Shown: positions 1-64,000 of the stretch, piece by piece | Layout: every line of letters starts with the position of its first letter | How positions within the stretch are numbered: the first letter of the stretch is position 1 | Assembly (NCBI GenBank): GCA_013816895.1 | Contig: JACDDR010000006.1 | Location: forward strand, 1-64,000 | DNA: 64,000 nt | Direction: 5' to 3' | Source: Bacteroidota bacterium | GTDB lineage: Bacteria; Bacteroidota; Bacteroidia; B-17B0; Aurantibacillaceae | Made by a program: the position numbers and the translations under genes | The notes under the pieces: model-generated | Databases searched by the model: none | The model's input: only the letters and a program-made list of their open reading frames with translations | Told to the model about the DNA's origin: nothing

Positions 1-2
1 AA

Positions 3-335
3 TTGATTTTGCTGAAGGCCGATAAACAACCTTTAACCGCTGCAATGGAAACAGAAGTTAAGCCCTTTACCAACAACAGATTTGAACTTCAAAAGGGAGA
101 TACTGTTTATTTATTTACCGATGGTTATGCCGATCAGTTCGGGGGGCGCAAGAAAAAAAACACTTCCATTGGCTTTGGAAAAAAATTCATGTACAAACAG
201 TTTAAAGAAACCCTTCTCAGCATTCAGGATAAAACAATGGAAGAGCAAAATGAAACTCTTCACGCTGTTTTTGAAGAATGGAAAGGCGATCTTCCGCAGG
301 TGGATGATGTATTGGTAATAGGAATCAGGATCTAA
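3..335 (+). CDS. C-terminal fragment of SpoIIE/PP2C-type serine phosphatase (truncated by window start)
   Basis: GDTVYLFTDGYADQFGG...LPQVDDVLVIGIRI matches the C-terminal end of SpoIIE-family phosphatases and resembles the tail of the 23024-26218 protein (FYLFSDGVKDQFGG...LPQTDDILVIGLTF). The true start lies upstream of the window. Confidence 0.85.
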   Translation: MILLKADKQPLTAAMETEVKPFTNNRFELQKGDTVYLFTDGYADQFGGRKKKNTSIGFGKKFMYKQFKETLLSIQDKTMEEQNETLHAVFEEWKGDLPQVDDVLVIGIRI

Positions 336-339
336 TCAG

Positions 340-1005
340 CTATTTAATGTCACCGCGTTTGGCAGCTTTCTTTAATTTTTTATCCGCCATAATTGCTACT
401 TCCACACGACGATTCTGAGTGCGACCTTCCACTGTTTCGTTGGATTCTAAAGGCTGAGACTCGCCATAACCTACAGTTGTTATTCTTGAGCCTTTTATGC
501 TCTGCGTTTTTAGTGAGTTAGATACTGATTCCGCGCGCTTAACAGAAAGATCCTGGTTGTATTTGTCATCACCGGTATTGTCGGTATGTCCTTCAATTAA
601 TATTTCGGTATCGGGATATTTGTTCAGCACTTTAGCCAGTTTTGAAATGTTGGTAGTTGCTTCAGGTTTAAGCGTTGCGGAATTCACATCATAAAGTATG
701 CCTGTATCAAAAGTGATTTTAATTCCTTCACCAACACGTTCTACTTTCGCTCCTTCAAGGTCTTTTTGTATTTCAGCAGCTTGCTTGTCCATGTAATGCC
801 CTATTGCTCCGCCGGCAGCCCCTCCAACTGCAGCGCCTATGATAGCGCCAAGAATGGTGTTGTTGTTTGCGGCTTTACCAATCGCGGCTCCGGCTACAGC
901 ACCTGTGCCTGCGCCAATAGCGGCTCCCTTTTTTGTTTTATTCCAGCTTTTGCAGGCACCAAAAGATAATGCAAGCATTAAAATTGTCACGGTTAAATTT
1001 TTCAT
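340..1005 (-). CDS. OmpA-family outer-membrane (lipo)protein with glycine-zipper region
   Basis: Lipoprotein-like start MKNLTVTILMLALSFGAC, Gly/Ala-rich zipper (GAAIGAGTGAVAGAAIG), OmpA C-terminal motif IEGHTDNTGDDKYNQDLSVKRAESV...GRTQNRRVEVAI. ORF opens at 1023; MKNL start at 1005 preferred. Confidence 0.9.
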   Translation of the reverse strand: MKNLTVTILMLALSFGACKSWNKTKKGAAIGAGTGAVAGAAIGKAANNNTILGAIIGAAVGGAAGGAIGHYMDKQAAEIQKDLEGAKVERVGEGIKITFDTGILYDVNSATLKPEATTNISKLAKVLNKYPDTEILIEGHTDNTGDDKYNQDLSVKRAESVSNSLKTQSIKGSRITTVGYGESQPLESNETVEGRTQNRRVEVAIMADKKLKKAAKRGDIK

Positions 1006-1107
1006 TGTAATAGTATTTAACAAACACTACTCCAAAAGCATGCCAGTGCTAGTCTAAAAGCCAGATGAAATTTTTGGTAATGAAAGGTGAGGAAAATATT
1101 CCCGTTA

Positions 1108-1416
1108 TCAGAATAAACCAGGCATTAATCCGCCTGCAACTTTTTTCATTTCCTCGCCATGAATCGTGTCGGCTTTTTCAATAGCAAGATTCATCGCTTT
1201 CATTAACTGCGCTTCCAGTTCGGTTTTATCGCCGTGCTGAAGCGAGGAGGCCACCGTTATTTTTTTTATTTTTCGGTTACCCGTAATATCAATTTTAATA
1301 TCTCCACCGGCTGATTCCACGCTCAGCACTGTATTGTCCAGCCTGTCTTTAATTTCTCCGGCAATTTTTTTTGCTTCCTGCAATTTGCCCATCATGTCTC
1401 CGAATTTTCCTAACAT
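1108..1416 (-). CDS. YbaB/EbfC family nucleoid-associated protein
   Basis: 102 aa; MLGKFGDMMGKLQEAKKI...AGGDIKIDITGNRKIKKITV...MKKVAGGLMPGLF is typical of YbaB/EbfC. Confidence 0.85.
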   Translation of the reverse strand: MLGKFGDMMGKLQEAKKIAGEIKDRLDNTVLSVESAGGDIKIDITGNRKIKKITVASSLQHGDKTELEAQLMKAMNLAIEKADTIHGEEMKKVAGGLMPGLF

Positions 1417-1423
1417 ATTATCT

Positions 1424-2200
1424 TTATTTTAATTCTTTTGGTATCATGCACACAGGTATGGGGTCGATCTTATGACGATTTGCCCCGTGTCGCCCTTTAT
1501 AGATTTCCATTACTGTTTTTTGCCGCTCCGAAAACGCGTAAGTTTGTTTATTGGCAAGGTATTCCATGGCCCATTCCAGTTCAGGATAAGTTGCCCCGAT
1601 TTGATCTTCGTCTGTTCGCCCGTCGGCAAACAAACCGTCGGTAGGCTTTGCTGCCTGGATATTGCTTATTACATTCAGCTCTTTCGCCAGCGCATATACC
1701 TCAGTTTTATAAAGGTCGGCTATCGGCGAAATATCCACACCCCCATCGCCATACTTGGTAAAAAAACCAACGCCAAAATCTTCCACTTTATTTCCGGTTC
1801 CGGTTACTAAAAGGCGGTGGTGTGTGGCAAAGGCATACAACGTGCTCATTCGGATACGCGCGCGCGTATTGGCCATGCTGAGGAAATCCTGGTTTTCTTT
1901 TGGCAACACCAATTCAAAAGCTTCCAGCACGGGAGTTAATTCAACGGTGGCGGATTCAACATTCTTAAAGCTCTTTTTAAGATGTTCAATATGCTCATTA
2001 CTCCTGTCGAATTCGTTTTTAAACTGACGGATGGGCATGTTCAACACAATAACCTTTTTGCCAGTGAGCGCGCAGAGCGTGGATGTTACGGCGCTGTCGA
2101 TACCGCCGGAAATTCCAACAACAAATCCGTCGGTTTTTGAATTATCCGAATAATCTTTTAACCACTTAACAATAAACGAAACAATTTCTTTGTCTTGCAT
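1424..2200 (-). CDS. nadE: NAD(+) synthase (ammonia-dependent)
   Basis: SGGIDSAVT P-loop motif, GTGNKVEDFGVGFFTKYGDGGVDISPIADLYKTEV; NadE hallmark residues. Confidence 0.95.
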   Translation of the reverse strand: MQDKEIVSFIVKWLKDYSDNSKTDGFVVGISGGIDSAVTSTLCALTGKKVIVLNMPIRQFKNEFDRSNEHIEHLKKSFKNVESATVELTPVLEAFELVLPKENQDFLSMANTRARIRMSTLYAFATHHRLLVTGTGNKVEDFGVGFFTKYGDGGVDISPIADLYKTEVYALAKELNVISNIQAAKPTDGLFADGRTDEDQIGATYPELEWAMEYLANKQTYAFSERQKTVMEIYKGRHGANRHKIDPIPVCMIPKELK

Positions 2201-2316
2201 GGTATGTATTTTTGTTACTGTGCAGAGAACACATCAAATTAGTAGTTAACAAAATTTGTTTGTAAAGTTAAGGATTTGCTGGTGGTTTTTAATGATAAGG
2301 TCTTTATTTTTGCAGT

Positions 2317-2970
2317 GTGGATCTAAGAGCAGTTCAGTACCAGAAAAATTCGGAAATATTAAAAAAGTATTTGCCGGAAGAAAGCGTTGAGTTAATTGCG
2401 AAATGGATCGTAGAGCTTGATTTTAAATTAAAAATAAAGAGAGAAAGAAGCACGCGTCTGGGCGATTACACTTCGCCTCACAACGGATTCAACCATACAA
2501 TAACCGTTAACCACAACCTCAATAAATTTTCTTTCCTTATTACCCTTGTGCATGAGGTGGCTCACCTTGTAACCTATAACGAGCATAAGAATTCAGTTAA
2601 TCCGCACGGGAAAGAGTGGAAGCAAAATTTTCAAAAACTGATGCAGCCTTTTTTAACGCCTGATATTTTTCCGCTTGAAATTTTTTCAGCGCTAAGGAGT
2701 TACATGCAAAACCCTGCAGCTACCAGTTGCACAGATACCAAGTTATTGCGGGTATTAAAGCTGCACGATGAAAACTCTGATTTGTTGTTTTTAGAACGTA
2801 TTCCTGCGGATACCTTGTTTTTGTACAACGGCAATAAGATTTTTAAAAAAGGAGAAAAAATAAGAAAGCGCATTAAATGCGTTGAAATAAAATCCGGGAG
2901 CACGTACCTCTTTAACCCGTTAACGGAAGTACAGGTGTTTGATCCGTCTAACGTTCAATCACCTTTGTAG
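2317..2970 (+). CDS. SprT-like zinc metallopeptidase domain protein
   Basis: HEVAHLVTYNEHKNSVNPHGKEWKQNF: HExxH plus SprT-like context. GTG start; no in-frame ATG near the N-terminus. Confidence 0.85.
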   Translation: MDLRAVQYQKNSEILKKYLPEESVELIAKWIVELDFKLKIKRERSTRLGDYTSPHNGFNHTITVNHNLNKFSFLITLVHEVAHLVTYNEHKNSVNPHGKEWKQNFQKLMQPFLTPDIFPLEIFSALRSYMQNPAATSCTDTKLLRVLKLHDENSDLLFLERIPADTLFLYNGNKIFKKGEKIRKRIKCVEIKSGSTYLFNPLTEVQVFDPSNVQSPL

Positions 2971-3958
2971 CAAGCACCACGTTCGACTTGTTCAGTTGTT
3001 TTCCGTCAATGATATCCAGCATGAGCAGTGAGGCATTCTTGCCTATCTCTTCAATGGGCTGCGAAACAGAAACCACTTTTTTATCGATGATATTAAAAAG
3101 TTCAATGTCGTCAAAACTGGCTATCCGTAATCTGTCAGAATGTTTTTCGAATTCTTTTTTGCGGATTGTTTTAAGCAGTGCAGTGGCAATATGATTGTTA
3201 AGGGCGTAAACAGCATCCAGGTCGGGATGTGAAGTAAGTAATTCTTTTAAAGCGTTATCTACATCCTCGTTAATGTTTTCGAAACGGATCAGTTTAATAA
3301 GGGAATCATCCTGCTTTAGTTTATTTTTAAGAAGCGCGTCTTTATAGCCATTCACGCGGTCTTCAATGGTACTCAGGTAGGACGGAGTGATGGAAAGACA
3401 AGCGATTTTTTTACTTCCTTTTTTTATTAAATAGGTTACTACTTCCAGCGACCCTCCGTAATTATCAATCACCACATAGTTGGTATTAAAGAGTGGAAGA
3501 AGCCGGTCGATAAATACCAGCGGGGTTTTCGCGAAACGCGGCTGGTCGTAAAAAGATGAATCTTTAAATGTGGTGGCTACAATTACACCGTCTACTCCCT
3601 GCTGGTTGAGCATCATTTCTACCAGGCGTTTTTCTTTTTCTTCATTTTCTTCGGTACTGCACACCATAAGATTATAGCCGCGGTCAAATAAAACATGCTC
3701 TATGTTTTTTGCGATGGTGGAATAAAACGGATTTGAAATATCGGCCACAATCAATCCCACAAAATAACTTTTACCGGTGCGCAATGCTTTGGCAAACTTG
3801 TTGGGCGTGTAATCGAGCTGCGATACCGCGTCTAATACGGCCGATTGTGTTTTTTTACTTATTCCATACTGGTTGCCTTTACCGTTAAGCACCATGGAGA
3901 TTAGCGTTTTTGAATAGCCGAGTTGTTTCGACAGATCTTCAAGTTGTAGTCTTTTCAT
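2948..3958 (-). CDS. LacI-family transcriptional regulator
   Basis: N-terminal LacI HTH (LEDLSKQLGYSKTLISMVLNGKGNQYGISKKTQ...LDYTPNKFAKALRTGKS) and periplasmic-binding-like domain (VGLIVADISNPFYSTIAKNIE). Confidence 0.93.
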   Translation of the reverse strand: MKRLQLEDLSKQLGYSKTLISMVLNGKGNQYGISKKTQSAVLDAVSQLDYTPNKFAKALRTGKSYFVGLIVADISNPFYSTIAKNIEHVLFDRGYNLMVCSTEENEEKEKRLVEMMLNQQGVDGVIVATTFKDSSFYDQPRFAKTPLVFIDRLLPLFNTNYVVIDNYGGSLEVVTYLIKKGSKKIACLSITPSYLSTIEDRVNGYKDALLKNKLKQDDSLIKLIRFENINEDVDNALKELLTSHPDLDAVYALNNHIATALLKTIRKKEFEKHSDRLRIASFDDIELFNIIDKKVVSVSQPIEEIGKNASLLMLDIIDGKQLNKSNVVLATKVIER

Positions 3959-4192
3959 AGCTCGTGGATTAAGTAAGTAAAGTAACTTTGATAAGTAAAT
4001 CTAAACCTAATTTAGGAAAAGGAATAGAATATACAAGCCTGAATTAAAAGGATTTAGATGTAAGAGCCAGACTTAAAGACGATTTTAGGTTTTTTATAGC
4101 TGAAAGCTTAAATCTCAACAAGTTTTAAATAATGTTTGAATAATGTATTTATTGATTTAGGTTTGTAACCTTTAATTATACTGTAACATTCC

Positions 4193-5449
4193 ATGAAAGT
4201 TTCCAGGTTAGCCGAACATATAATAGGTTCTGAAATTATTAAACTTGCCGCCGAAGTAAATGAAAAAGTTAAGGCGGGAGAAAATATATACAATCTCACC
4301 ATCGGCGATTTTAACCCGAAAGAATTTCCAATACCTTCTGAGCTTAAGCAGCTGATTGTTGATGCTTACTTCGCTGATCAAACCAATTATCCCGCGGCGG
4401 ATGGTATGCTGGAGCTGCGACAGGCGGTTAGCGGGTTATTAAAGCAACGTGGCGGACTGGATTATAAGACGGATGAAATATTAATTGCCGGTGGCGCCAG
4501 GCCTGTGATCTATGCTATTTTCAGGGCCCTGGTTGATGCAAACGATACCGTTATTTTTGCGGTGCCTTCATGGAACAATAATCACTACAGTTATCTGACC
4601 TCAGCCCAACAGGTGGTAATAGAAGCCAGGGCAGAAAATAATTTTATGCCGCGTGCGGCGGATATTGAACCACATATTTCAAAGGCTACGCTTGTTGCCT
4701 TATGTTCACCGCAAAACCCTACAGGTACTGTGTTTACGAAAAAAGGCCTGGAAGAAATCTGTGATCTTATTCTTGAAGAAAATAAAAAAAGAGGGCCCGA
4801 ACAAAAACCCGTTTACCTGATGTACGATCAGATCTACTGGGCATTAACTATTGGAGATGTGAAACATTATGATCCAGTATCTCTTCGTCCTGAAATGAAA
4901 AATTACACGGTGTATGTGGATGGTATCTCCAAATCACTTGCCGCAACGGGCGTGAGGGTAGGATGGAGCATGGGCCCGAAGTTTCTTATTGATAAAATGA
5001 AATCTATTTTAACGCACGTGGGCGCCTGGGCGCCAAAAGCGGAGCAGATGGCCACAGCAGCCTATCTTACACAGCTTGATAAATACGACGCGTTTCTTGT
5101 TGTTCAAAAGCAAAAAATTAACGAACGCCTCTCGGGGTTTCATACGGGCTTCCAGAAATTAAAATCAGAAGGACATCAGGTAGATTCCATTACACCACAA
5201 GCCGCTATTTATTTAACGGTACGTTTTTCGCTTCATGGAAAAAAGAAAGCAGACGGCGAAACATTAACCACTACAAAAGACATTACAAAATATTTGCTGG
5301 ATGAAGCTAAATTAGCCATCGTACCTTTTTACGCTTTCGGGGCTTCGGAAAATTCAGACTGGTATCGCCTTTCGGTAGGAACCTGCAGCATAAAGGACGT
5401 AGAGGGCATCATCAGCAATCTGAGGGACGCACTTCAGAAATTATCATAA
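4193..5449 (+). CDS. Class I/II pyridoxal-phosphate aminotransferase (aspartate aminotransferase-like)
   Basis: NLTIGDFNPKEFPIP, SPQNPTGTVFTKKGLEEI, DGISKSLAATGVRVGWSMGP (PLP lysine motif SKxxxxxGxRxGW). Confidence 0.93.
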   Translation: MKVSRLAEHIIGSEIIKLAAEVNEKVKAGENIYNLTIGDFNPKEFPIPSELKQLIVDAYFADQTNYPAADGMLELRQAVSGLLKQRGGLDYKTDEILIAGGARPVIYAIFRALVDANDTVIFAVPSWNNNHYSYLTSAQQVVIEARAENNFMPRAADIEPHISKATLVALCSPQNPTGTVFTKKGLEEICDLILEENKKRGPEQKPVYLMYDQIYWALTIGDVKHYDPVSLRPEMKNYTVYVDGISKSLAATGVRVGWSMGPKFLIDKMKSILTHVGAWAPKAEQMATAAYLTQLDKYDAFLVVQKQKINERLSGFHTGFQKLKSEGHQVDSITPQAAIYLTVRFSLHGKKKADGETLTTTKDITKYLLDEAKLAIVPFYAFGASENSDWYRLSVGTCSIKDVEGIISNLRDALQKLS

Positions 5450-5482
5450 AAAAAGCCGTCTCTGAAATGAGACGGCTTTTTG
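5450..5482. terminator. Bidirectional intrinsic terminator between convergent genes
   Basis: AAAAAGCCGTCTC-tgaaat-GAGACGGCTTTTT; perfect stem, A tract one side and T tract the other. Confidence 0.9.
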
Positions 5483-5500
5483 TTTTTAGAATTCTAATTT

Positions 5501-7582
5501 TTATTGAACCACAACTTTTTTAGTGGTTACAGTATTGCCTGCTTTAATATTAAGAAGGTAAATGCCTTTTGAAAAACCAGTCATTTCAAGATGAATGTTA
5601 TTAGAACCAACATTGCAGTTTGAACTAACTTTTTTCACTTCCTTACCAATGATGTTAAAGATAGAAATTTCAACCAAAGTGTTTTCCTTAAGATCAATTG
5701 TAAGAGTTGTACTCTCGTTAGTAGGGTTAGGGTAAACGCTTGCATCATTCGTTTCATTAGCGTTTACTTTTACTTCCGTAGGTATTGGTAAAACAAAATT
5801 AAGATTTGCGTTGCTGTACCAATGTGTATTTGCTGTTAACTGGCTATAAGGATTGCTATTTACAACGGCTACCGGTAATGTAAAAGTTACCGACGTAGAA
5901 GAAGTGTACGTTTGCGCACTTACAACAGGGGCAGAAAAATGGAACATGGCTTTGGTATTAACGGGCGTTCCAATAGGAGTAACGTTTACTTTTGTTGGAG
6001 AAATAGAATATAAACTTCCAGTTATTTCTACCAAGCGGGTTTTAACTTCGGGAATATTGTTCCAATTCTTACCGCCTATGGTAAAGGCAGGATTTGATTC
6101 AGCCCAGGTATAGATAATAAATTTGCCATCAGGTGTTCTGCTTAACTGAATCCTGGATCCGGAGCGAACTTTAGAACCAGCATCTATATCCCACGGATTA
6201 TCTAAATAACCTGGGTTAGTGCTAATATCACTCGGTCCTTCAGAGGTTAAAGAGTCGATCGTCAGATATTTCCAGGCACTTGTTCCGTTACCGTAAAAAT
6301 CATACAGATAAGGTTTTTTGCCGGGTGTAAAATCCCAGGAATAATTTTCAGGCGTAAATGTTTGAGTGTAATCCAATGAATCGATATTTGTATTAGAGGA
6401 GCTGTTAAGAACGCAGGCCATATGTAAATTTCCATTCATGTCAACTGTAGCGTCAAAGCCTTCAGCAGTATTAACAGAAGGCACAACAACTGTAGACCCC
6501 GCAACTGGCTCAAGACGTTTTAAAATTGTTGAATAAGTAGGAACAGAGAAATCAATTCCTGAGAGTAATGCCCAGCTTGTTCCTCCATTTATAGTTTTAT
6601 AAATGATAGGCTGGTATCCTCGGTTAGAACCGATAGTGCCAGCTTTAACTCCAACAGCAATTGCGTAACCTGTCATTCCATCCTGTGACCAGGCCATTAC
6701 CGGCATAAAACCAAGATGTTTTGAATTATCAGTTCTTAACTCCGTAGTTGGAATAATTGAATCTCCTGTCCAGTTGAATACACCGGCGTTAAAAGTCCCT
6801 GTTGCGATCCTGAAGCCACGTAAGCCTATTGAAACGGCGTTAATGTCTTCACAGATATAACCGATTGTTCTTACTTTACCATCATTGGTGGTAGCGAAAG
6901 AATAAGCAGCATAATCCATTTTATCTGTACTAGGATATGGTGCAGTATTAGAAAGAACCTGCATGGCATTTGGCGCGGCACTTGCGGTATTATTATAGTT
7001 ACCCGCACCTAATTGTTTACTGGCAACCCAGCTGCCGATCCAGTTTGTACCATCCGTTACAATACCTGAACCTACAACGTAGGCGTTACTTAGCAAGGTG
7101 TTACCTGGTGCGCTATAAATTGCCCCTTGCGGATAACGTCCGGGGCTGGTACCGTCGCTCCAAAAACAAGTACTGTCCCAGGCCGCACCTCCATTAGTAG
7201 TAATATGCGCGATGATAGCTCCTGAATTGTTTGCCGGAGATGCTGTAAAACCCGGCCCTTTGCGGTGGATGTACGATACCGTTTTAACATAAGGATTATA
7301 ATGTAAAGTTTTTTGCCCGTCAATTAAAACCCCATAAATATTGTTTGAAGTTGTAACAGCACTCCACGAAGGAACCGCCATAGTTGACGCAAGCGGCGAG
7401 TTAGTTATAGTTTGAGGCTGACTCGCCTTAGAAATATTATTTTCATTTTTCAGTTTTGAAAGGTAAACTGATGGTGCCTGTGATGCAAAGTGATTGGTTA
7501 CACCATGTTGGGTACCCTTATTTTGTGCCAAAGAGGTGAGCCCTCCTAAAACCGCGACCGTAAGTAGTAATTTATGTTTCAT
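5501..7582 (-). CDS. Secreted T9SS cargo protein with type A C-terminal sorting domain (tandem paralog 1)
   Basis: Signal peptide MKHKLLLTVAVLGGLTSLAQ; C-terminal DASVYPNPTNESTTLTIDLKENTLVEISIFNIIGKEV...YLLNIKAGNTVTTKKVVVQ. Confidence 0.9.
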   Translation of the reverse strand: MKHKLLLTVAVLGGLTSLAQNKGTQHGVTNHFASQAPSVYLSKLKNENNISKASQPQTITNSPLASTMAVPSWSAVTTSNNIYGVLIDGQKTLHYNPYVKTVSYIHRKGPGFTASPANNSGAIIAHITTNGGAAWDSTCFWSDGTSPGRYPQGAIYSAPGNTLLSNAYVVGSGIVTDGTNWIGSWVASKQLGAGNYNNTASAAPNAMQVLSNTAPYPSTDKMDYAAYSFATTNDGKVRTIGYICEDINAVSIGLRGFRIATGTFNAGVFNWTGDSIIPTTELRTDNSKHLGFMPVMAWSQDGMTGYAIAVGVKAGTIGSNRGYQPIIYKTINGGTSWALLSGIDFSVPTYSTILKRLEPVAGSTVVVPSVNTAEGFDATVDMNGNLHMACVLNSSSNTNIDSLDYTQTFTPENYSWDFTPGKKPYLYDFYGNGTSAWKYLTIDSLTSEGPSDISTNPGYLDNPWDIDAGSKVRSGSRIQLSRTPDGKFIIYTWAESNPAFTIGGKNWNNIPEVKTRLVEITGSLYSISPTKVNVTPIGTPVNTKAMFHFSAPVVSAQTYTSSTSVTFTLPVAVVNSNPYSQLTANTHWYSNANLNFVLPIPTEVKVNANETNDASVYPNPTNESTTLTIDLKENTLVEISIFNIIGKEVKKVSSNCNVGSNNIHLEMTGFSKGIYLLNIKAGNTVTTKKVVVQ

Positions 7583-7604
7583 GTTATATGGGATTTAAAT
7601 TTAA

Positions 7605-7640
7605 AAAAAAGCCGCTCCGGTAAGGAACGGCTTTTTAAAT
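7605..7640 (-). terminator. Intrinsic terminator downstream of the 7657-9813 gene
   Basis: aaaaGCCGcTCCggtaaGGAaCGGCttttt hairpin with one mismatch, flanked by A/T tracts. Confidence 0.75.
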
Positions 7641-7656
7641 TAAGATGATTTAGTGC

Positions 7657-9813
7657 TTATTCAACGATTAATTTTTTAGTGCTAACAGCATTACCTGCTT
7701 TTACATTAACAATGTAAACGCCACTTGATAAGTTTGCAAGATCAATGTTGATGTTGTTGTTTCCAACTTGACCATCAGCAGTAGTGCTTTTTACTAACTG
7801 GCCAATTGTGTTGTAAATACTAACAGAAACACTTGTGTTGTTTTTAAGGTCTATTGCCAATACTGCCGAGTTAGAAGCAGGGTTTGGATAGATAGAACTG
7901 TTAACAACACTATTTGAAGCGTTCTGACCAATTTCAGTTACAATAGAATTAAATGCAAAAGATAATCTTGCAGAACTATACCATGTAATGTTGCTGGTTA
8001 ATTGTGAGTATGGGTTACTATTGGTAACAGTAAACGGCACAATAACATCAGCAGTTGAAGTGGTTGCTCCTAAGGCAACAGTTGCAGCGCTTGTAGTTGG
8101 TGACATGTAGTGTAATGTAGCGCGGCTGTTTACCTGTGGGTTATTTGTTCCCTGACCAGCAGCAATTTTTGAAACGTTAATTTCAGTTGGTGATATAGTC
8201 ATAGAAGTTCCTGCACCGATCGCAGCGCAACGCGCCTTAATGTTTGGAAGGATATTGTATTTCTTTTGAGTTGTAGTAAAGTTTGTATCTGATTCAGACC
8301 ATGAATAAGTAACAAATTTACCATTTGGAGTGCGGCCTAACTGGATACGCGCATCAATGTTTAATTTAGAACTTCCAGTTCCTGTTGGATCCCATGGGTT
8401 ATCATTGTAACCTGCTGAGGTAGTTTGACCACCTGGATCTTCTGTCCACATTGAATCGATAAGCTTTAATGACCATGCAGCTGTACCATTTCCTACGAAA
8501 TCATACAAATACGGACGGTCGCCCGGTGTGTGTGTGTACTTGTACACGTCAGTTCCAACCGTGAACTGCTGAATGTATCCAATAGAATCAGCATTAGTAC
8601 TTGCATTAGAAGCAAATAATGCCGCAATGTGCAGGTTATCATTACCGTCAACAATAAGGTTAAAGTCAAGCATGTAAGGAGAAGTAACGTTTGTATTAGC
8701 GTTTGTAGCATATAAGTGATTTACTACTTGTGCCATTGCAGCGCTGTTAAAGTCGATTGGTGCAAGAGGAGCCCAGCTGCTACCGCTATTTGTAGTTTTA
8801 TAGATGATTGGCTCCAAGCCGATGTTGTTTCCGGTTGCGTTAGCTAAAACACCTGGTATTACCACATATCCAACAGTTCCTGATTCGTTCCATGACATTT
8901 GACCTTCGCCAATGTTTTTAGCGCCGGTTCCATCTAATAAAGCATTAGGAATTAGGGAGTCCATTGTCCAGTTAAATACACCAGCGTTAAACACACCTTT
9001 AACAACTCCAACACCACGTTGCTTAGCTGCAGCGCCGAGAGTTGTATTGTCGCCCTGAATAAGTGCAAGTGAACGCACCACTCCGTCATCGGTAGAAGTA
9101 AATCCAGTACGTGACCAGCTGTGTGGCTGGAAGTTTGCAGGATATGAAGCCTGTGCAAACGATACGAATTGCTGTGCATTTGGCGTTACATCCGGCGCGT
9201 TGTTAAATACGTTCAGCTTCTTGCTAGCGTAGAAATCTCCTACAAAAGCTCCCGCACTTACTACAGGACCTGATCCAACGATATAAGCGTTTGATAACAA
9301 TGTGTTACCTGGAGCGCTGTAAATAGCTCCCTGAGGGTAACGACCAGCGTTACTCGCGTCAGCATATAAAGCAGTACTGTCCCAGGTAGTTCCCCAGTTA
9401 GAGCTTATTTCAGCTATAATTGATCCTGAGTTACTGTTGCTTGAAGGGCTTACTGTATAAGAAGCGCTTTTACGGTGAATAAAAGATACCGCGTTAACAT
9501 TATCGTTGTATTGAAGGGGGCGAGTAGTGTTTACAAGCATCCCGTAAGTGTTCATAGATCCGCATAACTGTTTCCAGCCAATGTTGGTAGATTGAACAGA
9601 AGAGCTTTTGCCATTTTCCATTGGCGTAGTGTTTTCCTGAACCGGCGCGATATTCAGCTTTGGTTGCTGCTCTGGCTCATTCGCAACAGCAAATTTTGAT
9701 GCTATTTTCTCTGCTGGCAGGTTCACTGTGCCCGCTGGACGTACACGTCCGCTTTGTGGGAAGGCGATTAATGCTGCCAATAATGCCGAGCCCAATAGTA
9801 ATTGTTTTTTCAT
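7657..9813 (-). CDS. Secreted T9SS cargo protein (tandem paralog 2)
   Basis: Signal peptide MKKQLLLGSALLAALIAFPQ (internal start at 9813 preferred to 9882); C-terminal SSIYPNPASNSAVLAIDLKNNTSVSVSIYNTIGQLV...STKKLIVE. Confidence 0.9.
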   Translation of the reverse strand: MKKQLLLGSALLAALIAFPQSGRVRPAGTVNLPAEKIASKFAVANEPEQQPKLNIAPVQENTTPMENGKSSSVQSTNIGWKQLCGSMNTYGMLVNTTRPLQYNDNVNAVSFIHRKSASYTVSPSSNSNSGSIIAEISSNWGTTWDSTALYADASNAGRYPQGAIYSAPGNTLLSNAYIVGSGPVVSAGAFVGDFYASKKLNVFNNAPDVTPNAQQFVSFAQASYPANFQPHSWSRTGFTSTDDGVVRSLALIQGDNTTLGAAAKQRGVGVVKGVFNAGVFNWTMDSLIPNALLDGTGAKNIGEGQMSWNESGTVGYVVIPGVLANATGNNIGLEPIIYKTTNSGSSWAPLAPIDFNSAAMAQVVNHLYATNANTNVTSPYMLDFNLIVDGNDNLHIAALFASNASTNADSIGYIQQFTVGTDVYKYTHTPGDRPYLYDFVGNGTAAWSLKLIDSMWTEDPGGQTTSAGYNDNPWDPTGTGSSKLNIDARIQLGRTPNGKFVTYSWSESDTNFTTTQKKYNILPNIKARCAAIGAGTSMTISPTEINVSKIAAGQGTNNPQVNSRATLHYMSPTTSAATVALGATTSTADVIVPFTVTNSNPYSQLTSNITWYSSARLSFAFNSIVTEIGQNASNSVVNSSIYPNPASNSAVLAIDLKNNTSVSVSIYNTIGQLVKSTTADGQVGNNNINIDLANLSSGVYIVNVKAGNAVSTKKLIVE

Positions 9814-9904
9814 GTTTATTTGGTTATTTATTTTTGTAATTATAGAGAAGGCTAAAATAGATAAAAGATCAATGCGGTGCAATTTTTTAACAAAGGATTA
9901 AAAA

Positions 9905-9943
9905 CAAAAAGGCGGGAATTATCCTTGAAAACCCGCCTTTTTA
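9905..9943 (-). terminator. Intrinsic terminator downstream of the 9961-12114 gene
   Basis: caaaaaGGCGGGaattatccttgaaaaCCCGCCttttt. Confidence 0.8.
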
Positions 9944-9960
9944 AAGAATAGGTCTGATTA

Positions 9961-12114
9961 TTATTCGATGATAAGCTTTTTAGTGCTGGTTAGTCCGCCG
10001 GCTTTAACTTTTACCATGTAAATACCCGAAGAAAGACCTTCAATGTTTAAGTTAACACGGTTTTCGCCAATAGTGCCGCTTGCAGAAGTGGTTTTTACCA
10101 ACTGCCCTACGGTGTTATAAACACTAACCATTACCGGAGTACTTTCTTTTAATTCAAGCGTTAACACCGCGTTATTCATTGCAGGATTTGGATATAAAGA
10201 AACGTTGGCCAGGTTAGCTGCAGCGCTTTCTTCATTCATCCCGATAAAACAAATAATTCCGCTAAAGTCCAGTTTAGCGGTACTATACCAGTGCGTGTTA
10301 TTGGTTAACTGGGAATACGGATTACTGTTAGTTACGGTCATCGGAAGGTTAATGGTTGTGCTTGGACCGCATAAAGGCATTCCGGCAGTCGGAGATACAT
10401 AATGGAACATCGCACGGCCATTAACGTTAGGATTAACGGTTCCGTTTCCTGCAGCTGGTTTGGTTACATTTATTTCGGTTGGAGAAATGGTATAACCTAT
10501 TGGCGTCGATCCAATTTTCATACAACGTGCTTTTACATTTGGAAGTGAATTCCATTTGTGCGCGCTGGTAGTGAAGTTAGTGTCTGACTCTGCAAATGTG
10601 TAAATGATATTATCTCCATTTGGCGTACGGCTTAATTGGATCCTAGCGCTTGAGCTTACTTTCGCACCGCTGTTCGCTGCATCTGCATCCCATGGGTTAT
10701 CGTTGTATCCCGCACCGGTAGAAGAACTACTTGGCACCTCAGATGATAAGGAGTCAATGGTTTTATAGGTCCACGCTGCTGTACCGTCACCAATAAAATC
10801 ATAAATATATGGCTGCGCGCCTGGGGTATGTGGCCATCTGTATTTTTCGCCATCAGCGTTTGTAAAGGAGTAAACAAAGCCGAGTGAATCGTTGTTAACA
10901 CTGGAAGTTCCAATGATAGTGGAAACAATGTGAAGTTTATTATTAGCATCTACGATCACATCAATTCCTTCGGTTCCATGAAAGAAAGGAACTTCAAGAT
11001 TTGTTTGTGTGTTGGTAGCGGCAATTGGAGCTTTAATAGGAGCCATAGCGGCGCTGTTAAAGTCAATCCCCTGAATCTGCGCCCATGAAGCACCGTAGTT
11101 GGTAGTTTTATATACAATAGGCTGGAAGCCCCTGTTCGAAAGAGTTGCACTGTTTAAAGCTCCGATTAATACTACATAGCCTACATCACCCACACTGTTC
11201 CATGCCATGTAAGGCTGACCCGTGCATTGCGGCGAGCCGTCAGAAGCTTTAACGAAATTAGGCTGAAATTTGTCGGCTGCCCAGATAAATGTACCCGCGT
11301 TAAAAGAGCCGGTCATTAGTAAAGCTGCTGTATCACCAGGAAGTATAGTACCACCACCACTTGGATCATTGGTTAGCTCCGCCATGCTTCTTACTTTACC
11401 GTCTTGAGTTGAGGTGAAAGAGTATCGCCCATGGTCATGGCCCAATACAGTACCTGTAGGAGCTGAATTCGGGAAAAATTGCTGAGCACCTGTTGCTGCG
11501 CTTGCCGTGTTGTTATAATTACCGGCACCTAACTGCTTGCTCGCGTAATAACTTCCAACCCATCCGCTGCCGCTTGTAGCAGGGCCTGAAACCACTACGT
11601 AGGCATTGCTGATGTTGGTGTTTCCCGGCGGATTAAAAATACCACCCTGAGGGTATCGCGCTAATTGCGTACCATTGGACCAAACACAGGTACTGTCCCA
11701 GGTTGCGCCCCAGTTAGTTGATATTTCAGCCACAATGGCTCCTGAATTACTTACGGGCTGGGCTGTATAAGTGCTGCTTTTACGGTGAATGAATGAAACA
11801 GCATTCAGCGACGAATTATATTGTAAAGGTTTTGACGAACTTACCAGTACGCCATATATATTCCCAGAACCTCCTATTTTTTGCCAGTTTGCGGAAGTAC
11901 TAAGAGTGCCCGCGGCAATTTCAGGCGTTTCAATAATGTTTTTGTTTGCCGCGCCTATTGGGGTAGTGGAAGCGTTGTTTTCCACAGCACCGCGCTTCAG
12001 GTTGTCATCGCTCCATTTAACTACACCCGAAGGCTGAGGTTTGGTGCGGCCGTTTTGCGGGAAAGCCGTTATTACTGCTAATAACGCCGAACCCAATAGT
12101 AGTTGTTTTTTCAT
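9961..12114 (-). CDS. Secreted T9SS cargo protein (tandem paralog 3)
   Basis: Signal peptide MKKQLLLGSALLAVITAFPQNGRTKP nearly identical to paralog 2; C-terminal VSLYPNPAMNNAVLTLELKESTPVMVSVYNTVGQLVKT...STKKLIIE. Confidence 0.9.
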   Translation of the reverse strand: MKKQLLLGSALLAVITAFPQNGRTKPQPSGVVKWSDDNLKRGAVENNASTTPIGAANKNIIETPEIAAGTLSTSANWQKIGGSGNIYGVLVSSSKPLQYNSSLNAVSFIHRKSSTYTAQPVSNSGAIVAEISTNWGATWDSTCVWSNGTQLARYPQGGIFNPPGNTNISNAYVVVSGPATSGSGWVGSYYASKQLGAGNYNNTASAATGAQQFFPNSAPTGTVLGHDHGRYSFTSTQDGKVRSMAELTNDPSGGGTILPGDTAALLMTGSFNAGTFIWAADKFQPNFVKASDGSPQCTGQPYMAWNSVGDVGYVVLIGALNSATLSNRGFQPIVYKTTNYGASWAQIQGIDFNSAAMAPIKAPIAATNTQTNLEVPFFHGTEGIDVIVDANNKLHIVSTIIGTSSVNNDSLGFVYSFTNADGEKYRWPHTPGAQPYIYDFIGDGTAAWTYKTIDSLSSEVPSSSSTGAGYNDNPWDADAANSGAKVSSSARIQLSRTPNGDNIIYTFAESDTNFTTSAHKWNSLPNVKARCMKIGSTPIGYTISPTEINVTKPAAGNGTVNPNVNGRAMFHYVSPTAGMPLCGPSTTINLPMTVTNSNPYSQLTNNTHWYSTAKLDFSGIICFIGMNEESAAANLANVSLYPNPAMNNAVLTLELKESTPVMVSVYNTVGQLVKTTSASGTIGENRVNLNIEGLSSGIYMVKVKAGGLTSTKKLIIE

Positions 12115-12365
12115 GTTATTTGGTTGTGTTTATTTGTTATTTATTAATAAGCTAAAATATAAAAAAGATTTCGAATACATATTAATTGTAAAATTCATGT
12201 CCGAATTTTTATCAAGAAGTAAATTGTGTATCGCAGTAAATTTTAAAAAATTCAACAGAACGTTGAAGGGTTTTTGTTTAGCCTGGAGATTAAAGCTAAA
12301 TTATAAAATAAAAACTGTTTCGGCAAATTAAAAGTAGTTTTAAAAACAAAAATTCGACGAAATAA

Positions 12366-12395
12366 AAAAAGCCGCTGAGTGATCAGCGGCTTTTG
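12366..12395 (-). terminator. Intrinsic terminator of the HU gene
   Basis: aaaaaGCCGCTGAgtgaTCAGCGGCtttt, perfect 8-bp stem. Confidence 0.85.
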
Positions 12396-12414
12396 TAGAT
12401 AATTGCGGTTACAA

Positions 12415-12696
12415 TTATTTTCCTTTGTTTACAGAACCAGCTAATTCAGAACCAGCCTTAAACTTTACTACTTTTTTAGCAGCAATTTTAATTTCTTTTC
12501 CTGTTTGTGGGTTACGACCTGTACGAGCAGCACGCTTAGCTACTGAGAAAGAACCGAAACCTACTAAACCAATACGATCACCTTTTTTTAAGGCTTTGTG
12601 GATTGATTCGATTGTAGCGTCTAAAGCACGACCTGCGTCAGCTTTTGTTAATTTTGCGCCGTTTGCGATTGCCTCAATTAATTCTGCTTTGTTCAT
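12415..12696 (-). CDS. HU-family DNA-binding protein
   Basis: [32 protein letters not shown]...[28 protein letters not shown] signature. Confidence 0.96.
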
Positions 12697-12940
12697 TTTT
12701 TGATTTTTTTAGGGTTAAACAATTAATAATTTATTACGAAACAAATGTATATCAAAATCCTTATTTGTCAAGAGACACAGGGCAAAAAAGGCATTTTTTG
12801 TTGATAAATCGCCCATTTGTTAATAAAAACGACGTATAAGATGCTCCAATAGGGGCTTTTAGGGCAGACTAAGTCGCTAATTGGCCTGCAGTATGCCTTT
12901 CGGGTTCCATGCCACCGCATTGCCGGGTTCACAGCCCAAC

Positions 12941-13894
12941 CTATATCACATTGGCATTTGATTTAATTGTAAATCCGCGCAAAAATTCCGCCACTTTCAT
13001 CCGTTTCTTTCCCTGTAATTGCAATTCTGTTATAGCAAAGTAGCCCTTGCTACACTTTATTTTAAGAAATGTTTTATTATCGGTAATAAGCGAACCGTTA
13101 GGTTCAGAATTGTTGGTGATTTCTTTGGTTCCCGAAAATATTTTCAGACCGAAGCACTTATCCTCCTGCAGTAATTCGGTAAAAGCCGCGGGGTAGGGCG
13201 AAAGACCGCGAACGAGGTTGTAAATTTCTTCAACCGTTTTGTTCCAGTTGATCCTGCAGGTTTCTTTAAAAATTTTCGGAGCGTGGCAGGCTTCATAATC
13301 TTTCTGTGTTATAAAAGAAAGCGGCTCGTGGGTAAGCATGCTCTCCTCTATTTTTTTTACGGTCTTCAATAACAACTCCGCACCTTTATGCATTAAAATG
13401 TCATATAATTCTCCGGCGGTTGTTTCTTCCGTTAAAGAAACTTTATCGTTCATTAAAATGTTACCGGTGTCTATTTCATGTTTGAGCTTAAAGGTTGTAA
13501 CACCGCTTTCTTTTTCTCCGTTTATTACAGCCCAGTTAATAGGCGCCGCGCCACGGTATTTCGGCAGTAACGAAGCGTGCAGGTTGTATGTACCTTGTGA
13601 GGGAAGATTCCATACAGCTTCCGGCAACATACGGAAAGCGACTACTATCTGCAGATCCGCGTTTAATGATTTTAATTCTTCAATAAATTTTTCGCCTTTT
13701 AACCGTTCGGGTTGCAATATGTTTAAACCATGCTCAAGGGCGTATTGCTTAACAGGTGACGACTGAAGTAGCTGCCCACGCCCCGCTGCTTTGTCGGGCG
13801 CTGTTACCACGCCCACGATGTCATAGGCATTCTTCAATAAAATATCCAGGCAGGGAACAGCAAATTCCGGGGTCCCCATAAATACGATCCTCAT
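12941..13894 (-). CDS. fmt: Methionyl-tRNA formyltransferase
   Basis: MRIVFMGTPEFAVPCLDILL..., LHASLLPKYRGAAPINWAVINGEKESGVTTFKL; Fmt motifs. Start at 13894 preferred to ORF start 13954. Confidence 0.95.
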   Translation of the reverse strand: MRIVFMGTPEFAVPCLDILLKNAYDIVGVVTAPDKAAGRGQLLQSSPVKQYALEHGLNILQPERLKGEKFIEELKSLNADLQIVVAFRMLPEAVWNLPSQGTYNLHASLLPKYRGAAPINWAVINGEKESGVTTFKLKHEIDTGNILMNDKVSLTEETTAGELYDILMHKGAELLLKTVKKIEESMLTHEPLSFITQKDYEACHAPKIFKETCRINWNKTVEEIYNLVRGLSPYPAAFTELLQEDKCFGLKIFSGTKEITNNSEPNGSLITDNKTFLKIKCSKGYFAITELQLQGKKRMKVAEFLRGFTIKSNANVI

Positions 13895-13956
13895 GTTACA
13901 ATCTTTCATGCAAATGTAAAAACATTGTTGTGTTAAGCATGAACATGGGTACAAAT

Positions 13957-13990
13957 AAAAAAGCCGCTCTTTTCAGAACGGCTCTTCATT
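13957..13990 (-). terminator. Intrinsic terminator downstream of the 14007-15638 gene
   Basis: aaaaaAGCCGctcttttcagaaCGGCTcttcatttt. Confidence 0.65.
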
Positions 13991-14006
13991 TTAAGTTTAA
14001 AGAAAA

Positions 14007-15638
14007 TTATTCAACGATGATTTTCTTTGTAGTTTTTTCTCCTTTAATATCTACAGTCAGGAAATAAACTCCGGCTGCAACATTTGAAAGGTTAATGGTT
14101 GTTTTATCTTTTGCCGATTTATCAGCGAAGATAACTTTACCAAGAAGATTTGATAGAGAAACAGTATAAACGTCAGAAGTAGCTACTTCAACATTTAAAG
14201 TTTCTTTTGCAGGATTAGGATAAACCATCATGCTGCTGGCAACTGATCCGTTCTGAGCAATTCCTACACAGTTAACGTTAACCAGCTTTGTGGTTGTAGA
14301 AGTAGTTGATGAATTGCTTGCAATAAGCGTAATCGTATAATTACCCTGTGCGCCTACAGTAATGGTAGGGTTAAGAGAAGTTGGCGTGTTGATTGAACCG
14401 GATGGTGCAATTGACCATGTATAAGAAGTAGCGCCGCTTGAAGTATTAGTTACTGTAATAGCTGTTGAAGGACAAGCAACCGAAGGCGCGTTAAATCCTG
14501 CATTAACCACAGAAGTAATTGCCGGACCATTATATTTCCAAATACCGCCAGTTGCTGCATTTGCAGGATCACTGAAGCTTCCAGCCCAACCCGAAGTTGC
14601 GTTAGCGAAGTCAATTGTCAGGTATTGGATACCAATACTTCCCCAACTCGTCCAGGTAACACCGTTGTTTGAAGAATAAGAAATAACAGTGTTTGTTGAA
14701 CCTGCACCTACCGATACAAACATGTTAGTTCCTGGTACTACATTAAGATCATTTTTACCAACGTTCGGACTGATTGTTGTAATGTTATTCCAGGTAGCTC
14801 CGCCATCGATAGTGTTACACATTTGAAAAGTAGCTGGTGTAGTACTTGTGTTAAAAACATAAGCAACACCATTCATTGCGTCAGAAAAAGCGATGTCGTT
14901 AACACCTGCGCTTGCAACCGGCAAAGTAGGCAGCGTGGTAACATTCCAGGTAACTCCCGCGTCTGTTGTACGGTAAATCCTTCCTTTGTTTGTTCCAAAC
15001 CACATGTTTGTTGTTCCTTGTTTAGCATATACGTTCACCAGACCGTATTCTGCAGTAGAAGATGGGTTAGGAATGTTAGCTCCCGGTACCAACGACCAGG
15101 TTGTTCCGCCATTGGTTGTGCGCCAGATCTCAAATTCATTTCCCGTTCCGTTAGGATCGCCAATAACAATACCTACAGATGGTGTTAAAAAACACACTAT
15201 GTCAGCAAAAGAAGCAGTATTGGTAAACATACCGGCAGGAGTCATATTTGTCCACGTAGTACCACCATTTGTAGTTTCAAAAATTCCACCCTGAGCCTGT
15301 AATGAATAGTTATAAGCGGCAACCCATGCTGTGGTAGCGTTTATACCTTCAAGATTGGCAATAACATAACTCATGGTATCAGCAAAAATATTTCCTGTAG
15401 TCCATGTTGTTCCGCCGTTGTTGGTTTTTGAAAACCAGTTGTAATTTGCGCTTGGAGCAGTCCCATCGTAACCTACAACCCAAACGTCATTGGGTGATAC
15501 GGCATCCATAAAGCGAATACCTGCAGATACATTGCTGAAACCAGCATTTTGCGAAATCGTCCAACTCGAACTTGGTGTCTGTGCCATAAAAGCGGTGGCA
15601 GCAAATACCCCGAAAATAGATAGTAATGATTTTTTCAT
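14007..15638 (-). CDS. Secreted BNR/YCF48-like repeat protein with PKD-like domain and T9SS sorting domain
   Basis: Repeated TxNGGTTWT motifs, PKD-like CPSTAITVTNTSSGATSYTWSIAPSG, C-terminal MMVYPNPAKETLNVEVATSDVYTVSLSNLLGKVIF...TTKKIIVE. Confidence 0.88.
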   Translation of the reverse strand: MKKSLLSIFGVFAATAFMAQTPSSSWTISQNAGFSNVSAGIRFMDAVSPNDVWVVGYDGTAPSANYNWFSKTNNGGTTWTTGNIFADTMSYVIANLEGINATTAWVAAYNYSLQAQGGIFETTNGGTTWTNMTPAGMFTNTASFADIVCFLTPSVGIVIGDPNGTGNEFEIWRTTNGGTTWSLVPGANIPNPSSTAEYGLVNVYAKQGTTNMWFGTNKGRIYRTTDAGVTWNVTTLPTLPVASAGVNDIAFSDAMNGVAYVFNTSTTPATFQMCNTIDGGATWNNITTISPNVGKNDLNVVPGTNMFVSVGAGSTNTVISYSSNNGVTWTSWGSIGIQYLTIDFANATSGWAGSFSDPANAATGGIWKYNGPAITSVVNAGFNAPSVACPSTAITVTNTSSGATSYTWSIAPSGSINTPTSLNPTITVGAQGNYTITLIASNSSTTSTTTKLVNVNCVGIAQNGSVASSMMVYPNPAKETLNVEVATSDVYTVSLSNLLGKVIFADKSAKDKTTINLSNVAAGVYFLTVDIKGEKTTKKIIVE

Positions 15639-15730
15639 ATTTATTTCTTTATTTGTTTAAGATATAAAAATAGCTATTTTATTTAATATTCTTTTAGATT
15701 TTATTCTTTTAACACTATTGGAAAATAGAC

Positions 15731-15738
15731 TACTTTTG
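15731..15738 (+). promoter_or_regulatory. Bacteroidota -7 promoter element TACTTTTG
   Basis: Matches TAnnTTTG; 12 nt upstream of the ATG at 15751. Confidence 0.5.
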
Positions 15739-15750
15739 CCCCCAAATTTA

Positions 15751-16761
15751 ATGATTACCACAGATATTGTTATAATAGGAGCAGGACCGGTGGGTCTTTT
15801 TGCGATTTTTGAAGCCGGACTTCTGAAAATGCGGTGCCATCTTATAGATTATCTCCCACAGGCCGGCGGGCAACTTTCTGAAATTTATCCTAAAAAACCA
15901 ATTTATGATATTCCGGGGTTTCCCTCAATTCTCGCACAGGAACTTGTAGACAATCTTCTTAAACAAGCCGAACCTTTTAAACCCGGCTTTACATTTGGAG
16001 AACGCGTTGAATCACTCGAAAAGCGAAATGAATGTGACTTTTTACTAACCACCAACATGGGAACGCAAATTCATTCCAAGGTGGTGGTGATTGCGGGCGG
16101 ACTTGGCTGTTTCGAACCCCGTAAACCCGAAGTAAGCGGACTTGATAAATTTGAAAACGGTAAAGGAATTAATTACATGATTCTTGATCCGGAAAAATAC
16201 CGGGGACAGAAGATGGTAATTGCCGGCGGTGGAGACAGCGCTCTTGACTGGGCTATTTTTTTGAGCGAAGTGTGCAGCGAATTAACGCTGGTTCACAGAA
16301 GTGAAAGCTTCAGGGGAGCGCCCGACAGCGTAAGCAAAGTGATGAAGCTGGCCCAGGACGGAAAAATAAAACTCGAATTAAATTCCACACTGGATGCAGT
16401 CCGTGGCTCAGATACATTAGAGATCGTGGACATTCAGAATTTAAAAACGAAAGAAAAGATCAGCGTTTCAGCCGACCATTTAATTCCTTTATTTGGATTA
16501 AGTCCGAAGCTTGGGCCGATTGAAAACTGGGGATTGAATCTCGACAAACACGCTATTGAAGTGAATACAGATGATTACAGTACTAACGTTCCGGGGGTTT
16601 ACGCCATTGGCGACATTAATACCTATAAAAATAAACTGAAGCTCATCCTTTGTGGTTTTCACGAAGCTTCGTTAATGAGTCACAGCGCGTATAAATACAT
16701 GAACCCGGGTGTTAAGTACACCATGAAATACACCACTGTTCAGGGAGTGCATGAATTTTAA
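15751..16761 (+). CDS. Thioredoxin-reductase-like NAD(P)/FAD oxidoreductase (ferredoxin-NADP reductase type)
   Basis: IVIIGAGPVGLFAIFEAGLL FAD motif, AGGGDSALDWAIFL NAD(P) motif, VPGVYAIGDINTY. ATG at 15751 preferred to the ORF start 15718. Confidence 0.88.
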   Translation: MITTDIVIIGAGPVGLFAIFEAGLLKMRCHLIDYLPQAGGQLSEIYPKKPIYDIPGFPSILAQELVDNLLKQAEPFKPGFTFGERVESLEKRNECDFLLTTNMGTQIHSKVVVIAGGLGCFEPRKPEVSGLDKFENGKGINYMILDPEKYRGQKMVIAGGGDSALDWAIFLSEVCSELTLVHRSESFRGAPDSVSKVMKLAQDGKIKLELNSTLDAVRGSDTLEIVDIQNLKTKEKISVSADHLIPLFGLSPKLGPIENWGLNLDKHAIEVNTDDYSTNVPGVYAIGDINTYKNKLKLILCGFHEASLMSHSAYKYMNPGVKYTMKYTTVQGVHEF

Positions 16762-16864
16762 TTCCATTAGCGTTTATTAAAACCGCATTAAAATTTAAAC
16801 TAGTCTGTCCGTTCGAGCGGAGTCAAGAACGACATAAAGTAGAAAATTTCTTTTTGAGAAAGCT

Positions 16865-17839
16865 TCATTCTAATTTTAAAGTACTGAACTTACTTTGAGG
16901 AAGACTCAGCGCGCCAAAATTATGTGCCCAATATTCAGCAAGGTATTCCTGTTCTGTTTGCCCTGGAGTTGGTACCAGGATAATATTTTGTTTATCCAGC
17001 GTATGTAAATCCATCAAGGTACTATAACCGCTCCGGCAAATTATTTTTTTGCTGCTGCAAATGATTTCACTAAGACTTGCTGCGTTGGGAGAGATAAAAA
17101 CAGAAGTGTTTTCATGTGCAAAATTTAATTTATTGCTGCAAACCATTGCGAATTTTAAAGCTGGATTCGCCTTAATTTTAGTGATGATCAGTTCTGAAAA
17201 AATCTGTTGCTGAGGTTGCGGACCGGATAATATAAAAAGACAATCGTACGCTGCGGTTGTGGCGGAAGTCTTTAGTAACCTGCTCTGCGGCTGTATGTAT
17301 TGTATGTTTGAATGGTAGTGAACGTCATGAGATAGCTTTCCGCTGAGAGATGTCCCTTCGTCTTCAAAATCGGGCACCCACACTTCGTCGAAATTTAAAA
17401 TAAATTTTTTGTTTTTTTGTTGCGCGATCCGATTTGCAAAAGGGGCTTTTAAAAAAAGCTGATGCGTGATAAAAATTGTTTTTGCTTTTTTCGAATGCAA
17501 ACCAAAACGACTGTCGCTAATAACAACATCGATTTTGTATTTATCGATTGTTTCTTCAAGAAGTATCTGTTCCTTTTTAATTACGAAAGATATTCGGGGC
17601 CAATCTGCGAGTAACTTTAACCACACCGGCAGCACAGAAGAATACCGGATATTGTACGCGGGAAAATTAATTTTTTCAATGAATGGAAACTCGGTTTCAA
17701 AAATTTCCTTTGTGAGCGGAGTTAACCCGATAATAATTTTATTGTCTTTTTCGAGCCTGCGGATAATAGGAACGCACCGTGTGGCATGTCCCAGGCCCCA
17801 GTCCAGCGCCGAAATAAATATAGTTTTACCGGATAACAA
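16865..17839 (-). CDS. Glycosyltransferase (GT-B / MurG-like)
   Basis: SALDWGLGHATRCVPIIRRLE..., C-terminal ICRSGYSTLMDLHTLDKQNIILVPTPGQTEQEYLAEYW. Confidence 0.78.
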   Translation of the reverse strand: MLSGKTIFISALDWGLGHATRCVPIIRRLEKDNKIIIGLTPLTKEIFETEFPFIEKINFPAYNIRYSSVLPVWLKLLADWPRISFVIKKEQILLEETIDKYKIDVVISDSRFGLHSKKAKTIFITHQLFLKAPFANRIAQQKNKKFILNFDEVWVPDFEDEGTSLSGKLSHDVHYHSNIQYIQPQSRLLKTSATTAAYDCLFILSGPQPQQQIFSELIITKIKANPALKFAMVCSNKLNFAHENTSVFISPNAASLSEIICSSKKIICRSGYSTLMDLHTLDKQNIILVPTPGQTEQEYLAEYWAHNFGALSLPQSKFSTLKLE

Positions 17840-17892
17840 ATGTCATCCGAAGATAAGCATTCAGAAAGAATAAATTTTTCTCGTTGTAATAA

Positions 17893-18363
17893 TTACTTTT
17901 TTGCGCGGGGACTATTTAACGCTTTTTCATAGTTTTCTATGTATTCATCGGGAGTTACCTTGGCCGCCAGTTCGCCTATTAATTTAAAGGGAATCTGATC
18001 TGGCTTTTTAAAACGTATGCAGGCCTTGCCCATATCCAGTTTTGTTTTGGAATGTTTTGCGTATTCAGTAGTAAACCATTTCAGTAGTTTCGGATCACCG
18101 TAAATGCCCATATGATATACTGCAATAAAATTTTTCTGTGAAGCAAAGCTGACAAAGCCCAGCGGTAATTCAGGATCGCAGTGATAGCCTGCAGGATACC
18201 TGGAATGAGGAATCACAAAACCGGGCATTCCGTAAGTCATGGTTTCAACAAAGCCTTTCGGCAGATTTTTTTTAAACTGTTTACGCAATTCGTTCATTGC
18301 CGTTTTTCTGTCTTCCGGTAATGATTCGAAATATTGATCTACCGTTTTTGCCACTGATTGCAT
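17893..18363 (-). CDS. DUF1801 domain protein
   Basis: VDQYFESLPEDRKTAMNELRKQFKKNLPKGFVETMTYGMPGFVIPHSRYP; DUF1801-like. Confidence 0.8.
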   Translation of the reverse strand: MQSVAKTVDQYFESLPEDRKTAMNELRKQFKKNLPKGFVETMTYGMPGFVIPHSRYPAGYHCDPELPLGFVSFASQKNFIAVYHMGIYGDPKLLKWFTTEYAKHSKTKLDMGKACIRFKKPDQIPFKLIGELAAKVTPDEYIENYEKALNSPRAKK

Positions 18364-18377
18364 GGGGTTTGTTTTTA

Positions 18378-18677
18378 TTTTAACACAGAGACCACAGAGT
18401 AAAGGGGATCGCTGAGTTTTATATTTATAATCCTTTAAAATTTTATTCTGCCAAAAACACAGAGAGTTTTCTCCCTGTGCCTTATTTTAACACAGAGACC
18501 GCGGAGTGAAGGAGATCACTGAGTTTTAGTATTTATAATATTATTCTCATTTTAACACAGAGGCCACAGAGTAAAGGAGATCACTGAGTTTTATATTATA
18601 ATATTATTCTTTAAAATTTCATTTTACAAAAAACACAGAGATGTTTTTTCCCTGTGTTCTCTGTGAGCTTTGTGTTT
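18378..18677. repeat. Non-coding repeat cluster: three copies of TTTTAACACAGAG(A/G)CC(A/G)C(A/G)GAGT(A/G)AAGG(G/A)GATC(G/A)CTGAGTTTT
   Basis: Copies begin at about 18378, 18485 and 18550. Copies 1 and 3 are each followed by an AACACAGAG...CTGTG(TT) inverted repeat. Confidence 0.85.
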
Positions 18678-18684
18678 AAAAAAA

Positions 18685-20733
<2,049 letters not shown>

Positions 20734-20785
20734 TTAAAAAATCAATATTAAAAAATAGGATTAATTTTACCATTATTTCAAATTT

Positions 20786-22111
20786 ATGATCTGGCATATT
20801 ATAAGATATCTTACCACGTTTATAATGCCCGCTTTTTACAAAAAGATCATCGGCAATAATATTGGAAATGTTCAGATAAAGGGCCCGGTTATAATTGCCA
20901 TGAATCATCCTAACGCTTTCACTGATGCCATTCTTTTTACGTTTATTACTTTCCCGGTACGTGTTCGGTACCTTGCCAGAGGCGATGCCTTTAAACCGGG
21001 GTTTATTTCCTGGCTGCTTTTACAGATTGGCATCGTTCCTATTTTTCGCATCCAGGATGGGGGACGCGAAGGATTGAAAAAAAATGACGAAGCGTATAAG
21101 ACGGTCAACAACCTTTTGAAACGTAACGGGAAGATCATTGTATTTGCCGAAGGCTTATGCGTGCAGGAAAGACGGTTACGGCCTTTAAAAAAAGGAGTTG
21201 CCAGGATGGTGTTCGGGGCGTACGATTATCTGAACAACGATACGCTCACAGTAGTGCCCGTTGGCGTTAACTACAGTCAGCCCGATAAATTCCGGAGCAC
21301 CGTTTTTTTTAACATTGGCGAACCCATTGCTGTTAAGGACTATATGGAGGCCTACAAAAATAGTCCCGCAAAGGCCAATAACCTCTTTCTGCACGATCTT
21401 GAGCCTAAAATGAAGGGTTTGATAACCCATATAAATAATAAAGAGTACGACGGAGCTGTTTTGCGAATGGAAACGCTTTGCAAAAGAAACAGGATAACCG
21501 ACCAGGGATTAAATTGCCACAACCTGGAACATGATTACCTGGTTACGAAACAAATCACTGAAAAAATAAATCAGGCCGAAATTACCCATAAAGAAACTCT
21601 GGATGAATTTAATGTAAAATCAGATCTGTATTTGAAAGAGGTGAGGAATCACAAATTGCGCGACTGGTTAGTAGATGTCCGGCAGAGCGGTCCGTTAAAC
21701 ATGGGGAGGGTTTTTACGCGTTTTTTAATAATTATAATTGGCTTGCCGCTTTACTGCGCAGGGCTTATTGGTAATTATCTTCCTTATAAACTCACCGAAA
21801 AGCTGACTAAAAAAATTTTAAAAGGAAACACGGAATTTTATTCCTCCATTTGTATTTGTATCGGAATGGTTCTGGCATGGTGCAATTATATTCTTTGGTT
21901 TATAATTGTGTATGCCCTGTCACCAAACATTTTAATGCCAATATTAATTTGCCTTCTTTTTGGCATTGGCGGATGGTTCTCCTTGTATTTTTACTTTTAC
22001 ATTGTTAAAACCTTAGGCTTGTTAAGAGCTGTTAAAAACCCTGCAATCATTAATGAGTTAAAGATAAAACGAAATTATCTGTTATCTTTAATTAACAAAC
22101 TGGAGGAATAA
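20786..22111 (+). CDS. PlsC-like lysophospholipid acyltransferase with C-terminal membrane segments
   Basis: NHPNAFTDAI (NHxxxxD motif), VFAEGLC, hydrophobic C-terminal region. Confidence 0.85.
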   Translation: MIWHIIRYLTTFIMPAFYKKIIGNNIGNVQIKGPVIIAMNHPNAFTDAILFTFITFPVRVRYLARGDAFKPGFISWLLLQIGIVPIFRIQDGGREGLKKNDEAYKTVNNLLKRNGKIIVFAEGLCVQERRLRPLKKGVARMVFGAYDYLNNDTLTVVPVGVNYSQPDKFRSTVFFNIGEPIAVKDYMEAYKNSPAKANNLFLHDLEPKMKGLITHINNKEYDGAVLRMETLCKRNRITDQGLNCHNLEHDYLVTKQITEKINQAEITHKETLDEFNVKSDLYLKEVRNHKLRDWLVDVRQSGPLNMGRVFTRFLIIIIGLPLYCAGLIGNYLPYKLTEKLTKKILKGNTEFYSSICICIGMVLAWCNYILWFIIVYALSPNILMPILICLLFGIGGWFSLYFYFYIVKTLGLLRAVKNPAIINELKIKRNYLLSLINKLEE

Positions 22112-22173
22112 ACAACGTAACTTTTGGCATGTGGTTTGAGTATAATAACTGTCTAAACGAACTGTAAATAAAC

Positions 22174-23022
22174 ATGAGAAAAATAAAGAATATTGTATTA
22201 AAGAGCGTTGCGGTAATTGGTGTGATAGCAATATGTTCTGCGGGATATATGTCGGAAAGAACAAGCGAGTTAACCGAAAATATAGAAAGCGGCCAGCAGT
22301 TTACCCAACCGCTGCCTTCCAAAAATAATGTTGCATTTAAGGAAGGTGAAATACTTACTTACCGCCTGCACTACGGAGCGTTAAACGCAGGCGCAGCCGT
22401 TTTAGAAGTAAAACCAGATCTGATTGACGTAAGCGGAAGAAAAGTTTATCATATTGTTGGAAGCGGTTATACGACAGGTAGTGCCGACTGGTTTTTTAAG
22501 GTACGCGACCGTTATGAAACCTATTTGGACAAGGACGCGCTTTTACCGTGGCTTTTTGTAAGGCGGGTGGATGAAGGCGGTTATAAATTCAGCCAGGATT
22601 ATTCGTTCAACCATTACACTAAAAAGGTGGATATAGGCAACGGAGAAAAATTTGATGTGCCCTTAGGCGTTCAGGATATGGTAAGCGCGTTTTATTCTGC
22701 CAGGAACCTTGATTTAAGTAATGCCAAAGAAGGAGATATTTTCACTCTTAATTGTTTTCTTGATAAAGAGATATGGCCTTTAAAAATAAAATTTATAGGC
22801 AAAGAAGAGATTAAGACAGATCTTGGTAAATTCCGCACCCTTTTGTTCAGGCCAATTGTTCAAAAAGGACGTGTGTTTAAGAAAGAAGAGGATTTAAATG
22901 TGTGGATCAGTGACGATAAAAATCATATTGTTTTAAGGGCCCAGGCCAGTATCCTGATCGGGAGCATTAAAATGGATATTACCAGCGCACAAAATCTTGC
23001 CAACGAAACAAGCAAGCTTTAG
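22174..23022 (+). CDS. DUF3108 domain protein
   Basis: FKEGEILTYRLHYGALNAGAAVLEVKPDLIDVSGRKVYHIVGSGYTTGSADWFFKVRDRYETYLD. Confidence 0.8.
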   Translation: MRKIKNIVLKSVAVIGVIAICSAGYMSERTSELTENIESGQQFTQPLPSKNNVAFKEGEILTYRLHYGALNAGAAVLEVKPDLIDVSGRKVYHIVGSGYTTGSADWFFKVRDRYETYLDKDALLPWLFVRRVDEGGYKFSQDYSFNHYTKKVDIGNGEKFDVPLGVQDMVSAFYSARNLDLSNAKEGDIFTLNCFLDKEIWPLKIKFIGKEEIKTDLGKFRTLLFRPIVQKGRVFKKEEDLNVWISDDKNHIVLRAQASILIGSIKMDITSAQNLANETSKL

Positions 23023-23023
23023 G

Positions 23024-26000
23024 TTAGAAAGTTAAACCGATAACCAGGATGTCGTCGGTTTGCGGAAGACCTGCTTTCCAGCTGTTCAGGAGGCCCAGAA
23101 TAAACGCTTGCTGTTCATCAAAAGGCATTAATGAAGCTTTCACCAAAATTTGCTTAAAGCGTTTTGAAGAGAGCTTCTTTTGTTTTGGCCCTCCAAACTG
23201 ATCCTTTACGCCATCGCTGAACAAATAAAAATTCCGGCCAACCTGATAAGGGATAACCTGGGTTGAAAATTCAGTGCTTTCATCTTCACCTATCGAATTG
23301 CGCTGCGCCTTTAATTCAACGAGTTCGTTGTTTTTTATATAGCAGCAATCGTTTTTAGCAGCCGAAAAATAAGCTGTTTTTTCTATGAGATTAATCGTAA
23401 TCAGCGAAGCGTCCATGCCGTCGCGGATGTTGGTTTCCTTTAAACTCAGCTGGTTGTAAAATAAATAATTCAAACGCGTTAAAATCTCACCCGGTAGAAA
23501 CGTGTTTTCTTCATAGACAATTTTATTCAATAAAGAAGTGCCAACAATGCTGAGCATGGCACCAGGCACACCATGTCCGGTACAGTCGCCGGCAAAAACA
23601 ATGAGCATGTCCTTGTACCTTCCGATCCAATAAAAATCACCGCTCACTTTATCCTTAGGTTTATAAAGAATAAAACTGGCGCGCATGTGTTCTGGCAAGA
23701 TATCCTCGCCCACAAAAATTGCTTTTTGAATACGTTCAGCATACGTGATACTGTCGATTAACTCCGCTCTCTTTTCCTGTATTTCGGCAGTACGTTGCGA
23801 AATAATTTCTTCAAGCCTTTTTTGTTTGCGCTTATTTGAACGAAAACGTAACATAACAAAAACGATCCCGAACAAAATAGCCAGTGATATTGCTAAATAA
23901 TAAAACCAACGAGCCTTGTAAAAAGGAGGAACAATTTTTATCGTAATTTTAAAGGGTTCGGCGCACCAGGTATTGTCGGCATTGGCGCCCATAAGTTCAA
24001 ACACATATGTGCCGGGCGAAAGATCATTAAAATATACCGCATGCCTGTTGCCCACGTTGCGCCATTCATTGTCCATGGGCAGCATTTTAAATTTATATGA
24101 ATTTTTTTCAGGCATGTTGAAATCAAACAAGGTAAAATTCACCTGGAATGAATTCTGGTTTTCTTTTAAAATTATTTCGGCACCGTTTGCGATATTTGTT
24201 TGCAGTAAAGAATTACCTGAGCCCGACAGGCTTGTGACTTCCACTTTTGGAATATTAAAATGAGAAACCTGGAAATCGGGGTTAAAAATTACAAGACCGT
24301 TTTGTGTTGCAATGTAAAAATATCCTTCAAGGACATTTACCTGCAATACTGTTTCTGAAGGAAGTCCGTCGTCAGCGGTTATTTCCGAGTATTCATTTGT
24401 TTGCGGGTTCCAGCGTATCAATCCGTGACCGGTAGCCATCCATACAAAATTGCGGTAATACACAAGCCCGTTTATCTCCGGGAATAGCTGATCACTTTGC
24501 CTGTAAACGACTTTATGCTTGCGTGTTTTGGGATTAAATTTAATGAGTCCGGAATATTGCGAAGCGATGAGAACCGTTGTGTCGTTTAACACCAGCGCAT
24601 GGGTTAGCGCACCTGCACCTGGCACTTTTATATTTTCTGTTTTTTTTGTGGAAGTATTAAAAACAAGCAGCCCCGAAGAATGTGTAAAATATAAGAGCCC
24701 CTTATAATTAAAAGACGAATTAAAAATGCTGGTAATTTCCTCAGGTTCTTTAATAAATTCAAACTTCTGGGTAAGTTTATCGAAAGAAAAAATTTCACCG
24801 ATCCCGCCGATCCAAAGAAAGTTAGAGTTCACTGGGTCTTCAATAATATTCACACAATAGTGTTCCTGCAGCTTAAAAAAACTTTTCACCCAGGGCGTTG
24901 CTCCTGTAAAATTTATTTTATGGAAGTGGTTTTGTCCGGCAACGTACACATCGCCATTTTCATCTTCAAAAAACTGGTTAACAAACCGCTCTTCGTTTTT
25001 AGTAAACGCGTTAGGGCCGAAATTCACAGCCGTTTTATTCAACCTGTCGTAAATGGAAATACCTTCTCCATCCACGCCAACAAACGTAAGATTGTTATGG
25101 GCCTGGCTGGGTAACACTGCCGCAATGCGATTAGCGAGAAAGGATGTATTTGGATTGAGGTAATTGCGTTTAATGATTTCCATGTTAGGTCTGCTGCTGG
25201 TGAGCTTCTGCAAACCAAGATCGGAACCGATCCATAAAATATCGTTTTCATCCTTATAAAGCGCCCAGCATTTGTTGCTCATTAATGATTTCTCATTTTC
25301 AGGGTCGTTTTTATAAATCCTGTACTCTTTTTTATCGATATCGAATGCAGTTAAACCAAAGCTCCAGTAACATTGCCAGATAGTGTTATCCTTGGTATGC
25401 GTGTATGAAATATTAGAATAGAAATTTTGCGGAGCCTTGTAAAAAGTTTGAACAAGTGTGGATGGGTTGATGTTCACAAGGCCGTCATCTGCCGCCACCC
25501 AAATGTTGCCGAGGTAGTCTTCCGAAATGCCCACATGACCGCTTGCGCCGCCGGAATAAGCCGTTATTTCTTCAATTTTTTGTTTGCCAATGTTGCATTT
25601 AAACACTCTGTTTAAAAGATTCCCGTTTTCCTTTTTCTTGGCCCCTGCCCAGAGATTCCCGACCCTGTCAAAGCAAAGGCATTGAATGGTCCAGCCACCT
25701 AAGAAGGATTCTTTGCCATTATTAACCGGCTCAAGCGTGTTTTTTGCAGGATCAAACATCATTAATCCGTCAGCGGTGCCCACAATTATTCCGCCCGTTT
25801 CATCGAGCACCATGCTGTAAATGTTTTGTTTCTTTTTGAACTCGGGGTTTTTGACATTTAGCTTTACCCGGATGAATTTGTTGGCGCGGTAGTCATAAAT
25901 GTTTAAACCATTGCGTGTGCCAATTAAGATGCGTTGATCATCGAGTTGCTGAATACATGAAATCACCGGGTTACTCAGGCTGCTGCTGTCTCCCTCAATA

Positions 26001-26218
26001 CTTCTGTAGGTAATAAATTCGTAGCCGTTATAGCGGTTAAGGCCTGCCAGGGTGCCAACCCATAAATAGCCTTTGCGGTCTTCAAACAAAGAGGTGATAA
26101 ACGAATTGTTCAGCTCCTTGGTATTGATGTGATCAATAACCGGAGATTGATAAGTTTGGGCAAAACACCTGATGAACGTAATGCTTAGAAAAAGAAAGAG
26201 TACCAGTTTATGGCGCAT
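23024..26218 (-). CDS. Two-component-regulator propeller (reg_prop) / Y_Y_Y / TM / SpoIIE phosphatase sensor protein
   Basis: Signal peptide, propeller repeats (FEDRKGYLWVGTLAGLNRYNGYEFITY; LWIGSDLGLQKL), Y_Y_Y-like YKFKMLPMDNEWRNVGNRHAVYFNDLSPGTYVFELMGANADN, one TM, then SDSITYAERIQKAI...VSGDFYWIGRYKDMLIVFAGDCTGHGVPGAMLSIVG. Confidence 0.9.
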   Translation of the reverse strand: MRHKLVLFLFLSITFIRCFAQTYQSPVIDHINTKELNNSFITSLFEDRKGYLWVGTLAGLNRYNGYEFITYRSIEGDSSSLSNPVISCIQQLDDQRILIGTRNGLNIYDYRANKFIRVKLNVKNPEFKKKQNIYSMVLDETGGIIVGTADGLMMFDPAKNTLEPVNNGKESFLGGWTIQCLCFDRVGNLWAGAKKKENGNLLNRVFKCNIGKQKIEEITAYSGGASGHVGISEDYLGNIWVAADDGLVNINPSTLVQTFYKAPQNFYSNISYTHTKDNTIWQCYWSFGLTAFDIDKKEYRIYKNDPENEKSLMSNKCWALYKDENDILWIGSDLGLQKLTSSRPNMEIIKRNYLNPNTSFLANRIAAVLPSQAHNNLTFVGVDGEGISIYDRLNKTAVNFGPNAFTKNEERFVNQFFEDENGDVYVAGQNHFHKINFTGATPWVKSFFKLQEHYCVNIIEDPVNSNFLWIGGIGEIFSFDKLTQKFEFIKEPEEITSIFNSSFNYKGLLYFTHSSGLLVFNTSTKKTENIKVPGAGALTHALVLNDTTVLIASQYSGLIKFNPKTRKHKVVYRQSDQLFPEINGLVYYRNFVWMATGHGLIRWNPQTNEYSEITADDGLPSETVLQVNVLEGYFYIATQNGLVIFNPDFQVSHFNIPKVEVTSLSGSGNSLLQTNIANGAEIILKENQNSFQVNFTLFDFNMPEKNSYKFKMLPMDNEWRNVGNRHAVYFNDLSPGTYVFELMGANADNTWCAEPFKITIKIVPPFYKARWFYYLAISLAILFGIVFVMLRFRSNKRKQKRLEEIISQRTAEIQEKRAELIDSITYAERIQKAIFVGEDILPEHMRASFILYKPKDKVSGDFYWIGRYKDMLIVFAGDCTGHGVPGAMLSIVGTSLLNKIVYEENTFLPGEILTRLNYLFYNQLSLKETNIRDGMDASLITINLIEKTAYFSAAKNDCCYIKNNELVELKAQRNSIGEDESTEFSTQVIPYQVGRNFYLFSDGVKDQFGGPKQKKLSSKRFKQILVKASLMPFDEQQAFILGLLNSWKAGLPQTDDILVIGLTF

Positions 26219-26274
26219 ACGTTAAAATTCCATGGGAATAGGACTCAAAGATAAATGAATTATGCTAACGCCCG

Positions 26275-27549
26275 TTATATGAGCGAACTTAAAATAGTAC
26301 TAAATCGATGTATATCCTCAAAAGAATTGTAAAGCGGCACCGGCGCGCACCTAATCACGTTTGGTTCCCGCCAATCGGGAATAACACCATTTTCAATCAA
26401 CTTGCTGAATAAGGGTTTGCCAAAGCCATGCGCCACGATGGAGATCTGGCAGCCCCGGTTTAGAACAGGCGTAATAATGCGGAGGCAATTATTTTTCTCT
26501 TTGTTTATTTCACCGATCACAAATTCAAGATAGGCCGCAAGGTTTTTGCTTTTTTCTACCAGCGCATCCATGCCAACTTCATCAAAAATATCCAGGCTCG
26601 CCCTGCAGGCTGCCATGCTGAATACAGGCGCGTTGCTGATCTGCCAGCGTTCGGCGGTTTGCATGGGTACAAATGTTTTGCCCATTAAAAAACGCGTTTG
26701 CTTGTCATGTCCCCACCATCCCGCAAATAAGGGCAGATCCACATTGCTTAAATGCTTCTCATGTACAAAAGCTCCGGCCACGCTTCCCGGACCGCTATTC
26801 AAATATTTGTAACTGCACCAGGCTGCAAAATCAACGTTCCAGTCGTGCAGTTCCAGTTTTAAATTGCCTGCTGCGTGTGCCAGGTCGAACCCCACAATGG
26901 CTCCGGCTTTATGGCCGGCAAGGGTTATGGCTTTCATGTCAAACACCTGACCACTGAAAAAATTAACGCCGCCAATCATCACCAGCGCAAGAGAATCTTT
27001 GTTTTTTTCTATCGCCGAAAAAATATCTTCTTCATTTATGGTGTATTCTCCTTCGCGCGGATGAACCTCAATCATCGCATCATCCGGATTAAAACCATGA
27101 AACTTAATCTGCGACTGAAGTGCATACTGATCGCTCGGAAAAGCCTTCGCCTCGCATAAAATTTTGTAGCGTTGTTTTGTTGGCCGGTAAAATGAAACCA
27201 TCAGCAAGTGTAAATTTACCGTTAACTGATTCATCATTACCGTTTCCTTTGGAAGAGCTCCAACCACTTTCGCCATTTTTTCGGTAAGAAATTCGTGATA
27301 AGCCATCCAAGGATTTTTTGCCAGAAAGTGCCCCTCAACGCCAAATCTCGCCCAATCGTTTAACTCCTGCTGAATATAGGATGCTGTGGTTTTAGGTTGT
27401 AGCCCCAAAGAATTACCCGTAAAGTAAACAACATCCTGACCGTTATGCTGCGGAAAGAAAAATTTATCACGGTATGATTTTAATTTATCTTTCGCGTCGA
27501 GCGACCGGGAATATTCAAGTGTATTTTCAGGTTCTGTCAGCGTTGTCAT
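26275..27549 (-). CDS. kynU: Kynureninase
   Basis: FPQHNGQDVVYFTGNSLGLQPK, GFDLAHAAGNLKLELHDWNVDFAAWCSYKYLNSGPG, AGWWGHDKQTRFLM. Confidence 0.94.
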   Translation of the reverse strand: MTTLTEPENTLEYSRSLDAKDKLKSYRDKFFFPQHNGQDVVYFTGNSLGLQPKTTASYIQQELNDWARFGVEGHFLAKNPWMAYHEFLTEKMAKVVGALPKETVMMNQLTVNLHLLMVSFYRPTKQRYKILCEAKAFPSDQYALQSQIKFHGFNPDDAMIEVHPREGEYTINEEDIFSAIEKNKDSLALVMIGGVNFFSGQVFDMKAITLAGHKAGAIVGFDLAHAAGNLKLELHDWNVDFAAWCSYKYLNSGPGSVAGAFVHEKHLSNVDLPLFAGWWGHDKQTRFLMGKTFVPMQTAERWQISNAPVFSMAACRASLDIFDEVGMDALVEKSKNLAAYLEFVIGEINKEKNNCLRIITPVLNRGCQISIVAHGFGKPLFSKLIENGVIPDWREPNVIRCAPVPLYNSFEDIHRFSTILSSLI

Positions 27550-27617
27550 GTTGCTTTTTTTAACTTTTGTAAATGTAGGTATAAAGGCATTTGTTTACAA
27601 AAAGCCACTATTTTCGC

Positions 27618-27625
27618 TATATTTG
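27618..27625 (+). promoter_or_regulatory. Bacteroidota -7 promoter element TATATTTG
   Basis: TATATTTG with an upstream TTG (27591-27593), 24 nt spacing; 18 nt before ATG 27644. Confidence 0.6.
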
Positions 27626-27643
27626 ATCATACAACAACATAAA

Positions 27644-30292
27644 ATGAGAATATTAGTATTGCTGGCTGTTTTAATTTCGGGGAATTTACTTTCGCAGCCT
27701 TTTTTAAAAAACACTTCTAACCGCGCTCTTACTTTTAAAGAAATACAAATACAATTTAATCAGTTTAAGAAAACGAATGATCTTTCTAAAACCAAACACT
27801 GGAAGCATTTTAAACGCTATGAGGCCGATATGCAGCTGCACACCAATGGTCGCGGCGAACCGGCCGGTTTCAGCGATTACATCAACGAAGCGATAAAGGT
27901 TTCTGAAGAAAAAATGCAGAATGCTTCTGTCTCAGCGCCCTGGTTTCCCGTAGGGCCCACAGCGGTTCCCAACAATCTTACAGGATACATGGAAAACGGA
28001 ATAGGAAGAATAAACTGTATTGCGTTTCATCCTACTAATGCTTCTACTTTTTTTGTTGGAGTTGCACAAGGTGGAGTATGGAAAACAACGAATGGCGGAG
28101 CGTCTTATACCTGTTTAACCGACAATCTTCCTATCACCCGTATCAGCGATATCAGTATTGATCCGGTGAATCCAAACACAATGTATATTTCGGTATGCGA
28201 TTTTGAATACATTGGTGTTGGCCTTTATCTTAACGGAAGAAAGCGCAACACGCATTACGGATTAGGCGTTTACAAAACAACCGATGGCGGTTTAACCTGG
28301 AATCCAACAGGACTTACGTTTCAGCTAACCGATGGCGATGCCTCTTTGATGCGAAAAATCGTGATCGATCCTTCCAATACAAATCAGTTATTAGCTTGCG
28401 GTGTAAGCGGCATGTATCGCTCAACCAACGGAGGCACAAGCTGGGTTAAACAAATGGATTCTTTATTCTGGGATATGACCCAGGATCCGGTAAATCCTAA
28501 CATTATTTACGCGGCAACCGGGTGGGTAATGAATTCAAACATGGGATACGCGGGCATTTACAAATCCACCAACTTTGGTACGAGCTGGACAATGCTAAAC
28601 ACCGGCATTCCTATGCAGGGAACGGTACAGCGTGTTAAACTTGCTATTGCGCCAAGCGACAACAACTATATTTATGCATTAACCTGTAATACTTCCGGAG
28701 GCTATTATGCGCTTTACAAAAGTATAAATGCGGGAAGCACCTGGACCACCTCCCCAAACGCACTTAATATTCTTGAAGCGGGGCAGGGTACCGGTACCGG
28801 CGGGCAAGGGGCCTATGATCTTTCGCTTTGTGTAAACGGCACGAATAAAAATATAATATATACGGGTGGTGTAAATATGTGGATGTCTTCCGATGCCGGA
28901 GACAATTTTAATCCTGTTAGTCATTGGACCACGCAATACGGAAATACGATACACGGCGACATTCACATGATTGCAAGACAACCCGGAACAACAAATTATT
29001 TTGTAACCAGCGACGGAGGAGTGTATAAATCAAATAATATTCAACCCGGCGATTTTATTATGAACTGGCCAACCGTGTGGACTAAACTAAGTAATGGCAT
29101 GCAGGTAACCTCTTTTTACCGTTTATCTTCCTCAAAGAATAGTGCGGGAAGGTTAGTGGCAGGGGCGCAGGACAATGCTACGTTTTATTATGACGGTATT
29201 TCCTGGAGCACTATTTTTGGAGGCGATGGAATGGATAATTACCTTGACCCTTTAAATAATCAGAATATATTAGGATCGAGTCAGTACGGAAATTTTTATT
29301 ACAGCAATAATAATGGAAGTTCGGGAAACTATGTGAGCTCAAATCCTAACAATGAAAGTGCAGAATGGGTAACACCGGTGGCTGCGGATTACAATAACCC
29401 GGGGGTAGTGTACCTGGGCAATGAAAATGTGGTGAAATCTACCGATGGCGGCCAGAACTGGGTTGCGCTGGGAGCCATTTACAGCAATACAACGAGCTTA
29501 ACTAATACCGAGATCAGCGCGCTTGCCGTTTCTAAAACCAACAGCAATGTTATTTATGCGGCCAGAAGGGTGAGATATGAATACGGCCTGAACGGGATTG
29601 TTTTTAAATCTACAAACGGAGGAGTTTCTTTTACAAACATTACTAATAATCTGCCGGATACACTTTATTACACCGGCATAGAAGCCAGTGAAACAAATGC
29701 TAACGACGCTGTTGTGTGTATGGCGGGGTTTGCCGCCGGCTGCAAGGTTTTCAGAACCACTAATGGCGGAAGCGCGTGGGCAAACATTTCGTATAATCTG
29801 CCTAATATTCCGGTTAATTGTGTGAAGTATGTGCCGGGAAGCGGACAAATAATGGTGGCTACAGATCTTGGGATTTATATTTTAAACAGTGGTGCATCAA
29901 CGTGGATGGCTTATAGCACGGGTTTACCTAACGTAATCACAAGTGATATTGAGTTTAACGCTTCACTCAACAAAGTTTATATTTCTACTTTCGGGCGCGG
30001 TATTTGGGAAACAAATTTGAACTTGGTGACAGGTTTGCAAAACAATACAAAGGAACAGATCATTGGATTTAATGTTTTTCCAACTGTCAACTCTGGAAAA
30101 TTTACAATAGAAGTAAATTTGGAACTAAAAATTGAAAGCGTAAAAGTGATTAATGTTATGGGGCAGGTGATCTATGATAACAGCTTACCACAAGGGGGCC
30201 AGGAATTAAATTTGAAACTGGCGCCAGGCAACTACTATGTTAAGCTTGAGGGCAAAAATTCTCTGGGGGTTAAAAAAATAATCGTGGAATAA
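27644..30292 (+). CDS. Secreted VPS10/sortilin-like beta-propeller protein with T9SS sorting domain
   Basis: Signal peptide MRILVLLAVLISGNLLSQ; repeated GVYKTTDGGLTWN / GMYRSTNGGTSW motifs; C-terminal FNVFPTVNSGKFTIEVNLELKIESVKVINVMGQVI...GVKKIIVE. Confidence 0.9.
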   Translation: MRILVLLAVLISGNLLSQPFLKNTSNRALTFKEIQIQFNQFKKTNDLSKTKHWKHFKRYEADMQLHTNGRGEPAGFSDYINEAIKVSEEKMQNASVSAPWFPVGPTAVPNNLTGYMENGIGRINCIAFHPTNASTFFVGVAQGGVWKTTNGGASYTCLTDNLPITRISDISIDPVNPNTMYISVCDFEYIGVGLYLNGRKRNTHYGLGVYKTTDGGLTWNPTGLTFQLTDGDASLMRKIVIDPSNTNQLLACGVSGMYRSTNGGTSWVKQMDSLFWDMTQDPVNPNIIYAATGWVMNSNMGYAGIYKSTNFGTSWTMLNTGIPMQGTVQRVKLAIAPSDNNYIYALTCNTSGGYYALYKSINAGSTWTTSPNALNILEAGQGTGTGGQGAYDLSLCVNGTNKNIIYTGGVNMWMSSDAGDNFNPVSHWTTQYGNTIHGDIHMIARQPGTTNYFVTSDGGVYKSNNIQPGDFIMNWPTVWTKLSNGMQVTSFYRLSSSKNSAGRLVAGAQDNATFYYDGISWSTIFGGDGMDNYLDPLNNQNILGSSQYGNFYYSNNNGSSGNYVSSNPNNESAEWVTPVAADYNNPGVVYLGNENVVKSTDGGQNWVALGAIYSNTTSLTNTEISALAVSKTNSNVIYAARRVRYEYGLNGIVFKSTNGGVSFTNITNNLPDTLYYTGIEASETNANDAVVCMAGFAAGCKVFRTTNGGSAWANISYNLPNIPVNCVKYVPGSGQIMVATDLGIYILNSGASTWMAYSTGLPNVITSDIEFNASLNKVYISTFGRGIWETNLNLVTGLQNNTKEQIIGFNVFPTVNSGKFTIEVNLELKIESVKVINVMGQVIYDNSLPQGGQELNLKLAPGNYYVKLEGKNSLGVKKIIVE

Positions 30293-30293
30293 A

Positions 30294-30653
30294 TCAGTTG
30301 CCGTACAGCTTTTCCCATTTACTTTTGAATGTAAAGGCAAGCACCGTTGCACGTTGTTTCGCCAGTTCGGCTTTTTCCCCTTTAAACAATGCGTCTACTG
30401 TTTTAATCCAGACCTCCAGCCAGATATCAAACATGGCCGGCTTAATGGGGAGGTTAACATGTTTATCAAACACGTTAGTTTTATAACCCTCTTCATCCAG
30501 TAATACAAAGCTCCAGAAAGCAACAATGTGTGGTACGTGTTTTTCAAAATCGAGCCCCTCAAAAGGCGGTTTCATTTCATTTATTTGTAAAAGACTTTCA
30601 TAAAATTTTTCGATCAATAATTCAATATCGGCTTTGCCTGAGATGTCATGCAT
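30294..30653 (-). CDS. Group III truncated hemoglobin
   Basis: IELLIEKFYESLLQ...HVPHIVAFWSFVLLDEEGYKTNVFDKHVNLPIKPAMFDIWLEVWIKTVDALFKGEKAELAKQRA. Confidence 0.87.
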   Translation of the reverse strand: MHDISGKADIELLIEKFYESLLQINEMKPPFEGLDFEKHVPHIVAFWSFVLLDEEGYKTNVFDKHVNLPIKPAMFDIWLEVWIKTVDALFKGEKAELAKQRATVLAFTFKSKWEKLYGN

Positions 30654-30692
30654 AATACAAAAATAGCGGATTGCCGGAAATAAAAACGAGAA

Positions 30693-31088
30693 TCAATTAT
30701 AATTAAGTTCTACAATCGCATCATGATCCTTTGTGGTAGTGATCAGTTCTCCAATTACAGAAGATGCCACAAGAGACTTTCGTTTGACTTTAATGTGACC
30801 ATCAAGCTTTACATTGCCCCACTGATCTTTTATAATTATGGGATAATTACCCGGCGCCATTTTAAGATACAAAGCACGGGGCATTAAGGTGTCATTTTCA
30901 AAGTTGAGCTTGGTGGTAAAATAAGGAAGATCTCCCTTTTCTTTTTCATTAATATATAATTTGAGATGAGTGTATTCGTCTTTTTTATTGGTATAAAAAT
31001 AAACGTTGTAGCTGTTTTTTTCCTTGTTACAAGCTAACAAGAAGGAAAGGGTAAACAAAACACATAAACACCTCAGAGCCGTTTTCAT
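30693..31088 (-). CDS. Putative lipoprotein of unknown function
   Basis: MKTALRCLCVLFTLSFLLACNK lipobox. Confidence 0.6.
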   Translation of the reverse strand: MKTALRCLCVLFTLSFLLACNKEKNSYNVYFYTNKKDEYTHLKLYINEKEKGDLPYFTTKLNFENDTLMPRALYLKMAPGNYPIIIKDQWGNVKLDGHIKVKRKSLVASSVIGELITTTKDHDAIVELNYN

Positions 31089-31250
31089 TTTTCAAGGAAT
31101 CTTACAGTAAAGTTACAATGTAAAACATCTCATTAGACGGATTTTAGGCAAGCAGGAGAAATTGTGATTTGAGTCACCCATTCTGTAAGCCAAAGCCAGG
31201 GCTCATTTGGCTTGTTTTGAAAAAATAAAATTTAAGAGATTATCAGGATG

Positions 31251-32054
31251 TTACCGGAGTTCAGGCTCTTTATCTTCGCCCGAACCTGAAAGTTGAACAG
31301 GCACCTGAATGGATTGAAGATTCTCTGCCTGTCGCTTTTTACGTTTACGGGGGCTGTTACCAACGTTTGAATCAGAACCACTTTTACGCAGAACGTCCTT
31401 TCGGATATAGCCGGTTTGTGTTTTATTTTCCTTGTTAAAGGAAATTTTAATAAAATAAATTGTTTCCTCCAGCGCCTTATAATTTATGTTTTTATCTGAC
31501 ATGCCAATAACTTCGGAGGTAATAGCAGGAGAAATATATATTTTTCCTGTTTCAAGCGCTTTCCAGGTGTTTTCGGTGGAGGCAGAGGGGGTAGTAATTG
31601 ACGGAGCTGCCTTAATCTCGGCAACAGAAGGGGCAGTGCTGATTTTATTTATGACGGTAGCTACAGTAGGGTTTTTTGGGGCAACTAAATCTTTTTTATG
31701 TTCTGCAACCGGAAGAGGAATGCTCTTTACCGCTATTTCTTTTTTGGGCTGAGGTTTTGGATTTACTAATTCTTTTTTTACCACCTCGGTAATTTTCTTG
31801 TTATTGATGCTTATAAAATTAAAAAGCAGCAGTGAAAACAGAATAATAACCCCGCCAAAAACAAAAGGAAGTATGAGTGTACGGTTAATGTTGAAATGAA
31901 ATGAAGGAAGAGAACTGGTTCTATGAGTGGCCCTGTTAAGATTCGAGAATTCTTCAAATTGCGCCCACGCTTCTTCCTTATAAGAAACTGTCATGTTCCT
32001 TAATCGCTCGCGCATATTACGCTCATCTATTTCGTAGTTAAAGTGACTGCTCAT
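31251..32054 (-). CDS. Single-pass membrane protein, putative anti-sigma factor with C-terminal SH3-like domain
   Basis: Overlaps the sigma-factor gene stop by 17 bp; one TM (LILPFVFGGVIILFSLLLFNFISI); C-terminal GKIYISPAITSEVIGMSDKNINYKALEETIYFIKISFNKENKTQTGYIRKDVLRKS resembles bacterial SH3. Confidence 0.6.
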   Translation of the reverse strand: MSSHFNYEIDERNMRERLRNMTVSYKEEAWAQFEEFSNLNRATHRTSSLPSFHFNINRTLILPFVFGGVIILFSLLLFNFISINNKKITEVVKKELVNPKPQPKKEIAVKSIPLPVAEHKKDLVAPKNPTVATVINKISTAPSVAEIKAAPSITTPSASTENTWKALETGKIYISPAITSEVIGMSDKNINYKALEETIYFIKISFNKENKTQTGYIRKDVLRKSGSDSNVGNSPRKRKKRQAENLQSIQVPVQLSGSGEDKEPELR

Positions 32055-32622
32055 ATTGCGATTCTTTTAAACATTTTTCAATATTCTTCTGCAGGTTATA
32101 GCGCGCTTTTTCAAGGTTGCTTTTTACCGTGTGTTCGCTGGCTTCAAGCACCCTGGCGCTTTCTTCAAGGGAATAATTTTCAATAACATGAAGATTGAAT
32201 ACCAGTCGCTGCGAAGGCACTAATTGTTGCAAAGCCTTTACAAGAATATCGTTTTCCACAGTGTCGAAATCGATCAGCTCGTTATATTCGAACAGATCGT
32301 AATTTTTATTGTCTTTATTGGTGGCATAAACCGTGCTGGCCACATAATACTCGCTCCTGATATTTTTAATAAAATCAACCGACTGCTGAACGAATTCCTT
32401 TTCCATAAAAGTATCCATATTAAAATCGGCCACTGCTTTCTGGCGCTGGAGCTTATGAATACAGGCATTGAAAGCGTAATTAAACAGTTCGGCGCTCTGG
32501 ATCTGGTTTTTGCTGTAACGTAAGGCTATGGCTGAAAGTTTTCCGAAATAGGTATCAAACACCTGCTTTTTAATAAGAGCATTGTTCTTTATTAAACCTG
32601 ATATTATTTCGGAGATTGACAT
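32038..32622 (-). CDS. RNA polymerase sigma-70 family (ECF-like) factor
   Basis: LPSQRLVFNLHVIENYSLEESARVLEASEHTVKSNLEKARYNLQKNI is region 4. Confidence 0.85.
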   Translation of the reverse strand: MSISEIISGLIKNNALIKKQVFDTYFGKLSAIALRYSKNQIQSAELFNYAFNACIHKLQRQKAVADFNMDTFMEKEFVQQSVDFIKNIRSEYYVASTVYATNKDNKNYDLFEYNELIDFDTVENDILVKALQQLVPSQRLVFNLHVIENYSLEESARVLEASEHTVKSNLEKARYNLQKNIEKCLKESQYEQSL

Positions 32623-33042
32623 TTAGGGGTCTTGTTATATGCCTGTTTAACGTAAATTTCTCATTAAAGTTTCAAAATGCGCAATTTTAGGGGGCGAAAG
32701 AGGAAGGTGGTAATTTAGAACCTCAATTAAGAGTTTTCCTGAACGGATTTAGCCTCCGTGGATACTTAAAACCCGCCATCGGGCTTTTTCAATTAGCTAT
32801 ACTGTACTTAAAAAGATTTCGTTCTCCCGCAAACTCTTTTTGTGTTTTTTTTGCCTTTTTATTACACTGCTGGAAATCAAGTCAATTAAAGGTTATCGCC
32901 CGTTTTGCACAATTTGAATATGTTTAAAACTCGCTATCCCTTGTTAATTCATTTAAGTAGTAACCAAGCGTTTTTTTTAAATATTTGCATTAACGGAAAT
33001 TCACCCATTCACATATACTCAAAACGTAAAAGAACTTAAACT

Positions 33043-34014
33043 ATGACAGAACCGATTTTAGTCGAAAACAAGGACAGATTCGTCCTCTTCCCAATTAAAT
33101 ACAAAGATATCTGGGAATATTATAAAAAGGCTGAAGCCAGTTTCTGGACTGCTGAGGAGATTGACCTTGCTTCTGACATGACGGATTGGAATAATAAGTT
33201 AAGTGATAATGAACGACATTTTATTAAACACGTTTTGGCGTTTTTTGCTGCCAGCGATGGAATTGTAAATGAAAACCTGGCCATTAACTTTCTTAACGAA
33301 GTACAGTACCCTGAAGCGCGTTGTTTTTACGGTTTTCAGATCATGATGGAGAACATCCACTCCGAAACGTATTCTTTACTAATCGATACTTATATTAAAG
33401 ATCCTATAGAAAAAGATCATTTGCTGCACGCGGTAGATACGGTGCCTTGCGTTGGCGAAAAAGCCGACTGGGCTATCCGCTGGATAAATAACGGCTCGTT
33501 TGCCGAGCGTTTGATAGCTTTTGCAGCTGTAGAGGGAATTTTCTTCTCAGGTTCGTTCTGCTCTATCTTCTGGCTGAAAAAGCGCGGTTTAATGCCGGGC
33601 TTAAGCTTCAGTAACGAACTTATCAGTCGTGACGAAGGTCTGCATTGCGATTTCGCGTGTATGCTTTATACGCACTATGTGAAAAATCAGTTACCCAAGG
33701 AACAGGTTACCCAAATTATTGCCGACGCGGTATTGATCGAAAAGAAATTTGTGGTAGACGCTATTCCTGTGAAACTGATAGGAATGAACTCAGATCTCAT
33801 GTGCCAGTATATTGAGTTCTGCGCCGACCGCTTGTTACAGGCCCTTGGATGCAGTAAATTCTACAACGCTTCAAATCCATTTGATTTTATGGAAATGATC
33901 TCGTTGCAGGGCAAAACCAATTTCTTCGAAAAACGCGTGGCAGAGTACCAGAAAGCCGGGGTTATGGGTAAGGATGCGGAAAACAACGTGTTTAAGCTGG
34001 ATGAAGATTTCTAG
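33043..34014 (+). CDS. nrdB: Ribonucleoside-diphosphate reductase small subunit (class I, eukaryotic-type NrdB)
   Basis: [59 protein letters not shown]-terminal FKLDEDF tail. Confidence 0.96.
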
Positions 34015-34337
34015 CCACACACTGATCGGTTAAAAAACCACTTTCAACTTTTAGGGCAGTTATTTAAGCCGGATACTTTATCTGGCATGGGAATCCCAGC
34101 CTCTATTGTAAAAAGCGGTCTAAAAATTATTAACCATGCGATTGTTGAAATGTTAAAGGAACTTAAAATCGGGAAGAGTAAAAGTGAGTGTAACTTGTAA
34201 GTCCGAACCTTTCACTGGAAACAAAACAAAAAATGATAAATAAACAACCCAAATGCTCTACCAATCGTAAAAGTATAGGGGTTTATAAATAAAATTTAAA
34301 AATCTCAATTAACTAAAAATTCTAAAACCATAGGCGT

Positions 34338-36755
34338 ATGTTCGTAATAAAAAGAGATGGCACCCGCGAGACAGTAAAGTTCGACAAGATCACTGCCCGC
34401 GTTCAAAAATTAAGCTACAGTTTAGATCCTACACATGTGGATCCTATACAGGTAGCAAAAAAAGTAATCGACGGTGTTTACGATGGTGTAACTACCAGTG
34501 AACTAGACAACCTTGCAGCCGAAACTGCAGCAGGTTTAACGTCGCGCCATCCTGACTACGCCCAACTGGCTTCGCGTATCGCTGTGAGTAACCTTCACAA
34601 AAATACGATCAAATCTTTTTCAAAGACCATCCACGCCTTATATAACTACATCGATCCAAAAAACGGACTGCCTGCTTCGCTTATTGCAGAAGACGTGTAC
34701 AATATTATAATGGAGCATGCCCATACGCTGGATTCTTCAATTATTTACGACCGTGATTTTGGTTACGATTATTTTGGATTTAAAACTTTAGAACGTTCCT
34801 ATCTTTTAAAGATGAACGGAATGGTGGCTGAACGTCCGCAGCACATGTTAATGCGCGTGTCGGTTGGTATTCATAAAAACGATATTGAGTCTGCTATCAA
34901 GACTTACAACTTAATGAGTGAGCGCTGGTTCACACATGCTACTCCGACATTATTCAACGCGGGCACACCTAAGCCTCAAATGAGCTCCTGTTTTTTATTA
35001 CAGGTTAAGGACGACAGCATTGATGGGATTTACGATACTTTAAAAATGTGCGCGAAGATCTCTCAAAGCGCGGGTGGTATTGGCATTAATATTCACAATA
35101 TCCGTGCTACAGGCTCGTATATTAAAGGAACCAACGGAACCAGCAACGGAATTATTCCAATGCTTAAAGTGTATAACGAAACCGCTCGTTACGTTGACCA
35201 GGGTGGTGGAAAGCGGAAAGGTTCTATTGCTGTTTATCTTGAGCCATGGCATGCTGATATTTATGATTTTCTCGACATTCGTAAAAATCATGGTAAGGAA
35301 GAAATGCGTGCGCGTGATTTATTTACCGCGCTTTGGATTCCGGATTTATTCATGAAACGTGTGGAAGCTGAAGGCGACTGGAGTTTAATGTGTCCTAACG
35401 AAAGTCCGGGGCTGAGCGATTGCCACAGCGCCGAATTCGAAGCATTGTATACTAAATACGAGGCTGAAGGAAAATTCCGCAAGCAAATTAAAGCGCGTGA
35501 ACTATGGGCCGCTATTATCGAAGCGCAGATTGAAACAGGAAATCCGTACATGTTATTTAAGGATGCTGCCAACTCCAAATCAAACCAGCAGAACTTGGGA
35601 ACTATCAAGTCTTCTAACCTGTGTACTGAAATTATAGAGTATACGAGTAAAGACGAAGTTGCCGTTTGTAACCTAGCTTCTCTTGCCCTTCCGCGTTTTG
35701 TGGATGAAAAAACAGGAACCTTCGATCACAACCGCTTATTCGAAATTACTTATGTTGCTACAAAAAATTTAAATAAAATTATAGATCGCAATTACTATCC
35801 GATCCCGGAAGCGCGCAATTCAAACATGCGCCACCGCCCGATTGGTTTAGGTGTTCAAGGTCTTGCCGACGCCTTTATTTTAATGCGCTATCCGTTTGAA
35901 AGCGCAGAAGCGAAAAAATTAAATGCTGAAATTTTTGAAACTATATATTACGCTGCATTAACCGCAAGTAAAGACCTTGCTAAACTGGAAGGGCCGTACG
36001 AAAGTTATCCGGGCTCTCCTGTATCAAAGGGAGTGTTTCAGCATGATATGTGGAATGTAACTCCAAGCACACGCTGGGAATGGGATACATTACGCGAAGA
36101 AATAATGAAGTACGGCATCCGCAATAGCTTATTGCTTGCGCCAATGCCAACAGCCAGCACCTCGCAGATTCTTGGCAACAACGAATGTTTTGAGCCCTAT
36201 ACTTCAAATATTTACACACGCCGTGTATTAAGCGGAGAATTTGTGGTAGTAAACAAACATTTATTACGTGACCTTGTGAAATTAGGAATCTGGAACGATG
36301 GTTTGAAAAATAAGATCATTGCAGCTAATGGTTCTGTTCAGGGAATTCCTGAAGTTCCTGCTAATATTAAAGAATTGTACAAAACAGTTTGGGAAATTAA
36401 ACAGCGTACCATTATTGATATGGCAGCAGATCGTGGCGCCTTTATTGATCAGTCACAATCACTGAACCTGTTTATCCAGGATGCTAACTTTGCAAAAATG
36501 AGTTCAGCGCATTTTTATTCCTGGAAAAAAGGATTGAAAACAGGCATGTATTATTTACGTACCAAGGCCGCCGCCGACGCTATCAAGTTTACGGTAGATC
36601 AGGATGCCTTAACTCAGCCTGCGCAAATCTTAGGAAACGAAGACCAGTTATTGGTTGACAGGGGACAATCGCACATCCTTACGTTTGAGGAGCAGCAGGC
36701 ACAATTAAGCTGTAGTCTTGATAATCCGGATGATTGCATCGCCTGTGGGTCTTAA
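34338..36755 (+). CDS. nrdA: Ribonucleoside-diphosphate reductase large subunit (class I)
   Basis: N-terminal ATP-cone, [57 protein letters not shown]-terminal [14 protein letters not shown]. Confidence 0.97.
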
Positions 36756-36779
36756 AAACACGTTCTGCGCGCATTAAAA

Positions 36780-36813
36780 TAAAGCCTTCCTGAGAACCAG
36801 GAAGGCTTTTTTA
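36780..36813 (+). terminator. Intrinsic terminator of nrdA
   Basis: aaAGCCTTCCtgagaaccaGGAAGGCTttttt. Confidence 0.9.
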
Positions 36814-36925
36814 ATTGGAGATCTTTCCGAATACAAAATATCTGTACCTTTAAAATACATTGTTAAATAACGTAAAAGGTCTATGTACTTTAACTGCTAA
36901 AGCCATCTTAATTAAAACCAAACAC

Positions 36926-37315
36926 ATGAAAAAAATAATAACACTGCTTTCCCTGTTCATCTCTTTCATCGGCTATTCTCAGAAAAAATCCGCCCCGCTG
37001 CCCGATGGCATGATTAAATGCTGGGCCGCATCTTATGAAGAAAATAAAGAAAACAGCCAGGAAAAACTATATCGTACCTGTGACCACGCGTTTCCACCGA
37101 GCCGTTTCCGACAAAGTATCGAATTCAGTAAAAATGGCACGTGTAAAGTACTGCAGGTAGGGGAAACGGATGCGCATTACATCGTTGACTGTAAATACAC
37201 CTACGATAAGAAGAAAAAAGTTCTGGATATTTCTGACGTGAATGGAAAAGTCAAAATGAAAATCAAGGTCATTTCAATTACTTCCGAAACGCTGAAAATA
37301 GTATTTGTGGATTAA
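36926..37315 (+). CDS. Small secreted protein of unknown function
   Basis: Signal peptide MKKIITLLSLFISFIGYSQ; start at 36926 preferred to 36860. Confidence 0.6.
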   Translation: MKKIITLLSLFISFIGYSQKKSAPLPDGMIKCWAASYEENKENSQEKLYRTCDHAFPPSRFRQSIEFSKNGTCKVLQVGETDAHYIVDCKYTYDKKKKVLDISDVNGKVKMKIKVISITSETLKIVFVD

Positions 37316-37362
37316 TTTTACCCGGGAACTTTTTTTGTATGTTTCTTGTTAAAGAGCATACG

Positions 37363-37590
37363 ATGAAGCGGTACAGACATCGGGGTGGAAATTCCGGAGT
37401 AAGATCTTATGAAATAGGCGAAACCTTTATTAAAATTCAATTCGGCACGGGCGAAATTTATTTATACGACTATGAAAGGCCAGGACGCGTGCAAGTGGAA
37501 AAGATGAAGATATTGGCTGAAGCGGGTAAGGGGCTCTCCACTTTTATAAGCAAACATGTTAAAGAAAATTTTTCTGAAAAATTATCGTAA
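37363..37590 (+). CDS. Small protein, possibly KTSC-like
   Basis: NSGVRSYEIGETFIKIQFGTGEIYLYDYERPGRVQVEKMKILAEAGKGLSTFISKHVKENF resembles KTSC-type small domains. Confidence 0.5.
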   Translation: MKRYRHRGGNSGVRSYEIGETFIKIQFGTGEIYLYDYERPGRVQVEKMKILAEAGKGLSTFISKHVKENFSEKLS

Positions 37591-37688
37591 GCAGTCGTAT
37601 TGAGAGGCTGAATTAATCAACGTTTAAAATTAAAACTTCCGAATTTGTAAAAAGCTGTGGGTATAACCGATGCCCGACGGTTAGTCAG

Positions 37689-38051
37689 TCATACATTCAT
37701 CGAAAATTTTACCTTGAACATTTTTTGCCATGGCTGACTGAACCAGGATTTTTTGTTTTGCCGGGCTTGTTTTATGCTGTTAATAAAGCTTTCCACATTG
37801 TCATCAGGACTTTTACAATGTGGGTCCAGTAATATTCCTTTTTTTCCGTCATTCGTTTCAATGGCGTATACAACTGAATAATCTTGCGGATCAGTGTCTT
37901 CTGAATAAGTATAAAAACTTGTTATTTTTATCTCTTCCGGTCCATAAAGTTTTTTATGGTCGGTTAAAATGCGTGAAGTAGAGGTGGCGGTAAAACTTTC
38001 CGTGTAGCCCTTTTTTCTTAGGTTTTCGAGGTATTTGATCTTCTGGTCCAT
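37689..38051 (-). CDS. Hypothetical protein
   Basis: 120-aa ORF with coding-like composition (MDQKIKYLENLRKKGYTESFTATSTSRILTDHKKLYGPEEIKI). Confidence 0.6.
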   Translation of the reverse strand: MDQKIKYLENLRKKGYTESFTATSTSRILTDHKKLYGPEEIKITSFYTYSEDTDPQDYSVVYAIETNDGKKGILLDPHCKSPDDNVESFINSIKQARQNKKSWFSQPWQKMFKVKFSMNV

Positions 38052-38484
38052 GGTGCTTGATATTATCTTCTTACTTTATATATACCAAAGCTAGTGCCAG
38101 CGCTGTATTACGGAAGGTCGTAACATGATATATAAATTTTGGTCTTGTGTCGGCTTAAAGAGAGTCTCTGTAACCCTTTGGTATCAATGTATTTGCGAGG
38201 ACATGAAAACATTACATTTAAAAGTGCAATTTCAATTTTAAACAGCTGACAAAAAATTAGTACTTCATGGCGATGGTTTTAATTCTCCTGGCGACTTAAA
38301 GAATGAAAACAGAATTTTTATGATTTTTTGGATGTGTTTCAAAAAGAAGAATACTAGACACGTTCTTATGTCATCTTACATAACTCAAAGTGGGGAAAAA
38401 TTGACAAGGCTTGTGGACCTGGCTGCGTGGCAGGTTTGGCCGCGCTGTTAAAAAAAAGTATTTTTACCTTCGAAAGCACACGGT

Positions 38485-39105
38485 ATGACAAAAAAGGATA
38501 AACGCATTGATGCATATATTAGCAGGTCGGCTGAGTTTGCACAACCCATTCTGAAACATTTTCGCGAATTGGTGCACCAGGCTTGCCCGGAGGCGGAAGA
38601 AACCATGAAATGGAGTTTTCCGCATTTTGATTATAAAGGGAGTATGATGTGCAGCATGGCCGCTTTTAAACAGCACTGCGCGATCGGGTTCTGGAAGGCT
38701 TCACTCCTCAGTGACTCAAAAAGGCTGGTGGAAAAGGCCAAAAGCGAAGAAGCCATGGGACATTTGGGGAGAATAACTTCCTTAAAAGATCTTCCGAAAG
38801 ATGCAGTGATTTTAAAATATATTAAAGAAGCCAAACAGTTAAACGATGAAGGGATAAAACTTCCGGCTAAAACAAAAGCGCTGGTAACAAAAGTAGTTAA
38901 AGCTCCCGATTACTTTCTGACCGCCCTAACAAAAAATAAAAAAGCGTTAAAAACATTCGAAGGGTTCAGTGCTTCACAAAAAAAGGAATACATAGTTTGG
39001 GTTACAGAGGCTAAGACCGAAACCACACGGGCTTCGCGTCTTGAAACGGCAGTAGAATGGATGAGCGAAGGAAAGATCAGGAACTGGAAATATTTGAAAA
39101 AATAA
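38485..39105 (+). CDS. YdeI/OmdA-like protein (DUF1801 plus C-terminal OmdA region)
   Basis: HFRELVHQACPEAEETMKWSFPHFDYKGSMMCSMAAFKQHCAIGFWK; C-terminal FEGFSASQKKEYIVWVTEAKTETTRASRLETAVEWMSEGKIRNWKY. Confidence 0.85.
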   Translation: MTKKDKRIDAYISRSAEFAQPILKHFRELVHQACPEAEETMKWSFPHFDYKGSMMCSMAAFKQHCAIGFWKASLLSDSKRLVEKAKSEEAMGHLGRITSLKDLPKDAVILKYIKEAKQLNDEGIKLPAKTKALVTKVVKAPDYFLTALTKNKKALKTFEGFSASQKKEYIVWVTEAKTETTRASRLETAVEWMSEGKIRNWKYLKK

Positions 39106-39119
39106 ATAGCTTTTAATCT

Positions 39120-40034
39120 ATGTGTAAAATCTCCTGTCTTCTTTTTTGTTTTATTGCTACGCTCTTTTCTTTTTCACAAACAGAGAAAGAGTACAATAAT
39201 GGTCACGGAGGAAAAATAAAATTGCCACTTGGGGATCTTTCTTTTGCGGACAAGTTGATCTCCTTCGTTCCCGGAAAACCCGCGCCGATGGAACTGAACG
39301 CTAACCCAAAGGATGCCGTGGGCTTGCCTGACTTTAATGAACAGCAGGTTACAGGTTTTGTTTCGCTTGGTATTGGCGGCGAACTTGTACTTGCGTTTAC
39401 CAATAATGCGCTGGTAAACATTGATGGGCCGGATCTGTATATTTTTGAAGTAGGCAGATACATAGAAGAAACTATCCTGTATGTTTCGAAAAATGGAAAG
39501 AACTGGAAAAATGTGGGGAAAATAGGCGGAGGCAACGCTCTGGTAGACATTGGGGACTCCACTGCGCCCGGGGAAATTTTCAGTTACATTAAATTGCAGG
39601 ATGCAAAAACAAGCGCAAAAAACGGGGACAGGGTTTGGCCTGGTGCGGATATTGACGCCGTGGCCGCAATTGGTTCAGCCAAACAATTATCATTGAATTC
39701 GCTATATCTATTTAATACGAATGAATCAAAAATAAAACCTGAGGCTAAGAAAGATCTGGATGCCATTATAAAAGAATTAAAAGAAAACCCGGTCTTTAAT
39801 ATAGTAATCGAGGGCCACACAGATAGTATAGGAAATAAGATGGCAAATAAAAAGCTTTCGGAAAACAGAGCTTTATCTATTAAAACTTTTTTTGTAAACG
39901 CGCTTCCGGAATTTAAAACGCGGATTAAAACGCAGGGATATGCCGATGAGATTCCGGTGGCGACTAATTCAACGCAGGAAGGCCGCGAGAAAAATCGGAG
40001 GGTTGAGGTTTTCTTTATTCCGGTTAAAAAATAA
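39120..40034 (+). CDS. Secreted protein: N-terminal beta-rich surface domain fused to OmpA C-terminal domain
   Basis: Signal peptide; VTGFVSLGIGGELVLAFTNNALVNIDGPDLYIFEVGRYIEETILYVSKNGKNW; OmpA motif IEGHTDSIGNKMANKKLSENRALSIKTFF...GREKNRRVEVFF. Confidence 0.85.
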   Translation: MCKISCLLFCFIATLFSFSQTEKEYNNGHGGKIKLPLGDLSFADKLISFVPGKPAPMELNANPKDAVGLPDFNEQQVTGFVSLGIGGELVLAFTNNALVNIDGPDLYIFEVGRYIEETILYVSKNGKNWKNVGKIGGGNALVDIGDSTAPGEIFSYIKLQDAKTSAKNGDRVWPGADIDAVAAIGSAKQLSLNSLYLFNTNESKIKPEAKKDLDAIIKELKENPVFNIVIEGHTDSIGNKMANKKLSENRALSIKTFFVNALPEFKTRIKTQGYADEIPVATNSTQEGREKNRRVEVFFIPVKK

Positions 40035-40055
40035 GGCTCCCGAAGGAGCCTTAAT
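40032..40055 (+). terminator. Intrinsic terminator-like hairpin
   Basis: aaTAAGGCTCCcgaaGGAGCCTTAatcttt. Confidence 0.7.
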
Positions 40056-40313
40056 CTTTGATGATCATTAGGCATCTGAAGTCTTAGTATTGGTAAGTTA
40101 TCAGTGTTTAATTCAATGGTTTCATCACAAGGATGAAAGTCAGTGAATAGATCATACTAAAAAAGAGTAATTACAACATTGTGCCAGCCCCCACTGCCTC
40201 ACTATTATCAAAATTGTGTAGAAATCATTTCCGTCTCTCACAGAGCAGGGCAAATTTCATCTACTGCCGGCTGTTTTTTGCTACATTAGCATAAGCGTAA
40301 TCATCCCCCGCCA

Positions 40314-42248
40314 ATGACCCGAAAAAAATTAACGCGTCTCATTTTAATTTTCCAGCTTCTGGTAAGTTTATGCTACGGACAAAAAGCTCCCGCCTATTTG
40401 AATAAAATCGAATCCAAAAAGGAATTTGATTTACTTAAAGGAGAGCCGCTCTCGAAAAACTTTAACGGAGTTGAGTGCGTTAAGGTGGTATATTCTATTA
40501 CTTCCAAAAAAATTTACTACATAGAATCGAAACGTTACCGTTGGCATCACGTGTTTGTGCAGGAAATATTAAACGATCAGCAGGATTTGGAACAGTTTAA
40601 TTCAAGGAATTATAGTTCTGGTAACGACAGGGATTACATCCTGGCAACATTTAATTATAATGTAAATACAAAAAATTATTTTCTTCAATTCGCCGCCTGC
40701 GACGATCCGAATGATGAAATGATAAGTATCCTGGTTGAGAAAGTGAAACAAACATTTTTCAAACAAGACCAGTTTAAACTTCTCTTAAACTCAACTGTTT
40801 TGCTGCGTCGTAAAAAAGAATTGCAAAAAAACTATCAGACGCTTACAAGTGATGAGCTTTTTAAAAATCAAAACTATCAGTCCATTTACGCAGGCAAAAC
40901 TACCGGAATATTAAAATTTATATCCGCTGATTCGCTTCGCAAAAACAAAGACTACTCATCGTTTATTCTCATACTAAACGGTACTTCTAACCAATTGCCC
41001 GTTTGCAAAGCGGTTGTAACCAACGAATTTCAAACCCCGTTAAGTCACATTTGTCTTTTAACCGCGAGCCGGAAAACGCCCTGCGCCGCGCAGAAAAATA
41101 TTTTTACAAACGACTCGATAAGAAAATATGATAATCAGATGGTAGAAATAACGGTTGGTAAGGATAGGATTAAAATTATTAGAGCTAGCGCGGAAACAAA
41201 TAAAACAATTAAAAACGTCCGGAAAAAAAATCTGGAAGCTGATACGGTAAATAAGCTCATGGCAGATCTCCTGAAATTATCTTACAAAAGCAAAAAATCA
41301 TACGGCTCAAAAGTGTGCAACCTGGCTGAACTAAAAAAAATAAAATACAAGAAAGTGGGTCTTGTCACTCCCGCAAAGGCTTTCGGAATACCTTTTTTTT
41401 ATTATGCAGAACATATAAGGCAAAGTAAAACCAACCTGCTAGTCTCCGCATTGCTTAATGATACAGCGTTATTAAAAAATGACAGCCTTGTGGATCTTGA
41501 GTTAAAAAAAATCAGGTCTTCAATTAAAAAATGGCCTCTTGAAAAAGCAATGGCTGCAGCAATTAATGCAATGTGTCTTGAGCGGTTTGGAAAAATAAAG
41601 ATTCGTTTCCGTTCTTCTTCCAATTGCGAGGATGAGTCGGGATTTAATGGCGCAGGACTTTATACTTCTGAAACCGGAAATTTAAATGACTCGTTGAAAA
41701 GCGTTGAGGCCGCTATTAAAAAAGTATGGGCCAGTTTATGGACCCTTAGGGCGTTTAAGGAAAGAACATTTTTTAATATCAATCACGCAACTGTTTTCAT
41801 GGCGGTGCTGGTTCACCCGGCAGTGGATGATGAAATTCTGAATGGCGTTGCGGTGACCAAAAATTTATACCGCAGTTACGATTTCGGCTTTGTGATAAAT
41901 ATGCAGAAAGGCGAGGAAGAAGTGGTGTCGCCAAAACCCGGAATAACCTGCGAGCAAGTAGTTTCATACATGAACAACAGTTATGCTTCTTTCTACAATA
42001 AAACACGCGCCGCGGATTGGATCTGTTTTTCATCTTTAAGCAATGACAATTCCCTACTAACAGGTGATGAGTTAATGGACCTCACCCTTCAGCTCGAAGC
42101 CATCAAGAAACATTTTTACGAAGTATATCGTTTGTGGAATAAAACAGAGTATAAAGATTTTGGAATGGATGTTGAATTTAAACTCATCGAAAGAATAGAC
42201 AAGAAAAGAATATTTCTATTCAAGCAAGCCCGGCCATATAATAATTGA
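40314..42248 (+). CDS. Exported protein with PEP-utilizing (phosphohistidine-like) and PPDK/PEP-synthase ATP-binding domains
   Basis: Signal peptide MTRKKLTRLILIFQLLVSLCYGQ; TNEFQTPLSHICLLTASRKTPCA (phosphohistidine-like loop); GSKVCNLAEL, IKIRFRSSSNCEDESGFNGAGLYTSETG (PPDK_N-type). Confidence 0.8.
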   Translation: MTRKKLTRLILIFQLLVSLCYGQKAPAYLNKIESKKEFDLLKGEPLSKNFNGVECVKVVYSITSKKIYYIESKRYRWHHVFVQEILNDQQDLEQFNSRNYSSGNDRDYILATFNYNVNTKNYFLQFAACDDPNDEMISILVEKVKQTFFKQDQFKLLLNSTVLLRRKKELQKNYQTLTSDELFKNQNYQSIYAGKTTGILKFISADSLRKNKDYSSFILILNGTSNQLPVCKAVVTNEFQTPLSHICLLTASRKTPCAAQKNIFTNDSIRKYDNQMVEITVGKDRIKIIRASAETNKTIKNVRKKNLEADTVNKLMADLLKLSYKSKKSYGSKVCNLAELKKIKYKKVGLVTPAKAFGIPFFYYAEHIRQSKTNLLVSALLNDTALLKNDSLVDLELKKIRSSIKKWPLEKAMAAAINAMCLERFGKIKIRFRSSSNCEDESGFNGAGLYTSETGNLNDSLKSVEAAIKKVWASLWTLRAFKERTFFNINHATVFMAVLVHPAVDDEILNGVAVTKNLYRSYDFGFVINMQKGEEEVVSPKPGITCEQVVSYMNNSYASFYNKTRAADWICFSSLSNDNSLLTGDELMDLTLQLEAIKKHFYEVYRLWNKTEYKDFGMDVEFKLIERIDKKRIFLFKQARPYNN

Positions 42249-42430
42249 TCAGCGTTCTCAAGGAATAGATTTCCCGCGCCGGAATATACAGTCTCACATT
42301 GTACTATTTTTCGTATCATAAAATTGGCGTTAAGAGGAAATTAGTGGCTTCTATTCTGAGAAACATCCAAATTCTGTGAAATAGGGCCCCGGCGGCCTCT
42401 GAATCTTCGAAATAGCAGCGATTAATTCCC

Positions 42431-42438
42431 TATCTTTG
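42431..42438 (+). promoter_or_regulatory. Bacteroidota -7 promoter element TATCTTTG
   Basis: TATCTTTGCA 32 nt upstream of the ABC-F start codon. Confidence 0.6.
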
Positions 42439-42470
42439 CAGCCTGTTTTAAAATTAAAATTTCTTATTCA

Positions 42471-44408
42471 ATGATTTCGGTTAACGGTGTTACAGTGAGT
42501 TTCGGAGGGTACAACCTGTTCGACAATATTTCTTTTTTGATAAACCTAAAAGATCGTATCGGTTTGGCAGGTAAAAACGGTGCCGGAAAAAGTACATTGC
42601 TTAAGATTTTGGCAGGCGAACAAAATCCCACAAAAGGAGAGATCGCAGTGCCACGCGATTGCAGGATCGGATATCTTCCACAGGATATGATTCACCAGCA
42701 CGGAAGGACTGTTTTTATGGAAACGGAAACTGCTTACCAGGAAATTCAAAAACTTGAAGAACGTCTGGAGGGAGTTAACCATGCTATGGAAACACGCACG
42801 GATTACGAAAGTGATGCGTATATGAAGTTGATCGAAGAGCAGACTGAAATTTATTCGCGCCTCGATATCATGGGTGCGGCCAATAAAAACGAAGAGATTG
42901 AAAAAATTCTGAAAGGACTTGGCTTTGATCGTAAAGACTTTGATCGCCAAACTGCAGAGTTTAGCGGGGGATGGAGAATGCGCATTGAACTTGCAAAGTT
43001 ACTATTACAAAAACCCGATATTCTTTTACTGGATGAGCCTACCAATCACCTCGATATTGAAGCGATTATGTGGCTGGAAGAATTTATGGAAACATTTGCA
43101 GGATCTGTTGTGCTGATCAGTCACGATAAAACATTTTTAGATACTGTAACATCGCGTACAATTGAAATTGTAAATCAAAAAGTTTACGACTATAAAACAA
43201 ATTATTCACGTTACCTGGTCTTACGCCAGGAGCGTATTGAACAACAGGAGAACGCGCAGAAGAATCAGCAAAAAATAATCAACCAGACAGAAGTACTCAT
43301 CGATAAATACCGCGCAAAAGCAAGTAAAGCTTCGTTCGCGCAATCGTTGATTAAGAAACTGGACAGGATGGAAAAAGTTGAGGTGGATGACATGGATACT
43401 GCTTCTATGAATTTCCGTTTTCCGCCGCCGGCTCATAGCGGCAAAATTGTAATAACAGTTGAGCATGCCGGAAAAAAATATGGTGATAAACAAATTTTTG
43501 ATGACGCAACGTTTATAATTACCAAGGGCGAAAAGATTGGTCTTGTTGGAAGAAACGGTGAAGGGAAAAGTACGATGATGAAGATGATAGCTAAGAAAGT
43601 TCCTTTTGACGGCACTGTGCAATTGGGCCATAGTGTATTGATGGGTTATTTTGAGCAGGACCAGGAAGAAAAACTGGACCCGAAAAAAACAGTTTTTGAA
43701 ACCATTGATGAAGCCGCGGTTGGTGAGGTTCGCCGGCAGGTGAGAGGCTTGCTGGGTTCTTTTCTTTTCAGGGGCGATGATATTGATAAAAAGGTACAGG
43801 TATTAAGCGGAGGAGAACGCGGACGGTTAGCATTATGTAAATTGTTGCTCGAGCCTTACAATCTTCTTTTAATGGATGAGCCAACCAATCACCTTGACAT
43901 TCGCTCAAAAGACATTTTAAAGAAAGCATTGATAGATTATGAAGGCACGGTTGTGATGGTAAGTCACGACAGGGATTTTATGAAGGGTATCTGTAACCGT
44001 TTATTTGAATTCCGCGATGGCAAAGTAAAAGAACATTTATGCGATATTGAAGAATTCATGCAGCTGCGTAAAGTGGAACGCTTGAACGAACTCGATCTTG
44101 ATAAAAAGGAGAAGAAAGAAGAAAAAGTAACTGCGAAGCAGGAAAGTAATGTCGTATCAGCAGCAGTTGAGAAGGATAAGGCCAAAGAGGCTGATCTAAA
44201 GATATTACGCAGTCAACTTAAGAAAGTAGAAGAAAATATTGAACGTCTTGAGGGCGAAATAAAAAATGCAGATACCAAATTATCCGATCCAAAAGAGTAC
44301 GAGAAATTAATGGGCGATCAGTCTTTCTTTAATAAATACAATACCTGGAAAAAAGATCTGGAGCGCGAAATGGAGCGCTGGGAAGAGCTTTCAGGAAAGT
44401 TGGGATAA
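42471..44408 (+). CDS. ABC-F family ATP-binding protein
   Basis: Two ABC domains: GKNGAGKSTLLKIL/FSGGWRMRIELAKLLLQKPDILLLDEPTNHLD and GRNGEGKSTMMKMI/LSGGERGRLALCKLLLEPYNLLLMDEPTNHLD; charged linker and C-terminal coiled coil. Confidence 0.95.
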   Translation: MISVNGVTVSFGGYNLFDNISFLINLKDRIGLAGKNGAGKSTLLKILAGEQNPTKGEIAVPRDCRIGYLPQDMIHQHGRTVFMETETAYQEIQKLEERLEGVNHAMETRTDYESDAYMKLIEEQTEIYSRLDIMGAANKNEEIEKILKGLGFDRKDFDRQTAEFSGGWRMRIELAKLLLQKPDILLLDEPTNHLDIEAIMWLEEFMETFAGSVVLISHDKTFLDTVTSRTIEIVNQKVYDYKTNYSRYLVLRQERIEQQENAQKNQQKIINQTEVLIDKYRAKASKASFAQSLIKKLDRMEKVEVDDMDTASMNFRFPPPAHSGKIVITVEHAGKKYGDKQIFDDATFIITKGEKIGLVGRNGEGKSTMMKMIAKKVPFDGTVQLGHSVLMGYFEQDQEEKLDPKKTVFETIDEAAVGEVRRQVRGLLGSFLFRGDDIDKKVQVLSGGERGRLALCKLLLEPYNLLLMDEPTNHLDIRSKDILKKALIDYEGTVVMVSHDRDFMKGICNRLFEFRDGKVKEHLCDIEEFMQLRKVERLNELDLDKKEKKEEKVTAKQESNVVSAAVEKDKAKEADLKILRSQLKKVEENIERLEGEIKNADTKLSDPKEYEKLMGDQSFFNKYNTWKKDLEREMERWEELSGKLG

Positions 44409-44412
44409 ACAT

Positions 44413-45864
44413 TTAGTCTGCTCTTACTTTTAAAATAAGCGTTCCTGTTTCAGGAAAGATTTTCTCAGCCGTAAATTTCACTTGATTGTTCTTGTAATAA
44501 CTCATGTCGTAAGGTGGAAACAGCACAATATGATCAAATTCTTTTAGCCTGTTTTTATTTTTGCTGATACCTTTCGGCAAATTGGTATGAATAGGTTCTC
44601 CAAAAAAACTGTAATGATACTTCCAGGTCATCTGATAATAATTGCGGTAACCACCGTATAGTTCAGGACTTATTCCAACATGCCGTGCGCCTTCTTTTTC
44701 AAGATAGGTGAAGCTGTCTTTTAAATTGGCCTGGATGTAAAAATCAAAAACCCATTTGAAATTAATACTGAAAAGGAAATTAATGAACAACAGAAGGGAT
44801 ATGCTGTACATAGCCATTTTTTTCAGCAGAATGTTTTTTATAAGCGCATTGATGAAGCAAATAAAACAAATGGCAGTTGTGGGAAATAAAAAAACGGCGC
44901 TGCGATAGTAAGGTAACACAAGATGAAAACAAAAATAATTAAGGGCGGTAACCGAGAGGATTATGACAAGGATGCAGCTGGCATATAGATAGAGCGGGTT
45001 CCTGTGTTTTTTACGCAAAACAATGCCATAGGCCGTTGAAGCCAAAATGAGAGCGAAAACAAACCCCGACAAAATAGTGAGCGTGTCCACAGACACCTGC
45101 AACTTGCGGTAAATTAATCCATCGGTAAAAACATGAAAAAATTCTGACAAAAGAGGCGTGCCTGCTCCGACTACATCGTTAGAGCATTTGGTCATGAAAA
45201 TAAAAGCCCTGATCACAAGAGCAGAAATGCAGATAGAATATAAAAGATCGCGGTAAAACTTTTTGTTTTTAAAAAACGAAAAACCTGTTTTGAAATAATA
45301 AACAAAAAAATAGACTAGGCAAAAAGCCATGAAAAAATAAATATAGCTGAAATTTGAAAGCGGACTTAATCCCGCAAAAAACAGAGAAAGAAAACCAAGA
45401 TATTTCTTTTGAGATTTAACAGCGCTGACGAAACAGTATAATGCAAGAGCCTGGAACATTAGTCCGGATGCATAGCCGCGGGCTATTGAAAAATAATCCA
45501 GTATGTATGGATTGAGTAAAAGAACTGAGAAAATCAAAAGCTTTAAGTGTAATTCTTTTACTGAGCTGATCCAGTAAAAAGTAACAAGGAAAAAAACGAA
45601 TGCAGAGATAATAGTGAACCATCGAATAGCAAGCAGACTTTCCTGGTTAAAGAGAATTGCTAGTTTAATAGCGGCGCTGTTTAACCAATGCGTGTTACCG
45701 GTACAAAGTGCCTCAACGTACCAGAATTTTTTCATGTTGTAAAACGAATAGGCTTCATCATGTGTGATATCGATTAAAGCTGCGCGGCAAACCACATAAA
45801 TGACGAGTACGCAGATAAGCGCGAAAAAGAAAAAATCTGTACGGTTGTTTTTAGAACTAAACAT
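44413..45864 (-). CDS. Polytopic membrane protein, possibly GT-C-type glycosyltransferase
   Basis: Many TM helices; N-terminal ITHDEAYSFYNM (DE motif in first loop, as in GT-C enzymes). Confidence 0.6.
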   Translation of the reverse strand: MFSSKNNRTDFFFFALICVLVIYVVCRAALIDITHDEAYSFYNMKKFWYVEALCTGNTHWLNSAAIKLAILFNQESLLAIRWFTIISAFVFFLVTFYWISSVKELHLKLLIFSVLLLNPYILDYFSIARGYASGLMFQALALYCFVSAVKSQKKYLGFLSLFFAGLSPLSNFSYIYFFMAFCLVYFFVYYFKTGFSFFKNKKFYRDLLYSICISALVIRAFIFMTKCSNDVVGAGTPLLSEFFHVFTDGLIYRKLQVSVDTLTILSGFVFALILASTAYGIVLRKKHRNPLYLYASCILVIILSVTALNYFCFHLVLPYYRSAVFLFPTTAICFICFINALIKNILLKKMAMYSISLLLFINFLFSINFKWVFDFYIQANLKDSFTYLEKEGARHVGISPELYGGYRNYYQMTWKYHYSFFGEPIHTNLPKGISKNKNRLKEFDHIVLFPPYDMSYYKNNQVKFTAEKIFPETGTLILKVRAD

Positions 45865-45969
45865 TCAAATAATTAAAAGATCTGCTTCACAAATGTACTT
45901 TTATAAACCCAAATTATGCAGTAGAAGGCGAAGGATGAGCCGCGCTATCTGCATTTTTGGGTTGATCCC

Positions 45970-46072
45970 TTCCGATAGCTATCGGAATAGAAAATCACTT
46001 TCACACGATAAATATATATTACGAAGGTGATTTTCTTACATCGTTCTTCATTTGATTTTTCAAATGAAGAAC
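45970..46072. promoter_or_regulatory. Multi-hairpin leader between the divergent membrane-protein and pssA-like genes
   Basis: TTCCGATAGCTATCGGAA (45970-45987, perfect palindrome); AGAAAATCACTTTC/GAAGGTGATTTTCT (45989-46002/46023-46036, one G-U); GTTCTTCATTTGA-tttt-TCAAATGAAGAAC (46043-46072, perfect). Confidence 0.7.
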
Positions 46073-46101
46073 AGGGGATAAATGTTATATTTACTCCCAG
46101 T

Positions 46102-46872
46102 ATGATTAAGCGAAACATACCCAATGCCATTACCTGCGGAAATTTATTGTGCGGCTGTTTAGCCATTGTAAAATGCTTTGAGGGCGATTTGGTATGGGCC
46201 GCTTATTTAGTGGGTATTGCAGCAGTGCTTGATTTTCTGGATGGATTCGCTGCGCGGTTATTAAACGTTACTTCCGCCATTGGAAAAGACCTGGATAGCC
46301 TTGCAGACATGGTAACGTTTGGCGTTGTGCCTGGGTTTATCATGTTTAAATTAATTGACGTTGCAGCGATAAGTTCAGGCCAAACGGATATATCTGACTT
46401 TGGAGATATTTGGAAGAATGCGAATTTAGCTACTCGTTCGTGTTTATCCTACATAGCTTTTATTATTCCTATTCTATCCGCAATACGCTTAGCAAAATTT
46501 AATAACGATACGCGGCAGTCTGAATCATTTATTGGCCTTCCGACGCCGGCAAACGGAATTTTTATTGCTTGTCTGCCACTTATCGCAGCCTTTAACAAAA
46601 ATGCTTTAGTTGTCGCAGTACTTTCAAGTCATGTGGGGTTAAGCATTCTTTGTGTTTTCATGTCACTTTTATTGCTGTCACCAATTCCTTTATTCTCGCT
46701 AAAATTCAAACATTTGAATTGGAATGGCAATGAGATACGTTATGTGTTTTTAATATGGAGTGGGGTGTTACTGGCAACGCTTCAGTTCATCGGGGTTCCG
46801 CTGATTATTATATCGTATATTTTATTTTCTCTTGTAAATAATTGGTTTTTTAAACCGAAAGAATCGAGGTAA
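46102..46872 (+). CDS. pssA: CDP-diacylglycerol-serine O-phosphatidyltransferase
   Basis: CDP-alcohol phosphatidyltransferase motif (D)FLDGFAARLLNVTSAIGKDLDSLADMVTFGVVPG; ATG at 46102 preferred to 46027. Confidence 0.9.
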   Translation: MIKRNIPNAITCGNLLCGCLAIVKCFEGDLVWAAYLVGIAAVLDFLDGFAARLLNVTSAIGKDLDSLADMVTFGVVPGFIMFKLIDVAAISSGQTDISDFGDIWKNANLATRSCLSYIAFIIPILSAIRLAKFNNDTRQSESFIGLPTPANGIFIACLPLIAAFNKNALVVAVLSSHVGLSILCVFMSLLLLSPIPLFSLKFKHLNWNGNEIRYVFLIWSGVLLATLQFIGVPLIIISYILFSLVNNWFFKPKESR

Positions 46873-46905
46873 GCCCTTCCAAAGTTTTAAACTTTGGAAG
46901 GGCTT
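46871..46905. repeat. Perfect 35-nt palindrome at the 3' end of pssA
   Basis: AAGCCCTTCCAAAGTTT-t-AAACTTTGGAAGGGCTT; begins at the stop codon and is not followed by a T tract. Confidence 0.85.
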
Positions 46906-46919
46906 GCGAAAAGGCTAAC

Positions 46920-47100
46920 GAAAACCCGCGTGAGGGATGGAACGGCCTGTTTGAGCTCTTTTTTATTTGTCACGGCGCCTACGCTAACCGCGTGCGCTAA
47001 AGCTTTTGCGGTGGCGCAAGCTTCAGCGTCAAGGGCAAATAAAAAAAGCGAGTAGTGACAGCCCGGCCCCGCCGCCTCTTTGCGGGGACACGCCCAAAGA
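46920..47100. repeat. GC-rich structured intergenic element
   Basis: aaaacccgcgtgagggatgg...gacagcccggccccgccgcctctttgcggggacacgccca; internal long-range inverted repeat gctcttttttatttg / caaataaaaaaagcg. Confidence 0.6.
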
Positions 47101-47189
47101 CCTATACTTTTAAACATTTAGCTAACCTTGATGCATAAGTGCTTTGAACTTATTAAATTAGCACTTCCAAAAACACAAATTAAACACAA

Positions 47190-47444
47190 ATGAAATTTAT
47201 AGCTGATATTGATGTAATGCCGCTCAAGGCTTTACTTGACCCACAGGGGAAAGCAGTAACCGGTTCGATGAAAAACCTGGGTCTTCCTGAAATTGAAAAT
47301 GTTCGTATAGGCAAGCACATTACTCTTGAGATTGAAGCTGCCTCGGAAGCCGCTGCAAAAGCGAAAGTTGACGAAGCCTGTAAAAAACTGCTTTGCAACC
47401 AGATTATGGAAGGCTATGAAATTAAGCTCAGCGCCTCTAAATAG
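47190..47444 (+). CDS. purS: Phosphoribosylformylglycinamidine synthase subunit PurS
   Basis: MKFIADIDVMPLKALLDPQGKAVTGSMKNLGLPEIENVRIGKHITLEIEA...ACKKLLCNQIMEGYEI; PurS fold size and motifs. Confidence 0.9.
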   Translation: MKFIADIDVMPLKALLDPQGKAVTGSMKNLGLPEIENVRIGKHITLEIEAASEAAAKAKVDEACKKLLCNQIMEGYEIKLSASK

Positions 47445-47513
47445 TTTGATTATTTCAAGCATTACACTACATTTGAAATCACAATTTAAAAAAACACAAA
47501 TCTAACCTCCAAC

Positions 47514-48767
47514 ATGGGATATTTATTCACCTCAGAATCGGTGTCAGAAGGACACCCGGACAAAGTAGCCGATCAGATCTCGGACGCACTCATTGATAAT
47601 TTTTTAGCATTTGATCCTAACAGTAAAGTTGCCTGTGAAACTCTTGTAACTACCGGACAGGTTATTCTTGCAGGTGAAGTAAAATCAAAGGCATATCTGG
47701 ACGTGCAGGAAATTGCACGTGAAGTGATTCGTAAAATTGGTTACACGAAATCGGAATATATGTTTGAGGCTAACTCCTGCGGTATTCTTTCTGCAATACA
47801 TGAGCAATCAGCAGATATTAACCAGGGCGTTGATAAAAAGAAAAAAGAAGAGCAGGGTGCCGGTGACCAGGGCATGATGTTTGGTTACGCCACTAACGAA
47901 ACGGCCAACTACATGCCATTAGCGCTCGACCTTGCACATGGTATTTTAATTGAGCTTGCAGCGTTACGCCGCGAGAATAAAGAAATAAAATATCTTCGTC
48001 CGGATGCAAAATCGCAGGTAACCTTAGAATACAGCGATGATAATGTTCCTGTACGTATTGATGCGATTGTGGTTTCAACGCAGCACGATGATTTTGATGA
48101 TGAGCCGAAGATGCTCGCAAAAATTAAAAAGGATATTGTAGGAATTTTAATTCCGCGCGTAAAAAAGAAATATCCTAAATACGCTCATTTATTCAACAAT
48201 AAGATCGCTTATCATATTAACCCAACTGGCAAGTTCGTAATTGGCGGTCCGCATGGCGACACGGGTTTAACAGGCCGTAAAATTATTGTGGATACTTATG
48301 GTGGAAAAGGCGCTCACGGTGGTGGGGCATTTTCAGGAAAAGATCCGAGCAAGGTTGATCGTTCAGCAGCTTATGCTACACGTCACATTGCAAAAAATCT
48401 GGTAGCTGCAGGTGTTTGTTCTGAAGTACTGGTTCAGGTTTCTTACGCGATTGGCGTTGCACAGCCAATGGGAATTTTTATTGATACTTACGGAACCGCG
48501 AAAGTGAAAATGACCGATGGTCAGATCGCTAAAATTGTGGAGAGTGTGTTTGATATGCGCCCTTACTTTATTGAGCAGCGTTTTAAATTACGCACGCCAA
48601 TGTACAGCGAAACTGCAGCATACGGACACATGGGTCGCAAGAATGAAATTGTAACAAAAACGTTTAAAGCGCCGGATGGCAAAACAAAAACCATGAAGGT
48701 AGAATTGTTTACCTGGGAGAAGCTTGATTACGTAGCCAAGGTGAAGGCCGCGTTTAAGATGAAATAA
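47514..48767 (+). CDS. metK: S-adenosylmethionine synthetase
   Basis: [71 protein letters not shown]. Confidence 0.97.
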
Positions 48768-48787
48768 TAAAATGCGAATGTAAATTC

Positions 48788-48824
48788 AAAAGCCGCTTCC
48801 TTAATGGAGGCGGCTTTTTTGTTT
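48788..48824 (+). terminator. Intrinsic terminator of metK
   Basis: aaaAGCCGCttccttaatggaGGCGGCTtttttgttt. Confidence 0.85.
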
Positions 48825-48986
48825 AAAGGTATTAGGTTACTTAACTGCAAATTCAACTTAAATAAAGTTATTAAGGAAGAAGAGGCATGTTATTATTTAC
48901 ATGCATAGAAATTAGTGCGGAGTTTTTTTATTCATGGGCCTTTGTAAGACTTTTTTCTATTGCGTAGGGTTTTTGATCCTGTTTCA

Positions 48987-50321
48987 TTAATCTCTTCCTA
49001 AAATCTTATGAATGTATTTTTCGGTTGGGAGGAGTGACTGCTGGATTCTTTTAGCATACCGGATGCTGTCAAGGATATCTTTTTGTTTTTCGTCGACTTC
49101 TTTTTTTTGTTTTTTAATAATTTCGTTTTTGAGTAACAACTCTTTATTAGCTTTTTGCTTTTGCTTAAAGCTTTTTAATATTACAACAAACAAGATACAC
49201 ATCAGAGCTAACCCCGTTAAAACAGCAGTTAATATAAGGCTTTGCCGTTTTTCTTTTTCCTCCCTTATAATTTCCTTCTCTTTTTCCTTAAGAACACGCG
49301 CCTGTTCTTTTTTGTCGTTATCGAACTCAGACTGTAGGAGGGATACCTGTTCGGAAGATCGCTGATTTACGAGACTATCGCGGTAAGCAACATGTAATTT
49401 AAAATGTTGAAACGCAGCAGGAAAATTACCTTGCGAACTATCAAGTGTGGTTAGAACCTTATAAATGTCTTTTTGATGTTCTTTAGTACCGATTTGTTTG
49501 GAAAGCGCAAGGCCGGCATTAAGAAACTTTAACGCCTCTCTGGGTTTTTTAAGTTTAACGTATAGAGAACCAAGAAATTTATTGGCTTCAATGGTTTGTT
49601 CCTTTGATCCAAGGCCACTGCTTATGACAAGGCATAGGTGGTAGTTATCAAGTGCCCATTTGTAATTCTTATTCTTTTCGTTTATTAAACCAATATAATT
49701 GTAGGCGTCAGCGAGACCAAGCATGTTTTTAGTATGAATGTATATAAGTAATGCGCTATTCTGATATTCAAGTGCGTTTGTGTAATCGCCCATTTCAAAG
49801 TAAATCTGTCCTATGTGACTGTTTACTTTTGCAATGTTGGCTGAGTCCTTAAGGGTTTCCGAAATTTTTTTCGATCTTAATTTGTAATCAAGGGCTAATT
49901 TCTTATTGCCCATAAAATTATAAATAGAGCCTATCCCAAGTAATGATCGGGCGATTCCTCTAAGATCATTTATATGTTCTCTGATTTTTAGTGCTGTAAA
50001 ATGATTTTTTAACGCTTCAGGATAATCACCTTGGTACCTTTGAATAATAGCCAGATTATTTAAGGCGTTTGCCTTTTGTTTAAGATAAAATTTTTTTTCA
50101 ATGTCGTTTGAATAAGCTGATTTTTTATTAATTAACTCAAAGGTTGAATCGTTGTATTTTTTTGCGGGAAGATAGTTGCCAATGTACCATTGATGTTCGC
50201 ACAATATATTTAAAAGAATTATTTTAGACGTATCAGAAGGTGTATTCTTAAGAAGGTTTGAAAGAGAATCATTAATATTTTGTTGCGCCGGAAGGGTAAA
50301 GCCGATTACGCATAAAAGCAA
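48987..50321 (-). CDS. TPR-repeat signalling protein with TM and coiled coil, ending before any output domain
   Basis: TPR repeats (ANALNNLAIIQRYQGDYPEALKNHFTALKIREHINDLRGIARSLLGIGSIYNFMGN...), TM, ends KQKDILDSIRYAKRIQQSLLPTEKYIHKILGRD*. Confidence 0.85.
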   Translation of the reverse strand: MLLCVIGFTLPAQQNINDSLSNLLKNTPSDTSKIILLNILCEHQWYIGNYLPAKKYNDSTFELINKKSAYSNDIEKKFYLKQKANALNNLAIIQRYQGDYPEALKNHFTALKIREHINDLRGIARSLLGIGSIYNFMGNKKLALDYKLRSKKISETLKDSANIAKVNSHIGQIYFEMGDYTNALEYQNSALLIYIHTKNMLGLADAYNYIGLINEKNKNYKWALDNYHLCLVISSGLGSKEQTIEANKFLGSLYVKLKKPREALKFLNAGLALSKQIGTKEHQKDIYKVLTTLDSSQGNFPAAFQHFKLHVAYRDSLVNQRSSEQVSLLQSEFDNDKKEQARVLKEKEKEIIREEKEKRQSLILTAVLTGLALMCILFVVILKSFKQKQKANKELLLKNEIIKKQKKEVDEKQKDILDSIRYAKRIQQSLLPTEKYIHKILGRD

Positions 50322-50368
50322 AATATATTTTACACGTGTTATCAGGTGGATATCGCTAAATAAAATTA

Positions 50369-50773
50369 TTATCTGGCCCGCATTTTATTTCCTTTTGGAT
50401 CGTGTGTTACTACCGCTAATCCAAGCTTTTCCATAAGCGGTGGAATATACATTCCAAATCTTCCCCGTAGTCCTTTTTTTAAACCGTACCAGCCACTCAC
50501 CGGATTTTTTTCTGATCTGCCCCAGGCTTCAACAGTGCCTTCTTTAGCAGGCTTTTGTTCATCGGCACTGCCGAGCTCCATCCAGTCACCATGTTTCTTA
50601 AGCATCGTGTGCAGGTCTTTAAGGCAGCTCGCGTCATAAATAAGTGTAGTTTTTCCAACTACACAAAAAATTACTTCCTTTCCGTCTTTTACATCTTTAT
50701 ACATTTCATAATCGGATGTTAGTGGCGGGGTTTTTAATTTCCACGGTTTTTCTTTTGTTCCTTCGGTAGGCAT
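50369..50773 (-). CDS. Conserved-looking hypothetical protein
   Basis: 134-aa ORF (KDGKEVIFCVVGKTTLIYDASCLKDLHTMLKKHGDWMELGSADEQKPAKEGTVEAWGRS), immediately downstream of the 50780-51289 gene on the same strand. Confidence 0.65.
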   Translation of the reverse strand: MPTEGTKEKPWKLKTPPLTSDYEMYKDVKDGKEVIFCVVGKTTLIYDASCLKDLHTMLKKHGDWMELGSADEQKPAKEGTVEAWGRSEKNPVSGWYGLKKGLRGRFGMYIPPLMEKLGLAVVTHDPKGNKMRAR

Positions 50774-50779
50774 GTGTTA

Positions 50780-51289
50780 TTATTTTACGTAAAATTTAAA
50801 TGACCCGCTAACATAGTTGGTAGAGTTTTTATCCCAGATCTTAAACTTCACAACAAAGTAATCGTAGAGTTTATCGATTTTAGTGATGATGGCGGAAAGC
50901 GTTAAAAATTTAGCGTCTTTGATGCTTACACCCGTTGAGTCGTAAGAGGCGAAAAGATCTTTTTCATTTAAAGCAACTTCACCGGTGTTGGTCTCTATCA
51001 CTTCCGAGGCACCGGGAAAAACCTTGCCATCTCTTTCTTTAAAACCATCGCCTAAAATAAGACGCATCAGTATTTTTTTACCAACAGTAGTTTCGTTATT
51101 CTGCGGTACCAGTGTTCCGTCTTCAAACAATAAAAACGCCTGCTCTACTTTTAATCCGTGTTCTTCCAGCTGAATGTTATTCCTGATTTTCGAATCGGTA
51201 CCCACTTTAACTTCAACACCGTTATCATCTTTGTTTACATTTACACAAGCAGCTAAGGCGAGTAGGGGAATGAAGAGTAGTTTTTTCAT
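50780..51289 (-). CDS. Putative lipoprotein
   Basis: MKKLLFIPLLALAACVNVNKDDNG lipobox. Confidence 0.7.
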   Translation of the reverse strand: MKKLLFIPLLALAACVNVNKDDNGVEVKVGTDSKIRNNIQLEEHGLKVEQAFLLFEDGTLVPQNNETTVGKKILMRLILGDGFKERDGKVFPGASEVIETNTGEVALNEKDLFASYDSTGVSIKDAKFLTLSAIITKIDKLYDYFVVKFKIWDKNSTNYVSGSFKFYVK

Positions 51290-51304
51290 TTTTTATTTAA
51301 ATTA

Positions 51305-52711
51305 TTAACCCAACAGAACTTTTTTTGTTTCGGCGAGAATCTCATCTGTAATTGCTTTGTTGGCTCCTTCCGCGTAGGTGCGCAATACAGGCTCTGTACC
51401 GCTCGCGCGAATCATCATCCAGGTATTGTCATCAAAAAAGAATTTCCATCCGTCAAGGTCATCAATGCGCTGCACTTTATATTTTCCGAATTCTTTATAA
51501 ACGCCGGCTTTACAATTCTCCAGCACTTTATTTTTAATAGATTCATCGATATACAAATCATTACGCTCAAACCAGAATGTGCCGGTGATATCGTACACTT
51601 CCTGTATCAGTTCCTTAAGACTCTTTCCGGTTTTTGCCATAAATTCCCAAATGGTAAGTCCCATCCAAATGCCATCGCGTTCAGGAATATGTCCTTTGAT
51701 AGCAATGCCGCCACTTTCTTCGCCACCCACCAAAACATCTTCGGCTACCATAATTGCGCAAATGTATTTAAAGCCAATTTTTACAACATCTAAGGGCAGG
51801 TTATAATGCTTGCACATATTGTTAATTTTAACCGTTGTGCTGAACGCAGTTGCTACTTTTCCTGTCTGACCTTTATACTTTACGAGATAATGGATGAGTA
51901 ATAAAATGATGTGATGTGAGTCAACAAAATTCCCTTCGTTGTCGTAAAGACCAATTCTATCGGCATCGCCATCAGTAACCAGACCGCAGGAGATATTTTT
52001 TTTATCCTTAATAAAATTGCTGAACTCCGTAAGATTTTTATGTATGGGTTCGGGCGCCTGACCATGGAACCCCGGATTATGATCGCAATGCAAATGATAA
52101 ATATCAGGAAAAAGTTTTTTCATTACACGTTGTCCTGCTCCAAACATGCTATCGTAAGCCAGATTCATTTTAGAATTTTTGATGGCGTTAAGATCAAAGC
52201 TGCTTTCCACATGTTTGATGTACATGTCTTCAAGATCAATCATTTCAAGCAGACCTTTGCTTTCTGCTTCCTTAAGATTTACTGCGTTAAAATCCACAGT
52301 ATATTTTTCTGGAATAATATCTTCTATGTCCTGAACTTTTTCAGGACCAAGCGGACCGCCGTAATGAGCCTTTATCTTATACCCGTTGTAAGAAGCCGGA
52401 TTATGCGAAGCGGTGATGATTATTCCAAGGCTGGTTTTTAAACGTACAGCGCCAAGGGAGATCATTGGAGTGCTGATGAAACCTTTGGCTAAAAAAACTT
52501 TTATGCCATGAGCGATAAAAACCTTCGCGGTTGTTTCGGCAAAAAGTTCTCCGGCAAAGCGGCAATCATGGCCAACCACAACACTTGCATTTTTGTTGTT
52601 TTTCAAAAGCCATTTTGCTGTGGCTTCTGTAACGCGTGCTACATTGTCAACTGTAAAGTCCTGAGCTATTATCGCGCGCCAGCCATCGGTTCCAAATTTT
52701 ATCTTTGTCAT
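51305..52711 (-). CDS. Phosphoglucomutase/phosphomannomutase family protein
   Basis: KFGTDGWRAIIAQDFT, ITASHNPASYNGYKI (active Ser), DGDADRIGLYD, RASGTEPVLRTYAEG. Confidence 0.94.
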   Translation of the reverse strand: MTKIKFGTDGWRAIIAQDFTVDNVARVTEATAKWLLKNNKNASVVVGHDCRFAGELFAETTAKVFIAHGIKVFLAKGFISTPMISLGAVRLKTSLGIIITASHNPASYNGYKIKAHYGGPLGPEKVQDIEDIIPEKYTVDFNAVNLKEAESKGLLEMIDLEDMYIKHVESSFDLNAIKNSKMNLAYDSMFGAGQRVMKKLFPDIYHLHCDHNPGFHGQAPEPIHKNLTEFSNFIKDKKNISCGLVTDGDADRIGLYDNEGNFVDSHHIILLLIHYLVKYKGQTGKVATAFSTTVKINNMCKHYNLPLDVVKIGFKYICAIMVAEDVLVGGEESGGIAIKGHIPERDGIWMGLTIWEFMAKTGKSLKELIQEVYDITGTFWFERNDLYIDESIKNKVLENCKAGVYKEFGKYKVQRIDDLDGWKFFFDDNTWMMIRASGTEPVLRTYAEGANKAITDEILAETKKVLLG

Positions 52712-52746
52712 AGGTTTTAATAAGAGGTTAAAAGTAAATAAAATAT

Positions 52747-53574
52747 TTATTCCAGCACTGTAACTTTCATGCGAATATCTTCAAGTGGCCGGTCGCGTTT
52801 ATCGGTTTTAACTCCTGCTATTTTATCAATAAGTTCAAGGCCTTCAATCACTTCTCCAAACACAGTGTAAGTTCCATCAAGGTGTGGCGTTCCGCCAATG
52901 CCTGTATAAGCTTTTACCTGTGTTTCGTTAAATTTGTATTCAGGCGTTTTTAAGTGTTCAGTTTGAATAGTGGTTTCTATTTGTTTATTTATCCATTCTG
53001 CACTGTCAGTTTTACTTTCAGTTTTGAGCCGGCTATAGGTTTGTTTTAGTTTTTTGCCCTGTTCCGTTTTCATAAAAGCGCGCGCACAATTGGTAAAATG
53101 CGTTTTGTTAATGCGTTCTTCGTATTTTTTCAGGTCTTCCAGGGTTCTTTTATTACCCATAACAATATAAAACTGAGAGGCACTGGATTCAAATTTGGGG
53201 TTAACATCATCGCCTTCTCTTGCCGCCGCCAGGGCTCCTTTTCTATGAATAAGTTTAGTGTTTAGTTCGGCAGGAACGGTATAGCCAATATCGCCATGAC
53301 CAAGGGAATCACCTGGTTTGGCGTTCCTGCTAAGCGCATCGCCACCCTGGATCATAAAATTGTTAATGACACGGTGAAACAACAAGGAGTCAAAGAACTT
53401 TTGTCTGGCAAGTTTGAGGAAATTAGCCTTATGCAGCGGGGTTTCTTCATATAATTTGAGTTTTATTTTGCCGTAAACAGTTTCAATAATAACGGTTTCT
53501 TTACTCAGTGTCTGGCCCTGTAGGCTCATTCCCAAGGCGCTTACACAAAATAATAAGCCTAATAACGTATTCAT
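52747..53574 (-). CDS. Cyclophilin-type peptidylprolyl isomerase with internal insertion
   Basis: FDSLLFHRVINNFMIQGGDALSRNAKPGDSLGHGDIGYTVPAE...SASQFYIVMG, then ~75 aa insert, then GTPHLDGTYTVFGEVIEGLELIDKIAG. Confidence 0.93.
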   Translation of the reverse strand: MNTLLGLLFCVSALGMSLQGQTLSKETVIIETVYGKIKLKLYEETPLHKANFLKLARQKFFDSLLFHRVINNFMIQGGDALSRNAKPGDSLGHGDIGYTVPAELNTKLIHRKGALAAAREGDDVNPKFESSASQFYIVMGNKRTLEDLKKYEERINKTHFTNCARAFMKTEQGKKLKQTYSRLKTESKTDSAEWINKQIETTIQTEHLKTPEYKFNETQVKAYTGIGGTPHLDGTYTVFGEVIEGLELIDKIAGVKTDKRDRPLEDIRMKVTVLE

Positions 53575-53615
53575 ATTAACAAATTTACTATATTTGTTAA
53601 GCTAATATACCAATT

Positions 53616-53981
53616 ATGAAAGCTTTAATTATTTTAGTTGCAGGGTTTTTTCTCTCGTGTTTTCTTTTAACCGGCACATCCTGTCAGAAAAATACTGACT
53701 GTAAAGCAACCATTAATTGCGTTGACAGCTCAGGCGTTGTAAGCAACGCAAACGTTTTACTGTACGCTACTATTAAAACTTCCAAGGGAGGCACTGTTAC
53801 CGCCGATCTTAAAGCAAATGGCACATCTGATGAAAGCGGAACCGTGAGATTCACCTTTAAACTGCCTGCTATTTACGATATTAAGGCAACCAAAATTGTT
53901 GGAACAAGAACATTGACCGGAACCGGCATCATCAAGCTTGAAGAAGGCAAGGGCACTGAAAAAACAGTCACTTTAAAATAA
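53616..53981 (+). CDS. Putative lipoprotein
   Basis: MKALIILVAGFFLSCFLLTGTSCQKNTDCKATINCVDSSGVVSNANVLLYATI; TATATTTG element at 53589-53596 upstream. Confidence 0.7.
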   Translation: MKALIILVAGFFLSCFLLTGTSCQKNTDCKATINCVDSSGVVSNANVLLYATIKTSKGGTVTADLKANGTSDESGTVRFTFKLPAIYDIKATKIVGTRTLTGTGIIKLEEGKGTEKTVTLK

Positions 53982-54007
53982 TTCGAAAAATAACCCAAAT
54001 CGCGGTA

Positions 54008-54042
54008 TTTAAGCCATTCTAAAAAAGAATGGCTTTTGTTTT
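54008..54042 (+). terminator. Intrinsic terminator after the 53616-53981 gene
   Basis: tAAGCCATTCTaaaaaAGAATGGCTTttgttttttt. Confidence 0.85.
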
Positions 54043-54086
54043 TTTATTTAAATATAATCTTTACTTTAGCCAATCATAAAATAAAA

Positions 54087-54770
54087 TTGGTCAACCTCCG
54101 CCTTATATTTCGCGCTTTCCTGTTAATCCAAATTGCATTAATTTTTTCCTTCTGCGGTGGCGGAGTAAAAAAAGGTGGAAATGAAGAAGGAACCATAGAG
54201 TTTGATACCAAAGCGGTTGATGAACAGCATCCTCTTTATGGCCTGGCGCCAAGTTCGGCCACTCTCAAATACAAGGGCGATAAATTTGTAATGGAAATGA
54301 GTACAATGGGTATGTTTAATACCGCAATCATTGGCGATTTAAAATCAAAAACCGTTGCGCAAACCGTTAAATTCATGGATATTAAACAAGCCTGTATTGA
54401 AAACGAAAAAGATGTTGCAATGGATAATAAGGATTACGAACTTAAAATAGAAGAAACCAAGGAAACAAAAAAAATAGCCGGGCATAAATGTCATAAACTG
54501 AAAGTGACTATGGCTAATGACCCCAACTTAAAATTTGATGCGTGGTACACAAAGGAACTCGGAATGGAAAACTGTAATGCCTTAAATCCTTATCACGAAG
54601 TAAAAGGCGTTTTAATGGATTACCGGGCAAAAAAGATGGGATTAGAAATGCATTTTGTAGCCAAGTCTGTTAACCAGAATGAGGTGCCTGATAATGCTTT
54701 TGAGATTCCGGCTTCCTTAAAAATAGTCTCAAAAGAAGAAATGAAGAAGTTTTTCGACAACCTTCAGTAA
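54087..54770 (+). CDS. Putative lipoprotein, DUF4412-like
   Basis: Lipobox-like LIQIALIFSFCGGG; TKETKKIAGHKCHKLKVTMANDPNLKFDAWYTKELG. ORF opens at 54036 with TTG; TTG at 54087 is an alternative start. True start uncertain. Confidence 0.65.
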   Translation: MVNLRLIFRAFLLIQIALIFSFCGGGVKKGGNEEGTIEFDTKAVDEQHPLYGLAPSSATLKYKGDKFVMEMSTMGMFNTAIIGDLKSKTVAQTVKFMDIKQACIENEKDVAMDNKDYELKIEETKETKKIAGHKCHKLKVTMANDPNLKFDAWYTKELGMENCNALNPYHEVKGVLMDYRAKKMGLEMHFVAKSVNQNEVPDNAFEIPASLKIVSKEEMKKFFDNLQ

Positions 54771-54827
54771 AATCAACCGTCTATCCATTTTACTTATTTT
54801 AACACAGTATAATCTTTATCTTGGCAT

Positions 54828-54835
54828 TATATTTG
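54828..54835 (+). promoter_or_regulatory. Bacteroidota -7 promoter element TATATTTG
   Basis: TATATTTG 31 nt upstream of ATG 54867. Confidence 0.5.
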
Positions 54836-54866
54836 GACTTCTTAATCAAATTTAAAAACTAATCGA

Positions 54867-55583
54867 ATGAAAAAAATTATCACAACTGTAGCGCTTTCAT
54901 TATTTGCAGCATCTTTTTGTATTGCACAGGATAATGTTACGGTAAAAATGAACGTGAAGGTTGAAGGTCTACCTCCTGAATATGCAGGTTTTGGAGAGCA
55001 GGAAATTGTAAATTATATCAAAGGCGATAAGCACAAAAGCGAAATGTCGAGCATGATGGGTTCTAACATTACGGTGTTTGACGGAAAAAAACTAACAGCG
55101 CTCAACGAGCAGATGGGTAATAAATCGGGTTATACCGCAACAAAAGAAGAAATTGAAGCGGATAACAAGAGCAAGGAAAAAGACCCGAAACCAAAAGTGG
55201 AATACACAACGGAGAAAAAAACAATTGCAGGGTACGAGTGTACAAAGGCCATTATAACTTCTGTTGGAAAGGATAAAAAAGAAAGCAAAATGACGGTTTG
55301 GGTTACTGATAAGATCAAAACTCCAGAGACAGGAAAGTCAGGCAAGAGCCGTGGTGGTATGATGGATCTCGGCGATTTGAAAGGCTACCCTTTAGAAATG
55401 GAAATGAGTCAGAGCCAGCAAGGAATGGATATGAAAATTCTTGTTACGACCAGCGAAGTGAGTACTGCGAATATTGACGATTCAATTTTTAACGTAAGCA
55501 CCGAAGGTTATAAAATGAGAAGCTATGCAGAACAGAAAGCGGAAATGAAAAAGATGGAAGCCGAAGCAAAAGGTGGAAAATAA
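54867..55583 (+). CDS. Secreted DUF4412-like protein
   Basis: Signal peptide MKKIITTVALSLFAASFCIAQ; TEKKTIAGYECTKAIITSVGKDKKESKMTVWVTDKI. Confidence 0.75.
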   Translation: MKKIITTVALSLFAASFCIAQDNVTVKMNVKVEGLPPEYAGFGEQEIVNYIKGDKHKSEMSSMMGSNITVFDGKKLTALNEQMGNKSGYTATKEEIEADNKSKEKDPKPKVEYTTEKKTIAGYECTKAIITSVGKDKKESKMTVWVTDKIKTPETGKSGKSRGGMMDLGDLKGYPLEMEMSQSQQGMDMKILVTTSEVSTANIDDSIFNVSTEGYKMRSYAEQKAEMKKMEAEAKGGK

Positions 55584-55602
55584 TTATAGTTCTTAATGTG
55601 TC

Positions 55603-55636
55603 AAAAGCGATCCTTCACCAGGGATCGCTTTTTTCA
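55603..55636. terminator. Intrinsic terminator between convergent genes
   Basis: AAAAGCGATCCttcaccaGGGATCGCTTTTTT. Confidence 0.85.
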
Positions 55637-56968
55637 TGTTATGATCTGTTCATTAAACACAATTCCGTATTCTTCAAGTTCAGCGAGAAGAGGAGTATAA
55701 ATTTCTTTTGTAACAGGAATAGTTATACCTGCAGATTTAAATTTTTTGGTTAGAAAGTTTTTAACCGTGATGGCTAGTGGTAAGCCAACGGTAAGCGCCA
55801 TAGCCGTGTGGTGCTGATCCTGACCAACAACCGCAAGGGATGAATTAAGCTTTTGAATTTTATCTGAAGTCGGGAGGCGGTATTCAAACTGGTGCTGCAT
55901 TACGATCATGTCTTTGTCGTTTTCTTTCAGCTTCCATTTTTCTTCTAAAAGATGTTGCAGCAATTGGGCGGGTGAACCTTCGTTAAGCGTAATTTTCTTT
56001 TCGTCAAATAATTCCAGATAATCCAGCATTACTTCTGTTTGTTCATCCCATTCATCTTTCATTAATTTTTTTAATTTATCCTTTACACTTTCTTTTGTGT
56101 TAGGCAAAAAGGAATCAATAAGTGAAGTAAAGGTAAGTTCGCCGGCATGCGTTATTTTGCTGGTGTCGTCGGTTAGTCCCAGCTTAATGAAAACATTCCA
56201 GGCTTTGCAATAACCTTCCTGGCGCAATGTGCCGCGCAACATGGTATTAATTGAAAACAAACCATACACATCTATATAGCCAATGCTATCGCGGTTGGCG
56301 TAGGCATCAAATTTTCCGTAAGGTTCAATTTCAATGGTATCGGTTTGTGTAAATAAACGGTTGTAAGGGATAAACTTCATTAAACCTCCATCCAGGTATT
56401 GCGCGGTTCCCTGGCCTGCAAGCACCACGTTTCTTGGATTCCAGCTAAACTTGTATCCCCAGGGATTATCATTGCTGTCTGGCGCTACAAGCCCTCCGCA
56501 AAAAGATTTAAAAGAAACAATTTCTCCTCCTTTTTCCTTGATCTCATCAATTAGTTTCATTCCGCTGGCATGATCAAGTCCCGGATCAAGTCCGCATTCG
56601 TTCAGTAACAACAGTCCTTTTTGTTTTGCTTCTGCATCAAGGACTTTCATTTCGGCGCTCACGTAACTTGCGGTAGCCATATGCCTTCCAAACTCCACAC
56701 AATCGCGCGCTACATCACTGTGCATAAAAGCAGGAAGCATGGAAATAATGAAATCGTGCTGTTTTATAAGAGAGCGCCTTTTGTCAGCGTCGCTGATATT
56801 AAAACTGATAGCGGTACCATTTGCATGACCATGTATCTTTTCTTCGGCAATTTTCTGGTCTACATCTGCAACAGTTATTTTCCATTTAAATTCAATGGAA
56901 TTCCTGAGCATGTAATCAATTAAAGAAGTTGCAGAACGGCCCGCGCCAATAATTAAGATCTTTGTCAT
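55634..56968 (-). CDS. Saccharopine dehydrogenase family protein
   Basis: KILIIGAGRSATSLIDYML Rossmann motif, NECGLDPGLDHASGMKLIDEI, FKSFCGGLVAPDSNDNPWGYKFSWNPRNVVLAGQGTAQYLDGG. Confidence 0.93.
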   Translation of the reverse strand: MTKILIIGAGRSATSLIDYMLRNSIEFKWKITVADVDQKIAEEKIHGHANGTAISFNISDADKRRSLIKQHDFIISMLPAFMHSDVARDCVEFGRHMATASYVSAEMKVLDAEAKQKGLLLLNECGLDPGLDHASGMKLIDEIKEKGGEIVSFKSFCGGLVAPDSNDNPWGYKFSWNPRNVVLAGQGTAQYLDGGLMKFIPYNRLFTQTDTIEIEPYGKFDAYANRDSIGYIDVYGLFSINTMLRGTLRQEGYCKAWNVFIKLGLTDDTSKITHAGELTFTSLIDSFLPNTKESVKDKLKKLMKDEWDEQTEVMLDYLELFDEKKITLNEGSPAQLLQHLLEEKWKLKENDKDMIVMQHQFEYRLPTSDKIQKLNSSLAVVGQDQHHTAMALTVGLPLAITVKNFLTKKFKSAGITIPVTKEIYTPLLAELEEYGIVFNEQIIT

Positions 56969-56996
56969 GTGTGCAAAAGTAACACTAAATAATAAA

Positions 56997-59453
56997 CTAA
57001 AAATCTACCTTAATATAAAATAAAGGTAAAAAGCCAAGCTGATAATTTTTTACCAGCGGATCGGCGCTAAGCTTTGCAGGATCGGGTGCATAGCTGAGAG
57101 CCAGGATGTTTTTAGTGCTTAATATATTTATAAGATCCAGGGCCACTTCAATTCCGGTTTTTTTGTAGTTTATTTTGTAGGATACCCTGAAGTCGAGACG
57201 GTTGTAGGGAGCAAATTGTTTTGTATTAACCGAATCATCTTTTGCTACCACGTCCATTACCGCGTTACTGGCAGCAATATTCACCGGGGAGTATCGCTTG
57301 CCGCCTCCATAGGTTACTTTAGTTCCGAAGCTTAAAATGTTCTTTTTGTTTTTGCCTACATTAAATTCCAGACCGCCTAAAAGGTTCATCATGTAGTTTC
57401 CGTTGAAATCCGTATTGTTTGTTTTTCCGTTACTTCCGCTGTATGTGCTGTTAAAGATGCTGGCGCTGTACATCAGGAAATAATGATCGTGGTATAATTT
57501 TTCTACTGTAAATTCAAGACCATAGTTTTGCCCCGTGCCACTGTTCTGCATTGAATAGACAGGGAAGAAGCGGTTGAAAGTAGCGCCCCTGTTGAGAAGC
57601 GACACGCTTGAAGGGACCTGGTAAACGGGCACGTTCCATAAATACTGGTAATACAGTTCGGTTTTAAAACGTAAATATTTTCCCGCAAAAAAATCATAAC
57701 CTAACACAAAGTGATGACTCTTACTGAGGTCAAGATTTTTATTTGCCGCAACACGGTTGGTGTTCGGGATTAAGACGCCGTTGTTAACGATGCTGTCGGG
57801 TATCGCAAAATAAATATAAGTGGGTTGCATCTGAGTGTGCAGGCCATAAGCCATACTGATAGAATGTTTTCTGCCAAGCAGATAACGCAGGCTTGCGCGT
57901 GGTTCGATAGTAGCCTTATTGTTCAGGGTTAAATACTGGCTCATCACTCCTCCGTTAAAACTCAAGCGCTCATTAAATTTATGCACGTAGTTGATATAAG
58001 GCTGAAGCAGATAAAAACTTTCTTTTGTGTTAATACGTGTTTTGAAAGGTTTGTTTTCAATAGTGGCTGCTACGGTATCAAACAAAGAATTAATTTTTAC
58101 TTTATCGTGAAAATCTACGTCAATGCGGTTAACGAAAAAGCCTGTTTTAATACTGTTTTTTGGGTTGAGCTTACTTTTGATATACCAGGCCAATGTTGTT
58201 TTGCCTTCATAGAAAGTATAGTCAAGAATTTGAGGAATGGTATCCCTCGGAGTGAAATCTCTATTGCGCATCACCAGGTAATGGTCTACGTTCAGCGTTT
58301 GTACGCCATAGGCCAGGCTGGTCTTCATAATTGTTCTGCTGTTAAGGGAGTACAAATGATTTAAAATGCCCACTCCCATGTTGGAAGCAAAGTATTGGTC
58401 GCGGTTAAGATCGCCGTATAATTCCTTCGGGCGCTGTTTAGTTTTGCTTAAAATAATTTTGATGTCGCTTAACCCGCCAATGCTGCTAAAGCTAAACACT
58501 CCCGCTTTTTTTGTAGGAAAATTTAATCTGAGGCCTATGTCCTGATAACCGGGCACTGCGCTGGTGCCAATATTGAAATTTATTGCGCTGAAAAGTTTTA
58601 AAGTCGAATAACGATAAGTAACCAAATAACTTGCCCCGCTCTTTTTGCTTAAAGGACCTTCCAGGGCAAGCTCCGTTCCCAGAAAACCGAACTGAAAAGT
58701 ACGTTCGTGTTTTTCGTTATTTCCATTACGCATTCTTAAATCGAACACGCCTCCTAAAGCGTTTCCATAATTTGATGGAAAGGCGCCAGTATAAAATTCG
58801 CTGTTGGCTAAGTATTTATTATTAATGATGCTTTGGGGGCCGCCAGCTGATCCGGCTACAGCAAAATGGTTAGGGTTGGGAATGTCAATGTCCTCCATGC
58901 GCCATAATAGTCCTGAAGGACTGTTTCCGCGGATCACAATGTCATTCCGCGAATCGTTAGTTCCCTGTACTCCTGCAAAATTCTGAGCCATACGGGCCGG
59001 ATCATTTCTTGATCCCGGGTACCGTTCCGTTTCTTCTATACTGAAGGCTTTCATGTTAACCGACTGCATCGTATTTACCACATCTGTATCGGTGCCCGCT
59101 TTAACCTCTATCTCTGCAATGGCGATAGTGCTTTCTTCCATTTCAGCGTTCACTATCATTTCTTTTCCGGAAGTAATAATAATGTCGTTTACCGGAACGG
59201 GTTTATAGCCGGTGTAAGTGAACAGAAAGGATTGACGGCCAACCGGAACGTTTAAGAGTTTGTAATAGCCGTTATTGTCGGCCGTGGCCACTATATTGGC
59301 GCCGGTACCTTTCAGCTGAACTATAGCCCCCGGCAATCCAATGCCAATTTCTTTGTCGACTACTTTCCCTTTAACGGTTTGTGTTAGTTGTGCCGACGAT
59401 GCAACTGAAAGAAAAGTAAGTATAAAGGTTAACAGGGAGGATTTAAATTGCAT
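56997..59453 (-). CDS. TonB-dependent receptor with N-terminal carboxypeptidase-regulatory-like domain
   Basis: TVKGKVVDKEIGIGLPGAIVQLKGTGANIVATADNNGYYKLLNVPVGRQSFLFTYTGYKPV; plug GSRNDPARMAQNFAGVQGTNDSRNDIVIRGNSPSGLLWRMEDIDIPNPNHF; MQFKSS start at 59453 preferred. Confidence 0.93.
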   Translation of the reverse strand: MQFKSSLLTFILTFLSVASSAQLTQTVKGKVVDKEIGIGLPGAIVQLKGTGANIVATADNNGYYKLLNVPVGRQSFLFTYTGYKPVPVNDIIITSGKEMIVNAEMEESTIAIAEIEVKAGTDTDVVNTMQSVNMKAFSIEETERYPGSRNDPARMAQNFAGVQGTNDSRNDIVIRGNSPSGLLWRMEDIDIPNPNHFAVAGSAGGPQSIINNKYLANSEFYTGAFPSNYGNALGGVFDLRMRNGNNEKHERTFQFGFLGTELALEGPLSKKSGASYLVTYRYSTLKLFSAINFNIGTSAVPGYQDIGLRLNFPTKKAGVFSFSSIGGLSDIKIILSKTKQRPKELYGDLNRDQYFASNMGVGILNHLYSLNSRTIMKTSLAYGVQTLNVDHYLVMRNRDFTPRDTIPQILDYTFYEGKTTLAWYIKSKLNPKNSIKTGFFVNRIDVDFHDKVKINSLFDTVAATIENKPFKTRINTKESFYLLQPYINYVHKFNERLSFNGGVMSQYLTLNNKATIEPRASLRYLLGRKHSISMAYGLHTQMQPTYIYFAIPDSIVNNGVLIPNTNRVAANKNLDLSKSHHFVLGYDFFAGKYLRFKTELYYQYLWNVPVYQVPSSVSLLNRGATFNRFFPVYSMQNSGTGQNYGLEFTVEKLYHDHYFLMYSASIFNSTYSGSNGKTNNTDFNGNYMMNLLGGLEFNVGKNKKNILSFGTKVTYGGGKRYSPVNIAASNAVMDVVAKDDSVNTKQFAPYNRLDFRVSYKINYKKTGIEVALDLINILSTKNILALSYAPDPAKLSADPLVKNYQLGFLPLFYIKVDF

Positions 59454-59552
59454 GTTTCTAATTTTCATCAAAAATATGATGCAAGTTAAGAGAATCCATG
59501 GCATAATTTAAGTATGACGGGAAATGTTTTGCGAATAACGCAATTAAAGGAA

Positions 59553-59664
59553 GACACGAATTGCCACGAATTTCCGCAAATGACAACAGGATCATAAAAT
59601 AAAAAGCACTAATTATTTCAGTTATTTCTGAAGTAATTAGTGCAATTAGTGCAAATTCGTGTCT
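59553..59664. repeat. Imperfect inverted-repeat intergenic element (GACACGAATT ... AATTCGTGTC)
   Basis: gacacgaattgccacgaattt ... gcactaattatttcagttatttctgaagtaattagtgcaattagtgcaaattcgtgtc; outer and inner (gcactaatta/taattagtgc) arms complementary. Confidence 0.8.
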
Positions 59665-59668
59665 GAAA

Positions 59669-61171
59669 TTACTGGATCTTTTCTTTAATCTTAAGGCTTT
59701 GGCCCATTTTAAGATGATCGTCGTCAAGTCCGTTAAGCGCTTTAATGGTTTTTGAAGTAACCCCGTATTTTTTAGCGATTGCATAAATGGTTTCGCCTTT
59801 TCTTACTTTATGATAAAGATAATCGGCACTGCCTGAATTATTTTCTGCAAGTTGCTTGCTGTCCTTCTCCTTGTTAGCGGCAATATTTTTTTCACCCTCG
59901 CCTTTAATCTCAAGTTTGTTTTGCTCAGCTTTCTTCACCCTTACGTACACGGTAAGTTTTTTTCCCGGCTTCACACCTTTTTTTCCTACATAGTTCCAGG
60001 ACCGGAGATCAGTAACTGTTACTCCGTATAAACGGGCAATCGTGCTAAGTTTTTCGCCGGATTTAACGGTATGGGTGCGTTTAATTTCTTCAATATTTTC
60101 TACAAGCTGCCCTTCTTCTTTTTGAGCATTGATGGCATTGTAAATTTCCTGTTCGTTGGTTAAAAAAATCCCGATCTTGTTTTTAGGAAGGCACATGGAG
60201 TTTCCTCCAGCGGGAATAATATTTTTGCGGTATTGCGGATTAAAATAAAGAATCTCTTCCTTGGTCACGTCAAGTGCTTGCGAAAGCTGATCGAAATTCA
60301 TCTGTTCTTTTACAATAACGGTATCTACTTCAAAATAGGTCTTACGCGGAAGAGCCGGATAAATATTATGCTCTGCGCCGTAATTCATTACATAATTAGC
60401 CGCGATAAAAGCGGGCACATAACCTTGTGTTTCAGTAGGGAGATAAGGACGGATTTCCCAATACGTTTTTTTTCCGCCGCTGCGGCGTATGGCTTTGGTA
60501 ATTGTCCCCGGCCCTGCGTTATAAGCTGCAAGCACCATTTGCCAGTCGCCAAACATATCGTAAAGGCTCTTTAAGTATTCTGCGGCTGCAACAGTGGCTT
60601 TATAAGGATTACAGCGCTCATCAACATATGAAGTTACATTTAAGCCAAACATTTTACCGGTAGGATACATGAACTGCCATAAACCCGTTGCTCCTGCGCG
60701 GGATTTGGCATAAGGGATAAGAGCACTTTCAATAACCGCGAGGTGCTTTAACTCAAGAGGAATATTGTAACGATCAAAAACTTCTTCAAACATGGGGTAA
60801 TACAACTGCGCCACACCCATCATACGGCTTACACTTTCGCGCTTCCGCACACAATAAAGATTGATGAAACCCTTCACGTGTTCATTGTAAACAAGGTCAA
60901 ATGGCGAAACCGCGTCCAATTTAGCTAAACGGGCCTGGAAAGTATAATCATCGTACCTGGGAATACTATCCTGGGTAAATTTGTATTTGTTGTTTTTTGG
61001 AAAAACAGGGCGGGCAAAAGCCGTTTCAAACATTTTCTGATTCGAAAGGCTGTCGAGCATGGCAGCAATGGGATTGTCGGCGTTAATCGAAACCGGCGCG
61101 GTTTGAGCCTTACCCGTGAAGCAGAGGCTTAGAATTACGGCCGAAACATAGTATTTTGTGTGCGAAATCAT
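59669..61171 (-). CDS. Membrane-bound lytic murein transglycosylase (MltD-like) with two LysM domains
   Basis: SLT domain ESALIPYAKSRAGATGLWQFMYPTGKMFGL...LAAYNAGPGTITKAIRRSGGKKTYWEI; LysM HTVKSGEKLSTIARLYGVTVTDLRSWN and HKVRKGETIYAIAKKYGVTSKTIKALNGL. Confidence 0.94.
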   Translation of the reverse strand: MISHTKYYVSAVILSLCFTGKAQTAPVSINADNPIAAMLDSLSNQKMFETAFARPVFPKNNKYKFTQDSIPRYDDYTFQARLAKLDAVSPFDLVYNEHVKGFINLYCVRKRESVSRMMGVAQLYYPMFEEVFDRYNIPLELKHLAVIESALIPYAKSRAGATGLWQFMYPTGKMFGLNVTSYVDERCNPYKATVAAAEYLKSLYDMFGDWQMVLAAYNAGPGTITKAIRRSGGKKTYWEIRPYLPTETQGYVPAFIAANYVMNYGAEHNIYPALPRKTYFEVDTVIVKEQMNFDQLSQALDVTKEEILYFNPQYRKNIIPAGGNSMCLPKNKIGIFLTNEQEIYNAINAQKEEGQLVENIEEIKRTHTVKSGEKLSTIARLYGVTVTDLRSWNYVGKKGVKPGKKLTVYVRVKKAEQNKLEIKGEGEKNIAANKEKDSKQLAENNSGSADYLYHKVRKGETIYAIAKKYGVTSKTIKALNGLDDDHLKMGQSLKIKEKIQ

Positions 61172-61316
61172 GTTCTTACTGATTAAAAGGGTGAGTCTAC
61201 TTATTAAACGTTATAATCTCTAAAACGTTACAATTTAGTAAAAATAATTTAAAACCCCTCGTTTACAAGGTTAAAAAATAAAAACCCCGGGCTCTACGGA
61301 AAAGGCATTTAATTTT

Positions 61317-61324
61317 TAACTTTG
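61317..61324 (+). promoter_or_regulatory. Bacteroidota -7 promoter element TAACTTTG
   Basis: TAACTTTGCA only 4 nt before the GTG start at 61329. Confidence 0.5.
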
Positions 61325-61328
61325 CATT

Positions 61329-61769
61329 GTGAAAAAGACCGAAAAAGTAGAGATTCCTCTTGTAAACATTGAAAGAAACCCCTTAATGCTGCTGCTATGG
61401 GTGGTGTGTAATGCAGGAATAGCCTACCTGACGTATCATTTCTTTAAAAACATGAATCCATGGGGCTTCATTATTATGATTCCTGCAGTAATTATGTCTT
61501 TTTTAACACTTTGGCTTCTGTTAAATCCTTTTGCCATTTTTTTTGAGGATAAACTCGAGTTTAAACAAAGTTTTTTTAACAATTCCACCCTTTATTTTAT
61601 TGACGTGAAGCAGGTGATGGAGGTTAAAAACAACAGATTAAAGATCATTTATAACGATGATGATATGGACGCTTTTATTATTTACGGAATAAAATCGTCG
61701 CACAAAGAACTTCTTAAAAAGCACCTCGAAACCTTTGTTACCGAGAGCATCGAAAAAAGAAAAAATTAA
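61329..61769 (+). CDS. Two-TM membrane protein with PH-like C-terminal region
   Basis: Two hydrophobic helices then LEFKQSFFNNSTLYFIDVKQVMEVKNNRLKIIYNDDD. Confidence 0.6.
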   Translation: MKKTEKVEIPLVNIERNPLMLLLWVVCNAGIAYLTYHFFKNMNPWGFIIMIPAVIMSFLTLWLLLNPFAIFFEDKLEFKQSFFNNSTLYFIDVKQVMEVKNNRLKIIYNDDDMDAFIIYGIKSSHKELLKKHLETFVTESIEKRKN

Positions 61770-61887
61770 TTTCCTGTAACTTTTTGTAAGCAGCTGATTA
61801 TAATAAACAAATCACTGTTTAAAATCCCTTTATGCAACATAATTACTAGTCTTTTTAAGAACTAATTTCGTAATTAAAACAATTCCT

Positions 61888-62616
61888 ATGTTGCATTTCA
61901 TTTTACAGGCTAATACTGTGGCCGCAATGGCCGCTGATACTATTAATAATTCTGTTACCGGCATACAGGCGGCAACAACTCCCGAAATAACCGAAACAAA
62001 AATTTCGCTGATCTCAATGGTCATGAAGGGCGGACCGATAATGATTCCAATTGCCATTCTGCTTTTAATAAGCATTTATGTGTTGGTTGAGCGTTTATTG
62101 GTAATCAGTAAAGCCGTCAAGAAAAATGATAATCTGGTACTCAACCTCAAGGAAATGATCCACAGCGGTAACATTTCAAATGCACGGATGATGTGTAAAA
62201 ATCTGAATACGCCCGAAAGTACTATGATAGAGCAGGGTGTATCACGCATTGGTTAACCAATCGAAGAGATCAGGGAAGCAATGGATAAAAGCGGAGCCCT
62301 TGAGATTGGAAGGCTCGAAAAAAATCTGGGCGTGCTGAATATCGTTGGGCGAATTGCACCTATGTTTGGCTTTATAGGAACCATTATTGGAGTGATTGTT
62401 ATTTTCTATGAGATCAATCAATCCGGAACAGTTGAAATTAAAGGAATCTCAAGCGGCTTATACCAGAAAATGATCAGTTCCTGCAGCGGCCTTGTGGTGG
62501 GGGTTATAGCTTTTGTTTGTTACCACTGGTTAAACGCGCGCATTGATAAATTAGCGCATCGGATGGAAGATACCCAGATCAAATTTCTGGACATGCTGAA
62601 CGAACCAACAAAATAA
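61888..62616 (+). pseudogene. MotA/TolQ/ExbB proton-channel family gene interrupted by an in-frame TAA at 62254-62256
   Basis: ORFs 61888-62256 and 62281-62616 lie in the same frame; together they read ...STMIEQGVSRIG*PIEEIREAMDKSGALEIGRLEKNLGVLNIVGRIAPMFGFIGTIIGVIVIF..., a continuous TolQ/ExbB sequence. Confidence 0.88.
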
Positions 62617-62661
62617 TCATTCAACACTAACCACCAACCACTAGTCACCAATCACTATAAA

Positions 62662-63066
62662 ATGGCTTTACGAAAAAAACACAGGGAGGCAGAAGTAAGC
62701 ACCGATTCGTTGAACGACATCATGTTCTTTCTTTTACTTTTCTTTTTGATCTTATCCACTATGGTTAGTCCTAATGCCATAAAAGTAGCCCTGCCAAAGT
62801 CTGAAGCAAAAACTACTATTGATAATCATATAAAACCAATTCATCTTGGCGTAACCAAAGACAGAAAATATTTTGTAAACAGCACAGAAGTGTCATTGGC
62901 TAACCTTGAAGCAGAAGTTTCAAAACTTTCCAGCGCGCAACTTGAACCAACTGTTATTATGCATTTGGATAAGGAACTCTCGATACAGGACGAAATTGAT
63001 GTAATGACGATTTGTTACAAGCTCAAGTGTAAAACAGTTTTGGCCACTGCTCCAACAAATAAATAA
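62662..63066 (+). CDS. exbD: ExbD/TolR family biopolymer transport protein
   Basis: STDSLNDIMFFLLLFFLILSTMVSPNAIKVALPKS...VTKDRKYFVNSTEVSLANLEAEVSKL. Confidence 0.9.
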   Translation: MALRKKHREAEVSTDSLNDIMFFLLLFFLILSTMVSPNAIKVALPKSEAKTTIDNHIKPIHLGVTKDRKYFVNSTEVSLANLEAEVSKLSSAQLEPTVIMHLDKELSIQDEIDVMTICYKLKCKTVLATAPTNK

Positions 63067-63067
63067 A

Positions 63068-63919
63068 ATGCAGTTAACAAGGGAAGAAGAAAATAAGAAC
63101 AGAATTATTTCGGGAGTTACTACTGCCGTTATATTTGGCCTGCTCCTTTTGTTTTTTATCCTGTTCAATCTTGTCACACAAAACCCTCCCTTCCCTGAAG
63201 ATGGCGGAGGTGGCGGTCAGGAGCTTGCTTTAGGGATGATGAATGCAGGTAACGATAATCTGGATTACAGTTCCATGGGAAATCTTACAAACGTGGTTGC
63301 AGAGAAAACCCCGCAAAAGGAAGATATTTTAACGGATGAGAACGGTGAGCCCGTTCCCTTAAAGGAAGAAAAAATAGAACCTGAAACAAAAGAGAATACA
63401 ACCGTTATTAAGCCCGTTAAAGAAAAAGTAATTGTAAAAGAAAAAACTGCTGCTGAAAAATTAGCTGAAAAATTTAAGAAAGAAAACGGAAAAAATGGCG
63501 GTGGAATAGGCGATAACAAAGATGCCGGTCAGAATGGTTCTCCGGATGGTGATCCTTTTAAAAACGGAAACGGTGGTCATGGAACTGGTGATGGTGGAGG
63601 CGATGGCCCTGGTAAAGGTCCCGGTAGTGGGCCCGGATTTGGCGGCGGAAAATATGGTATCGATCTTAAAGGCAGGGCAGTAGTGAAGCCTCCCGTTCTT
63701 CCAAAAGATACAAAGGAGGAAGGGAAAGTTGTAGTGGAAATTACTGTTGATAGTGAAGGAAACGTTATTGAAGCGAATCCAAACGGACGCGGCACAACTA
63801 CCAGCAGTGCGCTTCTGAAAGCGAAAGCAAAACAAACGGCGCTTGCTACAAAATTTAATGTGGATGGAAAATTTGAAGAGCAGCATGGCACCATCACAAT
63901 TGTTTTCTCGTTCGACTAA
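63068..63919 (+). CDS. TonB-like energy transducer
   Basis: N-terminal TM, Pro/Lys/Glu-rich then Gly-rich linker, C-terminal GKVVVEITVDSEGNVIEANPNGRGTTTSSALLKAKAKQTALATKFN...HGTITIVFSF. Confidence 0.85.
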   Translation: MQLTREEENKNRIISGVTTAVIFGLLLLFFILFNLVTQNPPFPEDGGGGGQELALGMMNAGNDNLDYSSMGNLTNVVAEKTPQKEDILTDENGEPVPLKEEKIEPETKENTTVIKPVKEKVIVKEKTAAEKLAEKFKKENGKNGGGIGDNKDAGQNGSPDGDPFKNGNGGHGTGDGGGDGPGKGPGSGPGFGGGKYGIDLKGRAVVKPPVLPKDTKEEGKVVVEITVDSEGNVIEANPNGRGTTTSSALLKAKAKQTALATKFNVDGKFEEQHGTITIVFSFD

Positions 63920-63948
63920 AAGAATCTCAAAAAGTTAATACGTAAAAA

Positions 63949-64000
63949 ATGGAATTAACGCACCTCGAAGAAAAAAGACACAAAGCAATTTCCGCAGGTG
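63949..64000 (+). CDS. Start of a CDS cut by the window end (MELTHLEEKRHKAISAG...)
   Basis: ATG at 63949, open to the window end; too short to assign. The LEEKRxKA..G start is compatible with an acyl-CoA carboxylase beta subunit but this is weak. Confidence 0.4.
   Translation, partial: MELTHLEEKRHKAISAG

Follow-up and report, generated by a model that had tools for sequence, protein, structure and literature searches.

A family of probable exported dikinases in Bacteroidota with a phosphohistidine domain ahead of a C-terminal ATP-grasp domain

Within a 64,000-nucleotide stretch of DNA from a Bacteroidota bacterium (contig JACDDR010000006.1, positions 1 to 64,000; hereafter the window), the open reading frame listing contains a complete gene at 40314-42248 on the forward strand, which begins with ATG and encodes a dikinase-like protein of 644 residues. 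We consider it probable that this protein is a catalytically competent, Sec-exported, ATP-dependent phosphohistidine dikinase that phosphorylates an acceptor in the cell envelope, and the sequences of its relatives indicate that the Bacteroidota family as a whole probably shifts phosphate to an extracytoplasmic target. The cytoplasm is where ATP-dependent phosphotransfer would be expected, and no ATP should be on hand beyond it. A conserved, active-looking dikinase beyond the membrane would imply that the envelope has an overlooked source of ATP or of some other high-energy phosphate, or else that an overlooked donor exists, together with an undescribed phosphorylated envelope component. Searches of the open-access literature turned up no account of such exported dikinases, novelty being judged against that literature and family libraries only.

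Residues 1-22 (40314-40379; the parts of the dikinase gene and the stem-loop described below are all on the forward strand) form a predicted Sec signal peptide with a charged start, a hydrophobic core, a terminal xQ and probable cleavage between CYG and Q. The N-terminal signal is not an artefact of start-site choice, because the frame upstream of the ATG is open for only 8 codons (giving 652 residues) and the next methionine is residue 136; together with the hydrophobic N-termini of nearly all relatives, this upholds the signal peptide proposed in the initial annotation. A terminator-like stem-loop at 40032-40053, a match to consensus only, follows the upstream OmpA-like gene and suggests that the dikinase gene is transcribed alone as a monocistronic unit. 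The product of that upstream gene (39120-40034) is exported and has an OmpA domain at its C-terminus, its N-terminal part being unassigned, and an ABC-F-like gene begins 222 bases 3' of the dikinase gene. Comparison of the neighborhoods of relatives revealed no conserved neighbors of the dikinase gene in the window protein's own family. The dikinase is the sole PPDK_N protein found in its genome (a 93%-complete assembly).

Of 87 genomes assigned to the window bacterium's family, 12 (counting the window genome) encode full-length relatives with 44-66% identity, and distant relatives with about 30-39% identity were found in Flavobacterium-type and other families, the distribution across Bacteroidota being widespread yet patchy, even inside one genus. 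The relatives comprise a short subgroup of about 625-660 residues, in which some longer members carry an extra CarboxypepD_reg-like N-terminal domain, a type IX secreted subgroup of 820-1320 residues with a Por_Secre_tail, and a long subgroup of about 970-1000 residues; the viral contigs searched held no relative of the dikinase. When the sequences were scored by hydropathy and motif scan, a hydrophobic export segment was evident at the N-terminus of nearly all relatives; most carried an export signal of the Sec, lipoprotein or type IX (sorting tail) kind, with several proteins lipoprotein-like and a few apparently membrane-anchored. The use of several different export routes argues that a location outside the cytoplasm is under selection in this family, and these relatives bear out the earlier guess that an uncharacterized exported family exists.

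Behind the signal peptide, an N-terminal domain is followed by a His domain and then by an ATP-grasp domain that runs to the end of the protein. The latter, a PPDK_N domain (residues 329-642; 41298-42239), was identified by Pfam with an E value of 1.4e-17 and 64.4 bits against a cut-off of 27, and it contains the ATP-site residues K333, R433, E439, D619, E621, Q638 and R640, which places the protein in the PPDK_N superfamily; the same domain was matched in 15 of 15 family members searched. The putative swivelling phosphohistidine domain (residues 186-300; 40869-41213) includes His245 of the motif QTPLSH (41046-41048), the presumed phospho-acceptor. For this region, the window protein alone gave no Pfam match, GWD1_pHisD included, while 8/15 members matched GWD1_pHisD with a best E value of 1e-3, below the curated cut-off; a direct search with PF22973 over 297 genomes returned zero matches, the control being unmatched as well, so that this blank carries no weight. 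A profile of the 15 members searched against the PDB reached PEP synthases at E values of up to 2e-15, essentially over the ATP-grasp region. Profile comparison linked the His domain of the short subfamily to that of the long subfamily (97.5%, E = 6e-12) and the latter to PEP synthase (84%, E = 7e-6). Compared directly, the short family and PEP synthase gave no significant match (3.7%), so the link is transitive; the best alignment of the two nevertheless superposes both catalytic SH pairs. Altogether, these results substantiate the phosphohistidine domain, the PPDK_N domain and their His-then-ATP order, likened to that of glucan, water dikinase (GWD), that had been read from the window sequence.

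These findings also bear on whether the protein could simply be a cytoplasmic PEP synthase or PPDK whose start was misread. PEP synthase and PPDK consist of an N-terminal ATP-grasp domain, a His domain and a PEP/pyruvate barrel. The PPDK_N similarity would suit such an enzyme, but the domain order is reversed, a Pfam search found no PEP/pyruvate barrel in the window protein, NCBIfam PEP synthase scores fell far under their cut-offs, there is no alternative start, and export signals are family-wide. We regard this explanation as exceedingly improbable, and domain content had already ruled out a cytoplasmic PEP synthase/PPDK identity; canonical PEP synthase activity, named in the initial annotation as an outcome that would overturn its reading, is excluded on the same grounds of order and missing domain.

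Conservation was assessed in 49 sequences (30 short, 7 type IX and 12 long). His245 was present in 49/49, Lys333, Arg433, Glu439, Asp440, Arg484 and Asp619 were likewise invariant, and Glu621, Gln638 and Arg640 were invariant save in one sequence shortened by a contig end or frame break. This pattern argues that the protein is not a decayed pseudoenzyme, and the loss of catalytic residues against which the earlier reading was to be checked did not appear. A non-catalytic scaffold for binding or sensing would agree with the fact that no ATP is known outside the cytoplasm, but it does not account for the near-absolute conservation, across a large divergence, of His245, Lys333, Arg433, Glu439, Asp619, Glu621, Gln638 and Arg640; we therefore find a scaffold quite improbable, and the repurposed scaffold offered as an option at the outset loses weight.

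The N-terminal domain (residues 28-178; 40395-40847), with conserved K57, H78 and F81, gave no Pfam or PDB match and is proposed to be the acceptor or partner domain. Modeled alone, it reached a pLDDT of 67.6; in a fold search of this model against the PDB, the best matches were cofilin-like (E = 0.05, TM 0.35) and not convincing, and viral matches to the domain were likewise weak. A full-length AlphaFold model built from four sequences yielded no confident structure (pLDDT 49.5), which, along with the weak direct match of the His domain to PEP synthase, counts against the best explanation.

Under that explanation, an exported and active dikinase, the ATP-grasp domain would bind Mg-ATP and deliver a phosphoryl group to His245 of the swivelling domain, with release of AMP and Pi, and His245 would then swing to pass the phosphate to a hydroxyl of an acceptor in the cell envelope, for which a glycan or surface protein held by the N-terminal domain is the most plausible candidate. 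Homology to PPDK, PEP synthase and GWD predicts that ATP should phosphorylate His245, which should then transfer the group to the acceptor. DUF4956, VTC or NTT-HEAT membrane proteins may supply the phosphoryl donor outside; the activity, ATP as the donor, the acceptor and this supply are what we infer.

A divergent DUF4956 gene directly adjoins the dikinase gene, tail-to-tail, in 7/7 carriers of the Flavobacterium type (a genus name we assign by inference) and of family f3 (L055-L061), two families with no neighbor in common besides DUF4956. The gene was found in 0/8 sampled non-carriers of family f5, and the association between DUF4956 and dikinase carriage was significant (Fisher p = 1.6e-4), with 6/7 carriers in one genus and so few independent events; by chance, a DUF4956 gene is expected within 10 kb at about 0.5% of loci. 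At one locus of another family (L126:3954-8580), VTC, DUF4956, DUF2490 and dikinase genes lie consecutively on one strand. The window genome holds two VTC-DUF4956-DUF2490 clusters (L087:7766-9841 and L088:2941-5066) on other contigs, unlinked to the dikinase gene, so that the adjacency seen at the seven Flavobacterium-type and f3 loci and at L126 is missing there; this, with the lack of conserved neighbors in the window protein's own family, weighs against the best explanation. The linkage to DUF4956 and the VTC polyphosphate polymerase in some lineages would also fit an enzyme working in reverse or with another donor, harvesting phosphate from outside polyphosphate or phosphorylated compounds, or using VTC-made polyphosphate. 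However, VTC is absent throughout the genomes of the seven Flavobacterium-type and f3 carriers, known PPDK_N enzymes use ATP, and no polyphosphate site was identified in the protein, making such a role distinctly improbable.

The ATP-driven reading gains from the long cousins. At 9/12 of their loci, the dikinase is accompanied by an NTT-HEAT protein, which joins a TLC ATP/ADP-transporter-like domain to HEAT repeats, and most of these loci also hold two exported Beta-lactamase2-family proteins (L066:3745-11837, with equivalents in L067-L072, L074 and L075); PF03219 scored above cut-off in 4/5 NTT-HEAT proteins tested. Among 327 genomes of the phylum, the long dikinase occurred in 10, NTT-HEAT in 14 and both in 9 (Fisher p = 1.9e-13, a statistic that ignores relatedness), the two genes lying about 150 kb apart in one genome (G178). 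Such linkage and co-occurrence suggest that an NTT-HEAT carrier brings ATP to the exported long dikinases. NTT-HEAT fusions are widespread and uncharacterized (PMC5381601). The window genome has no NTT-HEAT homologue and no periplasmic ATP source known for it, a point against the best explanation, and PF03219 searches of carrier genomes gave sub-cut-off scraps only. Tentatively, and at a low probability, we envisage dedicated extracytoplasmic phosphorylation systems in Bacteroidota, in which exported dikinases would modify envelope glycans or proteins and would be supplied through the inner membrane, the short family by DUF4956 (with or without VTC) and the long family by NTT-HEAT nucleotide carriers. 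If true, NTT-HEAT and DUF4956 proteins would gain a first role. These gene links offer testable partners for two uncharacterized membrane families.

A Streptomyces plasmid protein (WP_331760287.1, L135:5518-7527, annotated as "PEP/pyruvate-binding domain-containing protein") aligned end to end with the family over all three domains (BLASTP 2e-21, hhalign 99.7%), the conserved N-terminal domain included. Unlike the Bacteroidota proteins, it lacks a signal peptide, and it is flanked by ATP-grasp and MFS transporter genes; the three-domain arrangement is thus not inherently exported. The plasmid segment L135:4157-8837 encodes an ATP-grasp protein, this cytoplasmic relative and an MFS transporter, possibly a natural-product pathway. 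Its setting, and the fact that RedH is matched by the ATP domain of the window protein, and the PigC and RedH models by that of the cousins, would be in keeping with a ligase-like or tailoring enzyme whose phosphoryl relay activates a small molecule for condensation, in Bacteroidota an exported metabolite or envelope precursor. We judge this unlikely, as no biosynthetic cluster surrounds the Bacteroidota genes, and type IX tails and export are ill-suited to a small-molecule synthase.

Compared to known systems, the dikinase reading finds its closest layout in plant GWD and PWD, which share a phosphohistidine domain ahead of a C-terminal ATP-grasp (PPDK_N) domain, the lack of a PEP/pyruvate domain, a catalytic His (His992 in potato GWD; PMC12892837) and the weak GWD1_pHisD similarity. 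Unlike these enzymes, the window protein is exported, has 644 residues and carries a different N-terminal domain, in which no starch-binding or other recognized carbohydrate-binding module was matched by Pfam. With PEP synthase and PPDK it shares the swivelling His domain and an ATP-grasp domain with identical key residues, and differs in reversed order and the missing barrel. Rifampicin phosphotransferase, PigC and RedH likewise combine PPDK_N and His domains and act on non-pyruvate substrates, but their ATP domain is N-terminal and they are cytoplasmic. DUF4956 is reported from Gram-positive Pel clusters, where it neighbors a polyphosphate polymerase and the CotH kinase (PMC7112168). These VTC-DUF4956-CotH clusters resemble the dikinase loci in their DUF4956 partner and extracytoplasmic kinase theme, with the dikinase in place of CotH. 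CotH has a kinase fold unrelated to that of the dikinase.
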